Shown one piece after another: positions 1 to 64,000 of a stretch of 64,000 nt of DNA. A model generated the notes under the pieces. That model made no database searches, was not told where the DNA came from, and was given only the letters and a program-made list of their open reading frames with translations. Source of the DNA: an uncultured Eubacteriales bacterium (lineage in GTDB: Bacteria > Bacillota > Clostridia > Christensenellales > Aristaeellaceae); NCBI GenBank assembly GCA_900315675.1, contig OMZY01000004.1, positions 1 to 64,000 on the forward strand. Reading direction: 5' to 3'. Each line of letters starts with the position of its first letter. Position 1 is the first letter of the stretch. The position numbers and the translations under genes were made by a program.

Positions 1-47
1 AACAAACAGGTGCTATGCACCCAGCCGGGAGCATAGCGCCGTTTGTT
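1..47. repeat. Imperfect stem-loop at the left edge
   Basis: AACAAAC (1-7) pairs with GTTTGTT (41-47), and GCTATGC (12-18) pairs with GCATAGC (31-37), around a 12-base loop. No T-tract follows, so it is a poor intrinsic terminator. It lies just outside the AT-rich defence fragment and could be a mobile-element end or recombination scar, but the window edge prevents a check of what lies upstream. Confidence 0.5.
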
Positions 48-103
48 GTCAGCAGCCCGTTTCACGGTCTGCGTGTAGTTCCTTGTAAACTGACCTAAGG
101 CAG

Positions 104-727
104 ATGCTTGCATATTATGAGTCTTGGAAAGGTCGTGACCTGACCATGATTGATAGAATCAGCATTAATGATGAGATGATTACCAACCATTTGCGTGGAA
201 GCATTCTGCAAGATCATACTTCACAACTTTTATCTGTTGAGATTCGCAATTTCCCAAATGAGACAGGTTATTTTATGCTTTGGGAGCTTTCCATTTCTGA
301 AGAAACCCAGGGCAAACGAATTCTCCCCATTTTTGTGAATGATGACTTTGTGCTTCGCCCAATGGCCGGTGGAAGAATCATGGATGTATTTTTGGATGGG
401 AATAGTCAACTTGTATGCCACATGGCTCCCAATATCCCTGAATCGGATTATCAGCGGCTTCAGGAAATTAGTATGGATTTCGCTTACAATACATTCGTTG
501 AATTAAAAGAACGCCAGGAAAAGCGAAGTAAAGAACAGTACGAAAAATACAAATATGCGCTGTCTCTCCGTCGTGATGCAGCAGAGCATATAGGTATTGA
601 TAATATTCGGCGTTCAAGAATAGCTAAACTTAATCAAGAGGAACGAGAGATTGAGGCAGAATATAAGAAAGGCGGAACTATTCTGCCAGATTTCCGCCTA
701 ATGATGTTGATAAGATTGGAGGCGTAA
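104..727 (+). pseudogene. C-terminal fragment of a probable defence-system helicase
   Basis: The 207 residues read like the tail of a large SNF2/DEAD-type helicase from a PglZ-containing phage-defence locus: a mixed alpha/beta part with an LPIFVND core (about 74-80), then a long charged helix rich in Glu, Lys and Arg (about 118-190). No motor motif is present. An in-frame stop lies at 86-88 and the ATG at 104 has no Shine-Dalgarno sequence, so the true 5' part is missing and this ATG is probably not a real start. It ends two bases before the pglZ ATG, as expected of an operon. The DNA is clearly AT-richer than the genes after 2.5 kb. The helicase assignment is an inference from residue pattern and neighbour; another PglZ-associated protein is possible. 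Confidence 0.5.
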
Positions 728-729
728 TA

Positions 730-1881
730 ATGTTTGGGGAATATGTGTACGATCATTCACCTGCGCTGTATTCTGACTTCATACTAATCAATGATTCAGA
801 AGGCTTAAATAGCCGTACAGATTACATTAACGCTTTTGCAGTACATGGATTTGAAATTGTTGAATATAAGGATGATCTCAGTTTCCGTATTGAATATGAA
901 AAGAATTTGAAATGCGGAAAAGGCAAAATCGCAGTACTGAATGAAAAGAAAGCATATATTCCCTATGACATACTTCAGCGGCTTTCTATCTATGCAGTAT
1001 CGTTGCATACGCTATTTCCAAAACTAAATTCCGATGTATTGCAACATAAATCCATAATGGATTTGGATTTACTGACAATGGTAATATCCAATAACTATGA
1101 AAACTTGCTGCGTCGGGAGGAAACGGAACAGTATTTCGATACGATTGTTTACAGTAAGAGCAATTTGTCAGCCTACTTTTCTGAAAGGTTTAAGACAATT
1201 CTCTCGAAATTGAATGCAATGCCCTCGTATAAGGAATGGTATCGTATTGCAGAGGAAAAAGCTTTGATTGATCGATATTCTATCCAATATGGGCTTAATA
1301 TCGATACGCAAAAAATCAATGTGCTGTTTCAGGATTATGTGATGAAGTTCTTTGGAACATTGTCTACAAAAAACGATGAGGATACTCCTGTACTGGTCAG
1401 CCGTACAATGGAGTATATGCATGAACACAGCGATAAATTTGTCATTGTTGTGATGGATGGAATGTCAGAGTTTGACTGGAATATTATATCCGAATCTTTC
1501 GGCGGGATTGAATATGAACAGTCTGCAATGTTCGCCATGATTCCCAGTACAACTTCTATATCCCGGCAATGCCTGCTTTCGGGTAAATTTCCAAGTCAGC
1601 TGTGGGAGCCATGGATTCAAAGTAAAGAAAAAGCTGAATTTACGGCATGTGCGAAAGCACTGGGATACACAGACAGTCAGATTGGATATGCACGTGGGTA
1701 TGATGCTGAGTTTAATGCCTTCGTCAAATGCGGGGCTGTCATAATAAATGATGTTGATGATCTGGTTCATGCGCAACCGCAGGGGCGGCTTGGCATACCT
1801 GGCTTTCTGGCTCCGTACAGACGGTTCTTATGTGGCTGTCATCAACGACTGGAATCCCGTTGTGCTGCTGGGGTCTGTTAA
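730..1881 (+). pseudogene. pglZ: PglZ-domain protein, 3' truncated and fused to foreign sequence
   Basis: PglZ is an alkaline-phosphatase-fold protein of BREX and related anti-phage systems. Visible marks are the metal-site strand FVIVVMDGMSEFDW (about residues 237-250), then IPSTTSISRQCLLSGKFP (about 271-288) and INDVDDLVHAQPQGR (about 337-351). The start has a good ribosome site (GGAGG at 718-722). After about residue 353 (near base 1790) the protein abruptly loses PglZ character, becoming Arg/Cys-rich and ending at 383 residues; the family normally continues for 100 or more residues with further metal ligands. Base composition also changes at this point, from AT-rich to GC-rich. The gene is therefore broken by recombination, or by an assembly join, and the product is probably inactive. 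Confidence 0.78.
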
Positions 1882-2410
1882 AGTCCAGCTTCCGCTGACG
1901 GAAGACTTTGAATATATCCGTATTGTTGCCGGAGAGGAAGAGGATCCGGTTGGAGCGCAGGAGTTTATCAATGATCTGGAAATGTTCAGCCAGGATTCCT
2001 TTACCGCCTATAATACTACCTGTGAATTCCGGGACGGGCAGCTGATCCGGGTCATCAGTTCCTCCTATCCGCAGGGTCCGGAAGAATATACGGAAGATGA
2101 ACCGAAGCCTGTACCGGTATGGAAATTCTGCCACGGTCTGCGTGACGGGCTGGATACGGCTGTGATAACCGGATATTCAACAGACTGCGAGGAAGGCAGC
2201 TCGAAGATTGACATGACACCGGAAGAAATCGAGAAGATTCGCAGCCTGGCGGTGAACGGAATGGTCACCGGCAAAGCCAGTGACGAATCGGTCACCGGCG
2301 GCACCTGGGTTTACTCCTTTGAAACGCCGGGCGGAAAACAGCTGCTGTCCGTTGAATTGTATAAAGGAATGATCGTTGCTGCCGATGGCATGTATCAGTA
2401 TCAGAAATAA
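1748..2410 (+). pseudogene. C-terminal fragment of an unrecognised protein
   Basis: This frame overlaps the end of the pglZ frame. Its convincing coding part begins about base 1790 and runs to 2410 (roughly 205 residues), including TDGSYVAVINDWNPVVLLG and an acidic middle (PQGPEEYTEDEPKP). Codon use and GC match the resident genome rather than the upstream AT-rich block. No ribosome site supports the ATG at 1748, so this is read as the 3' part of a resident gene whose front was replaced by the defence fragment. I do not recognise the family and see no catalytic motif. Confidence 0.5.
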
Positions 2411-2512
2411 GACGGTTCCGCCCTCGGGTTTTTCCGCTTGTTTCGCCTTCCGGCTGGCTGCTTTTCTCTTTTGAATCGGGAAGCAGTTTAACCGGGAACA
2501 GCAATGCGTTCG

Positions 2513-2562
2513 AAAAAAAGAAACAGCGCGCCTGCGGTAAATCCCGCAGGCGCGCTGTTTTC
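2513..2562 (-). terminator. Intrinsic terminator
   Basis: A 14-bp perfect stem, CAGCGCGCCTGCGG with its complement, closes a six-base loop. On the minus strand it is followed by seven T residues. It ends the small gene at 2587-2805. Confidence 0.85.
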
Positions 2563-2586
2563 TATGTTGATTCTCCGGCTTCAGTT

Positions 2587-2805
2587 TTACAGAAACAGTC
2601 TGGCTCTCATGGCCGGAGAAAGTTCATGGGGATTCTCTTCATTACAGCTGAAGAGGAAGCTGAGGGCACGGCGGATGCGTCCCCTGACGACGGTTCTCGT
2701 TTCCTGAATTTTCTCAACCCGCTCCTGAATATGTTCTTCAATCTGGTTCCGGACCATTTCCGTGGTCTCGATGGCGGTGAATGTTTTAACGGCTGTGTTT
2801 GTCAT
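2587..2805 (-). CDS. Small hypothetical protein, 72 aa
   Basis: The start is supported by AGGAGG seven bases before the ATG, and the gene is followed by a strong terminator, so it is a free-standing transcription unit. The protein has an amphipathic helical N-terminal half (about residues 8-45, rich in Glu, Gln, Arg and Val, with RNQIEEHIQERVEKIQETR) and a shorter basic C-terminus. There is no signal peptide, membrane segment or cysteine pair beyond one Cys. The function is not recognisable; the helix suggests a DNA- or protein-binding peptide, which is only a guess. Confidence 0.6.
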   Translation of the reverse strand: MTNTAVKTFTAIETTEMVRNQIEEHIQERVEKIQETRTVVRGRIRRALSFLFSCNEENPHELSPAMRARLFL

Positions 2806-3002
2806 TGTTTTGTCCTCCTGTTCGTTTACTCGGTCCTTCTTTTCGTGAAGGTCTTTCCGTCGTTCCTGTACTGCTTTCGCATATTAATGCGCAGGAAGGG
2901 AACAGGGTGGCAGTTGATTGTCTGTATACAATAAAACAATTTATTCAAATAACCTATGTGACGCATTCAGCAGGAAAAAGACGGGCGTCTTTTCGGAAAA
3001 TC

Positions 3003-3011
3003 TGGTACAAT
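3003..3011 (+). promoter_or_regulatory. Extended -10 promoter
   Basis: TGGTACAAT matches an extended -10 (TGn plus TACAAT). There is no good -35 at 17 bases. It would give a leader of about 110 nt before the methyltransferase start at 3129. The same TGGTACAAT nonamer precedes the glycosyltransferase at 18.8 kb. Confidence 0.5.
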
Positions 3012-3128
3012 AGCTTCATCAAAAATGGAGGCATCCTGGAGAATGAAATTATCAGTTCTGACGGAAAAGCGGAACGAAGGTATTGGATCGATCGTCTGGA
3101 TTATTATCACAAACATTGGAGGAGAAGC

Positions 3129-3929
3129 ATGCGTATTGGAAGCTCAAATGATTCAGCTGCGGTAAAGGAACAGTACAAAACATCCAAAGGACTGAATACA
3201 AGAATCTCTTTACATGAGAAGTATTCAACCAACAAACAGGGATATGGAAACTGGATCGTTTCCAACTATGACATTTTTGCAGGAATGAAAGTCCTGGAAC
3301 TGGGCTGCGGAACCGGAAGCCTGTGGATGGGACGGGATGACATACTGGACCGGTTTGGTCAGCTGGTCCTTACGGATCTCTCTGAGGGTATGATCAAAAC
3401 AGCCCGGGAGAACATCGGAAACAGGAACAACATAGAGTACCGGGTGGCAGATATCCAGGATCTGCCCTTTGCGGATAAAGCCTTTGATATGGTGATTGCC
3501 AATTCCATGCTTTACCATGTGCCGGATCTCCCCAAAGGTATAAACGAAGTCAGACGGGTCCTGAAAGACGACGGCGTATTCTGCTGCGCCACCCTGGGGG
3601 AGAACAACTTTATTGAGGAACTTGCTGAATGGTTTAAGCTCAGCGGCGAAAGCTTCAAACCCAACCATAACTTCACCATGCAGAATGGCGGAGAGAAACT
3701 AAAAACAGCATTTGCAGAGGCGGAGGCAAGGATCTACAAAGATTCCCTGCATATCACCGATATTGACGATCTTGTGGACTACCTGACCAGCATGACTTCA
3801 CTGAAGGTATTAAGTGAGTTTCCGGTTGAAAAACTGAAAGCTATCATCACGGAACATGCGGTAAACGGCGTGGTAGACCTGCCTAAAGAGTATGGAATGT
3901 TTATAGCCAGGGGTTATGCGAGGAGATAG
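3129..3929 (+). CDS. Class I SAM-dependent methyltransferase
   Basis: A 266-residue cytosolic methyltransferase of the UbiE/Methyltransf_11 type. The SAM-binding motif I is KVLELGCGTGSLWM (about residues 53-66). An acidic motif (LVLTDLSEGMI, about 81-91), ADIQDLPF and the post-motif ANSMLYHVPDL follow in the usual order. The start at 3129 is chosen because TTGGAGGAG precedes it at good spacing. The frame stays open upstream without a better start. Substrate is unknown; small-molecule methylation is likely for this family. It is monocistronic, with an extended -10 upstream and a strong terminator downstream. Confidence 0.85.
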   Translation: MRIGSSNDSAAVKEQYKTSKGLNTRISLHEKYSTNKQGYGNWIVSNYDIFAGMKVLELGCGTGSLWMGRDDILDRFGQLVLTDLSEGMIKTARENIGNRNNIEYRVADIQDLPFADKAFDMVIANSMLYHVPDLPKGINEVRRVLKDDGVFCCATLGENNFIEELAEWFKLSGESFKPNHNFTMQNGGEKLKTAFAEAEARIYKDSLHITDIDDLVDYLTSMTSLKVLSEFPVEKLKAIITEHAVNGVVDLPKEYGMFIARGYARR

Positions 3930-4032
3930 GAGAACAGGCACATAAAACCTGAACGTTCGACCACGACTAAAACGGTTTTATCGTAGAAGACCGGTTTTTA
4001 CAGAAAAGATTTCACACTACCGAACAAAAGAA

Positions 4033-4076
4033 GAGGAGACTGCCAGGACGTTTTCGTCCGGCGTCTCCTCTTTCTG
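4033..4076 (+). terminator. Intrinsic terminator in the 3.93-4.31 kb gap
   Basis: GAGGAGAC pairs with GTCTCCTC, and an inner GGACG pairs with CGTCC. It is followed by TTTCTGTTT. It ends the methyltransferase unit. I see no gene in the remaining 3930-4305 sequence. Confidence 0.85.
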
Positions 4077-4305
4077 TTTCATGAATACCGATCCGGTGGA
4101 TTTGCGTATTCATTATCCGGCCTGCAGCCTGGAGCATTTCTTCGGCCTTGCTTGTGAACTGTGTTCAACAATCTTCTGTTTATTTCCGACAGCCTGCAGC
4201 ATGACGCATTCCTTGAGCCGTCCGGAAATATACAGACGCCGGTCAGGTTTCCTGCCCGACATTTGTATATACGCAATCGGACTGCCTGCTGGCAGTGGGT
4301 CTCTG

Positions 4306-4566
4306 TCAGATCTGCAGCAGGGGAACGTATTTCTCTATCGTGATCGCATCGATATAATTCCGCAGGGGATTCCCGTCGATCTTATACCTGCTGACCAGGT
4401 CATAGGTGTCAGAATAATGCTTTTCTGTTTCCTGATGCTTTTTTTCGGATATAGTGAGCCAGTCTTCCTCATCCCGGACGATCGTAAACTTCCTGCCGCT
4501 GACAGAAATGACCATTTCCAAAGCTTCCTCGATTTTTGCGATCAGTTCTTTTTTGTTCACATTCAC
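4306..4566 (-). CDS. Small hypothetical protein, 86 aa
   Basis: A good ribosome site (AAGGATGAG) precedes the ATG at 4566. The product is acidic and soluble. It starts with a short helix (NKKELIAKIEEALEMV), then has strands around GRKFTIVRDEEDWLTI and a tail ending NYIDAITIEKYVPLLQI. There are no cysteines, membrane segments or catalytic signature. It is oriented away from the peptide gene at 4860 and shares the intergenic region with it. The family is not recognised. Confidence 0.55.
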   Translation of the reverse strand: MNVNKKELIAKIEEALEMVISVSGRKFTIVRDEEDWLTISEKKHQETEKHYSDTYDLVSRYKIDGNPLRNYIDAITIEKYVPLLQI

Positions 4567-4727
4567 TCATCCTTTCGAACTGCAGCTTATGGTACATCTA
4601 TACCTTATTGCTTTTTCGTGAATAAGCCGTGAACACAGCGTGAACTCATTCTATTTTCTGACTGAACTTCTGTACATGTATAAAAAAAGAAGACAATCCC
4701 AATGTGCATACAGAGACATAAGAGTGG

Positions 4728-4756
4728 TTGCCAGATGGCTGAAAGACAGCTATAAT
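4728..4756 (+). promoter_or_regulatory. Sigma-A promoter of the 78-aa peptide gene
   Basis: TTGCCA (4728-4733), a 17-base spacer and a perfect TATAAT (4751-4756). Transcription should start near 4763, about 97 bases before the peptide ATG. Confidence 0.85.
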
Positions 4757-4859
4757 ATATGCAAAAGAGAAGCGAAAAACTGCCATCAATCAACAATGTG
4801 CGTATCAATTTACAGACAGGGCAACAAGTCCGAAAAAGCATTTACAGGAGGTCTGAAAC

Positions 4860-5096
4860 ATGGCAGAGAAAAAAGAAAAAAGGGAACGGATCGAAATAAC
4901 CCCGGAAGAACTGGAGCAGGTTACCGGCGGATCGTTCAACTGGAAAGCGTACATGGAGGAATTGGCTGCCGGCAAGATGCGGGTATGCCCGAAGTGCCAC
5001 AAGCTGATGTACTATAACTTTGCCGTATTCCTGGGCGTCAAATACTGGAGATGCCTGGCGTGTGACTACCGGAATCCGCCGAGCACGCCCGCCTGA
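4860..5096 (+). CDS. Small peptide with double-glycine-type leader and zinc-ribbon-like core
   Basis: A 78-residue protein starting at an ATG eight bases after AGGAGG and driven by a near-consensus promoter. Residues 12-23 (IEITPEELEQVTGG and following) resemble the ELExVxGG leader of peptides cleaved by C39 peptidase transporters and of many RiPP precursors. The presumed 54-residue C-terminal part holds two CxxC pairs (CPKC and CLAC, about 20 residues apart), as in a zinc ribbon, and several aromatic residues. No modification enzyme, C39 peptidase or immunity gene is adjacent. It may be an exported peptide processed in trans, or an ordinary small zinc-ribbon protein with a chance TGG motif. 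The reading as a secreted peptide is inference. Confidence 0.65.
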   Translation: MAEKKEKRERIEITPEELEQVTGGSFNWKAYMEELAAGKMRVCPKCHKLMYYNFAVFLGVKYWRCLACDYRNPPSTPA

Positions 5097-5304
5097 TCTC
5101 ATCCGGCACACTGCTCTTTTACAGAATGCTGTGTTGACAACAGGCCGGATCAGGCAAACGGTGTACGCATATTCCCCGGGAATGAGACGCAGTGTAGCCG
5201 TTGCCTGGTAATTTGACCTTTTTCAACTTTTACAAATCAACTAATTTAGCGGATATATATTCCAGGAAATGTCATATCAAATTTGATGCCAAATATAATT
5301 GGTA

Positions 5305-5342
5305 AAAAAGCGAATCCGGATCATCATTCCGGGTTCGCTTTT
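5305..5342. terminator. Bidirectional terminator
   Basis: AAAAGCGAATCCGGA pairs with TTCCGGGTTCGCTTTT around a short loop, with A/T tracts on both sides. It can end both the peptide transcript and the minus-strand phosphatase operon. Confidence 0.8.
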
Positions 5343-5356
5343 AGATCACGACAATT

Positions 5357-6175
5357 TCAGGTATTCAAAGCCCTTACAGCTGCTTCGTGGATATGGCCGT
5401 TGGTGGCCAGGACATCTGTTTCGGTCAGGGCGCAGGGGGATCCATCCAGCTGCGTAACTGTTCCTCCGGCTTCCCGGACCAGGAGAATGCCTGCGGCCAT
5501 ATCCCACAGGTGGATGCCGGCCTCATAATCCGCATCACTGCGGCCGCAGGCGACTGAAGCCAGGCTTATAGCTGCGCAGTTCCAGATCCGCATGGACTGG
5601 AAGGTTTCGGACACCAGGGGAATTCGGGCTACCATGTTTTCACGGGTAAGCATACTGTTGGTAGGCATACTGGTGTTGATGATGGCGTCGCCGGCTTCCC
5701 GGGCGTCCGACACATGGATGGGCAAGCCGTTGCGGAAGGCACCTTTTCCTTTTTGAGCGGTGAAGAGTTCATCACGGAAAGGATCGTAGATGACACCTAC
5801 TATGATTTCACGGTGATGAACCACGCCGATGGAAATGGCGTACTGGGGATAGTCCCGTATATAGTTTACGGTTCCGTCGATCGGATCGACCACCCAGACG
5901 AAGTCATCATTTGTGAAACGGTTGATTTCAGCTTTTTCCTCCTCGGGAGAATCACCGTAGATAGATTCCTCCCCGAAGAAGAGATGTTCAGGATACTTTT
6001 TCCGGATCATTTCCCGGATCAGAGTTTCGGACTGTTTGTCTTTATCTGAGACAAAATCGATCCGGGACTTGGCATCCACATGCAGGCCCTTTTTCCGTCC
6101 TTCACGGATGAATATACCGGCTTTTTGCGCCGCTTCTGCAGCAAGCGCCAGAATCTCAGAATACAGCTGATCCAT
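5357..6175 (-). CDS. Inositol monophosphatase family phosphatase
   Basis: A 272-residue, Mg-dependent sugar/cyclitol phosphatase of the IMPase fold. All family motifs are present: GEES (about 67-70), the metal-binding WVVDPIDGTVNY (about 93-104) and the C-terminal IHLWDMAAG. Relatives include SuhB, fructose-1,6-bisphosphatase and CysQ, so the exact substrate cannot be read from the sequence. It starts 12 bases after the ABC ATPase gene with an AGAGGA site, as the last gene of the LacI/ABC operon, and a terminator follows. This context suggests it removes phosphate from the imported compound. Confidence 0.9.
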   Translation of the reverse strand: MDQLYSEILALAAEAAQKAGIFIREGRKKGLHVDAKSRIDFVSDKDKQSETLIREMIRKKYPEHLFFGEESIYGDSPEEEKAEINRFTNDDFVWVVDPIDGTVNYIRDYPQYAISIGVVHHREIIVGVIYDPFRDELFTAQKGKGAFRNGLPIHVSDAREAGDAIINTSMPTNSMLTRENMVARIPLVSETFQSMRIWNCAAISLASVACGRSDADYEAGIHLWDMAAGILLVREAGGTVTQLDGSPCALTETDVLATNGHIHEAAVRALNT

Positions 6176-6187
6176 TTTCTTTTCCTC

Positions 6188-7291
6188 TTAGGCCTCCTGC
6201 AGTTTGTCGTCCGGAAGCAGACGCAGCGATTCGGTCACGAAGTCTACCGCGATTTCATCGCCTTCATGCAGTCCGGCATTGGTCTGCGTAAAGTCCATCT
6301 GTTCGGCTTCCTGGCCGCCCAGATCCATAAAGTGCTGAATGTACTGACCGAAGTAAGCCTTGGACATAATCTTTGCTCTGAAATGTCCATCCGGATTGAT
6401 TTTAATATCCTCGGGCCGGATCATACAGGTGCAAGGTTCACCGGCGACACACAGATCCGAAGCGGCGATTTCCATGCGCTTGCCCAGAAGCGTGATCTCC
6501 GCCCGGCCGCCAGATACAGAATGCACTTCGTCCGGCTTGATGAAATTCGCTTTACCGATGAAGCCCGCGACGAATTTATTTTTTGGGCGCGCATAGATTT
6601 CCCGTGCAGTGCCTGCCTGCTCGATGGTGCCCTTCTGCATGATGATGACCTTGTCGGAGATGGCCATAGCTTCCGATTGGTCATGAGTAACATACAGACT
6701 GGTGATGCCTACGCGTTTCTGGATTTTCCGGAGCTCTTCCCGCATGTATTCCCGAAGCTTTGCGTCCAGATTGGAAAGGGGCTCATCAAAGAGCAGGACA
6801 CTGGGCTCCGTGACCACAGCCCGTGCCAGGGCGACGCGTTGCTGCTGACCGCCGGAAATCTCATTGGGGAAACGGCTGGCGTATTCCTCAATCTGCATGA
6901 GCTGCAAGATGTTCCGTACCCGCTGAGAGATTTCCTGTTTGCTCATGTGCTTAAGCTTCAGACCGTAAGCAACATTCTCATACACGGAAAGGTGAGGGAA
7001 CAGGGCGTAGCTCTGGAACATCATGCCCACGTTGCGCTTGTTGGGAGGAATACGGCTGACCTCCCGGCTACCGATATAGATTTCACCGGAAGAAGGCATC
7101 AGGAAACCGGCTACCATGCGCAGTAAGGTTGTTTTGCCGCAGCCTGAAGGGCCGAGCAGTGTTACCAGCTCGCTGGGCTGCACCGACAGGGTCACATGGT
7201 TTGCCGCGTAGATTTCCTTGTTTTTATTGTCAAAAGCAGGAAAGGTTTTGACAAGATCTTTGATCTCAACGCCTACAGCTTCATTATTCAT
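6188..7291 (-). CDS. ABC transporter ATP-binding protein (FbpC/PotA type)
   Basis: A 367-residue importer ATPase. Walker A is GPSGCGKTT (residues 47-55), followed by the Q-loop, the signature ISGGQQQRVALARA, Walker B VLLFDEP, the D-loop SNLD and the H-loop VTHDQ. A C-terminal TOBE-like domain (from about residue 235) is typical of ferric, polyamine, AEP or hexose-phosphate systems. The start at 7291 has GGAGGAG before it and overlaps the permease stop by eight bases, implying translational coupling. It energises the fused permease encoded just upstream. Confidence 0.93.
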   Translation of the reverse strand: MNNEAVGVEIKDLVKTFPAFDNKNKEIYAANHVTLSVQPSELVTLLGPSGCGKTTLLRMVAGFLMPSSGEIYIGSREVSRIPPNKRNVGMMFQSYALFPHLSVYENVAYGLKLKHMSKQEISQRVRNILQLMQIEEYASRFPNEISGGQQQRVALARAVVTEPSVLLFDEPLSNLDAKLREYMREELRKIQKRVGITSLYVTHDQSEAMAISDKVIIMQKGTIEQAGTAREIYARPKNKFVAGFIGKANFIKPDEVHSVSGGRAEITLLGKRMEIAASDLCVAGEPCTCMIRPEDIKINPDGHFRAKIMSKAYFGQYIQHFMDLGGQEAEQMDFTQTNAGLHEGDEIAVDFVTESLRLLPDDKLQEA

Positions 7292-8990
7292 ATGTTCTTC
7301 TCCTCCGGGCAAAGATTCCGTTTACGACTGCTTCCAGGACCCCAATGGCCACGATGACCATGATCATCAGGGCGACGCAGTAGGCGCTGGCCGCCCCAAG
7401 ACGGTTGGATTCGATCTCCGACAGGATGGAAACCGTCAGCAGGTTCCAGTTTACTGACACCAGGAAGATCACAGCGCTGACACTGGTCATGGACCGGATA
7501 AAGGAATTCAGCAGACCGGAAAACAGGGCTGATTTCATAATGGGCAGGGATATGCTGAAGAAGGTCTTTGCATTTCCGGCACCAAGGCTGATAGCTGCTT
7601 CCTCAATACTTGGATCTACCTGGCGAAGACTGTTTGAACCGGTCTCCACGCCGATGGACAACGTTCGGAAGACCATGGCGATAATGATGATGGCAGCTGT
7701 TCCGGTAAGTTGGATGGGCTTGGTATTAAAAGCCACCACGTATCCGATGCCCAGGGCAATGCCCGGAACGGCAAAGGGAAGGATGGAGGCCACAGACATC
7801 AGCTTTTTGCCGAAGAAGCTTTTACGAACCAGCAGGAAGGCAATGAGCATACCCAGAAGGGCTGTGATGGGTGTGGCGATGGATGAGAGCAGGAAAGTAT
7901 CCTTAATGGCTCCGGCTCCGCGTTTGAGGATAAACTGATAACTGTCCAGGGTCATGGACCAGTCCACACCCCAGGTTTTCACAAAGGAAACATAGACCAC
8001 CGTACCATACATCAGGATAGTGAAGAGCGTCAAAGCCAGTAAGGTAATGAACAGAGGTATGACGATTTTCTTTTCCTGGATAGGCTCTACCGTGCCGGTA
8101 GCCTTGCCGGTTACTGTTACGAAAGAACGCCTGGAGACCCAGTAATTCTGAATCAGGTAAGCCAGCATGCAGGGCAACAGGATGGACAAGGCAATAAAGG
8201 AGCCCGTTTTCAGGTCAAACAGCCCTACAATCTGCAGGTAAGCAGAAACGGAAAGCACATTGTAATTGCCGGCCAGCACCTGGGGATTACCGAAGTCGCA
8301 CAGAGATTTGGCGAAGATGATCAGGAAGGAACTGAGAAAGCCGGGAAGGGACAGGGGCAAGGTTACTGTGAGGAAGACTTTCAGCCGACTGGCGCCCAGG
8401 GTTCTGCTGGCGTTTTCCACCGAGCTGTCAAGCGTTTCCAGCATGCCTTTCAGATTCAAATATGCCAAGGGGAACAACGAAAGAATTTGCACGATGGACA
8501 GCCAGGTGAATCCATAGATGTTGTTGCCCCGGATATGCAGCAGGTTCTTGGTGATCAGCCCACTCCGGCCAAACAGGAGCATAACCGCCAGGGAAATGAC
8601 AAAGGGCGGTGAAAGGATGGGCAGGATCGCCATGATATTGAAAAACTTCTTTCCGGGCAGACTCGTGCGGGTGATGGCGAAAGCATAGACATAGCCTACA
8701 ATCGTAGCCATCAGGCCGACAAACAGGCCCAGCTTAACGCTGTTCCAGAAAGCCTGGAAAAAGTCGGTTTTCGTAAAGACATAATTGATGTTATCCAGGT
8801 TCAGATGTCCGCTTTTGTCTGTGAGGCTGGAAATGAACAGGCGGACAATGGGATAAATACAGAAAATAATCAGTACGGCGAAGACAAAGAGGATAGCAAA
8901 GAGCAGCTCCGGCTGTTTCAGGAGCATGCGGAATTCCCGCTTTTTTTCACTCTTTACGTGCCTGTTCCTTGCACTCCCGGGAGAACCCAT
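7284..8990 (-). CDS. Fused two-domain ABC permease
   Basis: A 568-residue inner-membrane protein with about twelve membrane helices, made of two tandem permease domains as in FbpB/AfuB and some AEP transporters. Each half carries an EAA loop that contacts the ATPase: ENASRTLGASRLKVFLTVTL (first half) and EEAAISLGAGNAKTFFSISL (second half). GGAGGT lies four bases before the ATG, a short but usable spacing. It follows the binding-protein gene after a 123-base gap that contains two hairpins. Confidence 0.92.
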   Translation of the reverse strand: MGSPGSARNRHVKSEKKREFRMLLKQPELLFAILFVFAVLIIFCIYPIVRLFISSLTDKSGHLNLDNINYVFTKTDFFQAFWNSVKLGLFVGLMATIVGYVYAFAITRTSLPGKKFFNIMAILPILSPPFVISLAVMLLFGRSGLITKNLLHIRGNNIYGFTWLSIVQILSLFPLAYLNLKGMLETLDSSVENASRTLGASRLKVFLTVTLPLSLPGFLSSFLIIFAKSLCDFGNPQVLAGNYNVLSVSAYLQIVGLFDLKTGSFIALSILLPCMLAYLIQNYWVSRRSFVTVTGKATGTVEPIQEKKIVIPLFITLLALTLFTILMYGTVVYVSFVKTWGVDWSMTLDSYQFILKRGAGAIKDTFLLSSIATPITALLGMLIAFLLVRKSFFGKKLMSVASILPFAVPGIALGIGYVVAFNTKPIQLTGTAAIIIIAMVFRTLSIGVETGSNSLRQVDPSIEEAAISLGAGNAKTFFSISLPIMKSALFSGLLNSFIRSMTSVSAVIFLVSVNWNLLTVSILSEIESNRLGAASAYCVALMIMVIVAIGVLEAVVNGIFARRRRTYE

Positions 8991-9011
8991 ACATACCTCC
9001 TTGGCAGGGCA

Positions 9012-9098
9012 CTGTCCGACGGTTCCGGACAGCCTGCACGGGTGGAATATCTGACAGGGGCCTGCCGTGGATGAACCGGTGGCAGGCCCGCCTGTCAG
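9012..9098 (-). promoter_or_regulatory. Two intercistronic hairpins between binding protein and permease
   Basis: The outer hairpin (9051-9098) pairs CTGACAG with CTGTCAG and GGCAGGCCC with GGGCCTGCC. A second one (9012-9032) pairs CTGTCCG with CGGACAG. No T-tract follows. Such structures commonly stabilise the upstream mRNA and give a higher level of binding protein than permease. Confidence 0.7.
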
Positions 9099-9113
9099 GA
9101 TTATGAATGCTTG

Positions 9114-10148
9114 TTACTTAACGTCGGCAGAGGAGCGGACTTCCGCTTCGAACTTTTCACAGTTGGCCTTCTTGGTCTGGGCGGAGAGCACAGGATCGAA
9201 GTCCATGAGTTCGATCTCCTCGATGGGGATCATCTTAGGTTCCGGATGTACGGTGGTGTTCAGCGGATACTGGTTGTATTCGGAGTAGGCCAGGGTCATA
9301 GCAGATTCGCCGATCAGCCAATCGATGAACTTATGCGCGGCTTCCTGTTCATCCGCGGGGCCGCCCTTGACCATAGCGGCGGCGGTAACGCCGTAGCCGG
9401 CGCCTTCTTTCGGGTATGAGACGACCAGCGGATAGCCCTGATCCACAACGGTCTGGGCGTTATCGGAATAACCGATGGCCACGCCGACCTCTCCGAGACC
9501 GGCAGAGGTGAAGGGAGCAGCACCCGCCTTGGTGTAAACCTGAACGTTCTTGTTCAGTTCCTTCAGGTAGTTGAAGCCTTCGTCGGTACCCAGGCGCTGT
9601 ACGGTCTGGGAAAGCACAGTGTAGGCGGCACCGGAGGTTGCCGGGTGAGCCACACAGATTTCATCCTTGTATTCGGGCTTCAGAAGATCGTCCCAGCTGG
9701 TGGGGGGTTCCAGACCCTTTTCTTCCAGCCATTCTTTGTTGCTGCCGAAGCAGGTTACAATGATCTGCAGCGGGACATACATGCCGTCTGGATCGACGAA
9801 ACGCTGATCCATCTGGTCGATGTTTGCCGGAACATAGGGTGCCAACAAATCTTCCGCGACCATGGCCATGGATACGTCATTGCCCATGCCGAAGATCATG
9901 GCAACCTGGGGATTGTCCTTTTCAGCAGCAACACGGGCTTGCATTTCGCCGGCACTCAGACGCACATAATTGACGCCGATGCCGGTTTCTTTCTGGAACA
10001 GCTCCACCAGGCCGGCTACTTCCGCTTCCACGTAGCAGCTGTACATGGTGAAGGAGTTCTTCTGGGGAACTTCTTCAGCGAAGCTGCTGAAGACGAACAT
10101 GGTCATGCAGAGCATGAGACTGAGGGTGAACGCGAGAACCTTTTTCAT
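9114..10148 (-). CDS. ABC substrate-binding protein, ferric/AEP/hexose-phosphate type
   Basis: A 344-residue periplasmic-type binding protein of the FbpA/AfuA/PhnS class. Residues 1-24 are a signal peptide with cleavage expected after SSFA. There is no lipobox: the only Cys in the signal (residue 14) lies inside the hydrophobic core, which is unusual for a Gram-positive binding protein. The mature part has the family pattern (LVELFQKETGIGVNYVRLSAGEMQARV in pieces, later WDDLLKPEYKDEI and AAHKFIDWLIG). The iron-binding double tyrosine of FbpA is not obvious, so a phosphorylated or phosphonate substrate is favoured. It lies 23 bases after lacI with AAAGGAG before the start. Confidence 0.88.
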   Translation of the reverse strand: MKKVLAFTLSLMLCMTMFVFSSFAEEVPQKNSFTMYSCYVEAEVAGLVELFQKETGIGVNYVRLSAGEMQARVAAEKDNPQVAMIFGMGNDVSMAMVAEDLLAPYVPANIDQMDQRFVDPDGMYVPLQIIVTCFGSNKEWLEEKGLEPPTSWDDLLKPEYKDEICVAHPATSGAAYTVLSQTVQRLGTDEGFNYLKELNKNVQVYTKAGAAPFTSAGLGEVGVAIGYSDNAQTVVDQGYPLVVSYPKEGAGYGVTAAAMVKGGPADEQEAAHKFIDWLIGESAMTLAYSEYNQYPLNTTVHPEPKMIPIEEIELMDFDPVLSAQTKKANCEKFEAEVRSSADVK

Positions 10149-10171
10149 TGTCTTTTCTCCTTTTCTTTGGT

Positions 10172-11182
10172 TTATATTTTAATTGTACTTCCCCGTACAA
10201 TTATGGACGAATCAAGCAGAAGATTCTCAGGATGGGTCTGGCGCTTTTCAATCATATCCAGCAGCATCTGGGCGGCGGCGCGTCCCATCTCTGTACGGTT
10301 CAGGGACATGGTGGTCAGGTCAAACCAGGGAAGGGAAGCATAATCCATATCATTGACACCGGCAATGGAGATGTTCCCGGGTACGGACAGGCCCTGTTCA
10401 CGCAAATAAACCATGGCACCGATTGCCAGCTGATCCGTTCCGGCGAAGACTGCTGTGGTATCCGGATACTGTTTGTGAATCTGTTTCATAGCCTCATAAC
10501 CGTTTTCTTTGGCCTGATCCAGCTTGTTGGCGGGCGTTTCAATCCGGATATCGCGCTCCGGGATGCCACGGATGCGACAGAAATCCCGATATGCTTCCCG
10601 GCGGATTTCTCCGATACCTGTGGGAAGAACGATATGGGCAATCTTTGTATGACCCAGATCACTCAGGTAGGTCATCATCTCCATGGCGCCTTTGTAGTGG
10701 TCGTTATCCACATAAGGGACACCGCTGCTCTGCGGGGGCCTTCTGCGAAGGGCAACCACAGGGATGCTAAGTTTATGGATGGTGTCCAGCAGTTCATCGT
10801 TCCATTCATCCGGCGTGATGATGAGTCCTTCAAAACGCATCTGCCGGGCCTGCTGAAGGAAATTCAGCAGTTTCTCTCCACTGCGCTCCATATTGCCGTA
10901 AAAAATCTCATAGCCGTTTTCCTGAAGCAGCTTTTCAGCACCGGCAGCGTTCTCCGAGAAAAAGGGGTCTTTGATATCCGGAATGGTCAGGCCGATGATC
11001 CGTGTTTTTTTCTTCGACAACATCCGGGCGGTATTGCTGGGCACAAAATCCAGCTTCTTAATGGCATCAAAGACTTTATTGGCGGTTTCTTCACTGATAT
11101 CGGTATAACCATTCAGTACCCGCGATACTGTGGAGACAGATACGCCGCAAAACTGGGCGACATCCCTGATGGTAACGCTCAC
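10172..11182 (-). CDS. LacI-family transcriptional regulator
   Basis: A 336-residue repressor. The HTH (VTIRDVAQFCGVSVSTVSRV, about residues 3-22) is followed by the hinge and a periplasmic-binding-like effector domain, with the conserved end SIIVRGST. The start is the GTG at 11182, preceded by AAAGGAG; in-frame ATGs further upstream lie over the promoter. It is the first gene of the five-gene operon (regulator, binding protein, permease, ATPase, phosphatase), so it is probably autoregulated. The effector is probably the transported compound or its dephosphorylated form. Confidence 0.93.
   Translation of the reverse strand: MSVTIRDVAQFCGVSVSTVSRVLNGYTDISEETANKVFDAIKKLDFVPSNTARMLSKKKTRIIGLTIPDIKDPFFSENAAGAEKLLQENGYEIFYGNMERSGEKLLNFLQQARQMRFEGLIITPDEWNDELLDTIHKLSIPVVALRRRPPQSSGVPYVDNDHYKGAMEMMTYLSDLGHTKIAHIVLPTGIGEIRREAYRDFCRIRGIPERDIRIETPANKLDQAKENGYEAMKQIHKQYPDTTAVFAGTDQLAIGAMVYLREQGLSVPGNISIAGVNDMDYASLPWFDLTTMSLNRTEMGRAAAQMLLDMIEKRQTHPENLLLDSSIIVRGSTIKI
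10181..10202. promoter_or_regulatory. Inverted repeat inside the 3' end of lacI
   Basis: AATTGTAC and GTACAATT are separated by six bases. The palindrome overlaps the last codons of lacI and lies about 35 bases before the binding-protein start. It could be an operator or a processing site, but the codons there encode a conserved peptide, so chance is possible. Confidence 0.4.
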
Positions 11183-11197
11183 GATATTCTCCTTTAC

Positions 11198-11249
11198 TAA
11201 AACGGTTTCGGTCAACGTCAGTATAAGCACATGCGAACGACTTTGTCAA
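11198..11249 (-). promoter_or_regulatory. Promoter and operator-like site of the LacI/ABC operon
   Basis: On the minus strand TTGACA (11249-11244), an 18-base spacer and TATACT (11225-11220) precede the GTG start. Just downstream of the start point, CCGAAACCGTTTTA (11211-11198) has the AAAC/GTTT symmetry typical of LacI-family operators, a good place for self-repression. Confidence 0.8.
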
Positions 11250-11481
11250 CAGGTTTTTTATAAAATACACAAAATATTGTCATATACGGTCAAAAACACA
11301 TTATAAACTTTCATCATTTAGGCAAAACAGAGAGTTCGAAAAATGAAACATAATGACAAGAAAAACAGTAAAATCCGAATATTACTAAACCGATAAAGCA
11401 TTAAGATTGCTTTTGTTACTGGCCTGCGGTAAAAGAACAAACAGATCCCATAACAGGAAGAGTTGATCGATATTTTGAACT

Positions 11482-11520
11482 AAAAAATCAAGGCCGCAGA
11501 ATGATATCTGCGGCCTTGAT
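11482..11520 (-). terminator. Intrinsic terminator
   Basis: A perfect 14-bp stem (ATCAAGGCCGCAGA with its complement) around a six-base loop is followed on the minus strand by TTTTTT. It ends the short sigma-fragment/membrane-peptide unit. Otherwise the 11183-11533 gap holds only the lacI promoter region and AT-rich sequence. Confidence 0.85.
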
Positions 11521-11533
11521 GACATTACTGTTT

Positions 11534-11698
11534 TTAATTTTGCTGTCTATTCTTCTCATTGTTTTCCATTATCGCAATAAGAACTTCTGTGCCAACCAAT
11601 ACTAAAAGAGGCTTAAAATTCCCAGTAGCGATGCCAACACCGACTGAAATAACGGTTGATGTTGTTTCGACCATCTGACGGGGAGTTACGCCTGTCAT
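11534..11698 (-). CDS. Small hydrophobic protein, 54 aa
   Basis: It begins at an ATG that overlaps the stop of the upstream sigma fragment (ATGA), suggesting coupled translation. It ends just before a strong terminator. Residues about 15-43 are hydrophobic (VISVGVGIATG and PLLVLVGTEVLIAIM), so one or two membrane segments are likely. The tail is polar (ENNEKNRQQN). No family is recognised. Alternatively it is the 3' remnant of a larger gene fused by deletion to the sigma fragment. Confidence 0.45.
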   Translation of the reverse strand: MTGVTPRQMVETTSTVISVGVGIATGNFKPLLVLVGTEVLIAIMENNEKNRQQN

Positions 11699-11844
11699 AT
11701 CCGGTCCGCCGCCGCCCAGGCACTGACCGCTGACTGCTGGACCGCGTCTTGGGCATCCGCCGGGTGATGGACGATACTCTGGGCCAGACGGTACAGTCCT
11801 GGGAACAGGTCGATATACAATTGCTCGAATTCTCTCCTGTCCAT
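11695..11844 (-). pseudogene. Truncated ECF sigma factor (N-terminal region 2 only)
   Basis: The 49 residues begin MDRREFEQLYIDLFPGLYRL and continue with a PADAQDAVQ segment and a Trp-containing helix, the start of sigma-70 region 2 in ECF factors. The frame then stops; the rest of region 2 and all of region 4 are missing, so it cannot act as a sigma factor. AGAGGTG precedes the ATG. The stop codon overlaps the next start, so the fragment may now serve only as a translated leader. Confidence 0.6.
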
Positions 11845-11910
11845 TGGGCACCTCTTTCTGAAGATCTTCACATAGTATACGATGGAAGAAGAGAAATGGG
11901 GTACAGGGGA

Positions 11911-11963
11911 ATCGAAAAGTTTTTCGATTCCCAATTCAGAATTCAGAATGCAGAATGCAGAAT
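11911..11963. repeat. 53-bp direct repeat, copy 1 (with heptamer tract)
   Basis: An exact match to 12070-12122. It starts with the palindrome ATCGAAAA/TTTTCGAT and contains four heptamers (AATTCAG, AATTCAG, AATGCAG, AATGCAG; 11933-11960). It is followed by GGCGGA and a hairpin, the composite element also seen at 16.5, 19.7 and 23.9 kb. The 11845-12300 gap contains no gene. Confidence 0.9.
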
Positions 11964-11970
11964 GGCGGAG

Positions 11971-12002
11971 AAAACGCTTTCGAAGGATCGAAAGTGGTTT
12001 TT
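11971..12002. terminator. Terminator-like hairpin of the composite repeat
   Basis: CTTTCGA pairs with TCGAAAG, with flanking AAAAC and GGTTTTT. It could act on either strand, but no intact gene ends here on the plus strand. Confidence 0.55.
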
Positions 12003-12069
12003 GAATTGATTGGGCTGTGATACTCGGCTTTCTGGTGTTCCTACAGGAATGTGACAGAAGAGACGGGTG

Positions 12070-12122
12070 ATCGAAAAGTTTTTCGATTCCCAATTCAGAA
12101 TTCAGAATGCAGAATGCAGAAT
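12070..12122. repeat. 53-bp direct repeat, copy 2 (with heptamer tract)
   Basis: Identical to 11911-11963, with a start-to-start distance of 159 bases. The heptamer tract occupies 12092-12119. Unlike copy 1 it is not followed by GGCGGA. Confidence 0.9.
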
Positions 12123-12140
12123 TATTGTGCCTGCGGGCAC

Positions 12141-12186
12141 GAGGAGATTCTTCGACGCGGCCTACGGCCTTGCTCAAAATGACATC
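12141..12186. repeat. Interspersed-repeat-like palindrome
   Basis: GGAGATTCTTCG at the left, a GCGGCCTACGGCC inner palindrome and GCTCAAAATGACATC at the right resemble a short intergenic repeat I associate with gut Firmicutes genomes (GATTCTTCG...CTCA.AATGAC). Its presence in other genomes is from memory and not verified here. Confidence 0.4.
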
Positions 12187-12300
12187 GGGAGAAAGCCTGG
12201 GCAAAAGGGAGGATGGAAGACGACAACTACCAATATGATTCAGCAGATGATATACTTGAGGAAAGAAAAGGAGTTTGGGTTTGCGGCGGGAGGTGAGAAA

Positions 12301-13518
12301 TTGAACCAGATCATCATTCATGTTGATATGGACGCTTTCTATGCCTCCGTGGAGATCCGGGACAACCCGGCACTGAAGGGGAAACCGCTGATTATCGGCT
12401 CCCTGCCGCAGGAGCGGGGCGTGGTGGCTACCTGCAGCTATGAGGCCAGGAAATACGGCGTTCACTCGGCGATGAACATCAAGGAGGCGTACCGGCTCTG
12501 TCCCCAAGGGGTGTACATGCATCCTAACTTCGACAAATACAGGACAGTTTCCAACCAGCTGCACGCAATCTGGAATACGTATGCCACGGCCTCCGAATAT
12601 ATCGCGCTGGACGAGGCATACCTGGATGTGACAGAAAGTGCCGGAGACTGGGAACACGCCTGTGAATTTGCCAGGAATATCAAGAAGCGGACGCTGGACG
12701 AGCTGGGACTGACCTGCTCCGTTGGCGTAGCCTATTCCAAGACGGCGGCAAAGACCGCCAGCGAAGAGAAGAAACCGGACGGGTACTTTGAAATCCCTAC
12801 GGCGGAGGATTTTATCAGCCTGATCATTGACCGGGACGTGCGGGTGCTCTATACCGTGGGCGAAAAGACGGCGGAAAAGCTGAACCGGGCGGGCATCCTT
12901 ACGGTGCGTGATATCCAGGAACGTCAGGAGGAAATCATCCGCACCTTCGGAAAACAGGGACAGTGGATGGTGCAGCAGGCCTTCGGGATAGATGACCGGA
13001 GGGTGAGCCCTTATAAGCCGGAGGACGCTAAATCCATCAGCCGGGAAATGACCTTTCAGGAAGATGTGGACGACTACGGATTCATTGCTGACGCGCTGCT
13101 GCTGCTCGCCATCAGTGTGGAGCGCAGGGCGGAACGGGTGAGTCTGTACGGAGAAGGGGTAACACTGAAGATCACCTATTCGGACATGAAGAGTATCACC
13201 CGGTCCAAAATCATTCCCTCCACCCGGTCAGCGGTGACGATCTATGAAGAGGCTGTCCGGCTGCTGGAACAGGTGCAGCGGAAAGCGGTCCGGCTGGTGG
13301 GCGTGGGGATCTACCATCTGACCGGTGAATACGGACGGCAGCTTCGCTTTGACGATTTTATGCCGGAAGTGAAGGAACAGCAGGAGGAAAAAACCAGGTA
13401 CGCGCTGGAAACGCTGGGCCGGCGTTACGGCCTGGATTTTGCAGGGAACCTGGACAAGATCTTCCACGGAGAAACGCTTTACAGAACCATTGAGTACATG
13501 CGGAAACACAGACCTTAG
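12301..13518 (+). CDS. dinB: DNA polymerase IV (Y family)
   Basis: A 405-residue translesion polymerase. The catalytic motifs are HVDMDAFYASVE (residues 7-18, with D9 and the steric-gate F13 at the same numbers as in E. coli Pol IV) and IALDEAYLDV, a variant of the usual SIDEAYLD. A helix-hairpin-helix (VGEKTAEKLNRAGI) and the little-finger domain follow. The start is a TTG at 12301 preceded by GGAGGTGA; the frame upstream runs through repeats and is not coding. sfsA follows 27 bases later in the same direction. Confidence 0.95.
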   Translation: MNQIIIHVDMDAFYASVEIRDNPALKGKPLIIGSLPQERGVVATCSYEARKYGVHSAMNIKEAYRLCPQGVYMHPNFDKYRTVSNQLHAIWNTYATASEYIALDEAYLDVTESAGDWEHACEFARNIKKRTLDELGLTCSVGVAYSKTAAKTASEEKKPDGYFEIPTAEDFISLIIDRDVRVLYTVGEKTAEKLNRAGILTVRDIQERQEEIIRTFGKQGQWMVQQAFGIDDRRVSPYKPEDAKSISREMTFQEDVDDYGFIADALLLLAISVERRAERVSLYGEGVTLKITYSDMKSITRSKIIPSTRSAVTIYEEAVRLLEQVQRKAVRLVGVGIYHLTGEYGRQLRFDDFMPEVKEQQEEKTRYALETLGRRYGLDFAGNLDKIFHGETLYRTIEYMRKHRP

Positions 13519-13545
13519 GATCAGGATAACGGATGGCAGGATGAA

Positions 13546-14196
13546 ATGAAATACAGCAACATTGTCAAAGGAACCTTTCTGGACCGGCCGAACCGGTTTA
13601 TTGCCCATGTGGAACTGGACGGAAAAAGAGAAACCGTCCATGTGAAAAACACCGGACGGTGCCGGGAACTGCTTCTGCCCGGGGCGGAGATCTGGCTGAC
13701 CGCTCCCGGAACGGAAGGACGGAAAACCAAATATGACATGGTGACTGTCCGGAAGGAGAACGGCCTGCTGGTGAACATCGACAGCCAGGCACCGAACGCA
13801 GTGGTGAAGGAGTGGCTGGAGAAGCAGCAGTATGACGCAGTTGTGCCGGAATACACCTACGGTGATTCCAGAATAGATTTCTATATGGAACGCGGTGCAG
13901 AACGAACTCTGATGGAGGTCAAAGGTTGCACGCTGGAAAGGGAAGGCATCGGCTACTTTCCCGACGCGCCCACAGACCGGGGCGTGAAACACCTGCGGGA
14001 GCTGGCCAAAGCGGTGAAGGACGGCTACCGGGCAGTGCTGGCTTTCGCGATCCAGATGGACGGTATCAAAGAGGTACGACCCAACATACAGACCCATCCG
14101 GAGTTCGGCACAGCGATGCAGGAGGCCAGGGACGCCGGGGTGGAAATCCTGTTCCTTTCCTGCCATGTGGAGCCGGACGGACTGACGGTCAAATAA
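13546..14196 (+). CDS. sfsA: DNA/RNA nuclease SfsA
   Basis: A 216-residue SfsA protein. The N-terminal OB-like part (FLDRPNRFIAHVELDG, then HVKNTGRCRELLLPGAEIWL) is followed by the nuclease-like core with RIDFYME, LMEVKGCTLE and the Asp/Arg segment FPDAPTDRGVKHLREL. Early work called it a regulator of sugar fermentation; later work on the family supports nuclease activity. It is probably co-transcribed with dinB and is followed by the galactosidase 86 bases later. Confidence 0.95.
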   Translation: MKYSNIVKGTFLDRPNRFIAHVELDGKRETVHVKNTGRCRELLLPGAEIWLTAPGTEGRKTKYDMVTVRKENGLLVNIDSQAPNAVVKEWLEKQQYDAVVPEYTYGDSRIDFYMERGAERTLMEVKGCTLEREGIGYFPDAPTDRGVKHLRELAKAVKDGYRAVLAFAIQMDGIKEVRPNIQTHPEFGTAMQEARDAGVEILFLSCHVEPDGLTVK

Positions 14197-14282
14197 ACGG
14201 ATTCTGTCTTGAAGAATCCTGTGATTATGATAAGATACACATGCTAAAAAGCTTGGGAGATAAAGCCCGGAAAGAGGATCCA

Positions 14283-16475
14283 GTGAGCATTCGGATTAAC
14301 GAAAAGGAAAGACTGTTTTCCCTGGAAACAATCCATACAGAATACCAGATGAAGGCGGATGATACGGGCGTACTGCTACACGTATGGTACGGCCTGAAAA
14401 CCGGATCGGACATGAGCAGCCGGATCCGTACGGCAAACCGCGGGTTCTGCGGCAATCCCTATGAGCAGCAGACACGGTTTGATTATTCCCTGGACACGCT
14501 GCCCCAGGAATACTCCACGGACGGGGTGGGTGACTTCCGCTCCGCCGCGGTAAAGGTAAAGCTGGAAAACGGCAGCCGAAGCGTAGACTGGCGCTATGCG
14601 GGATACCGCCTGCTGAAGGGCAAGGAAAAGCCGCAGGGCCTGCCGGGACTGCGGGGCAATGCGGAAACGGAAGGGCTGGAGATCTGCCTGGAGGACAAGG
14701 TCAGCGGTCTGAACGCGTTCCTGACATACTGGCTTTTTGAAGAGCAGGATGTGATCGTACGGAGCGTACGGCTTGAAAACTGCGGGGCTGAAGTCATTAC
14801 TCTGGAAAAAGCGGCTTCGGTCTGCATGGATTTTCCGTACTGCAAAAAGGAAGTCATGCATTTCCACGGACGGCATGCCATGGAGCGGATACCCGAGCGG
14901 ACGGAAATCCCGCAGGGCGGCCGGCTGGCCTTTGAGTCCAGACGGGGCATGAGCAGCCACCAGAGCAATCCGTTCATCATTCTCTGCGATCCGGCTGCCA
15001 CGGAACGGCAGGGAGAATGCTGGGGTTTCATGCTGATGTATTCCGGAAACCATCTGGAAGAGGTCAGCATGGACCAGACGGGAAGCGTGCGCGTGGTGAG
15101 CGGGATCCATCCGGAGGGATTTGAATGGAAGCTGGCGCCGGGAGAGAATTTCCAGACGCCGGAGGCAATCCTTTCCTTCAGTGAGGAAGGCCTGAACGTC
15201 CTGAGCCGGAACTATCACCGGGTGATCCGGGAGGAAGTGATCGCACCCCGGTGGAGAAACGCGAAAAAGCCCGTGCTGGTGAACAGCTGGGAAGCCTGCT
15301 ATTTTGATTTTGACGCGGAGAAGATTCTTGAACTTGCCGGAGCAGCAAAAGAACTGGGCATGGAAATGCTGGTGCTGGATGACGGCTGGTTCGGCAAGCG
15401 CAATGACGATACAACCAGCCTGGGCGACTGGGTGTGCAACGAGGGTAAGCTGGGCTGCAGCCTGAGGGAACTGTCCGAACGGATCCACGAAACGGGTCTG
15501 AAATTCGGCCTGTGGGTGGAACCGGAGATGATCAGCCCGGATTCCGACCTGTATAGGGCACACCCGGACTGGGCACTGCAGGATCCCGGAAGACTGCCGA
15601 TGGTTTCCCGGCGCCAGCTGGTGCTGGACATGGGCAGGGAAGAGATCCAGGACTACCTGTTTGAACGGATCAGTGCGATATTGAACGATGCGCAGATTGA
15701 GTATGTTAAATGGGACTTCAACCGGAGTGTGGCCAACTGCTGGTCCGGCGCGCTTCCCGCAGACAGGCAGGGAGAGGCGGCGCACCGGTTTATGCTGGGC
15801 ACCTACCGGCTGCTGGAACGACTGACAGCAGCTTTCCCGGATGTGATGATCGAAGGATGTTCCGGAGGCGGCGGACGGTTTGACGCAGGAATGCTCTATT
15901 ACTGCCCGCAGATCTGGTGCTCCGACAATACGGACGCCATTGAACGGCTGGAGATCCAGAAGGGCACCTCCTATGGCTATCCGGTGTGCGCCATGGGATC
16001 GCATGTATCCGCATGCCCGAATCACCAGACCGGCCGGACGGTGCCGCTGGAAACCCGGGGCATTGTGGCACAGACGGGTACCTTTGGATATGAACTGAAT
16101 CCGGCAAAACTGACGGATGAAGAAAAGCAGACGGTGAAACAGCAGATTGAAGCCTTCCACCGCTATGAGTCCCTGATCGAAGGCGGGGACTATTATCGGC
16201 TGGACGAGGGTGAAGAGGACTATACGGCCTGGATGGTGGTATTCCCGGATCAGTCAGAGGCGCTGGTCAGCCTTGTAGTTACCCACGTGCGGTCCAACGG
16301 GAAATTCCCGTTTGTCCGGCTGCAGGGACTGAAAGCGGACGCTGTGTATCGGAGAGAAGACACAGGAGAGACGGTGACGGGAGCTACACTGTTACAAGGA
16401 ATCAGTTTCGGGCAGATGCATGGAGACTATCCGGCAGTACAGGTGCGGCTGAAGGAAATGAAGAATGAAAAATGA
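14283..16475 (+). CDS. GH36 alpha-galactosidase
   Basis: A 730-residue cytosolic enzyme that removes alpha-1,6-galactose from melibiose or raffinose oligosaccharides. It has an N-terminal beta-sandwich and a TIM barrel starting near VLVNSWEACYFDFD. The nucleophile is Asp478 in VKWDFN and the acid/base is Asp548 in WCSDNTDA; these numbers equal those of Geobacillus AgaA and support the GTG start at 14283 (AGAGG precedes it). VLDDGWFG is also present. There is no signal peptide. The last codons and stop lie inside a heptamer repeat tract, so the C-terminal KNEK is repeat-derived. No sugar transporter is adjacent. Confidence 0.95.
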   Translation: MSIRINEKERLFSLETIHTEYQMKADDTGVLLHVWYGLKTGSDMSSRIRTANRGFCGNPYEQQTRFDYSLDTLPQEYSTDGVGDFRSAAVKVKLENGSRSVDWRYAGYRLLKGKEKPQGLPGLRGNAETEGLEICLEDKVSGLNAFLTYWLFEEQDVIVRSVRLENCGAEVITLEKAASVCMDFPYCKKEVMHFHGRHAMERIPERTEIPQGGRLAFESRRGMSSHQSNPFIILCDPAATERQGECWGFMLMYSGNHLEEVSMDQTGSVRVVSGIHPEGFEWKLAPGENFQTPEAILSFSEEGLNVLSRNYHRVIREEVIAPRWRNAKKPVLVNSWEACYFDFDAEKILELAGAAKELGMEMLVLDDGWFGKRNDDTTSLGDWVCNEGKLGCSLRELSERIHETGLKFGLWVEPEMISPDSDLYRAHPDWALQDPGRLPMVSRRQLVLDMGREEIQDYLFERISAILNDAQIEYVKWDFNRSVANCWSGALPADRQGEAAHRFMLGTYRLLERLTAAFPDVMIEGCSGGGGRFDAGMLYYCPQIWCSDNTDAIERLEIQKGTSYGYPVCAMGSHVSACPNHQTGRTVPLETRGIVAQTGTFGYELNPAKLTDEEKQTVKQQIEAFHRYESLIEGGDYYRLDEGEEDYTAWMVVFPDQSEALVSLVVTHVRSNGKFPFVRLQGLKADAVYRREDTGETVTGATLLQGISFGQMHGDYPAVQVRLKEMKNEK

Positions 16476-16484
16476 AAAATGAAG
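16457..16484. repeat. Heptamer tract (4 units) at the galactosidase end
   Basis: AATGAAG, AATGAAA, AATGAAA, AATGAAG. It supplies the stop codon of the upstream gene and is followed by a terminator and a conserved tail (composite element). Confidence 0.85.
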
Positions 16485-16492
16485 AATAGTGG

Positions 16493-16526
16493 AAAAACAG
16501 CTTCCGGAGAATCCGGAAGCTGTTTT
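16493..16526 (+). terminator. Intrinsic terminator of the galactosidase unit
   Basis: AAAACAGCTTCCGG pairs with CCGGAAGCTGTTTT. It belongs to the same hairpin family as 19763-19796 and 23989-24018. Confidence 0.85.
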
Positions 16527-16527
16527 G

Positions 16528-16563
16528 TTGAATGGATGGCTTGGGTAGTGGAGGTAATGGAAA
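16528..16563. repeat. Conserved tail of the composite element, copy 1
   Basis: Shares 29 of 36 positions with 23926-23961, including TTGAATGGAT and TTGGGTAGT. Both copies directly follow the hairpin of a heptamer/terminator element. Confidence 0.7.
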
Positions 16564-16568
16564 GGAAC

Positions 16569-16630
16569 GTGACAGAGGGGACAGACGAAATGTCACGCTT
16601 CGCATTACATTTCATCTGTCCCGCAGTCAC
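16569..16630. repeat. REP-like palindrome (GTGAC ... GTCAC)
   Basis: A 62-base imperfect palindrome with GGGACAGA and GAAATGT arms. It resembles GTGACAG/CTGTCCC palindromes that I associate with REP-like elements in many bacterial genomes. No transposase is adjacent. Confidence 0.6.
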
Positions 16631-16688
16631 ATTCCCGCCTGGGGCGATGGTTGTTTGAAAGTATGTTTGTATAATTGCAAGGCAAATG

Positions 16689-16713
16689 AAAAAGCCTCCA
16701 GAGGGAGACTTTT
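16689..16713 (-). terminator. Terminator of the MscS gene
   Basis: On the minus strand AAAAGTCTCC pairs with GGAGGCTTTT, followed by further T residues, ten bases after the stop codon. Confidence 0.7.
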
Positions 16714-16722
16714 CACCATGAA

Positions 16723-17649
16723 TCAGGTTTCTGTTTCGGGAACGGAATAGTGGGGCATGACGATGCCTTCCTTGTCGAAGCGGGCTTTGATGCGGGTACG
16801 GATTTCACGTTCAATCCGCCAGTGCTCGCCGACAGGGCAGACAACAGCGACCTGGAGGCGGACGGAGTTTCTGTCGAAGGCGACAATGCTCATGACATCC
16901 GGCACAGCATCGATGCCTTCCACTTCTTTGGCGGCGATTTCCATTTCCTCTTTGACCATGGCCACGAGGCGTTCCTGATTTTCCTCATAGGGGCAGGGGA
17001 CATTGACGATGGCCCGTTTGAAGCCCCGGGACATATTGGTGACGGTACGGATATCGCCGTTGGGAATACAGTAAACATTGCCGTTGTAATTACGGATGGA
17101 GGTGGTGCGGATGGTAATAGCCTCCACGGTACCGTCCAGTCCGTTAATGCTGACCAGGTCGCCCACGGCGATGAAACCCTCGCCCCAGATGAAAAGACCG
17201 GAAAGCAGGTCCTTGACCAGCGTCTGGGCACCGAAGGCCAGCGCGATACCGACAACCCCGGCAGCAGCCAGGATGGAGGTCACGTCCACACCAAAGATGC
17301 GGAGGATCACCGTGGCCAGGATAAAGAACATGATATAGCTGAAGACACTGGAGATCACAGAGCGGAAGGTTTCTGCACGCTGGGTATTTATGCGGCTGTT
17401 TTTGCTGCGCTTCCGGGCAAGTTTGGCAATGATCATTTTGCCCAGCTTCAGGATCAGCAGGCCCACAATCAGGACAACGGCTGAAAGGAGCAGACGGCTG
17501 ACAATCTGGGGTAAATGACCAAGGAAATCCTCAGCGCTTTCCGCGGCAGAACTTACGGTATCCTTCAGGTCCAAAGCAACCTGTTCGCCCATGCCGGGGA
17601 CAGGGGTGGCCTTAGGCCTGGCTGCGATCATTCTTGCAGTATCGATCAT
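16723..17649 (-). CDS. MscS-family mechanosensitive channel
   Basis: A 308-residue small-conductance mechanosensitive channel that releases solutes on osmotic down-shock. About three membrane helices (from residue 45 on) precede the pore helix, whose Ala/Gly pattern is clear in AAAGVVGIALAFGAQTLVKDLLSG. The beta domain (VSINGLDGTVEAITIRTTSIRN) and C-terminal alpha/beta domain follow. The ATG overlaps the stop of the upstream flippase-like gene (ATGA) and GGAGG lies seven bases before it, so the two are translationally coupled. Confidence 0.94.
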   Translation of the reverse strand: MIDTARMIAARPKATPVPGMGEQVALDLKDTVSSAAESAEDFLGHLPQIVSRLLLSAVVLIVGLLILKLGKMIIAKLARKRSKNSRINTQRAETFRSVISSVFSYIMFFILATVILRIFGVDVTSILAAAGVVGIALAFGAQTLVKDLLSGLFIWGEGFIAVGDLVSINGLDGTVEAITIRTTSIRNYNGNVYCIPNGDIRTVTNMSRGFKRAIVNVPCPYEENQERLVAMVKEEMEIAAKEVEGIDAVPDVMSIVAFDRNSVRLQVAVVCPVGEHWRIEREIRTRIKARFDKEGIVMPHYSVPETET

Positions 17650-18713
17650 ACGGTATCCTCCGTTTCAGTCATCGGATGATTCTCCTGCCTGCGGGTATGA
17701 CCGCAGAGGCCGATTTTCTCCAGCAGGAGCGTAATCACGCCGATAAACAGGAAAATGTAATAGGTGAAGAAACGCCAGATCAGCAGGGCCAGGTTCTTGG
17801 TACCGCCGGGGAAGATTCCGTTGAAATAGTACATGAAGCCGCCCTCCTGGGCGCCGCTGGCGCCGGGAAGGGGCGTGTAGCTTGCGCTGACGAAGAGGAG
17901 AAGCCCCAGGGTCAGCAGATGGTACCAGGGAGTACCGGAGAGCCCGAAGGCATAATAGACGAACACAATGGAACCGGTCAGGGCCAGCATGCTCAGGGTG
18001 GAGCACAGGCACTGGAAGATCAGCTGCACAGGGGAACGGAACAGATCGCGGATAGCTGTATGATAGGTATCCAGCACTTTATAGGTTCCGTCCAGAGCAG
18101 CATCCCGGTCCTTGATCAGGCGAATCTTTGCGAGAAGGCCGATCAAGCCGGCAGCAAGTTTGCGAACCAGGCTGCGCCGGAAGGCGGCCAGCAACACCAG
18201 GGGAACAACGGCAAAATTGATGATCCAGCCGATCCGGACGGCCCAGATTCCCCCTCCCAGCTGCTGATAAACAAAGGTGCGGTTGAACAGCAGGAAGAGT
18301 AAGCTGAGGACGGAAACCATAAACTGATTGGCGATCAGACGGATGGTGACCGCTGTGGTTCCGTTGCCTACGGGAACGCCGGCCTTGCGCAGGGAATTGA
18401 CCTGCATCGGCTGACCGCCGCTGGCACCGGGGGTGATGTTGCTGTAGAAAAAGCCGATCAGCGTGACGCTGAGCACGGTCCACAGGTTCAGACGGAACCC
18501 CTGCTTCCGAAGGCAGTACCAGGTACCCAGCGCGTCAAAGAAAGTATAGGAAGCCCAGCAGAGAAAAAGACCCGCAATCCAGCGGCCGTCGAGACCGCGG
18601 AGCGTGTCCCAGGCGTCACTCAGTTCCGGGTTTCCGAAGGCGATACAGAAGACGGCGACAAGGGTTAATGCAATGAAGAGAAAACTGAGAATATTCTTCA
18701 GTTTTGCGCTCAT
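17646..18713 (-). CDS. LPG-synthase-type flippase membrane protein (UPF0104)
   Basis: A 355-residue integral membrane protein of the family that includes the flippase half of MprF. About eight membrane segments are visible. Family marks are NITPGASGGQPMQ (about residue 92) and the repeat PLPGASGAQEGG (about 284). It lacks the cytosolic aminoacyl-transferase domain, so it is a stand-alone lipid flippase-like or glycolipid-related protein. AGGAGG lies upstream of the ATG. It is divergent from the glycosyltransferase and coupled to MscS. Confidence 0.88.
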   Translation of the reverse strand: MSAKLKNILSFLFIALTLVAVFCIAFGNPELSDAWDTLRGLDGRWIAGLFLCWASYTFFDALGTWYCLRKQGFRLNLWTVLSVTLIGFFYSNITPGASGGQPMQVNSLRKAGVPVGNGTTAVTIRLIANQFMVSVLSLLFLLFNRTFVYQQLGGGIWAVRIGWIINFAVVPLVLLAAFRRSLVRKLAAGLIGLLAKIRLIKDRDAALDGTYKVLDTYHTAIRDLFRSPVQLIFQCLCSTLSMLALTGSIVFVYYAFGLSGTPWYHLLTLGLLLFVSASYTPLPGASGAQEGGFMYYFNGIFPGGTKNLALLIWRFFTYYIFLFIGVITLLLEKIGLCGHTRRQENHPMTETEDTV

Positions 18714-18800
18714 GCCGACGCCTCCTTTCTGCCTTGATATAACTTATATATTTTATCCGGTTTTCGGATTTCTGTCCAGCCGGAGGGACAGGATGAGTGC

Positions 18801-18829
18801 TTTTCAAACAAGGGGAAGCATGGTACAAT
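18801..18829 (+). promoter_or_regulatory. Promoter of the glycosyltransferase gene
   Basis: TTTTCA (18801-18806), a 17-base spacer and TACAAT (18824-18829), preceded by TGG as an extended -10. Confidence 0.6.
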
Positions 18830-18871
18830 GATTACTAACCTGCGAAAACAAACGACAGGAGAGTGAAACGC

Positions 18872-19699
18872 TTGAATCCTGCACAGTCTGAACCGATGGT
18901 CAGCGTTGTGATTCCGGCATATAATGTGACAAAGACACTGCAGCGACTGCTGGATTGCCTGCTGAACCAGACCTGGCAGAATCTGCAGATTATTCTTGTT
19001 GATGACGGAAGTGAAGACGGGACGGTCCTGATGGCCCGGGAAGCAGCGGAAAAGGATCCGCGGCTGACGGTGGTTACCCAGGGCAATCTCGGTATTTCCT
19101 ATGCCCGGAACGCGGGTCTGGCCCTGTGTGAAGGGAAATATATCCGCTTTATTGACGCGGATGATACGCTGCCCCTGGACTCCATTGAACGGATGGTCCG
19201 GAGGGCTGAAAAGGACGGCTCTGAACTGGTGATCGGCGGATACGACCAGTATTTCGGGGAAAGGCGGAGCTTCCATAACCTGGCGGGACGGGATGATACC
19301 GTACCCTGCGACGATATGATGCGTCACCTGTGCGACCATGCCAATTCCTATTTCTACGGCGTGCTGTGGAACAAGCTGTTCCTGCGGGAGATTGCGGAGA
19401 AGCAAAACTGCCGTTTCCAGGAAAACCTGACCTGGGGAGAGGATTTTGCCTTTGTGATGGATTATCTCGCAGGCGTCAGCAGGGTCTCCTTTATGAAGGA
19501 TTCCCTGTATGATTACCGGCGATCTGCCAACAGCACTTCTATCCGGCAGGTGCTGGACTGCGTGAAGCATCCGGCGGAGAATACCCGGATTAAGGGAGAC
19601 CTGTACAGGCACCTGAAGGATATGTACCGGAAACGGGGACTGTTTGAGAAGTATAAGAAGCGGCTGTGGCTGTATCTGTTCAGGGTTGGACTGGGCTGA
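18872..19699 (+). CDS. Family 2 glycosyltransferase
   Basis: A 275-residue GT-A fold transferase, probably acting on a cell-surface glycan at the cytoplasmic membrane. The nucleotide-sugar site is MVSVVIPAYNV, then IILVDDGSEDGT and the DxD motif FIDADDT; the acceptor-side LTWGEDFAFVMDYL is typical of the family. The start is taken as the TTG ten bases after AGGAG; a GTG nine bases upstream is only one base from the ribosome site and is less likely. The acceptor sugar is unknown. Confidence 0.88.
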   Translation: MNPAQSEPMVSVVIPAYNVTKTLQRLLDCLLNQTWQNLQIILVDDGSEDGTVLMAREAAEKDPRLTVVTQGNLGISYARNAGLALCEGKYIRFIDADDTLPLDSIERMVRRAEKDGSELVIGGYDQYFGERRSFHNLAGRDDTVPCDDMMRHLCDHANSYFYGVLWNKLFLREIAEKQNCRFQENLTWGEDFAFVMDYLAGVSRVSFMKDSLYDYRRSANSTSIRQVLDCVKHPAENTRIKGDLYRHLKDMYRKRGLFEKYKKRLWLYLFRVGLG

Positions 19700-19726
19700 A
19701 AGAAGGGCAGAAGCCGTTCTTTCAGC

Positions 19727-19754
19727 AATGAAAAATGAAGAATGAAAAATGAAA
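19727..19754. repeat. Heptamer tract (4 units) after the glycosyltransferase
   Basis: AATGAAA, AATGAAG, AATGAAA, AATGAAA, then GGCGGA and a terminator: a composite-element copy. Confidence 0.85.
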
Positions 19755-19762
19755 AATGGCGG

Positions 19763-19796
19763 AAAAACTGCTTCCGGAATATCCGGAAGCAGTTTT
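19763..19796. terminator. Bidirectional terminator
   Basis: AAAACTGCTTCCGG pairs with CCGGAAGCAGTTTT around a short loop, between the converging glycosyltransferase and MFS genes. Confidence 0.85.
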
Positions 19797-19822
19797 GAGT
19801 ATTTGAGTGAAGAGTTAAGAAC

Positions 19823-21049
19823 TTAGAGTGAAGAGTTGCCGGCGGCGGAGCGTTGGCGGGTTCCGGCCAGCGCGATAACGGTACCTACAACACAGATCGC
19901 CACGGCGGTGAGCATGGTAGGCCGGACACCCACGGAGTCGAACATCTGGCCGCCGATGAGACTGGCCAGAACGGAACCGATAGTGGTCATGCTGAAGGCC
20001 AGGCTCTGGGCCTTGGCCGAATCCTTGCGGGCAACCTGGCTGTCCGCGTAGCTGACGATCAGTACGGTATAGAGCGCGTAACTCGGCGCCTGGAAGACAC
20101 GGGAGGCGAAGAACAGGGGAATGTTCGGCGCCAGGGCGTAAGCCAGGGCCTTGAAGACAAAGAGGACAAGGGCCAGGCGGATATACTGCACAGTGGACCA
20201 GCGCTTCGGAAGCCTGGAGGCAAACATCATGATCGGCACTTCCGTGATCGCCGTGAAGGCGGCAACATAGCCCATAATGGCGGTATCGCCGCCCAGGGCA
20301 CGGATCTCATTGATCAGGAAGTTGCCGTCCATGTTATGGGCAATGAAGATGATGATGGTCCCGAAAAGCATGAGACAGAACATCCGGTTTTCCCGGATGA
20401 AGACCGGCAGGGAGGAGGACTGCTCCCGGATTTCATTTTCTGCCAGCGGCATAGCGGCTTCAGCATCCCGGAGATCCCGGTCAATGAGCCTGTTGCCGAC
20501 AAACTGGAACAGTACGACAGCCAGGCCGGCAAAGGGCAGGGAAAGGTGGCCCCACTGTGCCGTGATGATTCCCAGCAAGGTGCTGAGAATGACGAAGGAA
20601 AAGCTGCCCATGGAACGAGCAAATCCGAAATTCAGCGGCGCTTTCGCCCGCTCCAGCCGGACGCAGAGATCCAGGTTGACCGCGTTGACCGGCATCATGG
20701 CTGTCATATACAGCACATAGCAGGCGGCATTGAACAGGTCATGCCGGGGATGAACCCGCAGCAGGACGAGCAGAACCACCTGCACTGCCAGAAGCACATT
20801 GACCACCGTGGCATGGCGGAGATTCCGGTTCCGGTCAATCTGCGCACCCAGCACAGGACTGAGCAGGGCGCCGCCCACATTGCCCAGGGCCAGGATGAGG
20901 CCAAGCTCCGCATTGGAGCAGCCGACGCCCTGCAGGTAAACTGCGGCATAAGCTGTGACCACGCAGAAGGCCATCCAGAAGCCTCCGGTGATGATCATGT
21001 AGTGGAAGGTTACGGGAGAAAGAGAGGATTTTTTAAATTCAGAATTCAT
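19823..21049 (-). CDS. MFS transporter
   Basis: A 408-residue major facilitator with about twelve membrane helices, closest in feel to the LacY/nucleoside-type MFS_1-like group (early RNRNLRHATV loop after helix 2, and the second half with SADSQVARKDSAKAQSLAFS near helix 10). Substrate is unknown. The likely ATG lies inside a heptamer repeat tract and has no Shine-Dalgarno sequence; another ATG 17 codons in also lacks one. The start is thus uncertain and expression may be weak or leaderless. Confidence 0.85.
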   Translation of the reverse strand: MNSEFKKSSLSPVTFHYMIITGGFWMAFCVVTAYAAVYLQGVGCSNAELGLILALGNVGGALLSPVLGAQIDRNRNLRHATVVNVLLAVQVVLLVLLRVHPRHDLFNAACYVLYMTAMMPVNAVNLDLCVRLERAKAPLNFGFARSMGSFSFVILSTLLGIITAQWGHLSLPFAGLAVVLFQFVGNRLIDRDLRDAEAAMPLAENEIREQSSSLPVFIRENRMFCLMLFGTIIIFIAHNMDGNFLINEIRALGGDTAIMGYVAAFTAITEVPIMMFASRLPKRWSTVQYIRLALVLFVFKALAYALAPNIPLFFASRVFQAPSYALYTVLIVSYADSQVARKDSAKAQSLAFSMTTIGSVLASLIGGQMFDSVGVRPTMLTAVAICVVGTVIALAGTRQRSAAGNSSL

Positions 21050-21070
21050 AATTCACAATTCATAATTATA
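21036..21070. repeat. Heptamer tract (5 units) over the MFS start
   Basis: AATTCAG, AATTCAT, AATTCAC, AATTCAT, AATTATA. The MFS ATG (minus strand, 21049-21047) is formed by the AATTCAT unit. Confidence 0.85.
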
Positions 21071-21100
21071 GTTTGTCAGTACGGATGAAGCTGGATAAGT

Positions 21101-21147
21101 GTTGCTCCAGGCAGAGGCTTGGGCAATTGCTCAACAATTCATCATTA
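21101..21147. repeat. Dispersed palindromic element, diverged copy
   Basis: GTTGCTC ... GGGCAATTGCTCAACAATTCAT resembles the element at 28441-28492, sharing TGCTCAACAATTCAT and the GTT.CTC start. Confidence 0.5.
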
Positions 21148-21168
21148 CCGGCAGAAGCAAACACAACA

Positions 21169-21798
21169 TCAGAAACCGAGGGTATCGTTGACCAGGATGA
21201 CGTGGATGCGTCCGGCGTGCCGGCTGAACCGGGTGATCAGGAACTGACAGCAGATGGTGTCAGGACTCTTGCAGTCCATGCATTTGCCGGTTTTTGCGCA
21301 GGGCGTGGACAGGCCGAAACGCTGGGCGTTGATGGGCGCGGCCACATTACGGGCGCGCTTCATAGCGCCGTCCAGATCGCCGCAGACCTTGTTCATGCCG
21401 ACGATGAAGAGCACCTTCTTCGGTCCCTGGCAGATGGCGGAGACCCGGTTCGAGTTTCCGTCAATATTGACGAGAATACCGTCGTCCGTCATGGCGTTGG
21501 CACTGGAGAGGAATACATCCGCGTCATAAGCGGCCAGCATGGCGGCACGTTTGTCTTCGTAGGCGTCCCGATCGATAAAGTTGTAGTTTCCGGCTTTCAG
21601 GGCATCCACAAGGCCGATTTCATGGGCGCTCATGGCACCGCCCATGGTGACGGAGCTGCCTTCAGGAATCATGGTAAGGGCGAGCTTCAGCGCTTCTTCC
21701 TTCGAGGCGGCGTAGTATCCGCTCATATTGCGGGATTCGAGACCTTTGATCACTTTCTGTGCAAGGAGTTCATTACGTTTGACAATGTTCGGATTCAT
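21169..21798 (-). CDS. LUD-domain (LutC-like) protein
   Basis: A 209-residue protein of the lactate-utilisation domain family (DUF162). Family features are VTMGGAMSAHEIGLVDAL, the DVFLSSANAMTDDGILVNIDG core and a Cys-rich C-terminus with CAKTGKCMDC and DTICC. These are typical of the stand-alone clostridial members, whose role is not settled; electron transfer or a quinone/lactate link is assumed from LutC. The start at 21798 is set by AGGAGG five bases upstream. Confidence 0.88.
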   Translation of the reverse strand: MNPNIVKRNELLAQKVIKGLESRNMSGYYAASKEEALKLALTMIPEGSSVTMGGAMSAHEIGLVDALKAGNYNFIDRDAYEDKRAAMLAAYDADVFLSSANAMTDDGILVNIDGNSNRVSAICQGPKKVLFIVGMNKVCGDLDGAMKRARNVAAPINAQRFGLSTPCAKTGKCMDCKSPDTICCQFLITRFSRHAGRIHVILVNDTLGF

Positions 21799-21989
21799 AC
21801 TGACCTCCTGATTTGTCTGATATTTAACTCTGTACTGCGATGATAACAAAAAAGAAGTGGATCTTCAAGAATCTGAAAGCAGTTTGAAGGAAGAAATGAG
21901 GAAGGGGTTCCTGAAACGCGGGAAACAGGGTATACTGTCAGATAACACATTTCAATAACCGGGCGAAGAGCAGCAAAAGGAGGACGCTT

Positions 21990-22499
21990 ATGGATAACTG
22001 GCTGGAAACGAAGAATCTTCAGGTGCATTTTGTTTCTGCTGCCGGAGTGGTGTTCAGGGAAGGCAAGGTGCTGATGATCCGCTCCGAAAGACGGGGTTGG
22101 GAATTTCCGGGCGGCGTTGTGGAACAGGGCGAAGCGATCCTGGACGGGCTGAAGCGGGAAATCCTTGAAGAGAGCGGGATTACAGCTGAACCGGAATGCG
22201 TCACAGGCATCTATCAGAATATTGTGAAGAAAAAAGGATATGGACCGCTGGAAGGTATGGATCTGCCAACCACCGTCAATATGGTTTTCCGGTGCCGATA
22301 CGTTGGCGGAACAGAAACGGTGACGGAAGAAAGCCTGGAAACAGGTTGGTTTACCCCGGAGGAAGCTATGGGAATGATCAGCATGGGCTATGTCAAAAAG
22401 AGCCTGACAGACGCGCTCGCGCTGAATGGACAGACGTGCTTTGCTACATTTAAAAAGCGGGATAAAACGATGGAATTTGTCGGTGAACAGACGCTGTAA
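21990..22499 (+). CDS. Nudix hydrolase
   Basis: A 169-residue Nudix pyrophosphatase. The Nudix box is complete: GGVVEQGE, then REILEESGI (about residues 39-61). Metal-dependent hydrolysis of an NDP-X compound is expected; the substrate is not readable. AAAAGGAGG precedes the ATG. A carbon-nitrogen hydrolase follows 21 bases later and is probably co-transcribed. Confidence 0.92.
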   Translation: MDNWLETKNLQVHFVSAAGVVFREGKVLMIRSERRGWEFPGGVVEQGEAILDGLKREILEESGITAEPECVTGIYQNIVKKKGYGPLEGMDLPTTVNMVFRCRYVGGTETVTEESLETGWFTPEEAMGMISMGYVKKSLTDALALNGQTCFATFKKRDKTMEFVGEQTL

Positions 22500-22520
22500 A
22501 TCAGAAATTTAGGAGGCAGT

Positions 22521-23321
22521 ATGAGAGCAGGGGCCTATCAATTCAGGGTCACGGGAGATCCTGAAGTCAATTTCAGACGCATCCGGGCGGGCGCAGAAGC
22601 GGCCGGGAAGGCAGGCGTCAGGCTTCTCCTGTTTCCGGAATGCGCGGTTACGGGCTATCCGCCCCGCAGCATCAATGCGGCATCTGACGTGGATTTTGAG
22701 AAGGTAAGCAGGATTCATGACAGGATTCAGGAACTGGCGGAAAAGCATCAGATGTACCTGGTTACGGGAACCATGGTCAAAGAAAAGAACCGGTACTGCA
22801 ACTGCGCCATGGTATTTATGCCGGACGGGAAACGAATAATCTACCGCAAGCGGGCTTTATGGGGCTGGGACCGGGAAAACTTTACAGAAGGGCATGACGC
22901 CGGGATCTTCTCAGCTGACTCCCTGAAGATCGGTATCCGGATCTGTTTCGAGGTTCGTTTCCCGGAATATTTCCGGGAACTGTACCGGGAACAGACAAAC
23001 CTGAACCTGATTCTGTTTTACGATGAAACGGACCAGGAGGATCCGGAAAGATATGACCTGATCCGGGGACATATCCGGACAAGGGCGGTGGAGAATGTCT
23101 GTCCCGTGCTGACCTGCAACACCTGTCCGCCTTTCCAGACAGCACCGACTGTTCTGTGCGACAGGTCGGGGAGGGTGCTGGCTGAAGCGGAACCGGGCAG
23201 TGAAGGGCTGCTGGTTTATGATGTTGAAAACAGCCCGCTGAATTTCGGGGAAAACGGCAGGAAGACGATTTCGGATTCCCTGGTTCACGGAGAGAAAAGG
23301 AATACGAGAGAATTATTGTGA
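22521..23321 (+). CDS. Carbon-nitrogen hydrolase (nitrilase superfamily)
   Basis: A 266-residue amidase-type enzyme. The Glu-Lys-Cys triad is visible as LLFPECAVTGY (E about 39), IIYRKRALWGW (K about 112) and GIRICFEVRFPE (C about 145). Substrate class (amide, carbamoyl or nitrile) cannot be set. AGGAGG lies upstream of the start. It appears to form a unit with the preceding Nudix gene and perhaps the YbaK gene 72 bases later. Confidence 0.92.
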   Translation: MRAGAYQFRVTGDPEVNFRRIRAGAEAAGKAGVRLLLFPECAVTGYPPRSINAASDVDFEKVSRIHDRIQELAEKHQMYLVTGTMVKEKNRYCNCAMVFMPDGKRIIYRKRALWGWDRENFTEGHDAGIFSADSLKIGIRICFEVRFPEYFRELYREQTNLNLILFYDETDQEDPERYDLIRGHIRTRAVENVCPVLTCNTCPPFQTAPTVLCDRSGRVLAEAEPGSEGLLVYDVENSPLNFGENGRKTISDSLVHGEKRNTRELL

Positions 23322-23393
23322 ACTATTGCCGGACTTGTGCGAGCTGCCGGAACAGAGGAAAGAATCAATACTTACAAACAAGGACGTGATGAT

Positions 23394-23873
23394 ATGGCAT
23401 TTGAAAAAGCCAGGAATTATCTGGAACAATACGGACTGGAGGACAGGATCATTATAACGGAACACAGCAGTGCCACGGTGGCGGAAGCTGCGAAAGCAAT
23501 CGGCTGTGAGGAAGGGATGATCGCAAAGACACTGTCCTTCCTGCAGGGTGAAAAGCCTGTGCTGATCCTGGCAGACGGTACGGCGAGAATTGATAACCGG
23601 AAGTATAAGGACCGGTTCGGCGTGAAAGCGAAAATGATCCCGGCGGAACTGGTGGAGCCGCTGGTGGGACACGACATCGGCGGGGTATGCCCCTTCGGCA
23701 TCCATGAGGGCGTGAGCGTGTACCTGGATGAAAGCCTGCGGAAGCATGAAATTGTCTATCCTGCCGTGGGAACGGACCATAGCGGGGTGAAGCTGACCAT
23801 TCCGGAACTGGAGAAGTGCAGCCGGTACCGGGAATGGGTGGACGTGTGCAAAACAACAATTAACAATGAATAA
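23394..23873 (+). CDS. YbaK/EbsC family aminoacyl-tRNA deacylase
   Basis: A 159-residue trans-editing domain that clears mischarged tRNA (Cys-tRNA-Pro or similar). Marks are the early helix, the IAKTLSFL segment with the conserved Lys, the GKPVLILADG-like strand (EKPVLILADG) and the GGVCPFGI loop. The start is the ATG at 23394, as AAGGA lies upstream; an earlier in-frame ATG lacks a ribosome site. The stop codon and final TINNE lie inside a heptamer tract. Confidence 0.9.
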   Translation: MAFEKARNYLEQYGLEDRIIITEHSSATVAEAAKAIGCEEGMIAKTLSFLQGEKPVLILADGTARIDNRKYKDRFGVKAKMIPAELVEPLVGHDIGGVCPFGIHEGVSVYLDESLRKHEIVYPAVGTDHSGVKLTIPELEKCSRYREWVDVCKTTINNE

Positions 23874-23889
23874 TTAACAATTAACAATG
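23855..23889. repeat. Heptamer tract (5 units) at the YbaK gene end
   Basis: AACAATT, AACAATG, AATAATT, AACAATT, AACAATG, then GGCGGA and a hairpin (composite element). Confidence 0.85.
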
Positions 23890-23894
23890 GCGGA

Positions 23895-23922
23895 GGAAAC
23901 ACTTTCCGGACGGAAAGTGTTT
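23895..23922 (+). terminator. Intrinsic terminator of the Nudix-nitrilase-YbaK unit
   Basis: GAAACACTTTCCG pairs with CGGAAAGTGTTTC, followed by TTTT. Confidence 0.85.
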
Positions 23923-23925
23923 CTT

Positions 23926-23961
23926 TTGAATGGATTGTTTGGGTAGTAAAGGCGTTGGAAA
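23926..23961. repeat. Conserved tail of the composite element, copy 2
   Basis: Matches 16528-16563 at 29 of 36 positions; see that entry. Confidence 0.7.
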
Positions 23962-23988
23962 CGAGAAGTTGGGTGTTTCAATTAAAAG

Positions 23989-24018
23989 AACAGCTTCCGG
24001 AAAATCCGGAAGCTGGTT
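23989..24018 (-). terminator. Terminator of the leader-controlled methyltransferase
   Basis: AACAGCTTCCGG pairs with CCGGAAGCTGgTT, just after the methyltransferase stop on the minus strand. Confidence 0.75.
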
Positions 24019-24021
24019 TGA

Positions 24022-24780
24022 TTATTTACGGGCGACGATCAGGTAGCGGTGAGTGGTGCCTTCCACAGAACCTTTTTCATCAATCTGCTCCTGCATTTTC
24101 AGCAGGCGGTCAAAGCACCGGTTCACAGAGAAATCAGGGAATTCCCATTCGATGATCCGGGCGAACCATACAAAGGCACCGACATCATAAAACCGGATCT
24201 TTCCGAAGAATTCTTCAGATCTGAGAATCTCAAAACCTGCGTGCCGGAAAGCGTCGCACTGGGCTGCAAGATAAAGATCCGGGAACGGTTCCTTCGCATC
24301 CGGAAAGACCATCTGAACCAGATCCCGGTCATTCCGGCCGCCCACCTGCTGGGTGATAAACAGACTGCCGGGTTTCAGTACCCGGGCTAGTTCTTCCGGA
24401 CAAAAGTCTCCGTGGCGGTTGATGACGATATCGAAGGAACTGTCTTCAAAGGGAAGACGAGCAGGATCGGAACATTCCCGAAGATCGATTCCCAGCGGGG
24501 TCAGCGTTTCCCGGCACAGCGCCACGTTCGGCGGGAAGCCTTCCGTTGCCGCGGTGTTCTCATAGGGATGACCCAGGGTCAGCAGGAACTCACCGCCGCC
24601 GGTGTCATAATCCAGAAGCTTCATATCCTTCTTCAGGTACTGACGGACAATGCTGTCATAATCCCAGGGAATGTCCTGCTCCTCTTCATACCGGCCATGA
24701 AGGTGGGAAAAATCCCAGCCGTGGATGTGGGCGATCTGTTCTTCCTGTTTCCAAAGTTCCTTTAATTCATTGCGATTCAT
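24022..24780 (-). CDS. Class I SAM-dependent methyltransferase with leader-peptide control
   Basis: A 252-residue methyltransferase. Motif I is LLDYDTGGGEFLL (about residues 55-67); RLPFEDSSFDIVINRHGDF and ELARVLKPGSLFITQQVGG follow as in Methyltransf_11 proteins. It does not resemble Erm. Its own ribosome site (AAAGGA) lies in a stem that can be sequestered by the upstream leader RNA. A 24-codon leader ORF with a strong ribosome site precedes it on the same transcript (24850-24924). Regulation by ribosome stalling, as in drug-inducible methyltransferases, is inferred; substrate is unknown. Confidence 0.85.
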   Translation of the reverse strand: MNRNELKELWKQEEQIAHIHGWDFSHLHGRYEEEQDIPWDYDSIVRQYLKKDMKLLDYDTGGGEFLLTLGHPYENTAATEGFPPNVALCRETLTPLGIDLRECSDPARLPFEDSSFDIVINRHGDFCPEELARVLKPGSLFITQQVGGRNDRDLVQMVFPDAKEPFPDLYLAAQCDAFRHAGFEILRSEEFFGKIRFYDVGAFVWFARIIEWEFPDFSVNRCFDRLLKMQEQIDEKGSVEGTTHRYLIVARK

Positions 24781-24784
24781 TTTT

Positions 24785-24904
24785 CTGCATTCCTTTCTTT
24801 TTCATCGTACAGCACATCAGAAAGGTGCAGCTCCTGACAACAGGATCTGTTATTGCTGTTTTACTCGGTGCAACCTGCTGTCAGTTTTATAGAACTGCAC
24901 CGAG
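24785..24904 (-). promoter_or_regulatory. Translational attenuator: mutually exclusive stems
   Basis: In transcript order: S1 CTCGGTGCA (24904-24896) pairs with S2 TGCACCGAG (24872-24864). CTGACAGCAGG (24884-24874), in the loop of S1:S2, can instead pair with CCTGTTGTCAG (24844-24834). CTGCACCTTTC (24830-24820) pairs with GAAAGGAATGCAG (24797-24785), hiding the ribosome site of the methyltransferase, or its CTGCACC pairs with GGTGCAG of S1. This is the alternating arrangement known from erm-type control. Confidence 0.75.
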
Positions 24905-24924
24905 AAGTTATCTCGCATTCTCAT
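24850..24924 (-). CDS. Leader peptide, 24 aa, starting MRMR
   Basis: The ATG at 24924 has a near-perfect AGGAGG seven bases upstream, much stronger than that of the methyltransferase it precedes. The peptide begins MRMRDNFSVQ and is followed by a polar, basic stretch ending RVKQQ. The Arg-Met-Arg start matches the +X+ pattern of macrolide-arrest leaders such as ErmDL (MRLR). Codons 8-11 overlap stem S1, so a ribosome stalled near codon 4 would cover it. It lies 69 bases upstream of the methyltransferase ATG. Confidence 0.75.
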   Translation of the reverse strand: MRMRDNFSVQFYKTDSRLHRVKQQ

Positions 24925-24963
24925 GGTTAACCTCCTGTTGGCCGGGGACGGCGCAACACTGGG

Positions 24964-24969
24964 ATTATA
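24964..24969 (-). promoter_or_regulatory. Extended -10 promoter of the leader transcript
   Basis: On the minus strand TGCTATAAT gives a perfect -10 with the TGn extension; no clear -35. Transcription would start about 33 bases before the leader ATG. Confidence 0.7.
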
Positions 24970-25076
24970 GCATAAACAAACTGAAGAAGGGAAGATATGC
25001 AGGAAACACCCGCCAACAGAAAGAATATGAAACGATATCCGGGAATTGGACAGATGAGACAGAAAGGCAGAATTTC

Positions 25077-25589
25077 ATGCGTATATTTGTTGGTTTGCGG
25101 CCATCTGATGATTTCCGCATGGCATTGGCAGTGTTGCAGGACAGGCTGCGTTGCACCGGAATTACAGGAAGGTATCTTGATCCGTCCAACCTGCACATGA
25201 CCCTGGCATTTATCGGGAAATGGCCGGAGAATATCATTCAGATTCTTCCGCAGGTCAGCCATCCGTTTTCCATCACGCTGGATCATGCAGGGATCTTTCC
25301 AGAAGCGAAAGTGCTGTGGGCCGGCATAGAAAAATCAGAGGAACTGCACCGCCTGGCGCAGTGTGTCCGGGACAGACTGGCTGAACACGGAATCCTTTTT
25401 GATCCGAAGGAGTTTAATCCTCATATTCCACTGGTCCGGAAACCCTTGATTCCGGACAGTGTTGACCTGGCAGGGCTGGAAATTCCCGCAGCGCGTATGA
25501 TTGTTGATGAAGTATGCCTTTACCGTTCTGAGCGGGGAGAAAACGGTATGGAATACACGGTGATCGGAAGTACCCGAAACCGGACATAA
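25077..25589 (+). CDS. thpR: RNA 2',3'-cyclic phosphodiesterase (2H family)
   Basis: A 170-residue 2H phosphoesterase (formerly 2'-5' RNA ligase). The N-terminus RIFVGLRPSDDF is typical. The first catalytic motif is HMTL (about residue 40). The second reads HIPL (about residue 124) rather than the usual HxTx, so the second Thr is replaced by Pro, which may lower activity. The ATG at 25077 is chosen because the family begins at this point; the frame is open upstream, but that sequence overlaps the attenuator on the other strand. Confidence 0.85.
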   Translation: MRIFVGLRPSDDFRMALAVLQDRLRCTGITGRYLDPSNLHMTLAFIGKWPENIIQILPQVSHPFSITLDHAGIFPEAKVLWAGIEKSEELHRLAQCVRDRLAEHGILFDPKEFNPHIPLVRKPLIPDSVDLAGLEIPAARMIVDEVCLYRSERGENGMEYTVIGSTRNRT

Positions 25590-25604
25590 CTTACAGATAT
25601 TGAA

Positions 25605-25637
25605 AAACACCCTTCACGTTTTGTGAAGGGCGGTTTG
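25605..25637. terminator. Bidirectional terminator
   Basis: ACCCTTCAC pairs with GTGAAGGG(C)G, with A and T tracts on either side, between the converging thpR and antiporter genes. Confidence 0.75.
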
Positions 25638-25646
25638 ATTATCAGC

Positions 25647-26963
25647 TTACTTATCAAAGGCCGGGGGAACGGGCTTGGTGATTTCCTGCAGGCGGCGCTG
25701 ACGGCGGGTGAGCATGTCGGCGGATTTGGCCTGAATGTCACCGGCCCTGGTTAGGGCCCACTTGGTGAGGGACGGACCGACCAGTTCATAGATCAGCACG
25801 GAGAACAGGACGATGTTCCGGATCAGGGAACCTTCAGCACCGCCGAGTACCCGGTAAGCAGTGCTGCACATGCCCAGGGCTACACCGGCCTGGGGCAGCA
25901 GGGTGATGCCCAGCCATTTCCGGACGGTCTCCGGGCTCTTCGCCAGGACGGAAGACCAGTGGGCACCCATGATCTTACCCATGGAACGGAAAAGGATATA
26001 AACCACACCGATCAGCACCACGGAGAGATCCGCAAAAACGCTGAAATCCAGCGCCGCGCCGCTGAGCACAAAGAACAGGGTGATGGCCGGGCCGGACCAG
26101 CGGTCCGCCTGCAGCATCAGGTCTTCGCTGAGGGGGCAGAAGTTGCAGAAGATGGTGCCGAGCATCATGCAGACCAGCAGGGAAGAGAAACCGAAGGTAA
26201 AAGGACCGACCGGGATCTTCAGCTGGCTGACAGCGACGGTGAGCACCACGCTGCCGACAATCAGGGCATTCCGGTTACGGTGGGAATGGAAGAACCGTTC
26301 CAGCCAGGTGAGCCCCATGCCCACCAGGCCGCCGAAGATGACGGAAAGGATGACTTCCATGAGCGGCTCAACAATCAGCGCCGCAATATGCGTGGTACCG
26401 TTTTTCATGGACTGGGCGATACCGAAGGAGATGGCGAAGATCACCAGGCCGACAGCGTCATCCAGAGCGACAACGGGCAGCAGGACGTCCGTGACAGGAC
26501 CCTTGGCCTTATACTGACGGACAACCATCAGGGTGGCAGCCGGGGCGGTTGCCGCGGCGATGGCGCCCAGGGTGATGGCTACCGGCATAGGCAGCAGATC
26601 CGGCATGATGAAATGCAGGGCGACCAGGGCGATATCCACAAAGACGGTGGCAACCACAGCCTGCAGGATACCGATGATGGTGGCCTGCTTACCGGTCTGC
26701 TTCAGGGCGGAAAGGCGGAACTCATGACCGATGGCAAAGGCGATGAAACCCAGGGCCACGTCAGAGATCATGGACAGGGAGTCCACCTGCTCCGGGGTGT
26801 TGAAGCCCAGGCAGGGTACGCCGAGCCGGCCCAGGACGCTGGGCCCGATCAGGATACCGGCAACCAGGTAAGCTGTGACGTCCGGCAGGCGGAATTTGAC
26901 AAAAAGCCGGGTCATCAGCAAGCCGGCGAACAGAGCAATTGCAATGAGCAGAAGAGTCTGCAT
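25647..26963 (-). CDS. Cation/proton antiporter (CPA2/Kef type)
   Basis: A 438-residue membrane protein with about twelve to thirteen helices. The ion-binding double Asp is in PVVALDDAVGLVIFA (about residue 167). Helix 1-2 features FRLPDVTAYLVAGILIGP and the crossover TLGAIAAATAPAATLMV are typical of Kef/NapA antiporters. There is no RCK/TrkA domain at the C-terminus, so it is a stand-alone Na+ or K+/H+ antiporter. It is monocistronic. Confidence 0.93.
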   Translation of the reverse strand: MQTLLLIAIALFAGLLMTRLFVKFRLPDVTAYLVAGILIGPSVLGRLGVPCLGFNTPEQVDSLSMISDVALGFIAFAIGHEFRLSALKQTGKQATIIGILQAVVATVFVDIALVALHFIMPDLLPMPVAITLGAIAAATAPAATLMVVRQYKAKGPVTDVLLPVVALDDAVGLVIFAISFGIAQSMKNGTTHIAALIVEPLMEVILSVIFGGLVGMGLTWLERFFHSHRNRNALIVGSVVLTVAVSQLKIPVGPFTFGFSSLLVCMMLGTIFCNFCPLSEDLMLQADRWSGPAITLFFVLSGAALDFSVFADLSVVLIGVVYILFRSMGKIMGAHWSSVLAKSPETVRKWLGITLLPQAGVALGMCSTAYRVLGGAEGSLIRNIVLFSVLIYELVGPSLTKWALTRAGDIQAKSADMLTRRQRRLQEITKPVPPAFDK

Positions 26964-27063
26964 AAAGGGGCACGCATCCTTTCAGAAATCCTTGGTGCGC
27001 TTATTACGCACGCCGGAGATTGTAACACCAATGGGAGAAAATCTCAATGATTTTTCCGAAATG

Positions 27064-27091
27064 AGCAATTAACAATAAATAATGAACAATT
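27064..27091. repeat. Heptamer tract (4 units) before the flavodiiron gene
   Basis: AGCAATT, AACAATA, AATAATG, AACAATT, between the divergent antiporter and flavoprotein genes. Confidence 0.7.
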
Positions 27092-27139
27092 ATGCAGTGT
27101 TATTTCATGTAATCTGTGTTATTCGGTCAACGTTGATAA

Positions 27140-27168
27140 TTGTTCAGGTTAAGGACTTGTGATAGAAT
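27140..27168 (+). promoter_or_regulatory. Promoter of the flavodiiron gene
   Basis: TTGTTC (27140-27145), a 17-base spacer and TAGAAT (27163-27168). It starts transcription about 27 bases before the ATG. Confidence 0.65.
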
Positions 27169-27201
27169 GACAACAGAATGAATCCGGGAGGAAAAGGAAC
27201 A

Positions 27202-28362
27202 ATGAATGTGACAAAGGATATCCGTTATATCGGTGTGAACGATCATGAAATCGATCTTTTTGAAGGCATGTATATCGTGCCGGAAGGCATGGCATACAAT
27301 TCCTACGTGATCCTGGATGAAAAGATCGCGGTGATGGATACGGCTGACCGTCATTTTGTGCAGGAATGGCAGGGCAACCTTGAAGCGGCCCTGGAAGGCA
27401 GAAAGCCGGATTACCTGATTGTGCAGCATATGGAGCCGGACCATTCCTCCGGAATCGCGGCTTTTATGGCCGCCTATCCGGAAGCCAAAGTGGTGGCGAC
27501 CGCCAAGGCATTCACCATGATGAAGAACTTTACCGGCACGGACTATTCCGCCCGCGGTATCGTGGTGAAAGAAGGGGACAAGCTGGAACTGGGCAGCCAC
27601 ACGCTGACCTTCGTAACCGCGCCCATGGTGCACTGGCCGGAAGTCATGTTTACCTATGACAGCACGGACAAAGTGCTGTTCTCCGCGGACGCCTTCGGCA
27701 AGTTCGGCGCCCTGGACGCGGAGGATGAAGAAGGCTGGGCCTGCGAAGCCAGGCGGTACTACTTCGGTATTGTGGGCAAGTACGGCGCGCAGGTGCAGGC
27801 TGTGCTGAAGAAGGCAGCAGCGCTGGACATTCAGATTATCTGCCCGCTGCACGGTCCGATCCTGAATGAAAACCTGGGATACTACCTGGACCTGTACAAC
27901 ACCTGGTCTTCCTACGGCGTGGAAACCGAAGGCGTTGCCGTCTTCTACACCTCCGTTTACGGCCACACCAAGGACGCCGCAGAGTACCTGGAAAAGAAAC
28001 TGCAGGAGCTGGGCTGCCCGAAGGTGGCGATCAGCGACCTGGCACGGGACGATATGGCGGAAGCCGTGGAGGACGCTTTCCGGTACGGAAAGATTGTGCT
28101 GGCCACCACCACCTACAACGCGGATATCTTCCCCTTTATGAAGGAGTTCATTGAGCACCTGACGGAGCGGAACTTCCAGAACCGGAAGATCGGCTTCATC
28201 GAGAACGGCAGCTGGGCACCCACCGCGGCCAAGGTGATGAAGGGCATGCTGGAGGGCTGCAAGAACACCACCTTTGCGGAAACAGAAGTGAAGATCCTGT
28301 CCGCCATGACGGAGGAGAACAAGGCGCAGATTGAGCAGCTGGCAAAGGAAATGATGGATTGA
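27202..28362 (+). CDS. fprA: A-type flavoprotein (flavodiiron O2/NO reductase)
   Basis: A 386-residue cytosolic enzyme that reduces O2 to water (or NO to N2O) and protects anaerobes. The N-terminal metallo-beta-lactamase-like domain has the diiron ligands HMEPDH, the VHWPEVMF and SADAFGKFGA segments and CPLHGPI. The C-terminal flavodoxin domain starts at VFYTSVYGHTKDAA (about residue 258). The start at 27202 follows GGGAGGAAAAGG; the in-frame ATG eight codons earlier has none. It stands alone, with a promoter and a terminator. Confidence 0.96.
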   Translation: MNVTKDIRYIGVNDHEIDLFEGMYIVPEGMAYNSYVILDEKIAVMDTADRHFVQEWQGNLEAALEGRKPDYLIVQHMEPDHSSGIAAFMAAYPEAKVVATAKAFTMMKNFTGTDYSARGIVVKEGDKLELGSHTLTFVTAPMVHWPEVMFTYDSTDKVLFSADAFGKFGALDAEDEEGWACEARRYYFGIVGKYGAQVQAVLKKAAALDIQIICPLHGPILNENLGYYLDLYNTWSSYGVETEGVAVFYTSVYGHTKDAAEYLEKKLQELGCPKVAISDLARDDMAEAVEDAFRYGKIVLATTTYNADIFPFMKEFIEHLTERNFQNRKIGFIENGSWAPTAAKVMKGMLEGCKNTTFAETEVKILSAMTEENKAQIEQLAKEMMD

Positions 28363-28395
28363 TATTCAATTCATAATTCTGCGATCGCTGTTACC

Positions 28396-28424
28396 AAAGG
28401 CAGGGCTCTTTGAGCCCTGCCTTT
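28396..28424 (+). terminator. Intrinsic terminator of fprA
   Basis: A perfect 13-bp stem, AAAGGCAGGGCTC with its complement, around TTT. Confidence 0.85.
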
Positions 28425-28440
28425 GACAGCTGCAGCATGG

Positions 28441-28492
28441 CAGTTGTTACTCAAATCGAAGATTTGAACAACTGCTCAACAATTCATAATTA
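28441..28492. repeat. Dispersed palindromic element
   Basis: CAGTTGTT ... CAAATC/GATTTG ... AACAACTG palindrome with the tail TGCTCAACAATTCATAATTA. Related copies lie at 21101-21147 and 38281-38316. The 28363-28663 gap otherwise holds two hairpins and no gene. Confidence 0.6.
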
Positions 28493-28543
28493 TCCGCCCT
28501 TCCGGAATCAGGATGATATGATGTACATAGGGAAGGTTAAGAA

Positions 28544-28575
28544 AAAGGACCCTCGGGATTAACCGATGGTCCTTT
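28544..28575. terminator. Terminator-like hairpin without an obvious gene
   Basis: AAAGGACC pairs with GGTCCTTT, with an inner CGG/CCG. No coding frame ends just before it on either strand. It may end a small RNA or back up the fprA terminator. Confidence 0.5.
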
Positions 28576-28663
28576 GGGTATTGTGAGCTGGCTCCAGCGG
28601 CCTGATTATGCTATGATGAGAGCCGATGAATCTTGAATATACCTTACCAAAGGAGCAGGCAGG

Positions 28664-29296
28664 ATGATTGAGATCAAACGAATCAAGGGCGGCACGGATA
28701 ATTGCTATTTAGTCACGGACGGCGGCCAGGCAATTCTGGTGGATACAGCGAGCGGACAAAACCTTGACCAGGTGATGGCGGAATGTGACAAATACACCCT
28801 GAAACTGATTGTGCTGACGCATGTTCATTTCGACCATGCTGAGAACGCGGCTGCGCTGTCAGCCCGGTACGGTGTCCCGGTTGCCATTCACAGAAAAGAT
28901 GAGGAGCTTTTTGACAGCTTTGATAAACAGCCCCTGAAGTCCTCCGGACTGGTGGGATGTGTGGTCCTCGGCATGTCTTTGAAGGTGTTAAGGAATACGA
29001 CTGTGGCGCGGCCGGATAACCTGATCTATGTCGAGGAAGGGGATGACCTGAACGCATACGGATTCAATGCAAAAGTGATTGAACTGCCGGGTCATACGCT
29101 GGGTTCCATCGGCCTGGATGTGGAAGGCAGGCATCTGCTTGTCGGAGACGCTCTGGACAACTGGATCCGGCCGGGAACCGGGCATCTGTTTTACGACAAA
29201 GAAGCCACCCGGAAGAGCGCTGAAAAAATCAGGGCACTGGGTGACCGGACGATATACTACGGGCATGGGAAACCGACACCAAACGGTCTTTTCTGA
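28664..29296 (+). CDS. MBL-fold metallo-hydrolase
   Basis: A 210-residue zinc hydrolase. The metal motif THVHFDHAENA (about residues 52-62), PGHTLGSIG, LLVGDALD and the final YYGHG are all present, as in the glyoxalase II-like group. The substrate may be a thioester (such as hydroxyacylglutathione or a bacillithiol analogue), but this is not certain. AGGAGC-type site lies upstream and a terminator follows. Confidence 0.92.
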   Translation: MIEIKRIKGGTDNCYLVTDGGQAILVDTASGQNLDQVMAECDKYTLKLIVLTHVHFDHAENAAALSARYGVPVAIHRKDEELFDSFDKQPLKSSGLVGCVVLGMSLKVLRNTTVARPDNLIYVEEGDDLNAYGFNAKVIELPGHTLGSIGLDVEGRHLLVGDALDNWIRPGTGHLFYDKEATRKSAEKIRALGDRTIYYGHGKPTPNGLF

Positions 29297-29311
29297 AGCG
29301 GAGAAAAGATG

Positions 29312-29343
29312 ACAGCCGGCTGTAACGACAGCCGGCTGTTTCT
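29312..29343 (+). terminator. Intrinsic terminator
   Basis: CAGCCGGCTG pairs with its complement around a short loop, followed by TTTCT. Confidence 0.8.
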
Positions 29344-29366
29344 ACAGGTGTCCGGAGTGCAGGTCA

Positions 29367-29861
29367 TCAGGGTTTTACATACCTGATTTCCCGTTTGTTC
29401 CAACGCCTGAAGATCTTTTCTTTTCCATCCGGGCGGTAATGGTTTTTTTCGTAGCAGTTTCTTCCCATTTCATTTTCTTCCAGAACCCAGATTACAAATT
29501 CCCCAAAGCCTATTTCCCGGCCTTTCTGTTCAAAGAAGCGGATCATTTCAGTGCCGATTCCCTTGCGCACATAGGCGGGATCTACGTAGATAAAATGAAG
29601 TTCAAAGGCTCCTTTTTTATCCTCATCCTCGCACGGGCCCATGCCCATCATACCCTTGACGACGCCGGTGTCCGGATCTTCGTAAACATACATGTCAAAG
29701 CGTTTTTCACTGATCCAGCGGGTGTGAACCGGGACGCGGCTTTCAACGGTCAGGTCTTTCAAGGATTCCTCGGAAAGAATATTCTGATATGCGTAACGGC
29801 TGCTGATCGCATCAATCTCAGCCGTTCTGGATGCATCATTAACGGTGGCTTCACGAATCAT
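29367..29861 (-). CDS. GNAT acetyltransferase
   Basis: A 164-residue N-acetyltransferase. The acetyl-CoA motif is DPAYVRKGIGTEMIRFF (about residues 94-110), preceded by the beta-4 strand FELHFIYV and followed by NCYEKNHYRPDG. The acceptor is unknown. It stands alone, convergent with the MBL gene. Confidence 0.9.
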   Translation of the reverse strand: MIREATVNDASRTAEIDAISSRYAYQNILSEESLKDLTVESRVPVHTRWISEKRFDMYVYEDPDTGVVKGMMGMGPCEDEDKKGAFELHFIYVDPAYVRKGIGTEMIRFFEQKGREIGFGEFVIWVLEENEMGRNCYEKNHYRPDGKEKIFRRWNKREIRYVKP

Positions 29862-29923
29862 TTTCCATTCACCTCATTATGTAGTTTTGTTATGATCAGT
29901 TATTCAGGCCGGATATAACCGGT

Positions 29924-30070
29924 TTACAGGCTTCGGTTATGAAGGTGACAACAACAGCAGTTCCTGTAATCCGAACATATTCCGGAGTTCTGTGACACAG
30001 GACAACACAGATCATCCAGATGTTCGATATAGAGAGATTCTACCCTGTATTCTGAGTTAACACGCGGCAT
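29924..30070 (-). CDS. Cys-rich small peptide, 48 aa
   Basis: A strong ribosome site (GGGAGG) lies before the ATG at 30070, and a plausible promoter (30108-30137) precedes it, so expression looks real. The C-terminal 30 residues carry seven Cys (DLCCPVSQNSGICSDY and NCCCCHLH) plus two His. The N-terminal part is charged (RVNSEYRVESLYIEHLDD). Such content suits metal binding, or a peptide precursor with a 20-residue leader, but no partner enzyme is adjacent and I do not recognise the family. Confidence 0.6.
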   Translation of the reverse strand: MPRVNSEYRVESLYIEHLDDLCCPVSQNSGICSDYRNCCCCHLHNRSL

Positions 30071-30107
30071 GAGAATACCTCCCTTCAGGAACATCGAAAT
30101 TTCAATT

Positions 30108-30137
30108 ATCCTATCACAGATGAGCAATATATTTCAA
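30108..30137 (-). promoter_or_regulatory. Promoter of the Cys-rich peptide gene
   Basis: On the minus strand TTGAAA (30137-30132), an 18-base spacer and TAGGAT (30113-30108). Confidence 0.6.
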
Positions 30138-30172
30138 CAGTTTTCGATGTGCTTCGGAAAAGAATAGAAAAA

Positions 30173-30199
30173 GGGCCGTCGGGAAAACCCGACGGCCCC
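30173..30199 (-). terminator. Terminator of the arginine operon
   Basis: An 11-bp stem GGGCCGTCGGG with its complement around AAAA; TTTTTCT follows on the minus strand, just after carB. Confidence 0.9.
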
Positions 30200-30214
30200 T
30201 GTGCATTATGATCA

Positions 30215-33200
30215 TTAATGCCGCATGTGGTTGATGTCCACCAGTTCCGTGTTCTGCAGGGTGAAGCGGGAACCGAGGATGTCCATGAGGGCGTTGGCGG
30301 TGTCCAGGGAGGTCATGCAGGGAATGCCCAGCACCATGGCCTTGCGGTGGAGCACGGTGTAGTCGCCTACGGTGTCATCCTTGACGGCACCGGTGTAAAT
30401 GATGTAGTTCACGGAGCCGTTTTCCATCAGGCCGATGATCTCATCGCTGATCTTCGGGTCCGCCACAGGCGTCACGTGGATGCCGACGGCGGAAATGGCC
30501 CGGGCTGTATCCTTGGTGGCATAGACGCTGATGCCCTGGTCGTAGCAGCGCTTGGCCACGGCAATGGCATCCGGGAAGTCCTCATCCTCAACGGACAGGA
30601 GTACGCCGGTATGGTCCTTTTCACGGGCCGTGGGCAGATGGAAACCGGCGGCGGACAGGCCCTTGAAGAGCGCTTCCGCCTTGGTGATACCGATGCCCAG
30701 AACTTCACCGGTAGACTTCATTTCCGGTCCGAGGATGGAGTCGGCGTCATTCAGCTTCTCAAAGGAGAAGACCGGTACCTTGATGGCGCAGTAGGGCGGG
30801 ACCGGATAAAGACCGGTGCCGTAGCCCAGATCCTTCAGGGGCTCGTCCAGCATGACGCGGGAGGCGAGATCCACCATGGGAACGCCGGTAACTTTGGAAA
30901 TGTAGGGGATGGTCCGGGAAGCCCGGGGGTTGACCTCAATGACATACAGTTCATTGTCATAGATCAGGTACTGGATATTCACCAGCCCCTTGGTGCCCAG
31001 CGCCAGGGCGAGCTTGGTGGAGATATCGCAGACTTTTTCCTGGAACTTCTCCGTGAGGTTGAAGGGCGGATAGACGGCGATGGAGTCGCCGCTGTGGACA
31101 CCGGCCCGTTCAATATGTTCCATGATGCCGGGAATCAGCACGTCCTTACCGTCGGAAATGACGTCCACCTCCAGCTCAATGCCGGGCAGGTACTGGTCCA
31201 CCAGCACCGGGTTTTCAATGCCGCCGGAGAGGATCCGGGTCATATAGTCCACGGTGTGCTTCCGGTTGCGGGAGATGGTCATGTTCTGGCCGCCAATGAC
31301 GTAGGAGGGACGCAGCAGCACGGGATAGCCCAGGCCTTCCGCTGCGGCAACAGCTTCTTCCATGGTACGGACGCCCATGCCGCGGGGACGGCGGATGCTG
31401 AACTGCTCCAGCAGTTCGTCAAAGCGCTCCCGGTCCTCGGCAATATCGATGGATTCGGCACTGGTGCCCAGAATGCGGATCCCCTGGGAATCCAGGAACT
31501 GGGTCAGCTTGATGGCGGTCTGACCGCCGAAGGCCACCACGACGCCCACGGGCTTCTCCACGGCGATGACGTTCATGACGTCTTCGGGGGTGAGAGGCTC
31601 GAAATACAGCCGGTCCGCGGTGTCATAGTCCGTGGAGACGGTTTCCGGGTTGTTGTTGATGATGACCACATCATAACCGATGCGGCGCAGGGTCCACACG
31701 CAGTGGACGGAGGAGTAGTCGAACTCGATACCCTGGCCGATGCGGATGGGGCCTGAACCCAGCACGATGACCACGGGACGGCCGGAACGCTTGAGGCTCC
31801 GGGACTCGCAGGCCTTGTCCGTGCAGGAGTAGAAGTAGGGCGTTTCCGCGGCAAATTCGGCGCCGCAGGTATCCACCATCTTATAGCTCATCTGCCAGCC
31901 GGGGACTTCCTTCGCACCGGTGATGCGCATGATGGCTTTGTCGGGATATCCCATTTTCTTGAAGGTTTCGTAGTCGCCGGGCTGCAGGCCTTTGCCCTCT
32001 GTCCGCATTTCCAGCTCCGCCATGGCGCGCAGGCGGTAGAGGAAGAAGCGGTCGATCTTCGTGATGTCGAAGATCTCATCCACGGTGACGCCCTGCTTCA
32101 GGGCTTCAAAGACCGTGAAGAGCCGACGGTCATCCTGGCGGGCCAGGCGGTCACGGATGGGTTCATCCGTCAGGGCAGGGGCGTTCAGCGTATCCAGGGA
32201 GATCTCGGCACCCCGGACAGCCTTCATCAGGGCTTCCTCGAAGCGCTGGCCGATGGCCATGACCTCGCCGGTCGCCTTCATCTGGGTGCCCAGGCGGCGG
32301 GAAGAACCGTAGAACTTGTCAAAGGGCCACTTCGGGAACTTGACAACCACATAGTCGACGGTGGGCTCGAAGCAGGCGCAGGTCTTGCCGGTAATATCGT
32401 TGGCGATCTCATCCAGGGAATAGCCCAGGGCGAGACGGGTGGTAATCTTGGCGATGGGATAGCCGGTGGCCTTGCTGGCCAGGGCGGAGGAACGGCTGAC
32501 ACGGGGGTTAACCTCGATAACCGCATACTCAAAGGAATCCGGATTCAGGGCAAACTGGCAGTTGCAGCCGCCGACGATGCCGATGGCGCTGATGATATCC
32601 AGCGAGGCAGTCCGGAGCATCTGGTATTCCTTGTCGGACAGGGTCAGGGCGGGAGCCACGACCACGCTGTCGCCGGTATGAATCCCCACAGGATCCACGT
32701 TTTCCATGGAGCAGACGGCAATCACGTTGCCCTGCGCGTCCCGCATGGTTTCAAACTCGATTTCCTTCCAGCCGGAGATGCACTTTTCCACCAGAATCTG
32801 GGTGATGGGGGAGGCGTCCAGGCCGGCACGGGCAATGACACGCATTTCTTCCACATCGGTCGCGATACCGCCGCCGCTGCCGCCCAGGGTATAGGCGGGA
32901 CGCACGATAACCGGATAGCCGATCTTTTCAGCCCAGTCCAGGGCTTCTTCCAGGGTTTCCGCAATGCCGGAGGGGACGCAGGGCTGGCCGGCTTTCAGCA
33001 TGGTTTCCCGGAACTTTTCCCGGTCTTCCGCACGCTCGATGGCTTCAATGGGAGATCCCAGCAGGCGGACGCCGAATTCCTCCAGAGTGCCGTCCTTGCT
33101 CAGCTGCATGGCCAGAGTCAGACCGGTCTGGCCGCCGAGGCCGGCGATCAGCCCGTCCGGACGTTCCTTTTCGATGACCCGGCGAACGGTAGCCGCGTTC

Positions 33201-33406
33201 AGCGGTTCCAGGTAGATTTCATCCGCCAGGTGAGAGTCGGTCATGATGGTGGCGGGGTTGGAGTTCACCAGCACCACGTTGATGCCTTCCGCCTTCAGCA
33301 CGCGGCAGGCCTGGGCGCCGGCGTAGTCAAATTCGGCAGCCTGGCCGATCACGATGGGGCCGGAACCGATGACCAGGACTTTTTTGATGGATGTATCTTT
33401 AGGCAT
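30215..33406 (-). CDS. carB: Carbamoyl-phosphate synthase large subunit
   Basis: A 1063-residue enzyme that makes carbamoyl phosphate from bicarbonate, ATP and glutamine-derived ammonia with CarA. Two homologous ATP-grasp halves are clear (each with a GSGPI.IGQ..EFDY start: VLVIGSGPIVIGQAAEFDYA and VLGSGPIRIGQGIEFDYS), followed by the MGS-like regulatory domain. The second ATG (33406) is preferred because GGGGAGG lies eight bases before it; the first (33410-33412) overlaps the carA stop with only two bases of spacing. It is the last gene of the arginine operon. Confidence 0.97.
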   Translation of the reverse strand: MPKDTSIKKVLVIGSGPIVIGQAAEFDYAGAQACRVLKAEGINVVLVNSNPATIMTDSHLADEIYLEPLNAATVRRVIEKERPDGLIAGLGGQTGLTLAMQLSKDGTLEEFGVRLLGSPIEAIERAEDREKFRETMLKAGQPCVPSGIAETLEEALDWAEKIGYPVIVRPAYTLGGSGGGIATDVEEMRVIARAGLDASPITQILVEKCISGWKEIEFETMRDAQGNVIAVCSMENVDPVGIHTGDSVVVAPALTLSDKEYQMLRTASLDIISAIGIVGGCNCQFALNPDSFEYAVIEVNPRVSRSSALASKATGYPIAKITTRLALGYSLDEIANDITGKTCACFEPTVDYVVVKFPKWPFDKFYGSSRRLGTQMKATGEVMAIGQRFEEALMKAVRGAEISLDTLNAPALTDEPIRDRLARQDDRRLFTVFEALKQGVTVDEIFDITKIDRFFLYRLRAMAELEMRTEGKGLQPGDYETFKKMGYPDKAIMRITGAKEVPGWQMSYKMVDTCGAEFAAETPYFYSCTDKACESRSLKRSGRPVVIVLGSGPIRIGQGIEFDYSSVHCVWTLRRIGYDVVIINNNPETVSTDYDTADRLYFEPLTPEDVMNVIAVEKPVGVVVAFGGQTAIKLTQFLDSQGIRILGTSAESIDIAEDRERFDELLEQFSIRRPRGMGVRTMEEAVAAAEGLGYPVLLRPSYVIGGQNMTISRNRKHTVDYMTRILSGGIENPVLVDQYLPGIELEVDVISDGKDVLIPGIMEHIERAGVHSGDSIAVYPPFNLTEKFQEKVCDISTKLALALGTKGLVNIQYLIYDNELYVIEVNPRASRTIPYISKVTGVPMVDLASRVMLDEPLKDLGYGTGLYPVPPYCAIKVPVFSFEKLNDADSILGPEMKSTGEVLGIGITKAEALFKGLSAAGFHLPTAREKDHTGVLLSVEDEDFPDAIAVAKRCYDQGISVYATKDTARAISAVGIHVTPVADPKISDEIIGLMENGSVNYIIYTGAVKDDTVGDYTVLHRKAMVLGIPCMTSLDTANALMDILGSRFTLQNTELVDINHMRH

Positions 33407-33408
33407 GA

Positions 33409-34470
33409 TCATTTCCTCCCCTTCGTCATGTTTTCAACAAAACGGTCAAACAGGACCGCGGTATCCCGGGGACCGGAGGCAGCTTCGGGATGGAACTGGA
33501 CGGTGAAGCATTTCAGGTCTGGATAATCCATACCCTCGCAGCTGCCGTCATTGGCATTCCGGAAGGACTCTGTGCCGATTCCCTTCAGGGAATCCGCGAC
33601 AACCGCGTAGCCGTGGTTCTGGGAAGTGATATAGGTACGGCCGGCTGCCAGATCCTTGACGGGCTGGTTGCCGCCGCGATGACCGTATTTCAGCTTGATG
33701 GTGTCTCCGCCCAGGGCAAGGGCTGCCAGCTGGTGACCGAGGCAGATGCCGAAGACCGGCAGCTTTCCGATCAGCTTTTTCAGCTCAGCGATGCATTCCA
33801 CATTTTCCTTGGGATCCCCGGGACCGTTGGAGAGCATGATGCCGTCCGGATTGGAGGCAAGGATTTCCTCCGCTGTGGTGCGGGCGGGCCACACAGTGAC
33901 GGTGCAGCCGCGCTTCTGCAGGCTGCGGATGATGTTATGCTTGGCGCCGTAATCGATCAGGGCGACGCGGCAGAGTTCCTTTCCGTCCGCCGGGAAGGTC
34001 TCCTTCGCGGCTTCGGTAACGGAATCCACTGCGTTTTTCACGGTGAAAGCCTTGATCTCGCTGAGGTCCGCGGGTATCTCATCACAGATCATGGCATTCA
34101 TGACGCCTTCCTCCCGGGTGATCCGGACGATTTCGCGGGTGTCCACACCGCACAGACCGGGAATACCCTTGGCAACCAGGTAATCGTTCAGGGGATAGGC
34201 GGAACGGAAGTTGGAAGGCGTGTCGCACAGCTCCCGGACGATATATCCGAAGAGAGTGCTGTTTCCTTCAAAGTCTTCCTCAATGACACCGTAGTTTCCG
34301 ATGAGCGGGAAAGTCTGGGTGACGATCTGGCCGTAATAGCTGGGATCGGTCAGGGTTTCCAGGTAGCCTTCCATACCGGTGGTGAAAACCAGTTCACCGA
34401 TCCGGTTGACATGCGCACCGATGCGCTTGCCTTCAAAGACAGTACCGTTGGCGAGAACAAGATATGCCAT
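33409..34470 (-). CDS. carA: Carbamoyl-phosphate synthase small subunit
   Basis: A 353-residue class I glutamine amidotransferase that feeds ammonia to CarB. The nucleophile elbow is FGICLGHQLAALALGG and the His/Glu pair is VQFHPEAASGP near the end. The N-terminal domain (AYLVLANGTVFEGK) is typical. The stop overlaps the possible first carB ATG, so the two subunits are coupled. Its place after argD suggests an arginine-dedicated enzyme. Confidence 0.97.
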   Translation of the reverse strand: MAYLVLANGTVFEGKRIGAHVNRIGELVFTTGMEGYLETLTDPSYYGQIVTQTFPLIGNYGVIEEDFEGNSTLFGYIVRELCDTPSNFRSAYPLNDYLVAKGIPGLCGVDTREIVRITREEGVMNAMICDEIPADLSEIKAFTVKNAVDSVTEAAKETFPADGKELCRVALIDYGAKHNIIRSLQKRGCTVTVWPARTTAEEILASNPDGIMLSNGPGDPKENVECIAELKKLIGKLPVFGICLGHQLAALALGGDTIKLKYGHRGGNQPVKDLAAGRTYITSQNHGYAVVADSLKGIGTESFRNANDGSCEGMDYPDLKCFTVQFHPEAASGPRDTAVLFDRFVENMTKGRK

Positions 34471-34485
34471 AAGGGCCCTCCAATA

Positions 34486-34520
34486 AATTAAGAATTAAGA
34501 ATTCAGAATTCAGAATTATT
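34486..34520. repeat. Heptamer tract (5 units) between carA and argD
   Basis: AATTAAG, AATTAAG, AATTCAG, AATTCAG, AATTATT, filling most of the 53-base gap. Confidence 0.85.
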
Positions 34521-34523
34521 ACT

Positions 34524-35690
34524 TTACACCGGGGAACAGGCCTGTTTGATCACTTCTGCGGCTTTGATAAGCAGGTCATCCGGGATGTTCAGGGCGGGGA
34601 GAAGACGGACCTTATCCTTCGCGGTGAGGCAGAGGACGCCGTTCTCCCGGCAGGCGGCCAGGACTTCCGCGGCGGGTTTGACGGTTTTGATTCCGATCAT
34701 CAGGCCGAGACCGGTGACGCTCTCGATTCCCGGGGCGCCCTCCAGCAGGCTCCGGATCAGGTTGCTCTTGCGGGTCACATCCGACAGGAAGTCATCGGTC
34801 AGCCGCTCCACAACGGAGATGGCCGCAGCAGCCGCCACCGGGTTGCCGCCAAAGGTGGAACCGTGATCGCCATAGGAGAGGACATTGCAGACCTTCTCAC
34901 TCATCAGGGTCGCACCCATGGGCAGGCCGCCGGCCAGGCCCTTGGCAGTGGAAACCACATCGGGATGCAGACCGTACTGCATATAGGCATACAGGGAACC
35001 GGTGCGGCCGTTGCCGGTCTGGACCTCGTCGATCATGAGCAGGATGTCCTGTTCCTTCAGGTATGCATCCAGTTTCTTGACAAAGGCAGGATCCAGCGGA
35101 ATGACGCCGCCTTCACCCTGCACAAGCTCGATCAGCACCGCGGCTACGGTCCCATTGGCGCACAGCGCTTTCAGGGCGTCCATATCCCCGACGGGGAAGG
35201 AAGCAAAGCCGGGGGTCAGGGGCTGAAACAATTCGTGGAAGTGATCCTGACCGGTGGCGGCCAGGGTGGTCAGCGTCCGGCCGTGGAAGCTGTTCACCAG
35301 CGTCACGACGGTGGAACAGGCAGGACCTTTATGCTCAGCAGCCCATTTCCGGGCAACCTTGATGGCACATTCATTGGCTTCGGCTCCGGAGTTGGAGAAG
35401 AAAACCTTGGACATGCCGGTCTTCTCACACAGGAGCTTTGCCAGGTTGGCGCAGGGCGCGGTGTAAAACAGGTTGGACATGTGCTGGACGCTGTGGATCT
35501 GCTTTTCCACGGCGGCGATCCAGACATCATCCGCCACACCGAAGGAGGAAACGGCGATACCGGAACCCATATCGATGTATTCCTTACCGTTCGCGTCCTG
35601 GACCAGGGAACCCTTGCCGCTGACGATTTCAACGGGGAAACGCTTGTAGGTGGAAGCGACGTATTGATTGTCGAGTTCGATCGTATTCAT
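34524..35690 (-). CDS. argD: Acetylornithine aminotransferase
   Basis: A 388-residue class III PLP aminotransferase converting N-acetylglutamate semialdehyde to N-acetylornithine. The PLP Lys is in VVSTAKGLAGGLPMGA; LLMIDEVQTGNGRTG and NSGAEANECAIKVAR are further family marks. Size is normal. It lies between argB and carA; the 346-base gap to argB is filled by a tandem repeat. Confidence 0.96.
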   Translation of the reverse strand: MNTIELDNQYVASTYKRFPVEIVSGKGSLVQDANGKEYIDMGSGIAVSSFGVADDVWIAAVEKQIHSVQHMSNLFYTAPCANLAKLLCEKTGMSKVFFSNSGAEANECAIKVARKWAAEHKGPACSTVVTLVNSFHGRTLTTLAATGQDHFHELFQPLTPGFASFPVGDMDALKALCANGTVAAVLIELVQGEGGVIPLDPAFVKKLDAYLKEQDILLMIDEVQTGNGRTGSLYAYMQYGLHPDVVSTAKGLAGGLPMGATLMSEKVCNVLSYGDHGSTFGGNPVAAAAAISVVERLTDDFLSDVTRKSNLIRSLLEGAPGIESVTGLGLMIGIKTVKPAAEVLAACRENGVLCLTAKDKVRLLPALNIPDDLLIKAAEVIKQACSPV

Positions 35691-35714
35691 AAATAGTCCT
35701 CCGGACAGTTAGCA

Positions 35715-35749
35715 AATTAAGAATTCAGAATTCAGAATTCAGAATTAAT
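35715..35749. repeat. Heptamer tract (5 units) before argD
   Basis: AATTAAG, three AATTCAG, then AATTAAT. It abuts the 121-bp tandem repeat. Confidence 0.85.
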
Positions 35750-35756
35750 GGTGGAC

Positions 35757-36044
35757 AAAATATCTTCATCCTGCGGATTTGATATTTTGACGCTCACTCC
35801 CAGCGATCGTCGCGGCCGCTCTGTCTTCGCCTATGGCTCGTCAATCGCGGGCTCCTGTAGCTGTGGGTGGCGTTACCAAAATATCTTCATCCTGCGGATT
35901 TGATATTTTGACGCTCACTCCCAGCGATCGTCGCGGCCGCTCTGCCTTCGCCGGCGGTTCGTCAATCGCGGGCTCCTGTAGCTGTGGGTGGCGTTACCAA
36001 AATATCTTCATCCTGCGGATTTGATATTTTGACGCTCACTCCCA
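35757..36044. repeat. 121-bp tandem repeat, 2.4 copies
   Basis: Copies start at 35757, 35878 and 35999 (period 121), with a few differences between copies 1 and 2 (CTGTCTTCGCCTATGGCTC versus CTGCCTTCGCCGGCGGTTC). The third copy is partial and ends inside the last codons and stop of argB. Each copy opens with a hairpin (AAAATATC/GATATTTT, inner ATCC/GGAT) that can end the argB transcript. The open frame across it is a by-product of the repeat. Confidence 0.95.
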
Positions 36045-36932
36045 CCCACTTTGACGGTCATCAGGGGTTTCGCCGTTGGAGACCATGGTGCCGGCACCTT
36101 CGTCGGTGAGGAGCTCCATGAGGATGGAGTGGGGAACGCGGCCATCCATAATGACCACATTGCGGACACCGCGGGAAAGGGCCTTGGCGCAGCATTCCAC
36201 CTTCGGGATCATGCCGCCGGAGATGATTCCGCTGTCATACAGGGAGGGCAGTTCCGGCAGGGTGATCTGAGGAATCAGGGTGGAAGGATCATTCTTGTCT
36301 TTCAGCACGCCGGCGATATCCGTCATCATGATCAGGCGTTCGGCACCCAGGGCGCCGGCAATGTAAGCCGCGGCGGTGTCGCCGTTGATGTTGTAGGCGT
36401 TGCCGTTCTTGTCGCAGCCAACGGTGGAAACAACGGGGATGTAGCCGCGGTCCAGCAGGTCGGTAACCGGCTGGATGTGCACCTTCTGGATTTCGCCCAC
36501 ATAACCGAGACGCTCATCCTTCATGCTGCACTGCAGCAGGCGGCCGTCCATACCGGAGAGACCGACGGCTTTGCCGCCTTTCATTTCCAGCAGATTGACC
36601 AGGGTCTTGTTGATCTTTCCGGCCAGCACCATCTGGACAATGTCCATGGTTTCCTTGTCCGTGACCCGCAGGCCGTCCACAAACTCCGGCTTCTTGCCGA
36701 GACGGTCCATGAGATCGTTGATTTCCGGACCGCCGCCGTGCACCAGCACGATCCGCACGCCGATGAGCCACAGGAGGACGATGTCCTCCATGACCTGCTG
36801 CTTCAGCTGATCATTGATCATGGCGTTGCCGCCGTATTTCACGACGACCACCTTGCCGGTATACCGGCGGATATAGGGAAGGGCGGCGGTCAGGACTTCC
36901 GCGCGCTCCATGTTTGTCAGATCACTGTGCAT
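36036..36932 (-). CDS. argB: Acetylglutamate kinase
   Basis: A 298-residue amino acid kinase that phosphorylates N-acetylglutamate. It has KVVVVKYGGNAMIN (Lys and GG loop), VLVHGGGPEIN and GDTAAAYIAGALGA with the later MMTDIAGVL. The start at 36932 follows AGGAGG by nine bases; an ATG 24 bases earlier lacks a site. The final codons (SGWE) are shared with the 121-bp repeat. Like most enzymes of the cyclic acetyl pathway it may be feedback-inhibited by arginine. Confidence 0.97.
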   Translation of the reverse strand: MHSDLTNMERAEVLTAALPYIRRYTGKVVVVKYGGNAMINDQLKQQVMEDIVLLWLIGVRIVLVHGGGPEINDLMDRLGKKPEFVDGLRVTDKETMDIVQMVLAGKINKTLVNLLEMKGGKAVGLSGMDGRLLQCSMKDERLGYVGEIQKVHIQPVTDLLDRGYIPVVSTVGCDKNGNAYNINGDTAAAYIAGALGAERLIMMTDIAGVLKDKNDPSTLIPQITLPELPSLYDSGIISGGMIPKVECCAKALSRGVRNVVIMDGRVPHSILMELLTDEGAGTMVSNGETPDDRQSGWE

Positions 36933-36949
36933 AAGGCAAAGCCTCCTGT

Positions 36950-36984
36950 AATTCACAATTCATAATTCATAATTCATAATTATG
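36950..36984. repeat. Heptamer tract (5 units) between argB and argJ
   Basis: AATTCAC, three AATTCAT, AATTATG, directly upstream of the argB ribosome site. Confidence 0.85.
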
Positions 36985-37011
36985 ATTACCTGAACACTTT
37001 TGATTTGGCTG

Positions 37012-38259
37012 TCAGGTGCGGTAGTCGCCGTTGATTTTGACGTAATCGTAGGTGAGGTCGCAGCCGAAAGCGGTGGCTTCCTCGCTGCCCATATTCATAT
37101 CGCAGTCAAAGTGGACATCATGCTCGGAAAGGATTTCCAGGGCTTTATCCTCATCAAAGAGCTGCACGCAGCCGTCCTTATAGAAGCAGACAGAACCGCT
37201 TTCCCCGGTCATGGTAATGGTAATATCCGCGGGGTTGAAATCAGGACCGGCATAGCCCAGCGCACAGAGCACGCGGCCGCAGTTGGCGTCCTTTCCGTAG
37301 ATCATAGCCTTGACCAGGCTGGAACCGACCACGGAACGGGCCAGGATCCGGGCATTTTCTTTCGTGTCCGCGTTGAAAACGCGGGTCTCGATCAGGTGAG
37401 TGGCTCCTTCACCGTCGGAGGCCATAAGCCTGGCCAGGTCGTGACAGACGCTGAACAGCGCAGCACAGAACAGCTCATAGGATTCATCCTCGGCGGTGAT
37501 CGGCTTGTTGCCGGCCAGACCGCTGGACAGGAGAAGCAGCGTATCGTTGGTGCTGGTATCGCCGTCCACGGTGATCATGTTGAAAGTATCCTTGATCACG
37601 GCGCTGAGGGCTTTCTGCAGCAGGGCAGGGGCAATGGCGCAATCGGTGCCCAGATAGCCCAGCATGGTGCACATGTTCGGATGGATCATGCCGGAGCCCT
37701 TGCTCATACCGCCGAGACGGACGGTTACGGTTCCTTCACCGGAAGCAGCAGGCAGATCGAACTCCACCGCGTATTCCTTATTGACGGTATCGGTGGTCAT
37801 GATCGCTTTGCTGGCCAGGGTAGCGGCTTCGGCAGAGTCGGACAGCTGATCCGCCATGGCGGTGACGCCGGCGATAATCCGGTCCAGCGGTACGTTCGGG
37901 CCGATGACGCCGGTGGAACCCACAAGAACTTCATTGGCGGAAATTCCCAGGATTTCGGCGGTATGCTTTGCAGTCTCGGAGCACAGGCGCATGCCTTCCT
38001 CTCCGGTGCCTGCATTGGCAATACCGGTGTTGACCACAACGGCACGCACCGGCTTGCCGGCTTTGACGATCCCCATGTCCCAGAGCACCGGAGCAGCTTT
38101 CACTTTATTGGAGGTGAAAGTGCCGGCCAGGGCACAGGGAACGTCCGTGAAAAGCAGGGCCATGTCCCGCCGGTTCTGATACTTAATGCCGGCTTCACAG
38201 CTGGCGGCTTTGAAACCCTTTGCGGCAGTGAATCCGCCGGTGATCTTACGAATCTTCAT
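37012..38259 (-). CDS. argJ: Bifunctional ornithine acetyltransferase/N-acetylglutamate synthase
   Basis: A 415-residue self-cleaving enzyme that recycles the acetyl group from N-acetylornithine to glutamate. The autoproteolysis site is the Thr of LGTD in MLGYLGTDCAIAP, and KGSGMIHPNM precedes it, as expected. The N-terminal ALLFTDVPCALAGTFTSNKV is typical. AAGGAG precedes the ATG at 38259. Whether it is mono- or bifunctional cannot be told from sequence alone. Confidence 0.97.
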   Translation of the reverse strand: MKIRKITGGFTAAKGFKAASCEAGIKYQNRRDMALLFTDVPCALAGTFTSNKVKAAPVLWDMGIVKAGKPVRAVVVNTGIANAGTGEEGMRLCSETAKHTAEILGISANEVLVGSTGVIGPNVPLDRIIAGVTAMADQLSDSAEAATLASKAIMTTDTVNKEYAVEFDLPAASGEGTVTVRLGGMSKGSGMIHPNMCTMLGYLGTDCAIAPALLQKALSAVIKDTFNMITVDGDTSTNDTLLLLSSGLAGNKPITAEDESYELFCAALFSVCHDLARLMASDGEGATHLIETRVFNADTKENARILARSVVGSSLVKAMIYGKDANCGRVLCALGYAGPDFNPADITITMTGESGSVCFYKDGCVQLFDEDKALEILSEHDVHFDCDMNMGSEEATAFGCDLTYDYVKINGDYRT

Positions 38260-38280
38260 TGTCTTCTCCTTCGCTGCATC

Positions 38281-38316
38281 TGATCTGTTGCCCAAATCAA
38301 AGATTTGGACAGATCA
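38281..38316. repeat. Dispersed palindromic element between argJ and the GNAT gene
   Basis: TGATCTGT ... CAAATC/GATTTG ... ACAGATCA. The CAAATC.AAGATTTG core is shared with the element at 28441. It overlaps the stop codon of the GNAT gene. Confidence 0.6.
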
Positions 38317-38784
38317 TGATATAAACCGTGTGATGTTCTTTTCGTTCAGCACGAAGTCGTAGTAGTACACATCTGCCCGCTGGTTCCAGCCGATCTGTTT
38401 CCAGAAGGCGTTGCCGGCGTCGTTGGCGGTGAAGGCGATCAGGGCGACCTTATTGATGCCCATGGCCTTCAGCTGATGCATACAGAAGCCGACCATATGG
38501 GTTCCGATGCCCCGGCGACGGTATTCCTTCGCAACGCAGACATGGTACAGATAACCCTGGCGGCCGTCGGATCCGCAAAGGATCGTTCCGACAATCCGGT
38601 CTCCGGCTTTCGCCACCACGCTGGTGGTGGGATTGCGCAGGATAAACCGTTCAATATCTTCCCGGGAATCATCCAGTGCCCGGATTCCAAAGCCGCGGAT
38701 GGTCATCCACAGGGCCCGGACATCGTCATAATCCTCCGGCTTCATTGGCATGATGTCGATTTCGTTGATTAACTGCTGATCCAT
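38314..38784 (-). CDS. GNAT acetyltransferase within the arginine operon
   Basis: A 156-residue acetyltransferase (YpeA-like). The acetyl-CoA motif is YRRRGIGTHMVGF (about residues 88-100), after GYLYHVCV; the tail has NAFWKQIGW. Its position between argC and argJ, same strand, gap of 29 bases from argC, makes it a candidate short N-acetylglutamate synthase that would prime the acetyl cycle, or a protein N-terminal/Lys acetyltransferase that happens to lie here. The first is inference from context. Confidence 0.88.
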   Translation of the reverse strand: MDQQLINEIDIMPMKPEDYDDVRALWMTIRGFGIRALDDSREDIERFILRNPTTSVVAKAGDRIVGTILCGSDGRQGYLYHVCVAKEYRRRGIGTHMVGFCMHQLKAMGINKVALIAFTANDAGNAFWKQIGWNQRADVYYYDFVLNEKNITRFIS

Positions 38785-38813
38785 CGATAACTCCCCGTTG
38801 AGTCTGATGTTCT

Positions 38814-39737
38814 TTAGATGACCAGGCCTTCCGCTTCATTGAGGCCAAGGGCGATGTTCATGTTCTGGATTGCCGCGCCTGAAGCGCCTTTGCCCAGGTT
38901 GTCAAAGCGGGATACCAGAAGGATTCTTTCCGCGTTGCCGTATACGGAGACCTGGAGGTCGTCACGGCCGGCGAAAGCACCGGCAGAGAGGAATCCATTT
39001 TCATCCGGCGCGTCCGCGAAGCGGATCAGGCCGGACTGATAATAAGCTTTGTAGGCTTCTTTGATTTCCTCAATTGAAGCGGAGGTATCCGCGGAGGTCA
39101 GCGGCACGGTGACTTCCATACCGGCGTAATACGGTGCCACGATGGGGCAGAACACCGGCGCGTAGTCCAGACCGCAGAGCTTAGCCATTTCCGGCAGGTG
39201 CTTATGGGTCTGCCCGAGACCGTACTGACGGGGCGCCTGATACAGAGGATCCACGTTCTCCGCTTCATATTCCGCGATCATCTTTTTCCCGCCGCCGGAA
39301 TAACCAGTGAGAGAAAAACTGGACAGCCGGACATCTTTTTTCAGCAAGCCGGCTTCCACCAGCGGTGCCACCAGGGAAATGAAGCCTGTAGCATGACAGC
39401 CGGGGTTGGCGATGCGTTTGGCTGCTTTCAGCTTTTCCCGCTGACCGGTCAGCTCCGGCATGCCGTAGGTCCAGCCTTCCGCCACCCGGTGGGCGGTGGA
39501 GGTGTCGATGATGACCGCGTTCGGGCTTGTGACGAAAGAGGCTGCCTCGATGGCCGCTGCGTCCGGCAGGCAGAGAAAGGAAACAGCGGCGCTGTTGAGG
39601 GCATCCGCCCGGGCAGCAGGATCCTTACGGGTTTCCTCCGGCAGGATAATCAGTTCAATGTCCTTCCGGGCGGAAAGCCGCTCCCGGATCCTCAGGCCGG
39701 TGGTGCCGGCACTGCCGTCTATAAATACGTTGATCAT
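38814..39737 (-). CDS. argC: N-acetyl-gamma-glutamyl-phosphate reductase (short type)
   Basis: A 307-residue NADP-dependent reductase of the second, shorter ArgC class. The NADP loop is DGSAGTTGLRI (residues 7-17), and the catalytic Cys is in ANPGCHATGF (about 113). SLTGYSGGGKK and the C-terminal VSRFDNLGKGASGAA are present. AAAGGA lies upstream of the ATG. It follows argG after a 119-base gap with a terminator-like hairpin and a heptamer tract. Confidence 0.96.
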   Translation of the reverse strand: MINVFIDGSAGTTGLRIRERLSARKDIELIILPEETRKDPAARADALNSAAVSFLCLPDAAAIEAASFVTSPNAVIIDTSTAHRVAEGWTYGMPELTGQREKLKAAKRIANPGCHATGFISLVAPLVEAGLLKKDVRLSSFSLTGYSGGGKKMIAEYEAENVDPLYQAPRQYGLGQTHKHLPEMAKLCGLDYAPVFCPIVAPYYAGMEVTVPLTSADTSASIEEIKEAYKAYYQSGLIRFADAPDENGFLSAGAFAGRDDLQVSVYGNAERILLVSRFDNLGKGASGAAIQNMNIALGLNEAEGLVI

Positions 39738-39755
39738 AGGAGGTCCTTTCGTGGA

Positions 39756-39783
39756 AATTCAGAATTCAGAATTCAGAATTAAT
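39756..39783. repeat. Heptamer tract (4 units) before argC
   Basis: Three AATTCAG and AATTAAT, the same series as at 35722-35749. Confidence 0.85.
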
Positions 39784-39803
39784 GGTTATTCCCGATGATA
39801 CGA

Positions 39804-39840
39804 AACCATCCCGCCGGCCGTACGGAGGGCGGGAGTGGTT
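39804..39840 (-). terminator. Terminator-like hairpin after argG
   Basis: AACCA(T)CCCGCC pairs with GGCGGG(AG)TGGTT. The T-tract is weak, so partial read-through into argC is likely. Confidence 0.6.
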
Positions 39841-39856
39841 AAGAGTATATGGAAGA

Positions 39857-41083
39857 TTACTTCTTCTGATTGGCGGCGTCCACCATGGCCTGAACCTTGG
39901 TCGGCAGGCCGAACAGGGTGATGAAGCCGGCGGAATCTTTCTGGTCATAATCGCTGGCGCCGAAGGTAGCGATATCTTCAGAATACAGGGAATAATCGCT
40001 CCAGACACCGGCCTTGATGATGTTGCCCTTGTAGAGCTTAAGCTTCACTTTACCGGTGACCTTCTCCTGGGTCTTGTCCACGAAGGCGGACAGCGCTTCC
40101 CGCAGGGGAGAGAACCACAGGCCGTTGTAAACCAGTTCAGCGAAGGTGATGGACAGCTTCTGCTTTTCATGCATGGTCAGCTTGTCCAGGCAGATGGACT
40201 CGAGGGTCTCATGGGCCTTGTACAGGATGGTTCCGCCGGGGGTCTCATAGACGCCGCGGCACTTCATGCCGACCAGCCGGTTTTCCACGATGTCGATAAT
40301 GCCGATACCGTTGGCGCCGCCCAGCTCATTGAGCTTGAGGATGATGTTCTTGGCGGACATCTTCTCGCCGTCCAGGGCCACCGGAATACCCTTTTCAAAG
40401 TCGATGGTCACGTAGGTGGGCTTATCGGGAGCGTCGATGGGAGAAACGCCCATTTCCAGGAAGCCGGGCTTCTCATACAGCGGCTCGTTACCGGTATCTT
40501 CCAGATCCAGACCTTCATGGCTCAGGTGCCAGAGGTTCTTGTCCTTGGAGTAGTTGGTTTCACGGTTGATCTTCAGCGGGATGTTGTGGGCTTCCGCATA
40601 GTCGATTTCCTCATCCCGGGAGACGATGTCCCACTCACGCCAGGGAGCGATGATGGGCATATCGGGCGCGAAGTGCTTTACGGCCAGCTCAAACCGGACC
40701 TGGTCGTTGCCCTTGCCGGTGCAGCCGTGGCAGATTGCGTCAGCGCCTTCCTTCTTGGCGATTTCCACCAGGCCCTTGGCGATGCAGGGACGGGCGTGAC
40801 TGGTGCCCAGCAGGTAATCTTCGTACACAGCGCCGGCTTTCATGGTGGGGATGATGTAGTCATCCACATATTCCTCCGTCAGGTCCAGAACATACAGCTT
40901 GCTGGCGCCGGTCTTAATGGCCTTCTCTTCCAGGCCGTCCAGCTCGGTGCCCTGGCCGACGTCGCCGGAGACGGCGATGATTTCAGGATTGTTGTAGTTC
41001 TCCTTCAGCCACGGGATGATAATGGATGTATCGAGACCGCCGGAGTAGGCGAGGACGATTTTCTTGATGTCAGCTTTATTCAT
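39857..41083 (-). CDS. argG: Argininosuccinate synthase
   Basis: A 408-residue enzyme joining citrulline and aspartate with ATP. The PP-motif is [12 protein letters not shown] (about residues 9-20); [13 protein letters not shown] and YTSHARP-like [13 protein letters not shown] are present. AAGGAGGT lies before the ATG at 41083; a spurious ATG 14 codons earlier lies over the transcription start. It is the promoter-proximal gene of the cluster. Confidence 0.97.
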
Positions 41084-41098
41084 TGGGGTGACCTCCTT

Positions 41099-41145
41099 CT
41101 GCATGATTATGCAGGCAATATACACCGCTTAAAACCGGTTGTCAA
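41099..41145 (-). promoter_or_regulatory. argG promoter with palindrome at +1
   Basis: On the minus strand TTGACA (41145-41140), a 17-base spacer and TATATT (41122-41117). CTGCAT/ATGCAG (41114-41099) covers the start point and shares TGCATAA with the upstream palindrome, a likely repressor (ArgR) site. Confidence 0.85.
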
Positions 41146-41190
41146 GAGGAAAACAATAGAAAATCACAAGAAAATTGAAGTTTTTTCAAA

Positions 41191-41229
41191 AATGAATATA
41201 TGCATAATGTTATGCATAAAAAATACAAT
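41191..41229. promoter_or_regulatory. ArgR-like operator region
   Basis: The palindrome ATGCATAA-TG-TTATGCAT (41200-41217), flanked by TGAATATAT on the left and AAAAAATACAATTCAT on the right, resembles two adjacent ARG boxes (TGAAT/ATTCA half-sites). It lies about 85 bases upstream of the argG start point. Confidence 0.6.
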
Positions 41230-41263
41230 TCATGAATAGAAACGAAACAAAAGGGATATCAAA

Positions 41264-41291
41264 AAACGGCTGTACGCAGGTACAACCGTTT
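41264..41291 (-). terminator. Terminator of the LRR gene
   Basis: AAACGG(C)TGTAC pairs with GTACA(A)CCGTTT; TTTTTTG follows on the minus strand. Confidence 0.75.
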
Positions 41292-41328
41292 CAGATGATC
41301 TGTCCGGCATCGACGGATGTTATAAGCG

Positions 41329-42375
41329 TTACTTGTTTTCCGGCCAGGGCTGATCAAAGGGAACCCATATTCTGTGCTTAAAGCACCGGCGGAAGCGGTA
41401 ATAGCGGTCATGTTCCCGCCATTTGTGGGAGATGGCGGAGCCTTTGACAGTGAAATCCGCAGTGCAGTCAGGATGCAGTTCCTTAAAACGCTTCTGTTCA
41501 GATTCGGGCAGTTTCTTCAGCGCGTTGGCCCAGAAACGGTCCAGGGAGGTGACCTCATCCAGCGGGGACAGGTCTGTTACCCAGGTGGAGGAAACATTCA
41601 GATCCAGCATCTCCCTGCAGTTGGCCAGGGGAGACAGATCTGAGACGTGGGTGTTGTGCACTTCCAGATACTTCAGGTGGGCCAGCTTGCCGACTTCCGT
41701 CAGATCATCCACATGATCGTTGTTGGAAATAATCAGAAGCTCCAGATCGGGGAAGAACCGGAGAAAGCTCAGGTCTGTGAAAGCATTATGGCCAACATCC
41801 AGGGCTTTCAGACCGGGGACATATTTCAGCAGTTCCAGATCAGCGGACTTCAGGCGGGTGCCGTAATCGGTATGGTTCAGGGTGCTGTAGGCGGTGGCAT
41901 TGGTAGGACAGTAATGCTCTCCCCGCAGATGCACCAGCCATTCAAAATGAATTTCGGGGTGTTCCTCCATGAGGGGGATGAAGGTATCGTTGGAGGGAAG
42001 CTTGTTGGTGGAGTTGTCAACGGATTTCACATTCGGGCACAGGGCCAGAAGCAGGCGGAAGGATTTATCGCCCAGATCTTTTTCCGCTTTGGTCAGATCC
42101 AGTTTCTCGCTTTCATCTGAAAAGGAGATACCGTTCCATTTGCAGGTGAAATGAAACACTGCGCCGTCCGGCAGGGCGGCCTTCAGTTCCGTAAGCTGCT
42201 TCGGATTCCAGCCGATATTGCTGGCAACGGCTTCCATCGGCTGGTTTTTTTTGACATATTTCAGCGCCTTGGCGTAGTTGGTGGGAAGATCATCCGCGGA
42301 AGCGGTGAGGACAAATGACAGAAGCAGGCACAGGAGTCCGCAGAAAAGCAGGGTGCGGAAAGGCTTTTTCATCAT
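41329..42375 (-). CDS. Secreted leucine-rich-repeat protein
   Basis: A 348-residue exported protein. Residues 1-27 form a signal peptide (FRTLLFCGLLCLLLSFVLTASA). From about residue 185, degenerate LRR units occur: LKYVPGLKALDVGHNAFTDL, FFPDLELLIISNN, LAHLKYLEVHNTHVSDLSPL and CREMLDLNVSSTWVTDLSPL. There is no cell-wall anchor. The role is probably protein or ligand binding at the surface; the partner is unknown. AAGGAGG precedes two adjacent ATGs. Confidence 0.85.
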   Translation of the reverse strand: MMKKPFRTLLFCGLLCLLLSFVLTASADDLPTNYAKALKYVKKNQPMEAVASNIGWNPKQLTELKAALPDGAVFHFTCKWNGISFSDESEKLDLTKAEKDLGDKSFRLLLALCPNVKSVDNSTNKLPSNDTFIPLMEEHPEIHFEWLVHLRGEHYCPTNATAYSTLNHTDYGTRLKSADLELLKYVPGLKALDVGHNAFTDLSFLRFFPDLELLIISNNDHVDDLTEVGKLAHLKYLEVHNTHVSDLSPLANCREMLDLNVSSTWVTDLSPLDEVTSLDRFWANALKKLPESEQKRFKELHPDCTADFTVKGSAISHKWREHDRYYRFRRCFKHRIWVPFDQPWPENK

Positions 42376-42516
42376 GAAACCTCCTTGTGAAACATGAAAG
42401 TATTATCGTAAAAGTTACTGCCTGTGTCAAGCTGTCCGGGCGCTAAAGAAGCTTGCGCGGAAAGCCTTCCTATGATATAAATAATCCTGATGAAAACCCG
42501 GGAGGAATGATCTGAA

Positions 42517-43452
42517 ATGCGAGCAGGAAAGCTTGTTATTCTGGTGCTGACGGCCATTATGCTGGTCCTCTGCACGCTTGGTTCCGCTGCGGCGGACATT
42601 AAACCGATTCCGCTGGATATGCTTGAGCACGGAACCGCACCGAAGGATGAGTGCTGGGTGGTGCCGGGCAAGGAATATGAAGACGAATCCATCCATGTGG
42701 TCCTGGAGGAGAGAAGGAACTATAAATCCAAGTCCAGCGACGGCAACATCACCATCCGCTGGGCGGTGATTGAGATCAAGGATCCCTCCCAGCTGCGCAC
42801 GGCGCTGAGCTATGACAGCTTTGAGAACAAGGACCTGGCGACAGCCCCGGAAATGGTCGCGTACCTGAATCCGGTTGTTTCCTTTAATGACGACTATGTC
42901 AAAATGAACAACTATAAGGGCTACGTGATGCGGCAGGGCGTGCTCTACAGCGATAACCTGGACGAGTGGAGCGATGAGCTGAAGCAGGATGTGCTGATCA
43001 TTGACGACCAGGGTGATTTCTCCGTGGTGCAGAAGGCCACATCCGCGGACGTACAGGCCCGGATTGCTGAAATGGAAGGAGAAGGACGCCAGGCGGTCAA
43101 TACCTTTACTTTCGGCCCCACGCTGGTGCTGAACGGCGAGGCGCAGGAGATCAAGGGCAAGGACAGCACCCACACGGTGATTACCGCGACGGCCCGGACA
43201 GCCTTCTGCCAGCTGGACACGCTGAAATACGCGGTGTTTGCGGCCGACTGCCCCCAGACCGGATACGGCATCAACTGCCAGGAACTGGCCAACTTCATCG
43301 TGAAGACCTTCCCGGAGTGCAAGGTGGCCTATAATCTGGACGGCGGCGGATCTTCCCGGCTGTTCATGGGACAGAAGAAGGTCAACAAGGCAATGGGACG
43401 GCGTGAAATCTACGGAATGATCTATTTCGCGTCCGCTGTATCGGAGGATTAA
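42517..43452 (+). CDS. Exported phosphodiester glycosidase (NAGPA) domain protein
   Basis: A 311-residue secreted protein with a signal peptide (1-26, ending GSAAA). The NAGPA domain (PF09992) is recognised from WAVIEIKDPSQLRTALSY, MNNYKGYVMRQGVLY and the C-terminal AYNLDGGGSSRLFM followed by an Arg and a final YF pair. The family cleaves GlcNAc phosphodiesters; in Gram-positives it is linked to cell-wall polymer processing. It ends two bases before the Lgt-like gene, so the two form an operon. Confidence 0.85.
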   Translation: MRAGKLVILVLTAIMLVLCTLGSAAADIKPIPLDMLEHGTAPKDECWVVPGKEYEDESIHVVLEERRNYKSKSSDGNITIRWAVIEIKDPSQLRTALSYDSFENKDLATAPEMVAYLNPVVSFNDDYVKMNNYKGYVMRQGVLYSDNLDEWSDELKQDVLIIDDQGDFSVVQKATSADVQARIAEMEGEGRQAVNTFTFGPTLVLNGEAQEIKGKDSTHTVITATARTAFCQLDTLKYAVFAADCPQTGYGINCQELANFIVKTFPECKVAYNLDGGGSSRLFMGQKKVNKAMGRREIYGMIYFASAVSED

Positions 43453-43454
43453 AT

Positions 43455-44432
43455 ATGACAGGCTTTGCGCTTGTGATGGCCGGAGCAGCCATAGCGGCAC
43501 TGCTGCTGATGCTCCTGATGAAAAAGAAGACGGGAATCAAGACACAGTCAGCGTTCATTTTCGGAGCGCTGGCTGTTCCGCTTTGTATTCTGATCGGCCG
43601 GGCAGGATTCTGGATCTGCAATATCGAGTGGCAGAAAAAGATCGGGGCCTCCTTCCTGGATTTCCTGGGAAGCGGATACAGCTATATGCTGTACGGTGCC
43701 GTAATCGGCGGATTTATCGCGGCTTTCCTGACCGCGAAAATCAGCGGGGATTCCTTCGGAAAGATTATAGACGCGGCCGCCGCGCCGGCAGCCCTGCTGA
43801 TTGCTGCCGGACGATTTGCCGAATACCTGGTTGAAAAGGGTGCAGGCTTCGGCGTCGGCGTGGTGGACTGGTTCGATCCCTATGAGGAATGGAGCATGAT
43901 CGCCTGGGAGGAGCCGGACGCGATCTGCCGTTTTCCCTTTGCGGTGCAGAACTATTACGGTACCTGGAAGTTTGCCATTAACCTGTGGGAAGGCCTGGCG
44001 GCCATCATCTTCCTGATTGTGCTGCTGCGGATGAGGAAACGGAAATCCGGCGGTGTCGCGTCGCTGCTCCTGCTGATGTATGCTTCCTGCCAGATCACCT
44101 TTGAATCCATGCGGCGGGACGATGTAATCATCTGGGGCTTTGTAAAAGCCAACCAGCTGATCAGCGCCCTGCTGGTGCTGGGACTCCTGATCTTCTGCTG
44201 GCTGAAGCAGCCGAGGACAGAACGGAAGGTTCCCGAACTGTGTATCCGAACGGTGCTGCTGCTGGTGTTCGCCGGGATCATCATGCTGATGGAGTTCGCC
44301 CTGGATCAGAAGGTTGGATTCCTGCTGTGGATGCGGGCAGACCTGACCTATATGGTGATGGTGCTGTGCTGCGTCGGAATGCTGCTGACGGTCCTGCCGC
44401 AATGGCGCAAAGTTTTTCCGAAGGAAGCCTGA
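43455..44432 (+). CDS. Lgt-like integral membrane protein
   Basis: A 325-residue polytopic protein resembling prolipoprotein diacylglyceryl transferase in topology, with about seven or eight helices and matching blocks: LYGAVIGGFIAAF, AAPAALLIAAGRFAEYL (Lgt has GR.GN) and FESMRRDDVIIWGFVKANQ. Key Lgt residues are changed: the HGG motif reads LYG, and the Asn after GR is absent. It may act on a different lipid/glycan substrate. It is tightly linked to the NAGPA gene, and a terminator follows. Confidence 0.7.
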   Translation: MTGFALVMAGAAIAALLLMLLMKKKTGIKTQSAFIFGALAVPLCILIGRAGFWICNIEWQKKIGASFLDFLGSGYSYMLYGAVIGGFIAAFLTAKISGDSFGKIIDAAAAPAALLIAAGRFAEYLVEKGAGFGVGVVDWFDPYEEWSMIAWEEPDAICRFPFAVQNYYGTWKFAINLWEGLAAIIFLIVLLRMRKRKSGGVASLLLLMYASCQITFESMRRDDVIIWGFVKANQLISALLVLGLLIFCWLKQPRTERKVPELCIRTVLLLVFAGIIMLMEFALDQKVGFLLWMRADLTYMVMVLCCVGMLLTVLPQWRKVFPKEA

Positions 44433-44448
44433 TATCATACGTTCCTGT

Positions 44449-44478
44449 AACCGGAACCCTCAACGGGGTTCCGGTTTT
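44449..44478 (+). terminator. Intrinsic terminator
   Basis: AACCGGAACCC pairs with GGGTTCCGGTT, then TTGTT. Its end overlaps the -35 of the next promoter. Confidence 0.85.
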
Positions 44479-44505
44479 GTTATGGGCGAAAGCATATGAT
44501 ATAAT
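44477..44505 (+). promoter_or_regulatory. Promoter of the XRE regulator
   Basis: TTGTTA (44477-44482), a 17-base spacer and TATAAT (44500-44505). Confidence 0.8.
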
Positions 44506-44520
44506 CCAACTGCAAGTTGG
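44506..44520. promoter_or_regulatory. Operator-like palindrome
   Basis: CCAACT-GCA-AGTTGG directly follows the -10 and covers the start point, a natural site for self-repression by the XRE protein. Confidence 0.6.
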
Positions 44521-44620
44521 AGAAATTAACAAGAATCAACCAACACGTCATTGAAATAAAAGGATATACAGACTATATTGTATTTGCCGGCAGACACAAA
44601 ACATAATGGAGGAACAAATC

Positions 44621-45379
44621 ATGAACGATATCAGAATCTGTGAACAGATCAGTTTTCTGAGGAGACAGAAGGGTATTACCCAGGAAACGCTTGCCAGGCA
44701 TTTCGGCGTGACGAACCAGACCGTTTCCAAATGGGAATCAGGACAATGTTATCCGGATATCCAGCTAGTTACGCAGATTGCGGATTATTTCGGGATTTCG
44801 GTTGATGAGCTTATGGGGCATACGCCGGCCGCAAGCCTGGAAGCATTATGCCTGACACTGAAAAAGTATTTCACTGACCTGCCGGAGGCAAAATGCTTTG
44901 ACGAAGCTTACCGGCTGGCGGCACAGCTGCACGAGATTGTCATCTCCGCCGGATATAAAAGGCAGATCTGCTGGAAGGAAAAGGATTACGCAAAGGGATG
45001 CTCGGGAACATGGGGCCTGTCCGCGTGGAGCGATACAGAAGGCCAGGCTGTCAGGGAAGGAAACGTGATCCTGTTTGCTGACAACAGGGCATGGAACAAA
45101 AAGAAAAAGACAGAGATCCGGAAAAACGCATGCATGCTGGAACTGTTTGGTGATGAAAAAGTATTGAAGGTCCTGTTTGCCCTGCAGGAACTGACTACCG
45201 GAGAGCCTGACCGGTATGCTTCGGCGGAGGAAATCGCAAAAGCGGTGAGGATGGAAACGGCTGATACGGAGAAGATCCTTTCTGAACTGCCGGTATCCGT
45301 ACAGGAAGGGCAGGAAGAAAGGTACCGGATTGAAGAATCTGCCGCCTGGATTCCGGCCATTCTGGCTATGATTCACTAA
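44621..45379 (+). CDS. XRE-family transcriptional regulator
   Basis: A 252-residue DNA-binding protein. The N-terminal HTH (residues about 8-60) has RRQKGITQETLARHFGVTNQ and VSKWESGQCYPDIQ, typical of Clostridia. The C-terminal 180 residues are mixed alpha/beta with no recognised domain and probably sense a ligand; the last part (SAEEIAKAVRMETADTEKIL) looks like a winged-helix. The start at 44621 is preferred because GGAGG lies eight bases upstream; an ATG five codons earlier carries no site. Confidence 0.85.
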   Translation: MNDIRICEQISFLRRQKGITQETLARHFGVTNQTVSKWESGQCYPDIQLVTQIADYFGISVDELMGHTPAASLEALCLTLKKYFTDLPEAKCFDEAYRLAAQLHEIVISAGYKRQICWKEKDYAKGCSGTWGLSAWSDTEGQAVREGNVILFADNRAWNKKKKTEIRKNACMLELFGDEKVLKVLFALQELTTGEPDRYASAEEIAKAVRMETADTEKILSELPVSVQEGQEERYRIEESAAWIPAILAMIH

Positions 45380-45417
45380 CGACGCAAAGAGAATCGACAG
45401 GAGAGAGGAAAAAGTCC

Positions 45418-45446
45418 TTGCATTTATCATCGGCCTATGCTATAAT
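45418..45446 (+). promoter_or_regulatory. Promoter of tRNA-Val
   Basis: TTGCAT (45418-45423), a 17-base spacer and TATAAT (45441-45446), about 18 bases before the mature 5' end. Confidence 0.8.
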
Positions 45447-45464
45447 CCCTTTCGCTGACCGTTT

Positions 45465-45541
45465 GGGATTATAGCTCAGTTGGTTAGAGCACCACGTTGA
45501 CATCGTGGGGGTCATAGGTTCGAGTCCTACTAATCCCACCA
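45465..45541 (+). tRNA. tRNA-Val (anticodon GAC)
   Basis: A 77-nt cloverleaf with acceptor GGGATTA/TAATCCC, D-loop AGTTGGTT, anticodon stem CCACG/CGTGG with loop TTGACAT, T-loop GTTCGAGTC and an encoded CCA. The anticodon GAC reads Val codons GUC/GUU. Confidence 0.97.
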
Positions 45542-45543
45542 AG

Positions 45544-45574
45544 AAAAAACAGATCCTTCATGGATCTGTTTTTT
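45544..45574 (+). terminator. Terminator of tRNA-Val
   Basis: AAAAAACAGATCC pairs with GGATCTGTTTTTT. Confidence 0.9.
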
Positions 45575-45582
45575 CTTGGTTT

Positions 45583-45740
45583 TGGGATAGTCGGCTCGAA
45601 CCTATGACACCCACCGTGGGGGGAAAGCCGCCGAGGACCGCCAGTGGCGGAAATTTCGTCGGCGGCTTTCTCATGCGAAACAAGCGATCTCCACAGTGTG
45701 GAGTCGCGCCGATTGAGCATGCGGAACATAGGTTCGATTG
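45583..45740. repeat. Inverted tRNA-arm copies around a nested hairpin
   Basis: TCGAACCTATG (near 45597) is the complement of the tRNA-Val T-arm, and CATAGGTTCGA (near 45727) repeats it in direct orientation. The left part extends to an imperfect reverse copy of the tRNA 3' half. Between them AAAGCCGCCGA/TCGGCGGCTTT encloses CCGCCAGTGGCGG. No gene lies in the 45542-45847 gap. Confidence 0.7.
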
Positions 45741-45847
45741 AAACACAATTCTCATCAAAGTTTTTGAAATATACTGAATGCAAAAGAACAAATTACCCGT
45801 TATAATAACAGAACAGCCGATATACCAAACAAACGGGGGATCACTAA

Positions 45848-47386
45848 ATGAAAAAGTACTTCCTTTTTACTGCAGCAGTTATCCTTGTTTGTATTGCCTT
45901 TTGCTTTGGAACATGGGCAGAGGCGGCGTCTTTGTATCCTGCCGAAGATGAAGAATATTTATGGGGATATATTAACGACAAAGGTGAATGGGTGATTGAA
46001 CCGCAGTATGAAGATGCAGATGATTTTTGCGGTGAATATGCCATTGTGTTAAAGCTGGCACAGGAAGAGTCAGAAGAGAAAACATACGAAATCATCAATA
46101 CCAAAGGGGAAACGATCGTGAGGAATATTCGCGGTATTGATGATTATGCGGAAGGAAATCCGTATATCGGGGACCGCTGCTACTGGGTGTACGGTTATGA
46201 AAAAACCGGGGACAGAGATGACGAGTTTATCGCCAAAGGATGTTTTGACTGGCAGACCGGGAAAAGAACGGAACTGGATCCGGAAACAGATTATGAGTTT
46301 GAACATGACGTTTCTGTCAACGGAAACATTGTATCGGTTATATCGCCCGAGGGAGCATACGGTTTTTATGACCTGCAAACAGAACGGCTTGTTATTGAAC
46401 CGCAGTTTGACCTTTCATACATATGGGACATTTATTTATCCTGGAATGATTGTACTGTGATCCAGGAATACGGAGAGGGTTCCGAGTATGATCCATACTA
46501 TTATATTACAGCAGAAGGTACAGTTGTGCCTTTACCTGAAACACTTATCCTCCCCGACAGCGAGGGCGGATTAATACACGCAGAAATATATGTTGCGGGC
46601 AGCCGGAGCATTGTGTGTATAACGAAGGATGACCGTTATATTCTCCTGGATTATGAGGGACATCCGGTAACCGGTGTTTTGCAGGATTATCTGGATTGCC
46701 GTAACGGAAATATCATGATTTCAAAAGACGGTGAATTATACCAGTGTATCAAACCGGACGGCAGCGTATTGTTTGAAGGGAAATACCGGAGGATTGAGGA
46801 TGTCTGGACCGAAGGATATCTTGCAGTACAGACAACAGACGGACAGAACATGATTATCCGTGAAGACGGAACCTGCGCTGCGGAACTTCCGGTTCCCTGC
46901 AGTGCAGGTTGTACGGGAGAGATAATAACTGCCTACATCGAATGGGATGACGAGATAGGGCCAAGATGGTTTCTTTTTGACAGAAAAAATGAAACTGTCA
47001 AAGAAATCAATGTCAGAGGCTGGATTGAATCCATCACCGAAAACGGGACAGTACTTTACAAGTCAGATGAAACAGAACTGTATGGCTTTATGGACGCTGA
47101 CGGTAACTGCCTGCAGGAGGCTATATATGAGGTAGATGAGGACTACCATGAAGGATTTATGGACTTCAGCGATTATGCTTACGGTATGATCTGCGTGATC
47201 AAGGATGGAAAGGCCGGATACATCAATGAAAAAGGAGAAACGGTGATTCCATGCCAATATGAAGACGCTCAGCAGTTTAAAGGCGAACTGGCGCTGGTCG
47301 AGACGGAAGGGCATGATGATCAATATATCAATCATAAAGGAGAAGTGGTGTTTGTTTTCGGCCAGGAAAGTGATGAGGAAGTATAA
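45848..47386 (+). CDS. Secreted WG-repeat protein
   Basis: A 512-residue exported protein with a signal peptide (1-26, ending WAEA). It has KWG/WG repeats of about 40-50 residues: LWGYINDKGEWVIEPQYEDA, YGFYDLQTERLVIEPQF, YGFMDADGNCLQEAIYEVDE and AGYINEKGETVIPCQYEDAQ. Such repeats form beta structures and often bind ligands or the cell surface. It is strongly acidic, lacks an anchor motif and stands alone, with TATAAT near 45801 and a terminator after it. Confidence 0.88.
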   Translation: MKKYFLFTAAVILVCIAFCFGTWAEAASLYPAEDEEYLWGYINDKGEWVIEPQYEDADDFCGEYAIVLKLAQEESEEKTYEIINTKGETIVRNIRGIDDYAEGNPYIGDRCYWVYGYEKTGDRDDEFIAKGCFDWQTGKRTELDPETDYEFEHDVSVNGNIVSVISPEGAYGFYDLQTERLVIEPQFDLSYIWDIYLSWNDCTVIQEYGEGSEYDPYYYITAEGTVVPLPETLILPDSEGGLIHAEIYVAGSRSIVCITKDDRYILLDYEGHPVTGVLQDYLDCRNGNIMISKDGELYQCIKPDGSVLFEGKYRRIEDVWTEGYLAVQTTDGQNMIIREDGTCAAELPVPCSAGCTGEIITAYIEWDDEIGPRWFLFDRKNETVKEINVRGWIESITENGTVLYKSDETELYGFMDADGNCLQEAIYEVDEDYHEGFMDFSDYAYGMICVIKDGKAGYINEKGETVIPCQYEDAQQFKGELALVETEGHDDQYINHKGEVVFVFGQESDEEV

Positions 47387-47442
47387 CGATTCCTTTTGAA
47401 CGAATTTGATTCCGGACGTTTTCAATCAAACACGAAATAAAA

Positions 47443-47477
47443 AGCTTCCATTGACTAAACGATGGAAGCTATCTTTA
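47443..47477 (+). terminator. Intrinsic terminator
   Basis: AGCTTCCAT pairs with ATGGAAGCT, followed by ATCTTTAT. Confidence 0.75.
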
Positions 47478-47480
47478 TAA

Positions 47481-47497
47481 CCTATTGACTTGATAGG
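47481..47497. promoter_or_regulatory. CCTAT...ATAGG operator-like site 1
   Basis: CCTATTGACTTGATAGG matches the site at 48669-48685 at 13 of 17 positions, both after ATAA. It contains a TTGAC -35-like core upstream of the 72-aa gene. Confidence 0.6.
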
Positions 47498-47538
47498 CAT
47501 AATAATGATAATAATGAACTACAGGATAAAAGAAAACA

Positions 47539-47572
47539 GCCATACCGGCGGAGAATGAAACGCCGGCATGGC
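47539..47572 (+). promoter_or_regulatory. Leader hairpin before the 72-aa gene
   Basis: GCCAT(A)CCGGCG pairs with CGCCGG(C)ATGGC, ending shortly before the ribosome site. It could stabilise the mRNA or regulate translation. Confidence 0.6.
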
Positions 47573-47589
47573 AGGGAAGGCGGTGTAAT

Positions 47590-47808
47590 ATGAAATCGCT
47601 TCTGATTAAGGACACAACGAAGGAAGAACGGGAACGCATTGTACATCAGGCCCTGTGGGGAAACTGCGGGATTGACTGCGAATTCTGCTCCGGATGCGAT
47701 AATCGGGGCGGAGGACGCATTGAAGGAATATACCAGGACTATATAGACGGGAAAAAGGAAATCCGGGAAATCAACGCCGAATACCGGGCACCCTTTGTCA
47801 GAGGATAA
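47590..47808 (+). CDS. Small four-cysteine-cluster protein, 72 aa
   Basis: A short protein with NCGIDCEFCSGCDN (about residues 25-38), a CxxxCxxCxxC spacing that can hold a 4Fe-4S cluster or zinc. The rest is charged and helical (DTTKEERERIVHQALW before it, DYIDGKKEIREINAEYRA after it). The same palindromic operator occurs before this gene and before the amino acid ABC operon. The function is not known; a sensor or adaptor role in sulfur or metal balance is inference from the shared site. Confidence 0.75.
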   Translation: MKSLLIKDTTKEERERIVHQALWGNCGIDCEFCSGCDNRGGGRIEGIYQDYIDGKKEIREINAEYRAPFVRG

Positions 47809-47822
47809 AAGAAGAAAAACGA

Positions 47823-48542
47823 TTAACGGCCTGCATGTTCAGCGCAGGCTTTTACAAATGCGTTGAAAAGCGCCTGATGTTCGGGATAACGGTCGCTGAG
47901 GGATTCCGGATGCCACTGTACACCCAGAACAAAAGGATAACCGGGAAGTTCAATCCCTTCGGTCAGGCCGTCCGGTGCGACAGCGCTGACAATCAGGCCG
48001 TTTCCAGGTTCACTGACACCCTGATGATGCCTGCTGTTCACATCCAGCGACGAAACGTCCACGATGGAGGAAAGCAGGGTGCCGGGGTAAACATCAACCT
48101 TATGGACCGGGTCCCCAGGAACCTCATACCGGGGATGACGCAGGGCGGTGCCGAACTGCTCAGACAGATCCTGATACAGTTTTCCGCCAAGAACGCAAGA
48201 AAGAACCTGCATACCGCGGCAGATCGCGAAGACGGGCATCCGGCGGTTGAGTGCTTCCCGGCACAGGGGAAACTCCATAGAATCCCTGCAGGCGGAACAG
48301 TCTCCGCAGCAGGGCTTTTTTTGTTCGCCGTATTTAGCAGGATCCACATCCACGCCGCCGGTCAGCAGCAATCCATCCACCTGATCCAGCAGTACGGAAA
48401 TCTGTTCCCGATCAGCGGTGACAGGGAAAAGAACCGGCGTACCCCCCGCGCGCAGTACAGCTTCCACATAATCCTGATTGATCGTAATCTTGCGCGCCTC
48501 CACCCAGGAAGGAACGATTCCGATCAGCGTCATGAGCAACAA
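47823..48542 (-). CDS. Gamma-glutamyl-GABA hydrolase family (class I amidotransferase-like)
   Basis: A 239-residue PuuD-like hydrolase. It has LTGGVDVDPAKYGE, the nucleophile loop FAICRGMQVLSCVLGG (Cys about 107) and VQWHPES near the end, giving a Cys-His-Glu triad. It probably cleaves a gamma-glutamyl amide. It converges with the 72-aa gene and is divergent from the ABC operon, with which it may be metabolically linked. Confidence 0.9.
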   Translation of the reverse strand: MLLMTLIGIVPSWVEARKITINQDYVEAVLRAGGTPVLFPVTADREQISVLLDQVDGLLLTGGVDVDPAKYGEQKKPCCGDCSACRDSMEFPLCREALNRRMPVFAICRGMQVLSCVLGGKLYQDLSEQFGTALRHPRYEVPGDPVHKVDVYPGTLLSSIVDVSSLDVNSRHHQGVSEPGNGLIVSAVAPDGLTEGIELPGYPFVLGVQWHPESLSDRYPEHQALFNAFVKACAEHAGR

Positions 48543-48658
48543 CCTCCTCCGGATAATCAGGGATTATTATAATCTGTTTCTGTCTCAAAACAAGAGAGAA
48601 ATAAAAGAGAAAAAGAAGATATAAACCGAGACTATAACCGGTTATGGATTTTAAAACA

Positions 48659-48687
48659 TTGACAATAACCTATCGACATAGTAGGAT
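48659..48687 (+). promoter_or_regulatory. Promoter of the amino acid ABC operon, overlapped by operator-like site 2
   Basis: TTGACA (48659-48664), a 17-base spacer and TAGGAT (48682-48687). The palindrome CCTATCGACATAGTAGG (48669-48685) fills the spacer and the start of the -10, so a bound protein would block RNA polymerase. Confidence 0.8.
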
Positions 48688-48717
48688 AATGGCATTCTCA
48701 TGAAGGAGGGTTTCAGA

Positions 48718-49638
48718 ATGAAACATCTTATCCGTACAGTCTCTGTTTTAACCGCAATACTCTTAGCACTCAGCGCTTTCATGACAGCCTGTGCGGAAGA
48801 ACCGCAGGCAGTGGCCATTGATAAAGAAGCATTTGATACGCTGATCGCTTCCGGTCCTGTGGCTGACGATGACGCGATCGCGGCGAGCACCTGGGCAACC
48901 AGGGTAAAGGAAGCCGGAATTCTCCGCGTCGGCGGAACCCGTACATCCTTCCTCTTCAGCCAGCTGGATGAGACCGACAACGGCATCCGCGGCTTTGACG
49001 CCGGCCTGTATCAGCTGCTTGCCCGGTACATTCTCGGCGATGAGAGCAAATTTGAACTGACCCAGGTGACTTCCAGCACCCGTGAATCCGTGCTGACGGA
49101 AGATCAGGTTGACGCTGTATTTGCTACCTATTCCATTACGCCTTCCCGGCAGGAAGTCATCTCTTTCGGCGGCCCCTACTACACCTCCCGCCAGGCGATC
49201 CTGATCAAGGCCGGGAATGATGAAATCACCGGACTGGAGGCGCTTGCCGATAAGATCGTGGCAACTCAGGCAGGTTCCACCGGCCCCGCGATCCTGGCGG
49301 AATACGCTCCGGAAGCGGAAGCCCAGGAGTTTGAAGACGATATCCAGGCCCGGACCGCTGTTGAGCAGGGACGCGCTGACGCCTATGTGACGGACTATAC
49401 CCTGATCCTGAACTCCCTGGTAAAGAACCCCGGCGTATACGGCATTGCCGGTGATGTGTTCGGACCGGAAGACAACTACGGCATCGGCCTGCCCAAGGAT
49501 TCCGACGGTGTTGCCTTTGTAAACGGGTTCCTGAAGAAGATTGAGGAAGACGGCACATGGGCGAAGCTGTGGCAGATCAGCCTCGGAGACCGGACCGGTC
49601 TGGAAACGGCGCCTGAAGCGCCCGCCATTGCCGAATAA
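48718..49638 (+). CDS. Amino acid ABC substrate-binding lipoprotein
   Basis: A 306-residue solute-binding protein of the polar amino acid family (SBP_bac_3). The signal peptide has a lipobox ending FMTAC with Cys25 as the lipid anchor. The mature domain has LRVGGTRTSFLFSQLDET, GFDAGLYQLLARYIL, the VDAVFATYSITPSRQEV block and GIGLPKDSDGVAFVN. Cystine or another polar amino acid is likely; identity is not set by sequence. AAGGAGG lies before the ATG at 48718. Confidence 0.93.
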   Translation: MKHLIRTVSVLTAILLALSAFMTACAEEPQAVAIDKEAFDTLIASGPVADDDAIAASTWATRVKEAGILRVGGTRTSFLFSQLDETDNGIRGFDAGLYQLLARYILGDESKFELTQVTSSTRESVLTEDQVDAVFATYSITPSRQEVISFGGPYYTSRQAILIKAGNDEITGLEALADKIVATQAGSTGPAILAEYAPEAEAQEFEDDIQARTAVEQGRADAYVTDYTLILNSLVKNPGVYGIAGDVFGPEDNYGIGLPKDSDGVAFVNGFLKKIEEDGTWAKLWQISLGDRTGLETAPEAPAIAE

Positions 49639-49656
49639 GACAATGCAATAAACATT

Positions 49657-49688
49657 AACGGGTCCCGGGCAGCTGCCCGAGACCCGTT
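49657..49688 (+). promoter_or_regulatory. Intercistronic hairpin after the binding-protein gene
   Basis: AACGGGTC(C)CGGGCA pairs with TGCCCG(A)GACCCGTT. It probably sets the ratio of binding protein to permease, as in the operon at 9 kb. Confidence 0.7.
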
Positions 49689-49700
49689 TGGAGGTTTCTC

Positions 49701-50360
49701 ATGGGTTTGACAGATCTGCTTTCCAAATACGGAAGCCAGTATTTTCAGGCGCTGCTGACCACGTGGCGCCTGACTGCTGTTTCTTTCGCCGGGGCGTTTC
49801 TTATCGGGATCCTGATTACAGTGGCCCGGGTTTCACCGATCCGGCCGCTGAGGATCTTCGGGGATATCTATGTCCAGATTTTCCGGAACATTCCTGGGGC
49901 AGCGCTGCTGATTCTGCTGGTTTACGCGCTTCCTTATCTACAGATTGTACTGCCCTATGACGTATGTGTGACGACAGCCACGGTGCTGATTCCTTCTGCA
50001 TTCTGTTCCGAACATCTGATGAGCGGGATGAACACCATTTCTCCCGGGCAGATTGAAGCAGCCCGAGCACTTGGACTAACCTTCCTGCAGATGATCCGAA
50101 GAATCATCATTCCTCAGGCCCTGCGGTCTTCCGTACTGCCGATGACAAATCTGCTGGTGGCAACCATGCTGACGACCTCCCTGGCTTCCCAGGTGCCGAT
50201 GCGGCCCCGGGATCTGACAGGAATCGTCTCATACATCAATACCCATGATACCGGCGGCGTGATGGCTTTTGTCATTTCCGCCGCGCTTTACTGCCTGACC
50301 GCGCTTGTGATCGGCAAAATCGGCAGCCTGGTGGACCGGAAAGTGAGGATTCTACGATGA
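49701..50360 (+). CDS. Amino acid ABC permease 1
   Basis: A 219-residue HisM/GlnP-type permease with about five helices. The EAA loop is EAARALGLTFLQMIRRIIIP (about residues 119-138). GGAGG lies before the ATG. It overlaps the second permease gene by four bases (ATGA), so the two form a coupled heterodimer. Confidence 0.93.
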   Translation: MGLTDLLSKYGSQYFQALLTTWRLTAVSFAGAFLIGILITVARVSPIRPLRIFGDIYVQIFRNIPGAALLILLVYALPYLQIVLPYDVCVTTATVLIPSAFCSEHLMSGMNTISPGQIEAARALGLTFLQMIRRIIIPQALRSSVLPMTNLLVATMLTTSLASQVPMRPRDLTGIVSYINTHDTGGVMAFVISAALYCLTALVIGKIGSLVDRKVRILR

Positions 50361-51208
50361 GAACCGGCAATATACGGGATTATCTGTATGAGGAGCCCGG
50401 TCCGCATACGAGAAAGAGAATCCGGATTTTTACGGGCATTGCGATCCTGGGACTGCTGGCACTGCTGGGACTGATCATCCGGCAGTTTTCGGAAACGGGC
50501 CAGTTTAACGCAAAATACTGGTCATTCTTCACCAAGTGGACTACCTGGCGCTTCCTGGGAGAGGGCCTGCTGACCACGCTGGAGGCGGCACTGACCGGAT
50601 CAGCGATTTCCTTTACACTGGGATTCCTGCTGATGCGGGGAAAACTTCAGGGAAAGATTATCCGGGGAATCAGTTCCTTCCTGATTGAGTTCACCCGGGG
50701 CGTTCCGACGCTGCTGTTTATCTATTTCTTTTTCCTGGTGGTGCCGAAGACGGGATGGAAACCCTCCGCATTCTGGAAAATCACACTGCCCTGTGCCATT
50801 TCAGCATGCGGCGTGGTGGCGGAAGCCCTCCGGTCCGGTGTGAACGCGGTTCCGAGGGGACAGCGGGAGGCGGCTCTTTCCCTTGGAATGAGTGAAAGAA
50901 GAACCTTCTACCGGGTTGTTTTTCCCCAGGCGTTCCGGTTTGTGATTCCTTCGCTGATCGCAGAGCTGGTCATCGTACTGAAGGATACGACCTTTGCCTA
51001 TGTGGTATCCTGCGCGGACCTGATGCAGAATGCCAAGGTACTGATTTCGAATTATGACGCCATGCTGTCGATTTACCTGGTGGTGGCGGTCATTTATATC
51101 CTGATCAATTACCTGCTGAATACCCTTTCGGAAAGGATCGCCGGCTCACAGCGCCGGAGCGTCCGGACTGTGACGGAGATAAACAAAGGAGCTGCCGTTC
51201 ATGGATAA
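50357..51208 (+). CDS. Amino acid ABC permease 2
   Basis: A 283-residue permease of the same family. It has an N-terminal cytoplasmic stretch of about 20 residues, about five helices, the motif [15 protein letters not shown] and the EAA loop [20 protein letters not shown]. It overlaps the ATPase gene by eight bases. Confidence 0.93.
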
Positions 51209-51953
51209 CCAGAAAAACGTACCGATGATCGAACTGCGCCATGTGGAAAAGCATTACGGAGACCAGCATGTGCTTCGGGATATTAACCTGTCTGTCCGTA
51301 AAGGAGAAGTGGTCGTTATCATCGGCCCGTCCGGATCGGGAAAATCCACACTCTGCCGATCCATTAAACGGCTGGAGCCGATTGATTCCGGGGAAATCCT
51401 CCTGGAAGGGGAACCGATCCCGCAGGAAGGAAAGAAGCTTGCGGAGCTGAGGGCGCAGATCGGCATGGTGTTCCAATCTTTCAATCTGTTTGCCCACAGG
51501 ACCGTGCTGGATAATATCACGCTGGCGCCGGTGGACGTGCTGAAGAAATCACGGAAAGAGGTGCGGGAGGAAGCGCTCCGGCTGCTGGAAAGGGTCGGCG
51601 TCCGGGACCAGGCAGATAAGGTTCCGGCCCAGCTTTCCGGCGGACAGCAGCAGCGGGCCGCGATTGCAAGATCCCTGGCCATGCATCCCAAGGTGATGCT
51701 TTTTGACGAGCCTACCAGCGCCTTGGATCCGGAGATGATCCAGGAGGTGCTGAACGTGATTGCCGAACTGGCCCAGGAAGGCATGACCATGCTGATCGTG
51801 ACCCATGAAATGAGTTTTGCCAGGCGGGTCGCAGACCGGGTGATCTTTATGGACGGAGGACAGATTGTGGAAGAAAACACGCCGGAGCTTTTCTTCAGCA
51901 ATCCGGAAAGCCAGCGCGCCAGGGATTTCCTGAATTCCCTGCACGCGGAATAA
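51201..51953 (+). CDS. Amino acid ABC ATP-binding protein
   Basis: A 250-residue GlnQ-type ATPase. Walker [11 protein letters not shown] (about residues 41-50), signature [16 protein letters not shown], Walker [16 protein letters not shown] and H-loop VTHEM are all present. It is the last transporter gene; an esterase follows 62 bases later with a hairpin between. Confidence 0.95.
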
Positions 51954-51967
51954 ACAGGAAAACAAAG

Positions 51968-52001
51968 GCTGCTGTGTTCCGGAAGGAACCGGAACGGCAG
52001 C
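51968..52001 (+). promoter_or_regulatory. Intercistronic hairpin
   Basis: GCTGC and GTTCCGG pair with CCGGAAC and GCAGC. There is no T-tract, so it is probably not a full terminator. Confidence 0.5.
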
Positions 52002-52015
52002 ATGAAAGGCGTAAA

Positions 52016-52753
52016 ATGAACAGAGAAGAAATCACGCATTACAGTCAATGCCTGGGCAGGGATATGCACATTATGGTTTACGGACAGGGGGGAATCCCGT
52101 TCCTGTCTTTTCCGACCCAGGACTCCGAGTGCCATAACTATGAGGACTTCGGCATGATTCACCATCTGGCGGATTTTATCGAAGCAAACCGAATCCAGCT
52201 GTTTGTGGTGGATACGGTGGACCGGGAAAGCTGGTCCGCCAAAGGATGGGACAACGGATTCCGGGCAGGACGGCAGGAACAGTATTTCCATTACTGTGTG
52301 GATGAAGTGCTTCCCCTGATCCGCTCCCGTAATCCGCAGACCCCGGCGGTGACCGGCTTCTCCATGGGAGCGGATCACGCGGTGATCACCTTTTTCCGCC
52401 GCCCGGATCTTTTCCGGGGCGTCATTGCCCTGTCCGGTGTGTATGACGCGGATTATTTCTTTGACGGATGGATGAATCCGACTCTGTATGATAACTCCCC
52501 GGAACGCTTCCTTGCCAACATGCCCGAGGATCATCCATGGATCAGGATGTATAACGAAAAGAAGATCATCCTGTGCTGCGGACAGGGAGCGTGGGAAGAA
52601 GACGGAGTCCGTACACTGCGGAACCTGGAGCAGATTTTCCGCTGGAAGGGAATCAACGCATGGTGCGATTTCTGGGGATATGACGTCAATCACGACTGGC
52701 CCTGGTGGTTTAAACAGATGCGGTATTTCCTGCCGTTTATGATTAATGAGTAA
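52016..52753 (+). CDS. Esterase-like alpha/beta hydrolase
   Basis: A 245-residue enzyme of the esterase D/PF00756 type. The nucleophile elbow is VTGFSMGADHAV (about residues 118-129), the oxyanion side is near FLSFPTQDSE, and the catalytic His is in YDVNHDWPWW at the end. It is cytosolic. It overlaps the start region of the ATP-grasp gene, so the pair may act in one pathway. The substrate is unknown. Confidence 0.85.
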   Translation: MNREEITHYSQCLGRDMHIMVYGQGGIPFLSFPTQDSECHNYEDFGMIHHLADFIEANRIQLFVVDTVDRESWSAKGWDNGFRAGRQEQYFHYCVDEVLPLIRSRNPQTPAVTGFSMGADHAVITFFRRPDLFRGVIALSGVYDADYFFDGWMNPTLYDNSPERFLANMPEDHPWIRMYNEKKIILCCGQGAWEEDGVRTLRNLEQIFRWKGINAWCDFWGYDVNHDWPWWFKQMRYFLPFMINE

Positions 52754-52766
52754 AGGATCTGGGCTT

Positions 52767-53948
52767 ATGAACTATATTTTTATTTCTCCGCATTTTCCGC
52801 ATACCTACTGGCAGTTCTGCGACAGGCTGCACAGGAACGGGATCAACGTGCTGGGAATCGGCGACGCGCCGTATGAAAGCCTGGAGGAGCCGCTGAAGGC
52901 GGCACTGACGGAATACTACAGGGTGAACAGCCTGGAGGATTATGACCAGGTGTACCGGGCGACGGCCTTCTTTGCCTTCAAATACGGAAAGATCGACTGG
53001 ATTGAGTCCATGAACGAGTACTGGCTGGAGCAGGACGCCAGGCTGCGGACGGACTTTAACGTGACCACCGGGATCCAGTCGGACAGGATCAGTTTCATCA
53101 AGGAAAAGAGCCTGATGAAGAAACTGTACCTGGAAGCGGGCATTCCAACCGCCCGGCAGCATGTGGTGACCGACAGGGAGGGCGGAAGGGCTTTCCTGAA
53201 GGAGGTCGGATATCCAGTGATCGTAAAACCGGACGTAGGCGTCGGCGCAACCCATACCTGGAAGCTGGAAAACGACGCGGATCTGGAAAAATTTTACGAC
53301 AATCTGCCCGTGGCTCCCTATGTGATGGAGGAATTCATCCAGGGAGAAATCTGCTCCTATGACGCAATTCTGGACTCAAAATGCGAGCCGCTTTTTGAAA
53401 GCATGACGGTCTGGCCGCCGGTTATGGATATCGTAAACAAGGACCTGGATCTGATGTACTACACCTGCCCGGATGTTCCGGAACAACTGCGGGAACTGGG
53501 CCGGAAGACGGTGAAGGCTTTCGGCGTTGAACGCCGTTTTGTACACCTGGAATTTTTCCGGCTGACGAAAGCACGCAAAGGCCTTGGAAAAATCGGGAAT
53601 TTTGCGGCGCTGGAGGTTAATATGCGTCCGGCCGGAGGTTATACCCCGGATATGATGGACTTTGCCCATTCCACGGATGTGTATCAGATCTACGCGGACA
53701 TGGTGGTTTTTGACTGCAGGAAATTACCGGAATCCGCGGAACATTTCTACTGCGTTTATGCCAGCCGGAAGGACGGACACACCTATACCCGGACGCATGA
53801 AGAGATCATGGCCCGATACGGCGACAGGATGATGATGCAGGAAGAAATGCCGCCGATGAACTGGCCGCAGATGGGGCGGTATATGTATACAGCCCGGCTG
53901 AAAACCTTTGAAGAGGCGCAGAAATTTATCCGGTATGTACAGGGATGA
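52767..53948 (+). CDS. ATP-grasp domain protein
   Basis: A 393-residue ligase-like enzyme. The N-terminal pre-ATP-grasp part (MNYIFISPHFPHTYWQFCDRL in two pieces) is followed by EKSLMKKLYLEAGIPTAR, the ATP-binding GYPVIVKPDVGVGATHTW and the Mg/ATP site LEVNMRPAGGYTPDMM. ATP-grasp enzymes join a carboxylate to an amine via acyl phosphate; here the acceptors are unknown. The ATG at 52767 follows AAAGGATC; an earlier ATG overlaps the esterase stop and has no good site. Confidence 0.85.
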   Translation: MNYIFISPHFPHTYWQFCDRLHRNGINVLGIGDAPYESLEEPLKAALTEYYRVNSLEDYDQVYRATAFFAFKYGKIDWIESMNEYWLEQDARLRTDFNVTTGIQSDRISFIKEKSLMKKLYLEAGIPTARQHVVTDREGGRAFLKEVGYPVIVKPDVGVGATHTWKLENDADLEKFYDNLPVAPYVMEEFIQGEICSYDAILDSKCEPLFESMTVWPPVMDIVNKDLDLMYYTCPDVPEQLRELGRKTVKAFGVERRFVHLEFFRLTKARKGLGKIGNFAALEVNMRPAGGYTPDMMDFAHSTDVYQIYADMVVFDCRKLPESAEHFYCVYASRKDGHTYTRTHEEIMARYGDRMMMQEEMPPMNWPQMGRYMYTARLKTFEEAQKFIRYVQG

Positions 53949-54149
53949 AGAGAATCCGCGACGCATCAGGCGAACCGGCGGGTGTTTTCTGAAGAGATAC
54001 CGGAGAAAGACAAAATACCGGCAGGGAAACCGGGAAAAATGAAGAATAAAAGAGTGTTGCCTGTGGCCGCCGACTGACCGGCGGCAGGGCGGAGAAAGGA
54101 TAAGGAGCAGAAGATTTCCTGAAGGAATGAACTGATACTGCAGACAAGT

Positions 54150-55262
54150 ATGGAAAAGATCTATCGTTTACTGATTATCAACCCGGGTTCCACATCCACC
54201 AAGATCAGCCTCTTTGAGAACAAAAAGGAACTGTTCCAGAAGAGTCAGTTCCATGACGCGCCGGTTCTGCTGCAGTTTCCCCATGTGAACGGCCAGGTGC
54301 CGTTCCGGTACCAGGTGATCCTGGATATGCTGAAGGAGGAAGGGGTGGACCCGTCCGATATCGACGTGTTTGTCGGCCGCGGCGGCAGCGCATGCACGCA
54401 GCCCAGCGGTGTGACGATCATCGACCAGAAGCTGTATGACGATACCGAGGCCGCAGTCGGCGGAAGCGAACATGCCGCGAAGCTGGGCGTGATGCTGGCC
54501 TGGCGGTTTGCGCAGAACTATCATAAGCCTGCCTATACGCTGAACCCCACCAACGTGGATGAATACTGCGACTATGCCCGCCTGACGGGTATCCGCGGGC
54601 TCTACCGCACGCCCCATTCCCATGTGCTGAACCCCAAGGCAGTTGCGATTGCACATGCGGAATCCATGGGCAAACGATATGAGGACTGTAATTTCATTGT
54701 GGGACATATTGACGGCGGCGTTACAGTCAGCACGCATTATCACGGTAAAATGATCGACGGTACTATGGGCGCTGACGGCGACGGCCCGTTTGCCCCCACC
54801 CGGATCGGCAGTGTGCCGGTGCTGGAACTGCTGGATTATCTTGAGACTCATCCCCTGGATGACGTACGGAGGATGTGCTCCCGGTCCGGTGGATTCGTCA
54901 GCCTTTTCGGTACCTCCAACTCGGATACCGTGCACGCGCTGGTGGAACAGGGAGACAAAAAAGCCACGCTTGTCTGGAATACCATGATTTACCAGATCTG
55001 CAAGAGCATTGGTGAAATGAGCACCGTGCTTTGCGGCAAGGTGGACGCGATCCTGCTGACCGGCGGACTGATGCGGTTTGACGACATCACCGAAGGCATT
55101 AAAGAACGCTGCGGCTGGATTGCCCCGATCTATGTATATCCGGGAGAGATGGAGCAGGAAGCCATGGCTTTCCCGGTGCTGAAGGTGCTTCGCGGCGAAG
55201 CTGAAGCTATTACCTACAGCGGCAAAAACGTCTGGCAGGGTTTTGAAGGACTGGATCTGTGA
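54150..55262 (+). CDS. buk: Butyrate kinase
   Basis: A 370-residue ASKHA-fold acid kinase (butyryl phosphate plus ADP to butyrate plus ATP, or the reverse with branched-chain acids). Marks are LLIINPGSTSTKISLFE, VGRGGSACTQPSG, IVGHIDGGVTVSTHYHG and ILLTGGLMRF. No phosphotransbutyrylase gene (ptb) is adjacent, unlike in typical butyrate operons. The ribosome site is weak: AAGGAA lies about 25 bases upstream. The 200-base gap before it contains only a GCCGCCG/CGGCGGC hairpin near 54067. Confidence 0.95.
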   Translation: MEKIYRLLIINPGSTSTKISLFENKKELFQKSQFHDAPVLLQFPHVNGQVPFRYQVILDMLKEEGVDPSDIDVFVGRGGSACTQPSGVTIIDQKLYDDTEAAVGGSEHAAKLGVMLAWRFAQNYHKPAYTLNPTNVDEYCDYARLTGIRGLYRTPHSHVLNPKAVAIAHAESMGKRYEDCNFIVGHIDGGVTVSTHYHGKMIDGTMGADGDGPFAPTRIGSVPVLELLDYLETHPLDDVRRMCSRSGGFVSLFGTSNSDTVHALVEQGDKKATLVWNTMIYQICKSIGEMSTVLCGKVDAILLTGGLMRFDDITEGIKERCGWIAPIYVYPGEMEQEAMAFPVLKVLRGEAEAITYSGKNVWQGFEGLDL

Positions 55263-55289
55263 AAGATTCACCGCAGACGGAACATATGA

Positions 55290-55326
55290 AAAAGAGCGGG
55301 TGCGTCAGATGACGCACCCGCTTTTT
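55290..55326 (+). terminator. Intrinsic terminator of buk
   Basis: AGCGGGTGCGTCA pairs with TGACGCACCCGCT, then TTTT. Confidence 0.9.
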
Positions 55327-55361
55327 GATCTGTCTGGAACAGCTGGAACGAAAAGAAATAT

Positions 55362-55724
55362 TCAGGCGCGGAAGGAACGGTAATCAATATATCCCAGGGC
55401 TTCTGCTTCTTTCTGCTTCGCAAGCTCCTCATCCTCTTCCTTTTTATCTTCCTCTTTCGTCCGGGTCATTCTTTGCAGAACAATCCCAATGACGGCACCT
55501 GCGGCCAGACCGTCGATGAAAGGAACGGTTTTGAAGAAATTGCCAAAGAGCCCTTCCGTATTGAAGAGAAAGTAGATAATCAGTCCTACGTTCATCGTAC
55601 AGAAGGAAGCCAGGCTGACATATCCGGCAAGCTCTTTCCATAAGAGGGAGAGAAAGGATGATCCAGTTTCTTCCTTTCTCTGACGGATGAATTCGGAGAT
55701 TTTGTTTTTCCCGCAGCCGAGCAT
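55362..55724 (-). CDS. Small membrane protein, 120 aa
   Basis: GGAGG precedes the ATG at 55724. Two membrane segments are visible (about residues 30-52, LAGYVSLASFCTMNVGLIIYF, and 68-84, IDGLAAGAVIGIVLQ). They are followed by a strongly charged tail with repeated KEE and DEE (about 87-108). No family is recognised; a small regulator or scaffold is possible. Confidence 0.65.
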   Translation of the reverse strand: MLGCGKNKISEFIRQRKEETGSSFLSLLWKELAGYVSLASFCTMNVGLIIYFLFNTEGLFGNFFKTVPFIDGLAAGAVIGIVLQRMTRTKEEDKKEEDEELAKQKEAEALGYIDYRSFRA

Positions 55725-55986
55725 GATCTGATCCTCCTTCCAAACACCATTGCAATCACCCGGCTTATCGTGATCAGATTATAGCATTGCTGAAATGAGC
55801 AATACAGAACAGGATATGAAAAATAAGCCTGATTATCTTGCAGTCTGAAGGGAAAAACGAAAACGGGAAGAGAAATCTTCAGCAAACTGGCCTTATATAT
55901 TTCATAAATACTGGCTATTTTACTATGGCCAGAATGATTGTATACTTCCTGCCTGTACAGATCATGTAAACCCGGAGGGATAAGCC

Positions 55987-56835
55987 ATGAAAAGAATACT
56001 GACAATCCAGGATATCTCCTGCTTCGGAAAGTGCTCCCTGACGGTCGCCCTGCCGATTCTGTCCGCCATGGGGATTGAAACCGTGATTCTTCCGACTGCG
56101 GTGCTCAGCACGCACACGCTGTTTAAGAACTTTACATGCAAGGACCTTTCCGACCAGCTGACTCCCATCACCAATCACTGGAAACAGGAAGGAATCACTT
56201 TTGACGCGATCTACACCGGATACCTGGGAACCGAGGAGGAAATAGACACGGTGATCCGGATCATAGAGGCTTTCCGGAACGAGAATACCCTGGTGATTGT
56301 TGATCCGGCAATGGGGGATAACGGCAGGCTGTATGCGGCTTTCGATGAGCATTACGCAAAGCAGAATGCGAAACTGTGCGCAGTTGCCGACATTGCGGAC
56401 CCGAACATCACAGAAGCGGCTTTCCTGACAGGACTGCCTTACAGGGAAACTTATTCTGAAGAGTATATCCGGGAACTGCTGCTTGCCCTGGCGGAGATCG
56501 GAACCCAAACACCGGTTCTGACCGGGGTATCCCTCAGCGAAGGAAAAACCGGCGCCATGGGATATGACGCGGAAAAGAAGGAATTCTTCCATTACCAGAA
56601 CGATCGGGTTCCGGCAGCCTATCACGGAACCGGGGATATCTTCTCAAGCGTCCTGGCCGGAGCGTTTGTGCTGGGCCTGAGCAGGGAAGCGGCGCTGAAG
56701 ATTGCGGCTGACTATACGGCGATGACGATTGCTGAGACGCTGAAGAATCCTGGAAATCCCTGGTATGGAGTGGATTTTGAGAAGACAATTCCGGAACTGG
56801 TCAAGCTGGTTGAGAATGCAGAAGCATTATCCTGA
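55987..56835 (+). CDS. Pyridoxamine/pyridoxal kinase
   Basis: A 282-residue ribokinase-fold kinase making pyridoxal phosphate precursors from salvaged B6 vitamers. It has an N-terminal RILTIQDISCFGKCSLTVAL, the DPAMGDNG loop and the anion hole AAYHGTGDIFSSVLAGA with catalytic Asp. It is close to the PdxY-like clostridial group. The CGGAGGG-type ribosome site lies upstream. A terminator follows. Confidence 0.93.
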   Translation: MKRILTIQDISCFGKCSLTVALPILSAMGIETVILPTAVLSTHTLFKNFTCKDLSDQLTPITNHWKQEGITFDAIYTGYLGTEEEIDTVIRIIEAFRNENTLVIVDPAMGDNGRLYAAFDEHYAKQNAKLCAVADIADPNITEAAFLTGLPYRETYSEEYIRELLLALAEIGTQTPVLTGVSLSEGKTGAMGYDAEKKEFFHYQNDRVPAAYHGTGDIFSSVLAGAFVLGLSREAALKIAADYTAMTIAETLKNPGNPWYGVDFEKTIPELVKLVENAEALS

Positions 56836-56849
56836 CAATAAAAGACGGT

Positions 56850-56882
56850 AAAAACTCCTGTGCGGAAGGCAGGAGTTTTTTC
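56850..56882 (+). terminator. Intrinsic terminator
   Basis: AAAAACTCCTG pairs with CAGGAGTTTTTT. Confidence 0.9.
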
Positions 56883-56987
56883 ATTGGCTGCGAGATTTGT
56901 CCGGCGGGACGAAAAGAAAAACAGGAGGCAAAGGACTGTCCTCATGCGGGCTTCTGTGTTACAATGCTGAACATGGAGGTGGTGAGG

Positions 56988-57683
56988 TTGATCAAAGCCG
57001 TGGTTTTCGACATGTTTGAGACGCTGGTGACCCTGTTTGAGGGCAGAACATACTTTGGAGAAGATCTGGCTGCAGATGTCGGCGCAGATCTTTTTACGTT
57101 CAGGAAAGAATGGCATGCCATTGAGAAAGAAAGGAGCATCGGAAAGTATACCATTGAGGAAGGTCTTGAACTTGTCCTGAAAAAGCTGGGACTTTATACC
57201 GCAGAGAAGGTGAAACTGGGTGCCGCTAAAAGACGTGAGGCACTGGGGGATTCTTTTTCGGCCATTCCCGATGATACATTCCTGCTGCTGCAGGGACTGA
57301 AGGAACGTGGATTGAAGATCGGACTGATTACCAACACTTTTTCAGATGAGCGGGACATCATCCGGGAAAGCCGGCTGTTTCCGTACTTTGACATCGCACT
57401 GATCTCCTATGAGCAGGGTATCTGCAAGCCTGATCCGGCCCTGTTCCGGAAAATGACGGAGCAGCTGAACGTGAAGGCGGAGGAATGCCTGTATGTGGGC
57501 GACGGCGGATCCGGGGAGCTTTACGCCGCCCGAGACGCGGGCATGCATCCGATGCAGTGCACATGGTTTCATGAAAGAGCGTTTGAACCGCATATTCCCT
57601 GTCCAATACTGGAAGAGTTTGAACACGCGGAGCATCAGGCAGATATTCTGAAATACCTGGATCAGATGAAGGAAGAAAAGTGA
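56988..57683 (+). CDS. HAD-superfamily hydrolase
   Basis: A 231-residue haloacid-dehalogenase-like phosphatase. Motif I is VVFDMFETLV, with Asp nucleophile and Phe in place of the second Asp, as in several subgroup IA members; motif II is LITNTFSDE; the Lys is in GICKPDPALF; motif IV is VGDGGSGEL. The TTG at 56988 is chosen because GGAGG lies eight bases upstream. It ends one base before the tyrosine phosphatase gene. Confidence 0.9.
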   Translation: MIKAVVFDMFETLVTLFEGRTYFGEDLAADVGADLFTFRKEWHAIEKERSIGKYTIEEGLELVLKKLGLYTAEKVKLGAAKRREALGDSFSAIPDDTFLLLQGLKERGLKIGLITNTFSDERDIIRESRLFPYFDIALISYEQGICKPDPALFRKMTEQLNVKAEECLYVGDGGSGELYAARDAGMHPMQCTWFHERAFEPHIPCPILEEFEHAEHQADILKYLDQMKEEK

Positions 57684-57684
57684 T

Positions 57685-58386
57685 ATGATACAGAACAAAC
57701 GTGACCTTGGCGGTTTGAAAACAAGAGACGGAAAAACAATCAGGACAGGAATGCTGGTCCGTTCCGCCCTGCTGGCACAGGCTGAGGAGCAGGATCTGGA
57801 CGGAGTGGCTACGATAATCGACCTGCGGACAATCGCGGAGAGGGACGAAATGCCGGATCAGGCCTGCGGCAGGGAATACCTGCCGATTCCGATTTTTGAA
57901 AAGGTGAATGAAAGCATCGACGGTGTCAGTCACGAAAAGAAAGAGGAGCAGTCCCTCATTCCGGACATGGCGGTACTGTACGGGATCATGATGAAGCAGT
58001 ACGCTGATTCATTCCGCCGGGTGCTGACGGCTGTTCTGGAACATGATTACAGCAAGGGCGCAGTTCTGTGGCACTGTTCGGAGGGGAAGGACCGGTGCGG
58101 AATGACCGCAGCACTGGTGCTGGAAGCGCTGGGGGTAGACCGGGACACGATCATGGAAGATTATCTGAAAACTAACCTGGTCAATCTGCCGAAGGCAGAG
58201 GCTATCCGGGAAAAGCTTCAGGCTACCCACGGACAGGAGATGGCAGACGGCGCCTATCAGGCCTATATTGCGGATGAAAAATATCTGAGGGCAGCCTGGG
58301 AAGAAATGAGTAATGACTACATTTCCGGAAGACTGGGAATTCCGGAAGAGACCCTGGAGGCATTCCGGAAAACAATACTGGAGTAA
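57685..58386 (+). CDS. Tyrosine-protein phosphatase (PF13350-like)
   Basis: A 233-residue cysteine phosphatase. The P-loop is HCSEGKDRCGM (about residues 129-139, Cys nucleophile and Arg). The family N-terminus NKRDLGGLKTRDGKTIRTGM is clear, as is the general-acid region upstream. Targets may be phosphoproteins or phosphoinositides. It is coupled to the HAD gene and followed 18 bases later by YccF. Confidence 0.93.
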   Translation: MIQNKRDLGGLKTRDGKTIRTGMLVRSALLAQAEEQDLDGVATIIDLRTIAERDEMPDQACGREYLPIPIFEKVNESIDGVSHEKKEEQSLIPDMAVLYGIMMKQYADSFRRVLTAVLEHDYSKGAVLWHCSEGKDRCGMTAALVLEALGVDRDTIMEDYLKTNLVNLPKAEAIREKLQATHGQEMADGAYQAYIADEKYLRAAWEEMSNDYISGRLGIPEETLEAFRKTILE

Positions 58387-58404
58387 AGCAGGAAGGGAAA
58401 CCAC

Positions 58405-58770
58405 ATGAAGACAATAGGAAATCTGTTATGGTTTATTTTCGGGGGATTTATCAGCGGGCTGCTCTGGCTGATTGCCGGCTTGCTCTGCTGTGTGACGGTA
58501 GTCGGCATTCCGCTTGGACGGCAGTGTTTCAAATTTGCCAGCCTGTCTTTCCACCCCTTCGGAAGGGAAATCCTCTACGGCGGAGGAGCCGTTTCCACGC
58601 TGGCCAATGTGATCTGGCTGATCTGCTGTGGACTGTGGATGGCGATCTATAATCTGATCGTTGGATTCCTCTGGTGCTGTACGGTAATCGGGATTCCGTT
58701 CGGAAAACAGTTCTTCAAGATTGCCAAGCTGGCACTGACGCCATTCGGCGCAAAGATTGTCCATAACTGA
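58405..58770 (+). CDS. YccF-family membrane protein
   Basis: A 121-residue inner-membrane protein with two tandem YccF repeats, each a helix followed by CCVTVVGIPLGRQCFKFA or CCTVIGIPFGKQFFKIAKLA and a PFG motif. The function of this family is not settled. It lies at the end of the HAD/phosphatase unit. Confidence 0.93.
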   Translation: MKTIGNLLWFIFGGFISGLLWLIAGLLCCVTVVGIPLGRQCFKFASLSFHPFGREILYGGGAVSTLANVIWLICCGLWMAIYNLIVGFLWCCTVIGIPFGKQFFKIAKLALTPFGAKIVHN

Positions 58771-58775
58771 TAAAG

Positions 58776-58805
58776 AAGGGGCATTCCTTTACGGAATGCC
58801 CCTTT
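58776..58805 (+). terminator. Intrinsic terminator
   Basis: AAGGGGCATTCC pairs with GGAATGCCCCTT, then TGATTT. Confidence 0.85.
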
Positions 58806-58822
58806 GATTTACAAACAATGCA

Positions 58823-59713
58823 TCATTCTGATTTTTCTGTGGCAAACAGCTGCAGCTTCGCAAACAAGTCCTCCAGAATGTACCGGGAGTCCGTGCTTTT
58901 GTAGATCCGGACGACCGGATTGCCTGAACGGGAGACGGAAGAAGTGTCTTCGCTGACATGAGGAGCCGGCGCATAGACATATTTTCCGCATTCGGGATTG
59001 AGCGCAATGGCAATGGCTGGCGAATCCCCGAGAGACCAGGATTCACCCTGGGTCCAGCCGGCAAGGGGAGAAAGATTGTAATTGATCATGTTCTCATACA
59101 GATGTCGGCCGATCCGGCCGCAGGGGAGAACCTTCAGCTTCAGTTCAGCCAGTCCGACGGTGACGGTGGTATAGACATCGGAAGGTACCAGCCAGATATC
59201 AGCACCGCTTTCCAGCACATAATTGGCCGCGGTGATATCATTGCCCGCGTTGAATTCCCGGAAAGGCGCGGGCTTATCCGATAAACCATGAGTACCGATC
59301 CAGATGACTCTGATCCGATTCCGGATCGCCGGCTTCCGCTTCAGGGCGACAGCAAGGTTGGTGACGGCTCCCTGACAGAGGATATAAAGAGGTTTCGGAT
59401 CCTCCTTCATGGCTTCTGTGATGATAAAGTCCACCGCTTCAGAAACCGGATCCGGCCAGCCTTCGACGTCCACAGGGCTTTCTTCCCCCATTAGAACAGG
59501 GACCTTCAGATCCATTGCATCGAGAATGGTGAGGATTTCGTCATAGCTCTTCCGCACAGAACCGGGCTCATTGAAGTGCTCAGCCAGGATGCCCTTCACA
59601 ATGAGTTTCGGACTGAGGAGCGCCTGGACAATTGCAAAGGGATCATCTGCTTCACAGGCGGCGTCCGTATCGATAATCACCCGTATTTTTTTTGCATCCG
59701 GAATGCTGATCAT
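58823..59713 (-). CDS. Nucleoside hydrolase
   Basis: A 296-residue Ca-dependent N-ribohydrolase of the IU-preferring type. The metal motif is IDTDAACEADDPFA (about residues 12-25); FNAGNDITAANYVLES and the C-terminal GDSPAIAIALNP follow the family. It cleaves ribonucleosides to base and ribose for salvage. The ATG at 59713 is the one with AAAGGA at usable spacing; the open frame runs upstream without coding signs. Confidence 0.88.
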   Translation of the reverse strand: MISIPDAKKIRVIIDTDAACEADDPFAIVQALLSPKLIVKGILAEHFNEPGSVRKSYDEILTILDAMDLKVPVLMGEESPVDVEGWPDPVSEAVDFIITEAMKEDPKPLYILCQGAVTNLAVALKRKPAIRNRIRVIWIGTHGLSDKPAPFREFNAGNDITAANYVLESGADIWLVPSDVYTTVTVGLAELKLKVLPCGRIGRHLYENMINYNLSPLAGWTQGESWSLGDSPAIAIALNPECGKYVYAPAPHVSEDTSSVSRSGNPVVRIYKSTDSRYILEDLFAKLQLFATEKSE

Positions 59714-59741
59714 ATGCGTCATCCTTTCTTTCAGGGGCTTA

Positions 59742-60863
59742 TTATTCTTCTTCGTCCGGTTCGCTGCTGATGGGCAGACAATCCAGTACGGACAAGGCTT
59801 CCGCGAAATGACTGAAAAGAGTATAGAAACGGAAAATACCGCGCATCGGAGGCTGTTCCCTGAAGACGTCACCGACGCCGGAAATCTGATCCTTCAGGAA
59901 CGGGATGCACTTCTGACGGAGGGCATCATCCAGGATATTTGACTGCAGTTCGTAAAGATCAATCAGGAAGCAAAGGTCATCCGGTTCAGGCGCACGGCCG
60001 TTGTTTTTACCGCATTCGGTACAAATATCACCGGAATACAGGCGCTTACATTTCCGGCAGTACAGGAGATGATCCGGAAGCTTCTTCTGTTCCGGAAGAT
60101 CCGGCTGTGCTGTTTGTTCCGGCTGCACCTGAGGTTCATCCTGAACAGGCTGCAGGGGACGTGTAACAGATTCTTCCTGTACGGTGAAGAGATCCTCTCC
60201 GCGGAACAATGCCTGCAGTTCCTCCTTAAGCTGGGGGACATCCGCAGGGGCAATCCTGCCGCCGGCTTCTTTCTTTTTTAGCTGAGAGAGAACGGTATCG
60301 ATTTCCGGGTATTCATCCCTGAATTCTTCATAGGAAGTCCAGATGCCGAAGATTTTCCGGACGGTTTTCGCATCTTCAATATCTTCCAGGAAGAGATCCT
60401 CCTGCAGGGGCTTTCCGGAGGCGCGTCTGGCGGACAGCAGCCCGATACGGGCATCCCGTCCGGCAGGGGTTTCGTAGAGCAGGTATTTCCTGTTTTCAGG
60501 CATGGGGGTTTCGTTTTCCTCCTTCGGAGTCCTGAAAACATTGGCATGGTAGCAGTCTTCACAGACATGGAGGGTTCTGGTTTTGCCATGTTCGGTTGTC
60601 ACCACAGGAATCAGGGTGTCCGTCGGCATATCGCAAAGCTCACACTTTTTTTCATCTTCCCCGGAACTGCCGGCGGCCTCCTCCGCTTTGAGTTTCCTGT
60701 AACGGATGAAGAGCCTGATGATACCGACAATGAGACAGACGCCGCTTGCGACAGGAGAAAATAAAGCGCAAAGCAGAGCCAGAAGGATGAGAAGAATTTC
60801 GAAAAGCGTCCAGCTGTTCAAATCGTCTTTTTTCACAGGATTTCTGTTATGATCATAGGACAT
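59742..60863 (-). CDS. Membrane protein with two zinc-ribbon regions
   Basis: A 373-residue protein. Two membrane helices lie near the N-terminus (about residues 18-55, FEILLILLALLCALF and VCLIVGIIRLFIRY). A CELC ... CEDC pair (about 73-105) and a CRKC ... CTEC pair (about 280-297) suggest two zinc ribbons. A long Gln/Pro/Glu-rich linker (VQDEPQVQPEQTAQPDLPEQ) lies between. The function is unknown. The ribosome site (AAAGGGGTG) lies in the 3' arm of a hairpin upstream. Confidence 0.7.
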   Translation of the reverse strand: MSYDHNRNPVKKDDLNSWTLFEILLILLALLCALFSPVASGVCLIVGIIRLFIRYRKLKAEEAAGSSGEDEKKCELCDMPTDTLIPVVTTEHGKTRTLHVCEDCYHANVFRTPKEENETPMPENRKYLLYETPAGRDARIGLLSARRASGKPLQEDLFLEDIEDAKTVRKIFGIWTSYEEFRDEYPEIDTVLSQLKKKEAGGRIAPADVPQLKEELQALFRGEDLFTVQEESVTRPLQPVQDEPQVQPEQTAQPDLPEQKKLPDHLLYCRKCKRLYSGDICTECGKNNGRAPEPDDLCFLIDLYELQSNILDDALRQKCIPFLKDQISGVGDVFREQPPMRGIFRFYTLFSHFAEALSVLDCLPISSEPDEEE

Positions 60864-60868
60864 AAACA

Positions 60869-60909
60869 AAACACCCCTTTCTGTATACAATATAGCAGAA
60901 GGGGTGTTT
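60869..60909 (-). terminator. Hairpin combining terminator and ribosome site
   Basis: AAACACCCCTT(T)CTG and CAGAAGGGGTGTTT (plus-strand arms) form a stem. On the minus strand TTTTGTTT follows, so it can end the Nudix transcript; its 3' arm carries the ribosome site of the zinc-ribbon gene. Confidence 0.7.
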
Positions 60910-60918
60910 CATTGTCAT
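60889..60918 (-). promoter_or_regulatory. Promoter inside the hairpin
   Basis: On the minus strand ATGACA (60918-60913), an 18-base spacer and TATATT (60894-60889) with a TGC extension. Transcripts starting here lack the 5' arm of the hairpin, so they escape both termination and ribosome-site masking. Confidence 0.6.
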
Positions 60919-60946
60919 TACAGGGAAGTAAAAATCATGTAAATTT

Positions 60947-61456
60947 TCACATGAAGCAGTTTTCCGGATGACGAATCCGGTCCTCCAGCGCCTTCAGGGC
61001 GGTATATTCACGCAGATAGATGCCCCGACGCATTTCATCGGTATCCGTGTAGTCGGCATGCGTTCCGAAAATCCCGATGATCTCATCCAGGGGAAGCCAT
61101 CGGGGTTCCATGCCGACGCCCTGTTCCCGGGCGGTCAGCTTTATTTCCGTTTGTCCAGTGACCGTCCCAAAGAAATAACGGCTGATGTATTTCCAGTCCT
61201 CGTAGAATTCATCCATTTCCAGCACGCATTCTGAAGGGGAAACCAGAAAACCGGTTTCCTCAGCCAACTCCCTGGTACAGCATTCACGTTCATCTTCGCC
61301 CTCTTCAAGCCCGCCGCCGGGAATCATATACTGACCGGTCCGGGTTTCATAGGAAAGAAGAACACAACCATCCTTTATTATGATTCCCCTGCAGGCTATA
61401 CGGGAATTCTCCCAATGACCGAAATAGTTATTTCCGAAAATCTCCAAGGTTTTCAT
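60947..61456 (-). CDS. Nudix hydrolase
   Basis: A 169-residue Nudix enzyme. The box is GGGLEEGEDERECCTRELAEETGF in two parts (GGGLEEGE, then RELAEETG), with a preceding QYMIP strand. The start at 61456 is set by AGGAG five bases upstream. It is part of a minus-strand run of Nudix, GNAT and kinase genes. Confidence 0.92.
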   Translation of the reverse strand: MKTLEIFGNNYFGHWENSRIACRGIIIKDGCVLLSYETRTGQYMIPGGGLEEGEDERECCTRELAEETGFLVSPSECVLEMDEFYEDWKYISRYFFGTVTGQTEIKLTAREQGVGMEPRWLPLDEIIGIFGTHADYTDTDEMRRGIYLREYTALKALEDRIRHPENCFM

Positions 61457-61481
61457 AAAATCTCCTAAAAACAGTCTTTGT

Positions 61482-61955
61482 TTATTGTTTGCTGCTTTTC
61501 CCATGCAGCACAAATACCTGATTGGGATAACCGAATTCCACGGTCAGTTCAGCTTCACAGAAACCATACTTCCTGTATAAGGCATGGGGAGCAATTCCTT
61601 TTTCATCGTCTTCCCGGAAGGTGGATACCGTAATATCCCGACTCCTGTCCATTTCTCCCAGGGCTTTTTCCAGCAGTCCGGAGGCAATTCCGTTCCTGCG
61701 GAATTCAGGCGAGACCGCCAGGCAGCAAATCATATTGCGGTTCCTGGAAAACAGCAGTACACCGGCAATCTGATCTTTGACTTTAACACACAGAGCCTGT
61801 TCTTTGCCCATAAACTTCAGGACAGTCTGACGGTGTTCCTCCAGTGCTTCTTCAGTCTCCAGTCCGGGAAAATTGCTCCGTACGAGGCGGACAAGATCCA
61901 TCCACAGATCAATATCCGCAGGGGTGCCGTATTCCGCTTTCAACATGATATTCAT
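61482..61955 (-). CDS. GNAT acetyltransferase
   Basis: A 157-residue acetyltransferase with the acetyl-CoA loop FRRNGIASGLLEKAL (about residues 87-101) after MICCLAVSPE, and a C-terminal ALYRKYGFCEAE. AAGGAG precedes the ATG. It follows a Nudix gene 26 bases upstream and precedes another 25 bases downstream, so the run is probably one operon. Confidence 0.92.
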   Translation of the reverse strand: MNIMLKAEYGTPADIDLWMDLVRLVRSNFPGLETEEALEEHRQTVLKFMGKEQALCVKVKDQIAGVLLFSRNRNMICCLAVSPEFRRNGIASGLLEKALGEMDRSRDITVSTFREDDEKGIAPHALYRKYGFCEAELTVEFGYPNQVFVLHGKSSKQ

Positions 61956-61981
61956 GCAGTCTCCTTCTATGATACAGATGA

Positions 61982-62416
61982 TTACAGGATACCCCGACGC
62001 TGTGCTTCTGCCATGAGTTTCGGCTGGATCAGGGGATAGGTCCAGTTTTCAACCGGTTCATCCGCCAGGACAATCTTCTCGATTTCGCTGTGCAGTTCTT
62101 CTTCAAAACGCTGAATATCGGCACAGCAGATCAAACCGAAGGTTTTCCGGCCATCAAAGTATTCCGGCGCGGTAACAGAGTAGACGAAGGCTGGTGAGAG
62201 GCTGAATTCCAGTGCACCGGTTTCCTCATACAGCTCGCGGCGGGCTGTTTCAATAATTGCTTCGCCAGGTTCCCTGTGCCCTCCCGGGATTTCGTAAGTG
62301 CTGCGGTCCTTGTGCTTGCAGAAGACCCATTTCCCGTTGCTCCGCGCGATGATGACGGCGAACTTCAGCAGCGCGTCATCCACTTTTTCTTTGTCATAGA
62401 ATCTGACTTCAACCAT
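61982..62416 (-). CDS. Nudix hydrolase
   Basis: A 144-residue Nudix protein. The box is GGHREPGEAIIETARRELYE followed by ETGA, with an EIP strand before it. It lies in the same minus-strand run, 25 bases after the kinase-like gene. The substrate is unknown; similar proteins are often annotated as mutator-type (8-oxo-dGTP) hydrolases without proof. Confidence 0.92.
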   Translation of the reverse strand: MVEVRFYDKEKVDDALLKFAVIIARSNGKWVFCKHKDRSTYEIPGGHREPGEAIIETARRELYEETGALEFSLSPAFVYSVTAPEYFDGRKTFGLICCADIQRFEEELHSEIEKIVLADEPVENWTYPLIQPKLMAEAQRRGIL

Positions 62417-62441
62417 TCTTTTTTGTTTCCATTTCTTCAGA

Positions 62442-62930
62442 TTAGCGTTTCAGAATCAAATCCGCGATACGTTCAGGCGATAACCCGGCGGTATCGAGCG
62501 TGTTTTCCATGGCGGCAAAAGCGGGCAGGGAAGAAAGGCTGACCTTCAGCCATTCATTCGTCCGCCATTCACAGGTATGATCATTTTCCCAACGGCAGAG
62601 CAGGTTTTCCCGGTCACAAACCAGCGTCACATTCCTTATTTCTGCATGCAGGGCGATGAGCCCCTCCGTAAGGCTTTGGAGAACCCAGGGATCATCCATG
62701 AGCCAGACCAGCACGATCATTTTACAGGCAGAGCATTTCATGTAGTTGCCAATCATGTGCAGGATGTTATCGACTGCCATGGCTTTTGTTTCCCGGCTGC
62801 CGACAAAGGGATGGAGATCCATACACCAGTCCCCGTCAATAAAGGCAGTCCCGGGGCACTTTTCTGCAATCAACTTGCCGACAGTGGTTTTTCCAACGCC
62901 CATCGGCCCGTTCAGAATAATGACTTTCAT
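62442..62930 (-). CDS. P-loop nucleotide kinase-like protein
   Basis: A 162-residue AAA_33/shikimate-kinase-fold protein. Walker A is LNGPMGVGKTTVGK (about residues 6-19), then FIDGDWCMDL, a lid region near RWENDHTCEWR and a hydrophobic core. It probably phosphorylates a small metabolite. The start at 62930 follows GTGGAG; an upstream ATG six codons earlier has no better site. Confidence 0.85.
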   Translation of the reverse strand: MKVIILNGPMGVGKTTVGKLIAEKCPGTAFIDGDWCMDLHPFVGSRETKAMAVDNILHMIGNYMKCSACKMIVLVWLMDDPWVLQSLTEGLIALHAEIRNVTLVCDRENLLCRWENDHTCEWRTNEWLKVSLSSLPAFAAMENTLDTAGLSPERIADLILKR

Positions 62931-62954
62931 AATTGCTCCACGCCTCAAAATGAA

Positions 62955-63602
62955 TCAGAACAGCGAAAGGAAAATGCTGAGAACCATCCAGGCAGCAAGG
63001 GAATAGAAATTACCCTGTTCGTCCCGGCCGGTCCGGAAGATTTCCTGCGCGCGCTGCCGGTCGAGCAGTTCGAACCCGTTGAAAAGTTCGGAGCCTTCCG
63101 CTCCGTCCTGATTCAGGGCGTCCAGGCTGTTCAGGGTGAGCTCTGCACAGAGGAATGCGTTGCTTTCATCCGTCATTCCCGGGGAAGAAAAAGCGCAGGG
63201 ATTCAGGACGTAGACTTTATCGGTTTCCTTTACCGTGAGGCCTGTTTCCTCCCGGATTTCCCGGATTGCAGCGCTTACCAGGGGATCGGGGCCTGACTGA
63301 TCCTCCGGATCCAGCAGGCCTGCTACCGGACTGAGCAGGAACTGGCCGACGGGATAGCGGTATTCATAAGACATCAGGAGCCGGGTTTCATTGCCGGGCA
63401 GGTGCAGGATGACAGCAATGGTGACGGCATCCGGCAGCATACTCCGGAATTCAGCGTCATTTTTTTTCAGGACGAGGCTGTCTTTGCTGCGGCGCGTGGC
63501 TTCGTAATAATGCCTGCCCTCCGTATACTGCAGATCGAACATGTTCAGGAAACGTGATTCATACAGCGTTTCGATACGATCCTTATTGATTTCCCGGTTC
63601 AT
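62955..63602 (-). CDS. Nudix hydrolase (ADP-sugar pyrophosphatase-like)
   Basis: A 215-residue Nudix enzyme with an N-terminal beta domain as in ADP-ribose pyrophosphatases (LYESRFLNMFDLQYTEGRHY). The box is partly degenerate: AGLLDPEDQSGPDPL, then AAIREIREETGL. AAAGGAG precedes the ATG at 63602. It begins the Nudix/GNAT/kinase run on the minus strand. Confidence 0.9.
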   Translation of the reverse strand: MNREINKDRIETLYESRFLNMFDLQYTEGRHYYEATRRSKDSLVLKKNDAEFRSMLPDAVTIAVILHLPGNETRLLMSYEYRYPVGQFLLSPVAGLLDPEDQSGPDPLVSAAIREIREETGLTVKETDKVYVLNPCAFSSPGMTDESNAFLCAELTLNSLDALNQDGAEGSELFNGFELLDRQRAQEIFRTGRDEQGNFYSLAAWMVLSIFLSLF

Positions 63603-63730
63603 CAGAAAAGACTCCTTTCCAGAAGGCGGTTGTGAATCTTCAGCCATTAATCAAAATCTGACTGAGTGAGAATGATATCCAGGGTACCAGTTGATTTTTA
63701 TTGAGATGTATCCTACCTGATTTATGCAGA

Positions 63731-64000
63731 TCAGCCGAGGATCTTTCCCATATAGTATTCATCGACATAACTGCCGTTCACCAGCATGGACTTGGGCCGG
63801 ACGCCTTCCACGCTGAACCCCTGTTTTTCATACAGAGTTTTCGCATGGATGTTATTGCATTCAACGGTCAGTTCCAGGCGGACGATATCATTTTTCCGGG
63901 CCCAGTCATCCACCAGACGGAAAAAGGCGGTTCCGATGCCCTGGTGCCGGTAGGTCAGGCGCACACCAATGACAATATAAGCAGTATGAGCGATACGGTT
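63731..64000 (-). CDS. GNAT acetyltransferase, 5' part outside the window
   Basis: The last 90 residues of an acetyltransferase. The acetyl-CoA loop YRHQGIGTAFF and the NNIHAKTLYEKQGF motif are present. The frame stays open to the right edge with family-like sequence (AYIVIGVRLT), so the gene continues beyond 64000; the internal GTG near 63964 is not the start. Confidence 0.88.
   Translation of the reverse strand, partial: NRIAHTAYIVIGVRLTYRHQGIGTAFFRLVDDWARKNDIVRLELTVECNNIHAKTLYEKQGFSVEGVRPKSMLVNGSYVDEYYMGKILG

Follow-up and report, generated by a model that had tools for sequence, protein, structure and literature searches.

A candidate translation-dependent attenuator with a conserved CGA codon precedes methyltransferase and other genes in Clostridia

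A methyltransferase gene of an uncultured Eubacteriales bacterium is preceded by a short open reading frame (ORF) and a set of competing RNA arms, which on balance probably make up an attenuator that depends on translation, is of an undescribed family and is induced when ribosomes are held at a CGA codon of the leader. The gene lies in a stretch of 64,000 nucleotides (contig OMZY01000004.1, positions 1 to 64,000), here called the window. As far as sequence comparison can demonstrate them, the constant elements are the in-frame leader ORF, four competing arms, the CGA codon and the set of genes that follow. No description of such a leader was found in the literature searched, with subscription papers and bioRxiv preprints mostly outside the scope of that search.

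The methyltransferase gene and its leader

The methyltransferase carries Methyltransf_11 as its sole Pfam domain and no Erm/RrnaAD domain, and no Erm model of NCBIfam matches it at E 0.001, in agreement with a sequence-only reading of the locus that had described the enzyme as lacking Erm features. Its 23 bits against the RlmA model, for which the cut-off is 303, do not place it among the RlmA enzymes; a PDB profile search returned three general methyltransferases (YcgJ, BH2331, RlmA), all distant, and the match to 1p91 is local only. The gene is single-copy in the genome assembly searched.

That reading had also placed a 24-codon leader ORF with a near-perfect ribosome site ahead of the non-Erm gene, and both are found in the window (Table 1), the site being a strong AGGAGG and the leader peptide beginning MRMRDNFSVQ. 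The TGnTATAAT element of the window also precedes the leaders of loci L002–L004, and a stricter two-hexamer scan found no promoter at the window locus. A consensus scan of positions 24700–25300 revealed no intrinsic terminator on the gene (-) strand. Divergent from the leader promoter region, a gene for a LigT/2'-5' RNA ligase-like phosphoesterase occupies positions 25077–25589 of the + strand.

Table 1. Coordinates of the methyltransferase gene, its leader and the predicted RNA arms in the window
Feature	Position	Strand	Basis
Class I SAM-dependent methyltransferase, 252 aa	24022..24780	-	Pfam Methyltransf_11
Probable extended -10 promoter element TGCTATAAT	24964..24972	-	read directly in sequence
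Leader ribosome-binding site AGGAGG	24931..24936	-	sequence
Leader ORF, 24 codons and stop, MRMRDNFSVQFYKTDSRLHRVKQQ	24850..24924	-	sequence and relatives
Conserved CGA, leader codon 4	24913..24915	-	comparison of leaders
Arm A CTCGGTGCAG, encoding part of F-S-V-Q; pairs with B2 or C2	24895..24904	-	fold, pair counts, swap test
Arm B1 CTGACAGCAGG, partner C1	24874..24884	-	pair counts
Arm B2 TTGCACCGAG, alternative partner of A	24864..24873	-	pair counts
Arm C1 CCTGTTGTCAG, partner B1	24834..24844	-	pair counts
Arm C2 CTGCACCTTTCT, anti-SD arm; partner A or gene SD	24819..24830	-	fold, pair counts, swap test
Gene SD region AGAAAGGAATGCAG, partner C2	24785..24798	-	fold, swap test

Predicted RNA folds

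The 220-nt window region is predicted to be more stable than shuffled sequences (z = -2.96, with 2 of 200 shuffles equally good), and its minimum-energy fold is A:C2 enclosing B1:C1. This differs from the stem set of the sequence-only reading, whose three stems are all present where claimed; what it missed is the fourth pairing, A:C2, on which the minimum-energy fold relies. The stem held by that reading to hide the methyltransferase ribosome site, C2:SD, comprises 12 bp and a bulge in the window, forms in the fold computed with a ribosome covering arm A, and is supported as a prediction by the fold, the pair counts and the swap test described below. The gene's Shine–Dalgarno (SD) sequence is thus predicted to reside in a stem, C2:SD, that has a competing alternative in A:C2, as is typical of Erm-type attenuators. 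Rfam 15 yielded no family match in window positions 23900–25700 (two sub-threshold matches both fell outside the leader) and none in the leaders of eight relatives. In one subgroup (L014–L016, L119, L124, L140) a second small hairpin (e.g., TCGTA...TACGA) stands just 5' of the gene SD, downstream of C2, and may contribute to SD control.

Occurrence ahead of methyltransferase genes

In a 200-genome sample of the window's family, 46 matched the methyltransferase at E 0.001, some weakly or partially, and the best 30 were taken as loci; a scan of named genomes gave 576 relatives and contributed its best 80. Among the resulting 110 loci, in which a few contigs are counted in both sets (e.g., L002/L031), a pattern requiring arms A, B2 and C2 found the leader at 46, and four further leaders (L021, L023, L046, L069) were recognised by eye. 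The methyltransferase often occurs without the leader, since the remaining 60 loci gave a single weak, opposite-strand match (E 0.059) to the search model R2. Alignment A2 and model R1 were built from 39 of the 46 leaders, omitting six near-duplicates and L035, which has a long spacer; the pattern that selected A2 itself included arms A, B2 and C2. R1 scores the window leader at 90.4 bits and finds no second copy in the window genome. Leader, stems and CGA codon recur in named Clostridia, the rumen species Butyrivibrio proteoclasticus (L104) being one carrier of the leader, and in other genomes of the same class and phylum; the refuting condition set in the sequence-only reading, that relatives would lack the leader ORF and stems, does not hold.

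Leaders ahead of other gene families

Although trained on methyltransferase leaders only, R1 also matches ahead of ABC exporter, MFS transporter and radical-SAM genes. At E 0.01, with methyltransferase leaders counted as well, it matched in 7 of 291 genomes sampled from the class, 23 of 299 from a second family and 5 of 32 from a third, and the broader R2, at E 0.001, matched in 6 of 398 genomes of the phylum, 18 of 200 of the window's family and 7 of 299 of another class. The R1 and R2 searches share a few genomes, and pooled they give 61 distinct places, 58 of which precede one of four families, the gene being intact or decayed. A methyltransferase follows at 35 places (of altered length at L120 and L121) and methyltransferase remnants at three, an ABC exporter at ten (one decayed, one ended after 33 aa by the contig end), a radical-SAM/SPASM protein at six and an MFS transporter at four. 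The other three (L117, L144, L167), with none of the four genes downstream, were counted as misses, whether chance matches or unassigned. Twelve of the 35 methyltransferase matches lend no independent support, because they are earlier family loci found again, most of them used in model building; the R1 matches ahead of other genes are, at the level of sequence, independent support for the leader family.

Pfam assignments were made for the ABC protein at L134, the radical-SAM proteins at L133 and L139 and the MFS proteins at L115 and L145, and the remaining downstream genes were typed by tblastn or by visible N termini; none of the four downstream proteins scanned reached an NCBIfam cut-off. 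The radical-SAM/SPASM family (L122, L133, L139, L162, L166, L168) is about 310 aa long where complete, carries the motif CxG[RK]CxHCS and bears a distant likeness to YydG peptide epimerases; it had no match in the plasmid collection. What had been read from the window alone as a possible undescribed inducible methylation system survives as a probable leader-ORF attenuator undescribed in the literature searched, and loses its specificity for methylation, the leader also standing ahead of ABC, MFS and radical-SAM genes.

Co-variation of the arms

In alignment A3, which draws 31 diverse leaders from the four gene types, standard pairs occupy 98.7% of cells for A:B2, 97.8% for A:C2 and 90.7% for B1:C1, with three, seven and five pairs, respectively, changed on both sides. 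Sliding a partner by 1–3 columns lowers pairing to 23–56%, and the numbers of paired cells and of double-change cells as well as the covariation score are higher than in any of 500 shuffles. On A2, further pair types were not in excess over shuffles (256 and 281 of 500); on A3 their count stood at 76 of 500 shuffles for A:B2, which is not clear, and at 13 of 500 in the A:C2/B1:C1 analysis. A longer A:B2 (A2 columns 16–21 with 67–72) pairs in just 69.2% of cells and is not claimed.

The arms differ between gene types and individual loci. The methyltransferase type has A CUCGGUGCAG, C2 CUGCACC and SD GGAGUAGUU or GGAAUGCAG, and the ABC type has A CUCAGUACAGUUG, C2 CAACUGUACUG and SD GGAGUACAGUUAUG; the corresponding sequences are CUCAGUAUGGUUG, CUCAACCAUACC and GGAGAAUGGUUGUG at L165, and CUCGAUAUAGCUGA, CAGCUAUAUCG and GGAGAUAUCGCUG at L210. 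As compared here, A, B2, C2 and the gene SD vary in concert across gene types. A swap test over 66 loci, in which each arm was paired with its own partner or with those of other loci, gave mean duplex energies of -16.0 (own) versus -13.0 kcal/mol (swapped) for A:B2, -16.6 versus -12.9 kcal/mol for A:C2 and -11.3 versus -8.65 kcal/mol for C2:SD, the own-partner value being reached by 0 of 5000 permutations in each case. These permutations leave shared descent in, and B2:SD, a pairing outside the model, was likewise equalled by 0 of 5000 even though its own and swapped values differ little (-5.6 own versus -4.8 swapped), so that the permutation counts partly mirror relatedness and the effect sizes weigh more. 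Fifteen of 85 loci, whose gene start was too distant or not settable by rule, were excluded from the swap test and from the mask and pair-probability calculations below.

The CGA codon and the leader peptide

The rule used for an in-frame start with SD is satisfied in 85 of the 87 leaders assembled, the exceptions being L062 (TGA for CGA) and L141, which fails the rule. Among 82 distinct leaders, 80 have their strongest combination of SD and start within 48 nt in the reading frame of arm A, while the distance from start to A varies. Four codons before the arm-A serine stands a CGA in 79 of the 85 leaders (63 of 68 distinct). Synonymous arginine codons were not seen at this position in any of the 85, the exceptions all encoding other amino acids. 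Outside this tally, CGA is found in L206 and L208–L210, TTC in L207 and TAC in the Lactiplantibacillus plantarum plasmid L169. Across 46 long window ORFs, no arginine codon is used less than CGA (34 of 846). CGA is a codon read slowly, by an inosine-bearing tRNA-Arg. The tRNA-Arg anticodons seen in the window genome are ACG, CCG and TCT, from 20 of 30 tRNA loci scanned, with 14 of 44 matches lacking a locus.

The peptide is far less constant. Just 20 of 68 distinct N-termini, or 34 of 85 before collapsing, have a K/R-X-K/R (+X+) pattern at the conserved arginine, so that the MRMR start, taken in the sequence-only reading for a macrolide stalling signal, is neither constant among relatives nor supported as the sensor; the constant feature is the CGA codon. 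The residues before CGA and before the serine are variable, the V and Q positions vary in step with RNA pairing, and the short leader of L210, MKHLRGIYSI-stop, retains CGA. Conservation of the peptide S-V-Q was rejected as the main constraint, the codons following the pairing (TCAGTACAG, CCGGTGCAG, TCAGTATGG; TCG-ATA-stop in L210). Also rejected was a local CGA-UCG hairpin as the cause of CGA conservation, which shows no co-variation by eye; secondary structure does not account for CGA, since replacing it by AGA barely alters the computed opening costs. On this comparison, the codon outweighs the peptide as the conserved feature of the leader.

Computed effect of a ribosome on the leader

A ribosome footprint was masked along the leader and the cost of opening the SD-to-start stretch computed with an approximate term for the A:B2/B1:C1 pseudoknot, in 70 loci of which 57 are distinct. 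In the distinct set, a P site five, four, three and two codons before CGA gives median costs of 6.5 (13 leaders), 8.8, 7.4 and 7.3 kcal/mol; the median falls to 4.7 kcal/mol with CGA in the A site and 5.9 kcal/mol with CGA in the P site, and rises to 8.4–9.5 kcal/mol further on. The cheapest position has CGA in the A site in 32 and in the P site in 16 of the 57, together 48. The ribosome-free RNA has a median of 5.3 kcal/mol and is predicted to be almost as open as the RNA held at CGA, so that an OFF state must stem from leader translation or from folding kinetics.

This optimum depends on the parameters. Lowering the pseudoknot penalty from 9.6 to 5 blurs it, CGA in the A or P site being best in 15 of 29, and the free RNA (6.2) is then more open than RNA with CGA in the A or P site (8.2, 7.2). 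With a footprint edge of +13, 22 of 29 have their minimum when CGA is in the P site; with an edge of +17, 24 of 29 have it when CGA is in the A site or one codon earlier. A published edge, from the toiL report, is +16 to +18 from the start codon (PMC12121999). By gene type, a clear optimum is computed for the 56 methyltransferase and eight ABC loci, the three radical-SAM loci show none, and in the three MFS loci the free RNA is most open by median. In the window itself, a P site at codon 3 costs 3.34 kcal/mol, the free RNA and late codons 22–24 about 3.55 kcal/mol, and a ribosome over the whole of arm A about 8 kcal/mol. The sequence-only reading expected a ribosome over the first stem arm to free the site; in these calculations coverage of all of A closes the SD, and only coverage of its 5' part, near CGA, opens it.

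In pair probabilities computed without pseudoknots, A:B2 is predicted to form before C1 and C2 are transcribed in 56 of 57 leaders. For A:C2 the median probability climbs from 0.15, when the P site is two codons upstream of CGA, to 0.99 when CGA occupies the A site, then drops to 0.51 when it occupies the P site and to 0 beyond; for pairing between the C2 stretch and the SD the medians at the same positions are 0.93, 0.50, 0.99 and 1.00. In ribosome-free RNA the two medians are 0.66 and 0.91. The computed release of the SD with CGA in the A site is accordingly only partial at that median of 0.50, and in the window copy a C2–SD side stem persists.

Proposed mechanism and alternatives

In the switch that we favour, B1:C1 would keep A and C2 close together. 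Under free-running ribosomes, arm A, which lies inside the leader ORF, would be covered or else paired with nearby B2, and because A is thereby taken, C2 would be left to pair with the gene SD, turning the gene OFF. A ribosome with CGA in its A site, perhaps also in its P site, would have its leading edge over the 5' part of A, blocking A:B2, for which this part is needed, and leaving free the 3' part needed for A:C2; A would then take C2, B1:C1 would close beneath, and the released SD would turn the gene ON. The opening position is a computed one, and from the whole we infer inhibitor sensing and a protective role. The likeliest trigger would be an inhibitor of translation under which ribosomes are held at the rare CGA codon, in which case the methyltransferase, the two exporter types and the radical-SAM enzyme would be protective. 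A more specific version can be put forward tentatively, as possible: a codon-sensing attenuator, in which the single rare CGA is kept for its decoding and not for arginine, a four-strand exchange switch (arm A, its mimic at the gene SD and two interchangeable partners) opens while a ribosome waits at CGA, the module has been joined to no fewer than four unrelated protective genes across Clostridia and another class of the phylum, and a CGA-less variant is carried by a conjugative Lactiplantibacillus plasmid.

Since the free RNA is computed to be nearly as open as the CGA-stalled one, and more open at the lower pseudoknot penalty, leader translation could simply be the repressor, ribosomes covering A until lowered initiation turns the gene on, with CGA having a timing role only. 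The vmlR, cplR and toiL leaders do respond to start-codon stalls (PMC12121999, PMC10201436). This account is nevertheless fairly unlikely, as it leaves the conservation of CGA unexplained, and a ribosome on the start codon, three to four codons before CGA in 66 of 85 leaders, is computed to leave the gene closed (7.4 and 8.8 kcal/mol). An Erm- or tlrB-type macrolide sensor, in which the nascent MRMR (+X+) arrests a ribosome carrying a macrolide at codon 3–4, would suit the window copy, which reads M-R-M-R and is cheapest to open with the P site at codon 3, and tlrB of Bacillus subtilis uses a +X+ stall (RYR) (PMC6851288). Against it stand the rarity of +X+ among the distinct N-termini and the variable residues before CGA; were arginine what matters, synonymous codons would be expected and none is seen, and the tlrB motif is C-terminal and followed by a terminator, of which none was found on the gene strand here. 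We consider it unlikely.

The signal might instead be CGA decoding itself, that is, loss or slow supply of the inosine tRNA-Arg through tRNA damage or arginine or tRNA-modification stress, and not a drug. CGA is kept at codon level, the amino acid changing too where it is lost, and only tRNA-Arg ACG, CCG and TCT were seen in the scanned tRNA loci. Against it, the controlled genes are by annotation not arginine or tRNA genes, each leader has one conserved CGA, and the 20 of 30 tRNA loci covered leave room for a TCG tRNA; such a sensor is quite unlikely. A ligand riboswitch with an accidental overlap of the ORF is very improbable: the conserved CGAnnUAA and a possible H-type pseudoknot (A:B2 with B1:C1) are aptamer-like, but an in-frame SD and start accompany nearly all distinct leaders despite variable spacing, Rfam gave no match, and no metabolite is apparent as common to the genes.

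Relation to known leaders

In erm attenuators (ermC, ermB, ermD), competing stems hide the methyltransferase SD until a ribosome stalls on the leader. The CGA leader shares with them competing stems over a methyltransferase SD and the in-frame leader ORF, whose translation is predicted, and differs in having no Erm domain downstream, no conserved arrest peptide and a leader common to four unrelated families. The tlrB (yxjB) leader of B. subtilis combines an RYR stall at the peptide end with a NusA-dependent terminator and an RlmA-II product (PMC6851288); the two have in common a short leader ORF, a predicted or known SD-sequestering hairpin, a known or presumed stalled ribosome and a methyltransferase gene, whereas the CGA leader is without RYR or detected terminator, precedes an enzyme well short of the RlmA cut-off and has the A-to-C2 exchange. 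The vmlR and cplR leaders sense start-codon stalls (PMC10201436) and toiL senses stalls at several sites (PMC12121999). There, too, a very short upstream ORF senses ribosome inhibitors and frees the SD, as is predicted for the CGA leader, whose computed open position, set against those descriptions, is one to two codons wide at CGA. The bmrBCD leader likewise controls a multidrug ABC exporter through leader translation, but has a transcription terminator inside the leader gene (PMC4191407). By analogy, the CGA leader would work like the erm, tlrB, cplR and toiL leaders; judged by gene product and terminator, it falls outside the Erm and tlrB systems, and it differs from cplR and toiL as these are described.

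If the favoured reading is true, a new ribosome-sensing leader family marks four uncharacterised gene families, many in gut or rumen bacteria, which would be likely responders to one common translation inhibitor. The leader would offer a direct handle on that inhibitor and on what the methyltransferase, a widespread and uncharacterised enzyme, has as its target; the prediction is that codon identity (CGA), not peptide sequence, is sensed.

Plasmid copies and decaying genes

Methyltransferase homologues occur on plasmids in 59 records, 29 of them from Lactiplantibacillus, and the genes beside them gave no lead to function. In viral contigs, 12 stretches fit a pattern and none encodes a relative of the methyltransferase; a PHROGs search returned no match. 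On a conjugative L. plantarum plasmid the leader itself (L169, positions 2942–3037) precedes a methyltransferase homologue annotated as two ORFs, which sits between repA and mobQ. At L113, L114, L141 and L210 the leader is still present and the downstream gene is decaying, as methyltransferase fragments or an ABC exporter interrupted by several stops, a pattern suggesting that controlled genes are gained and lost.
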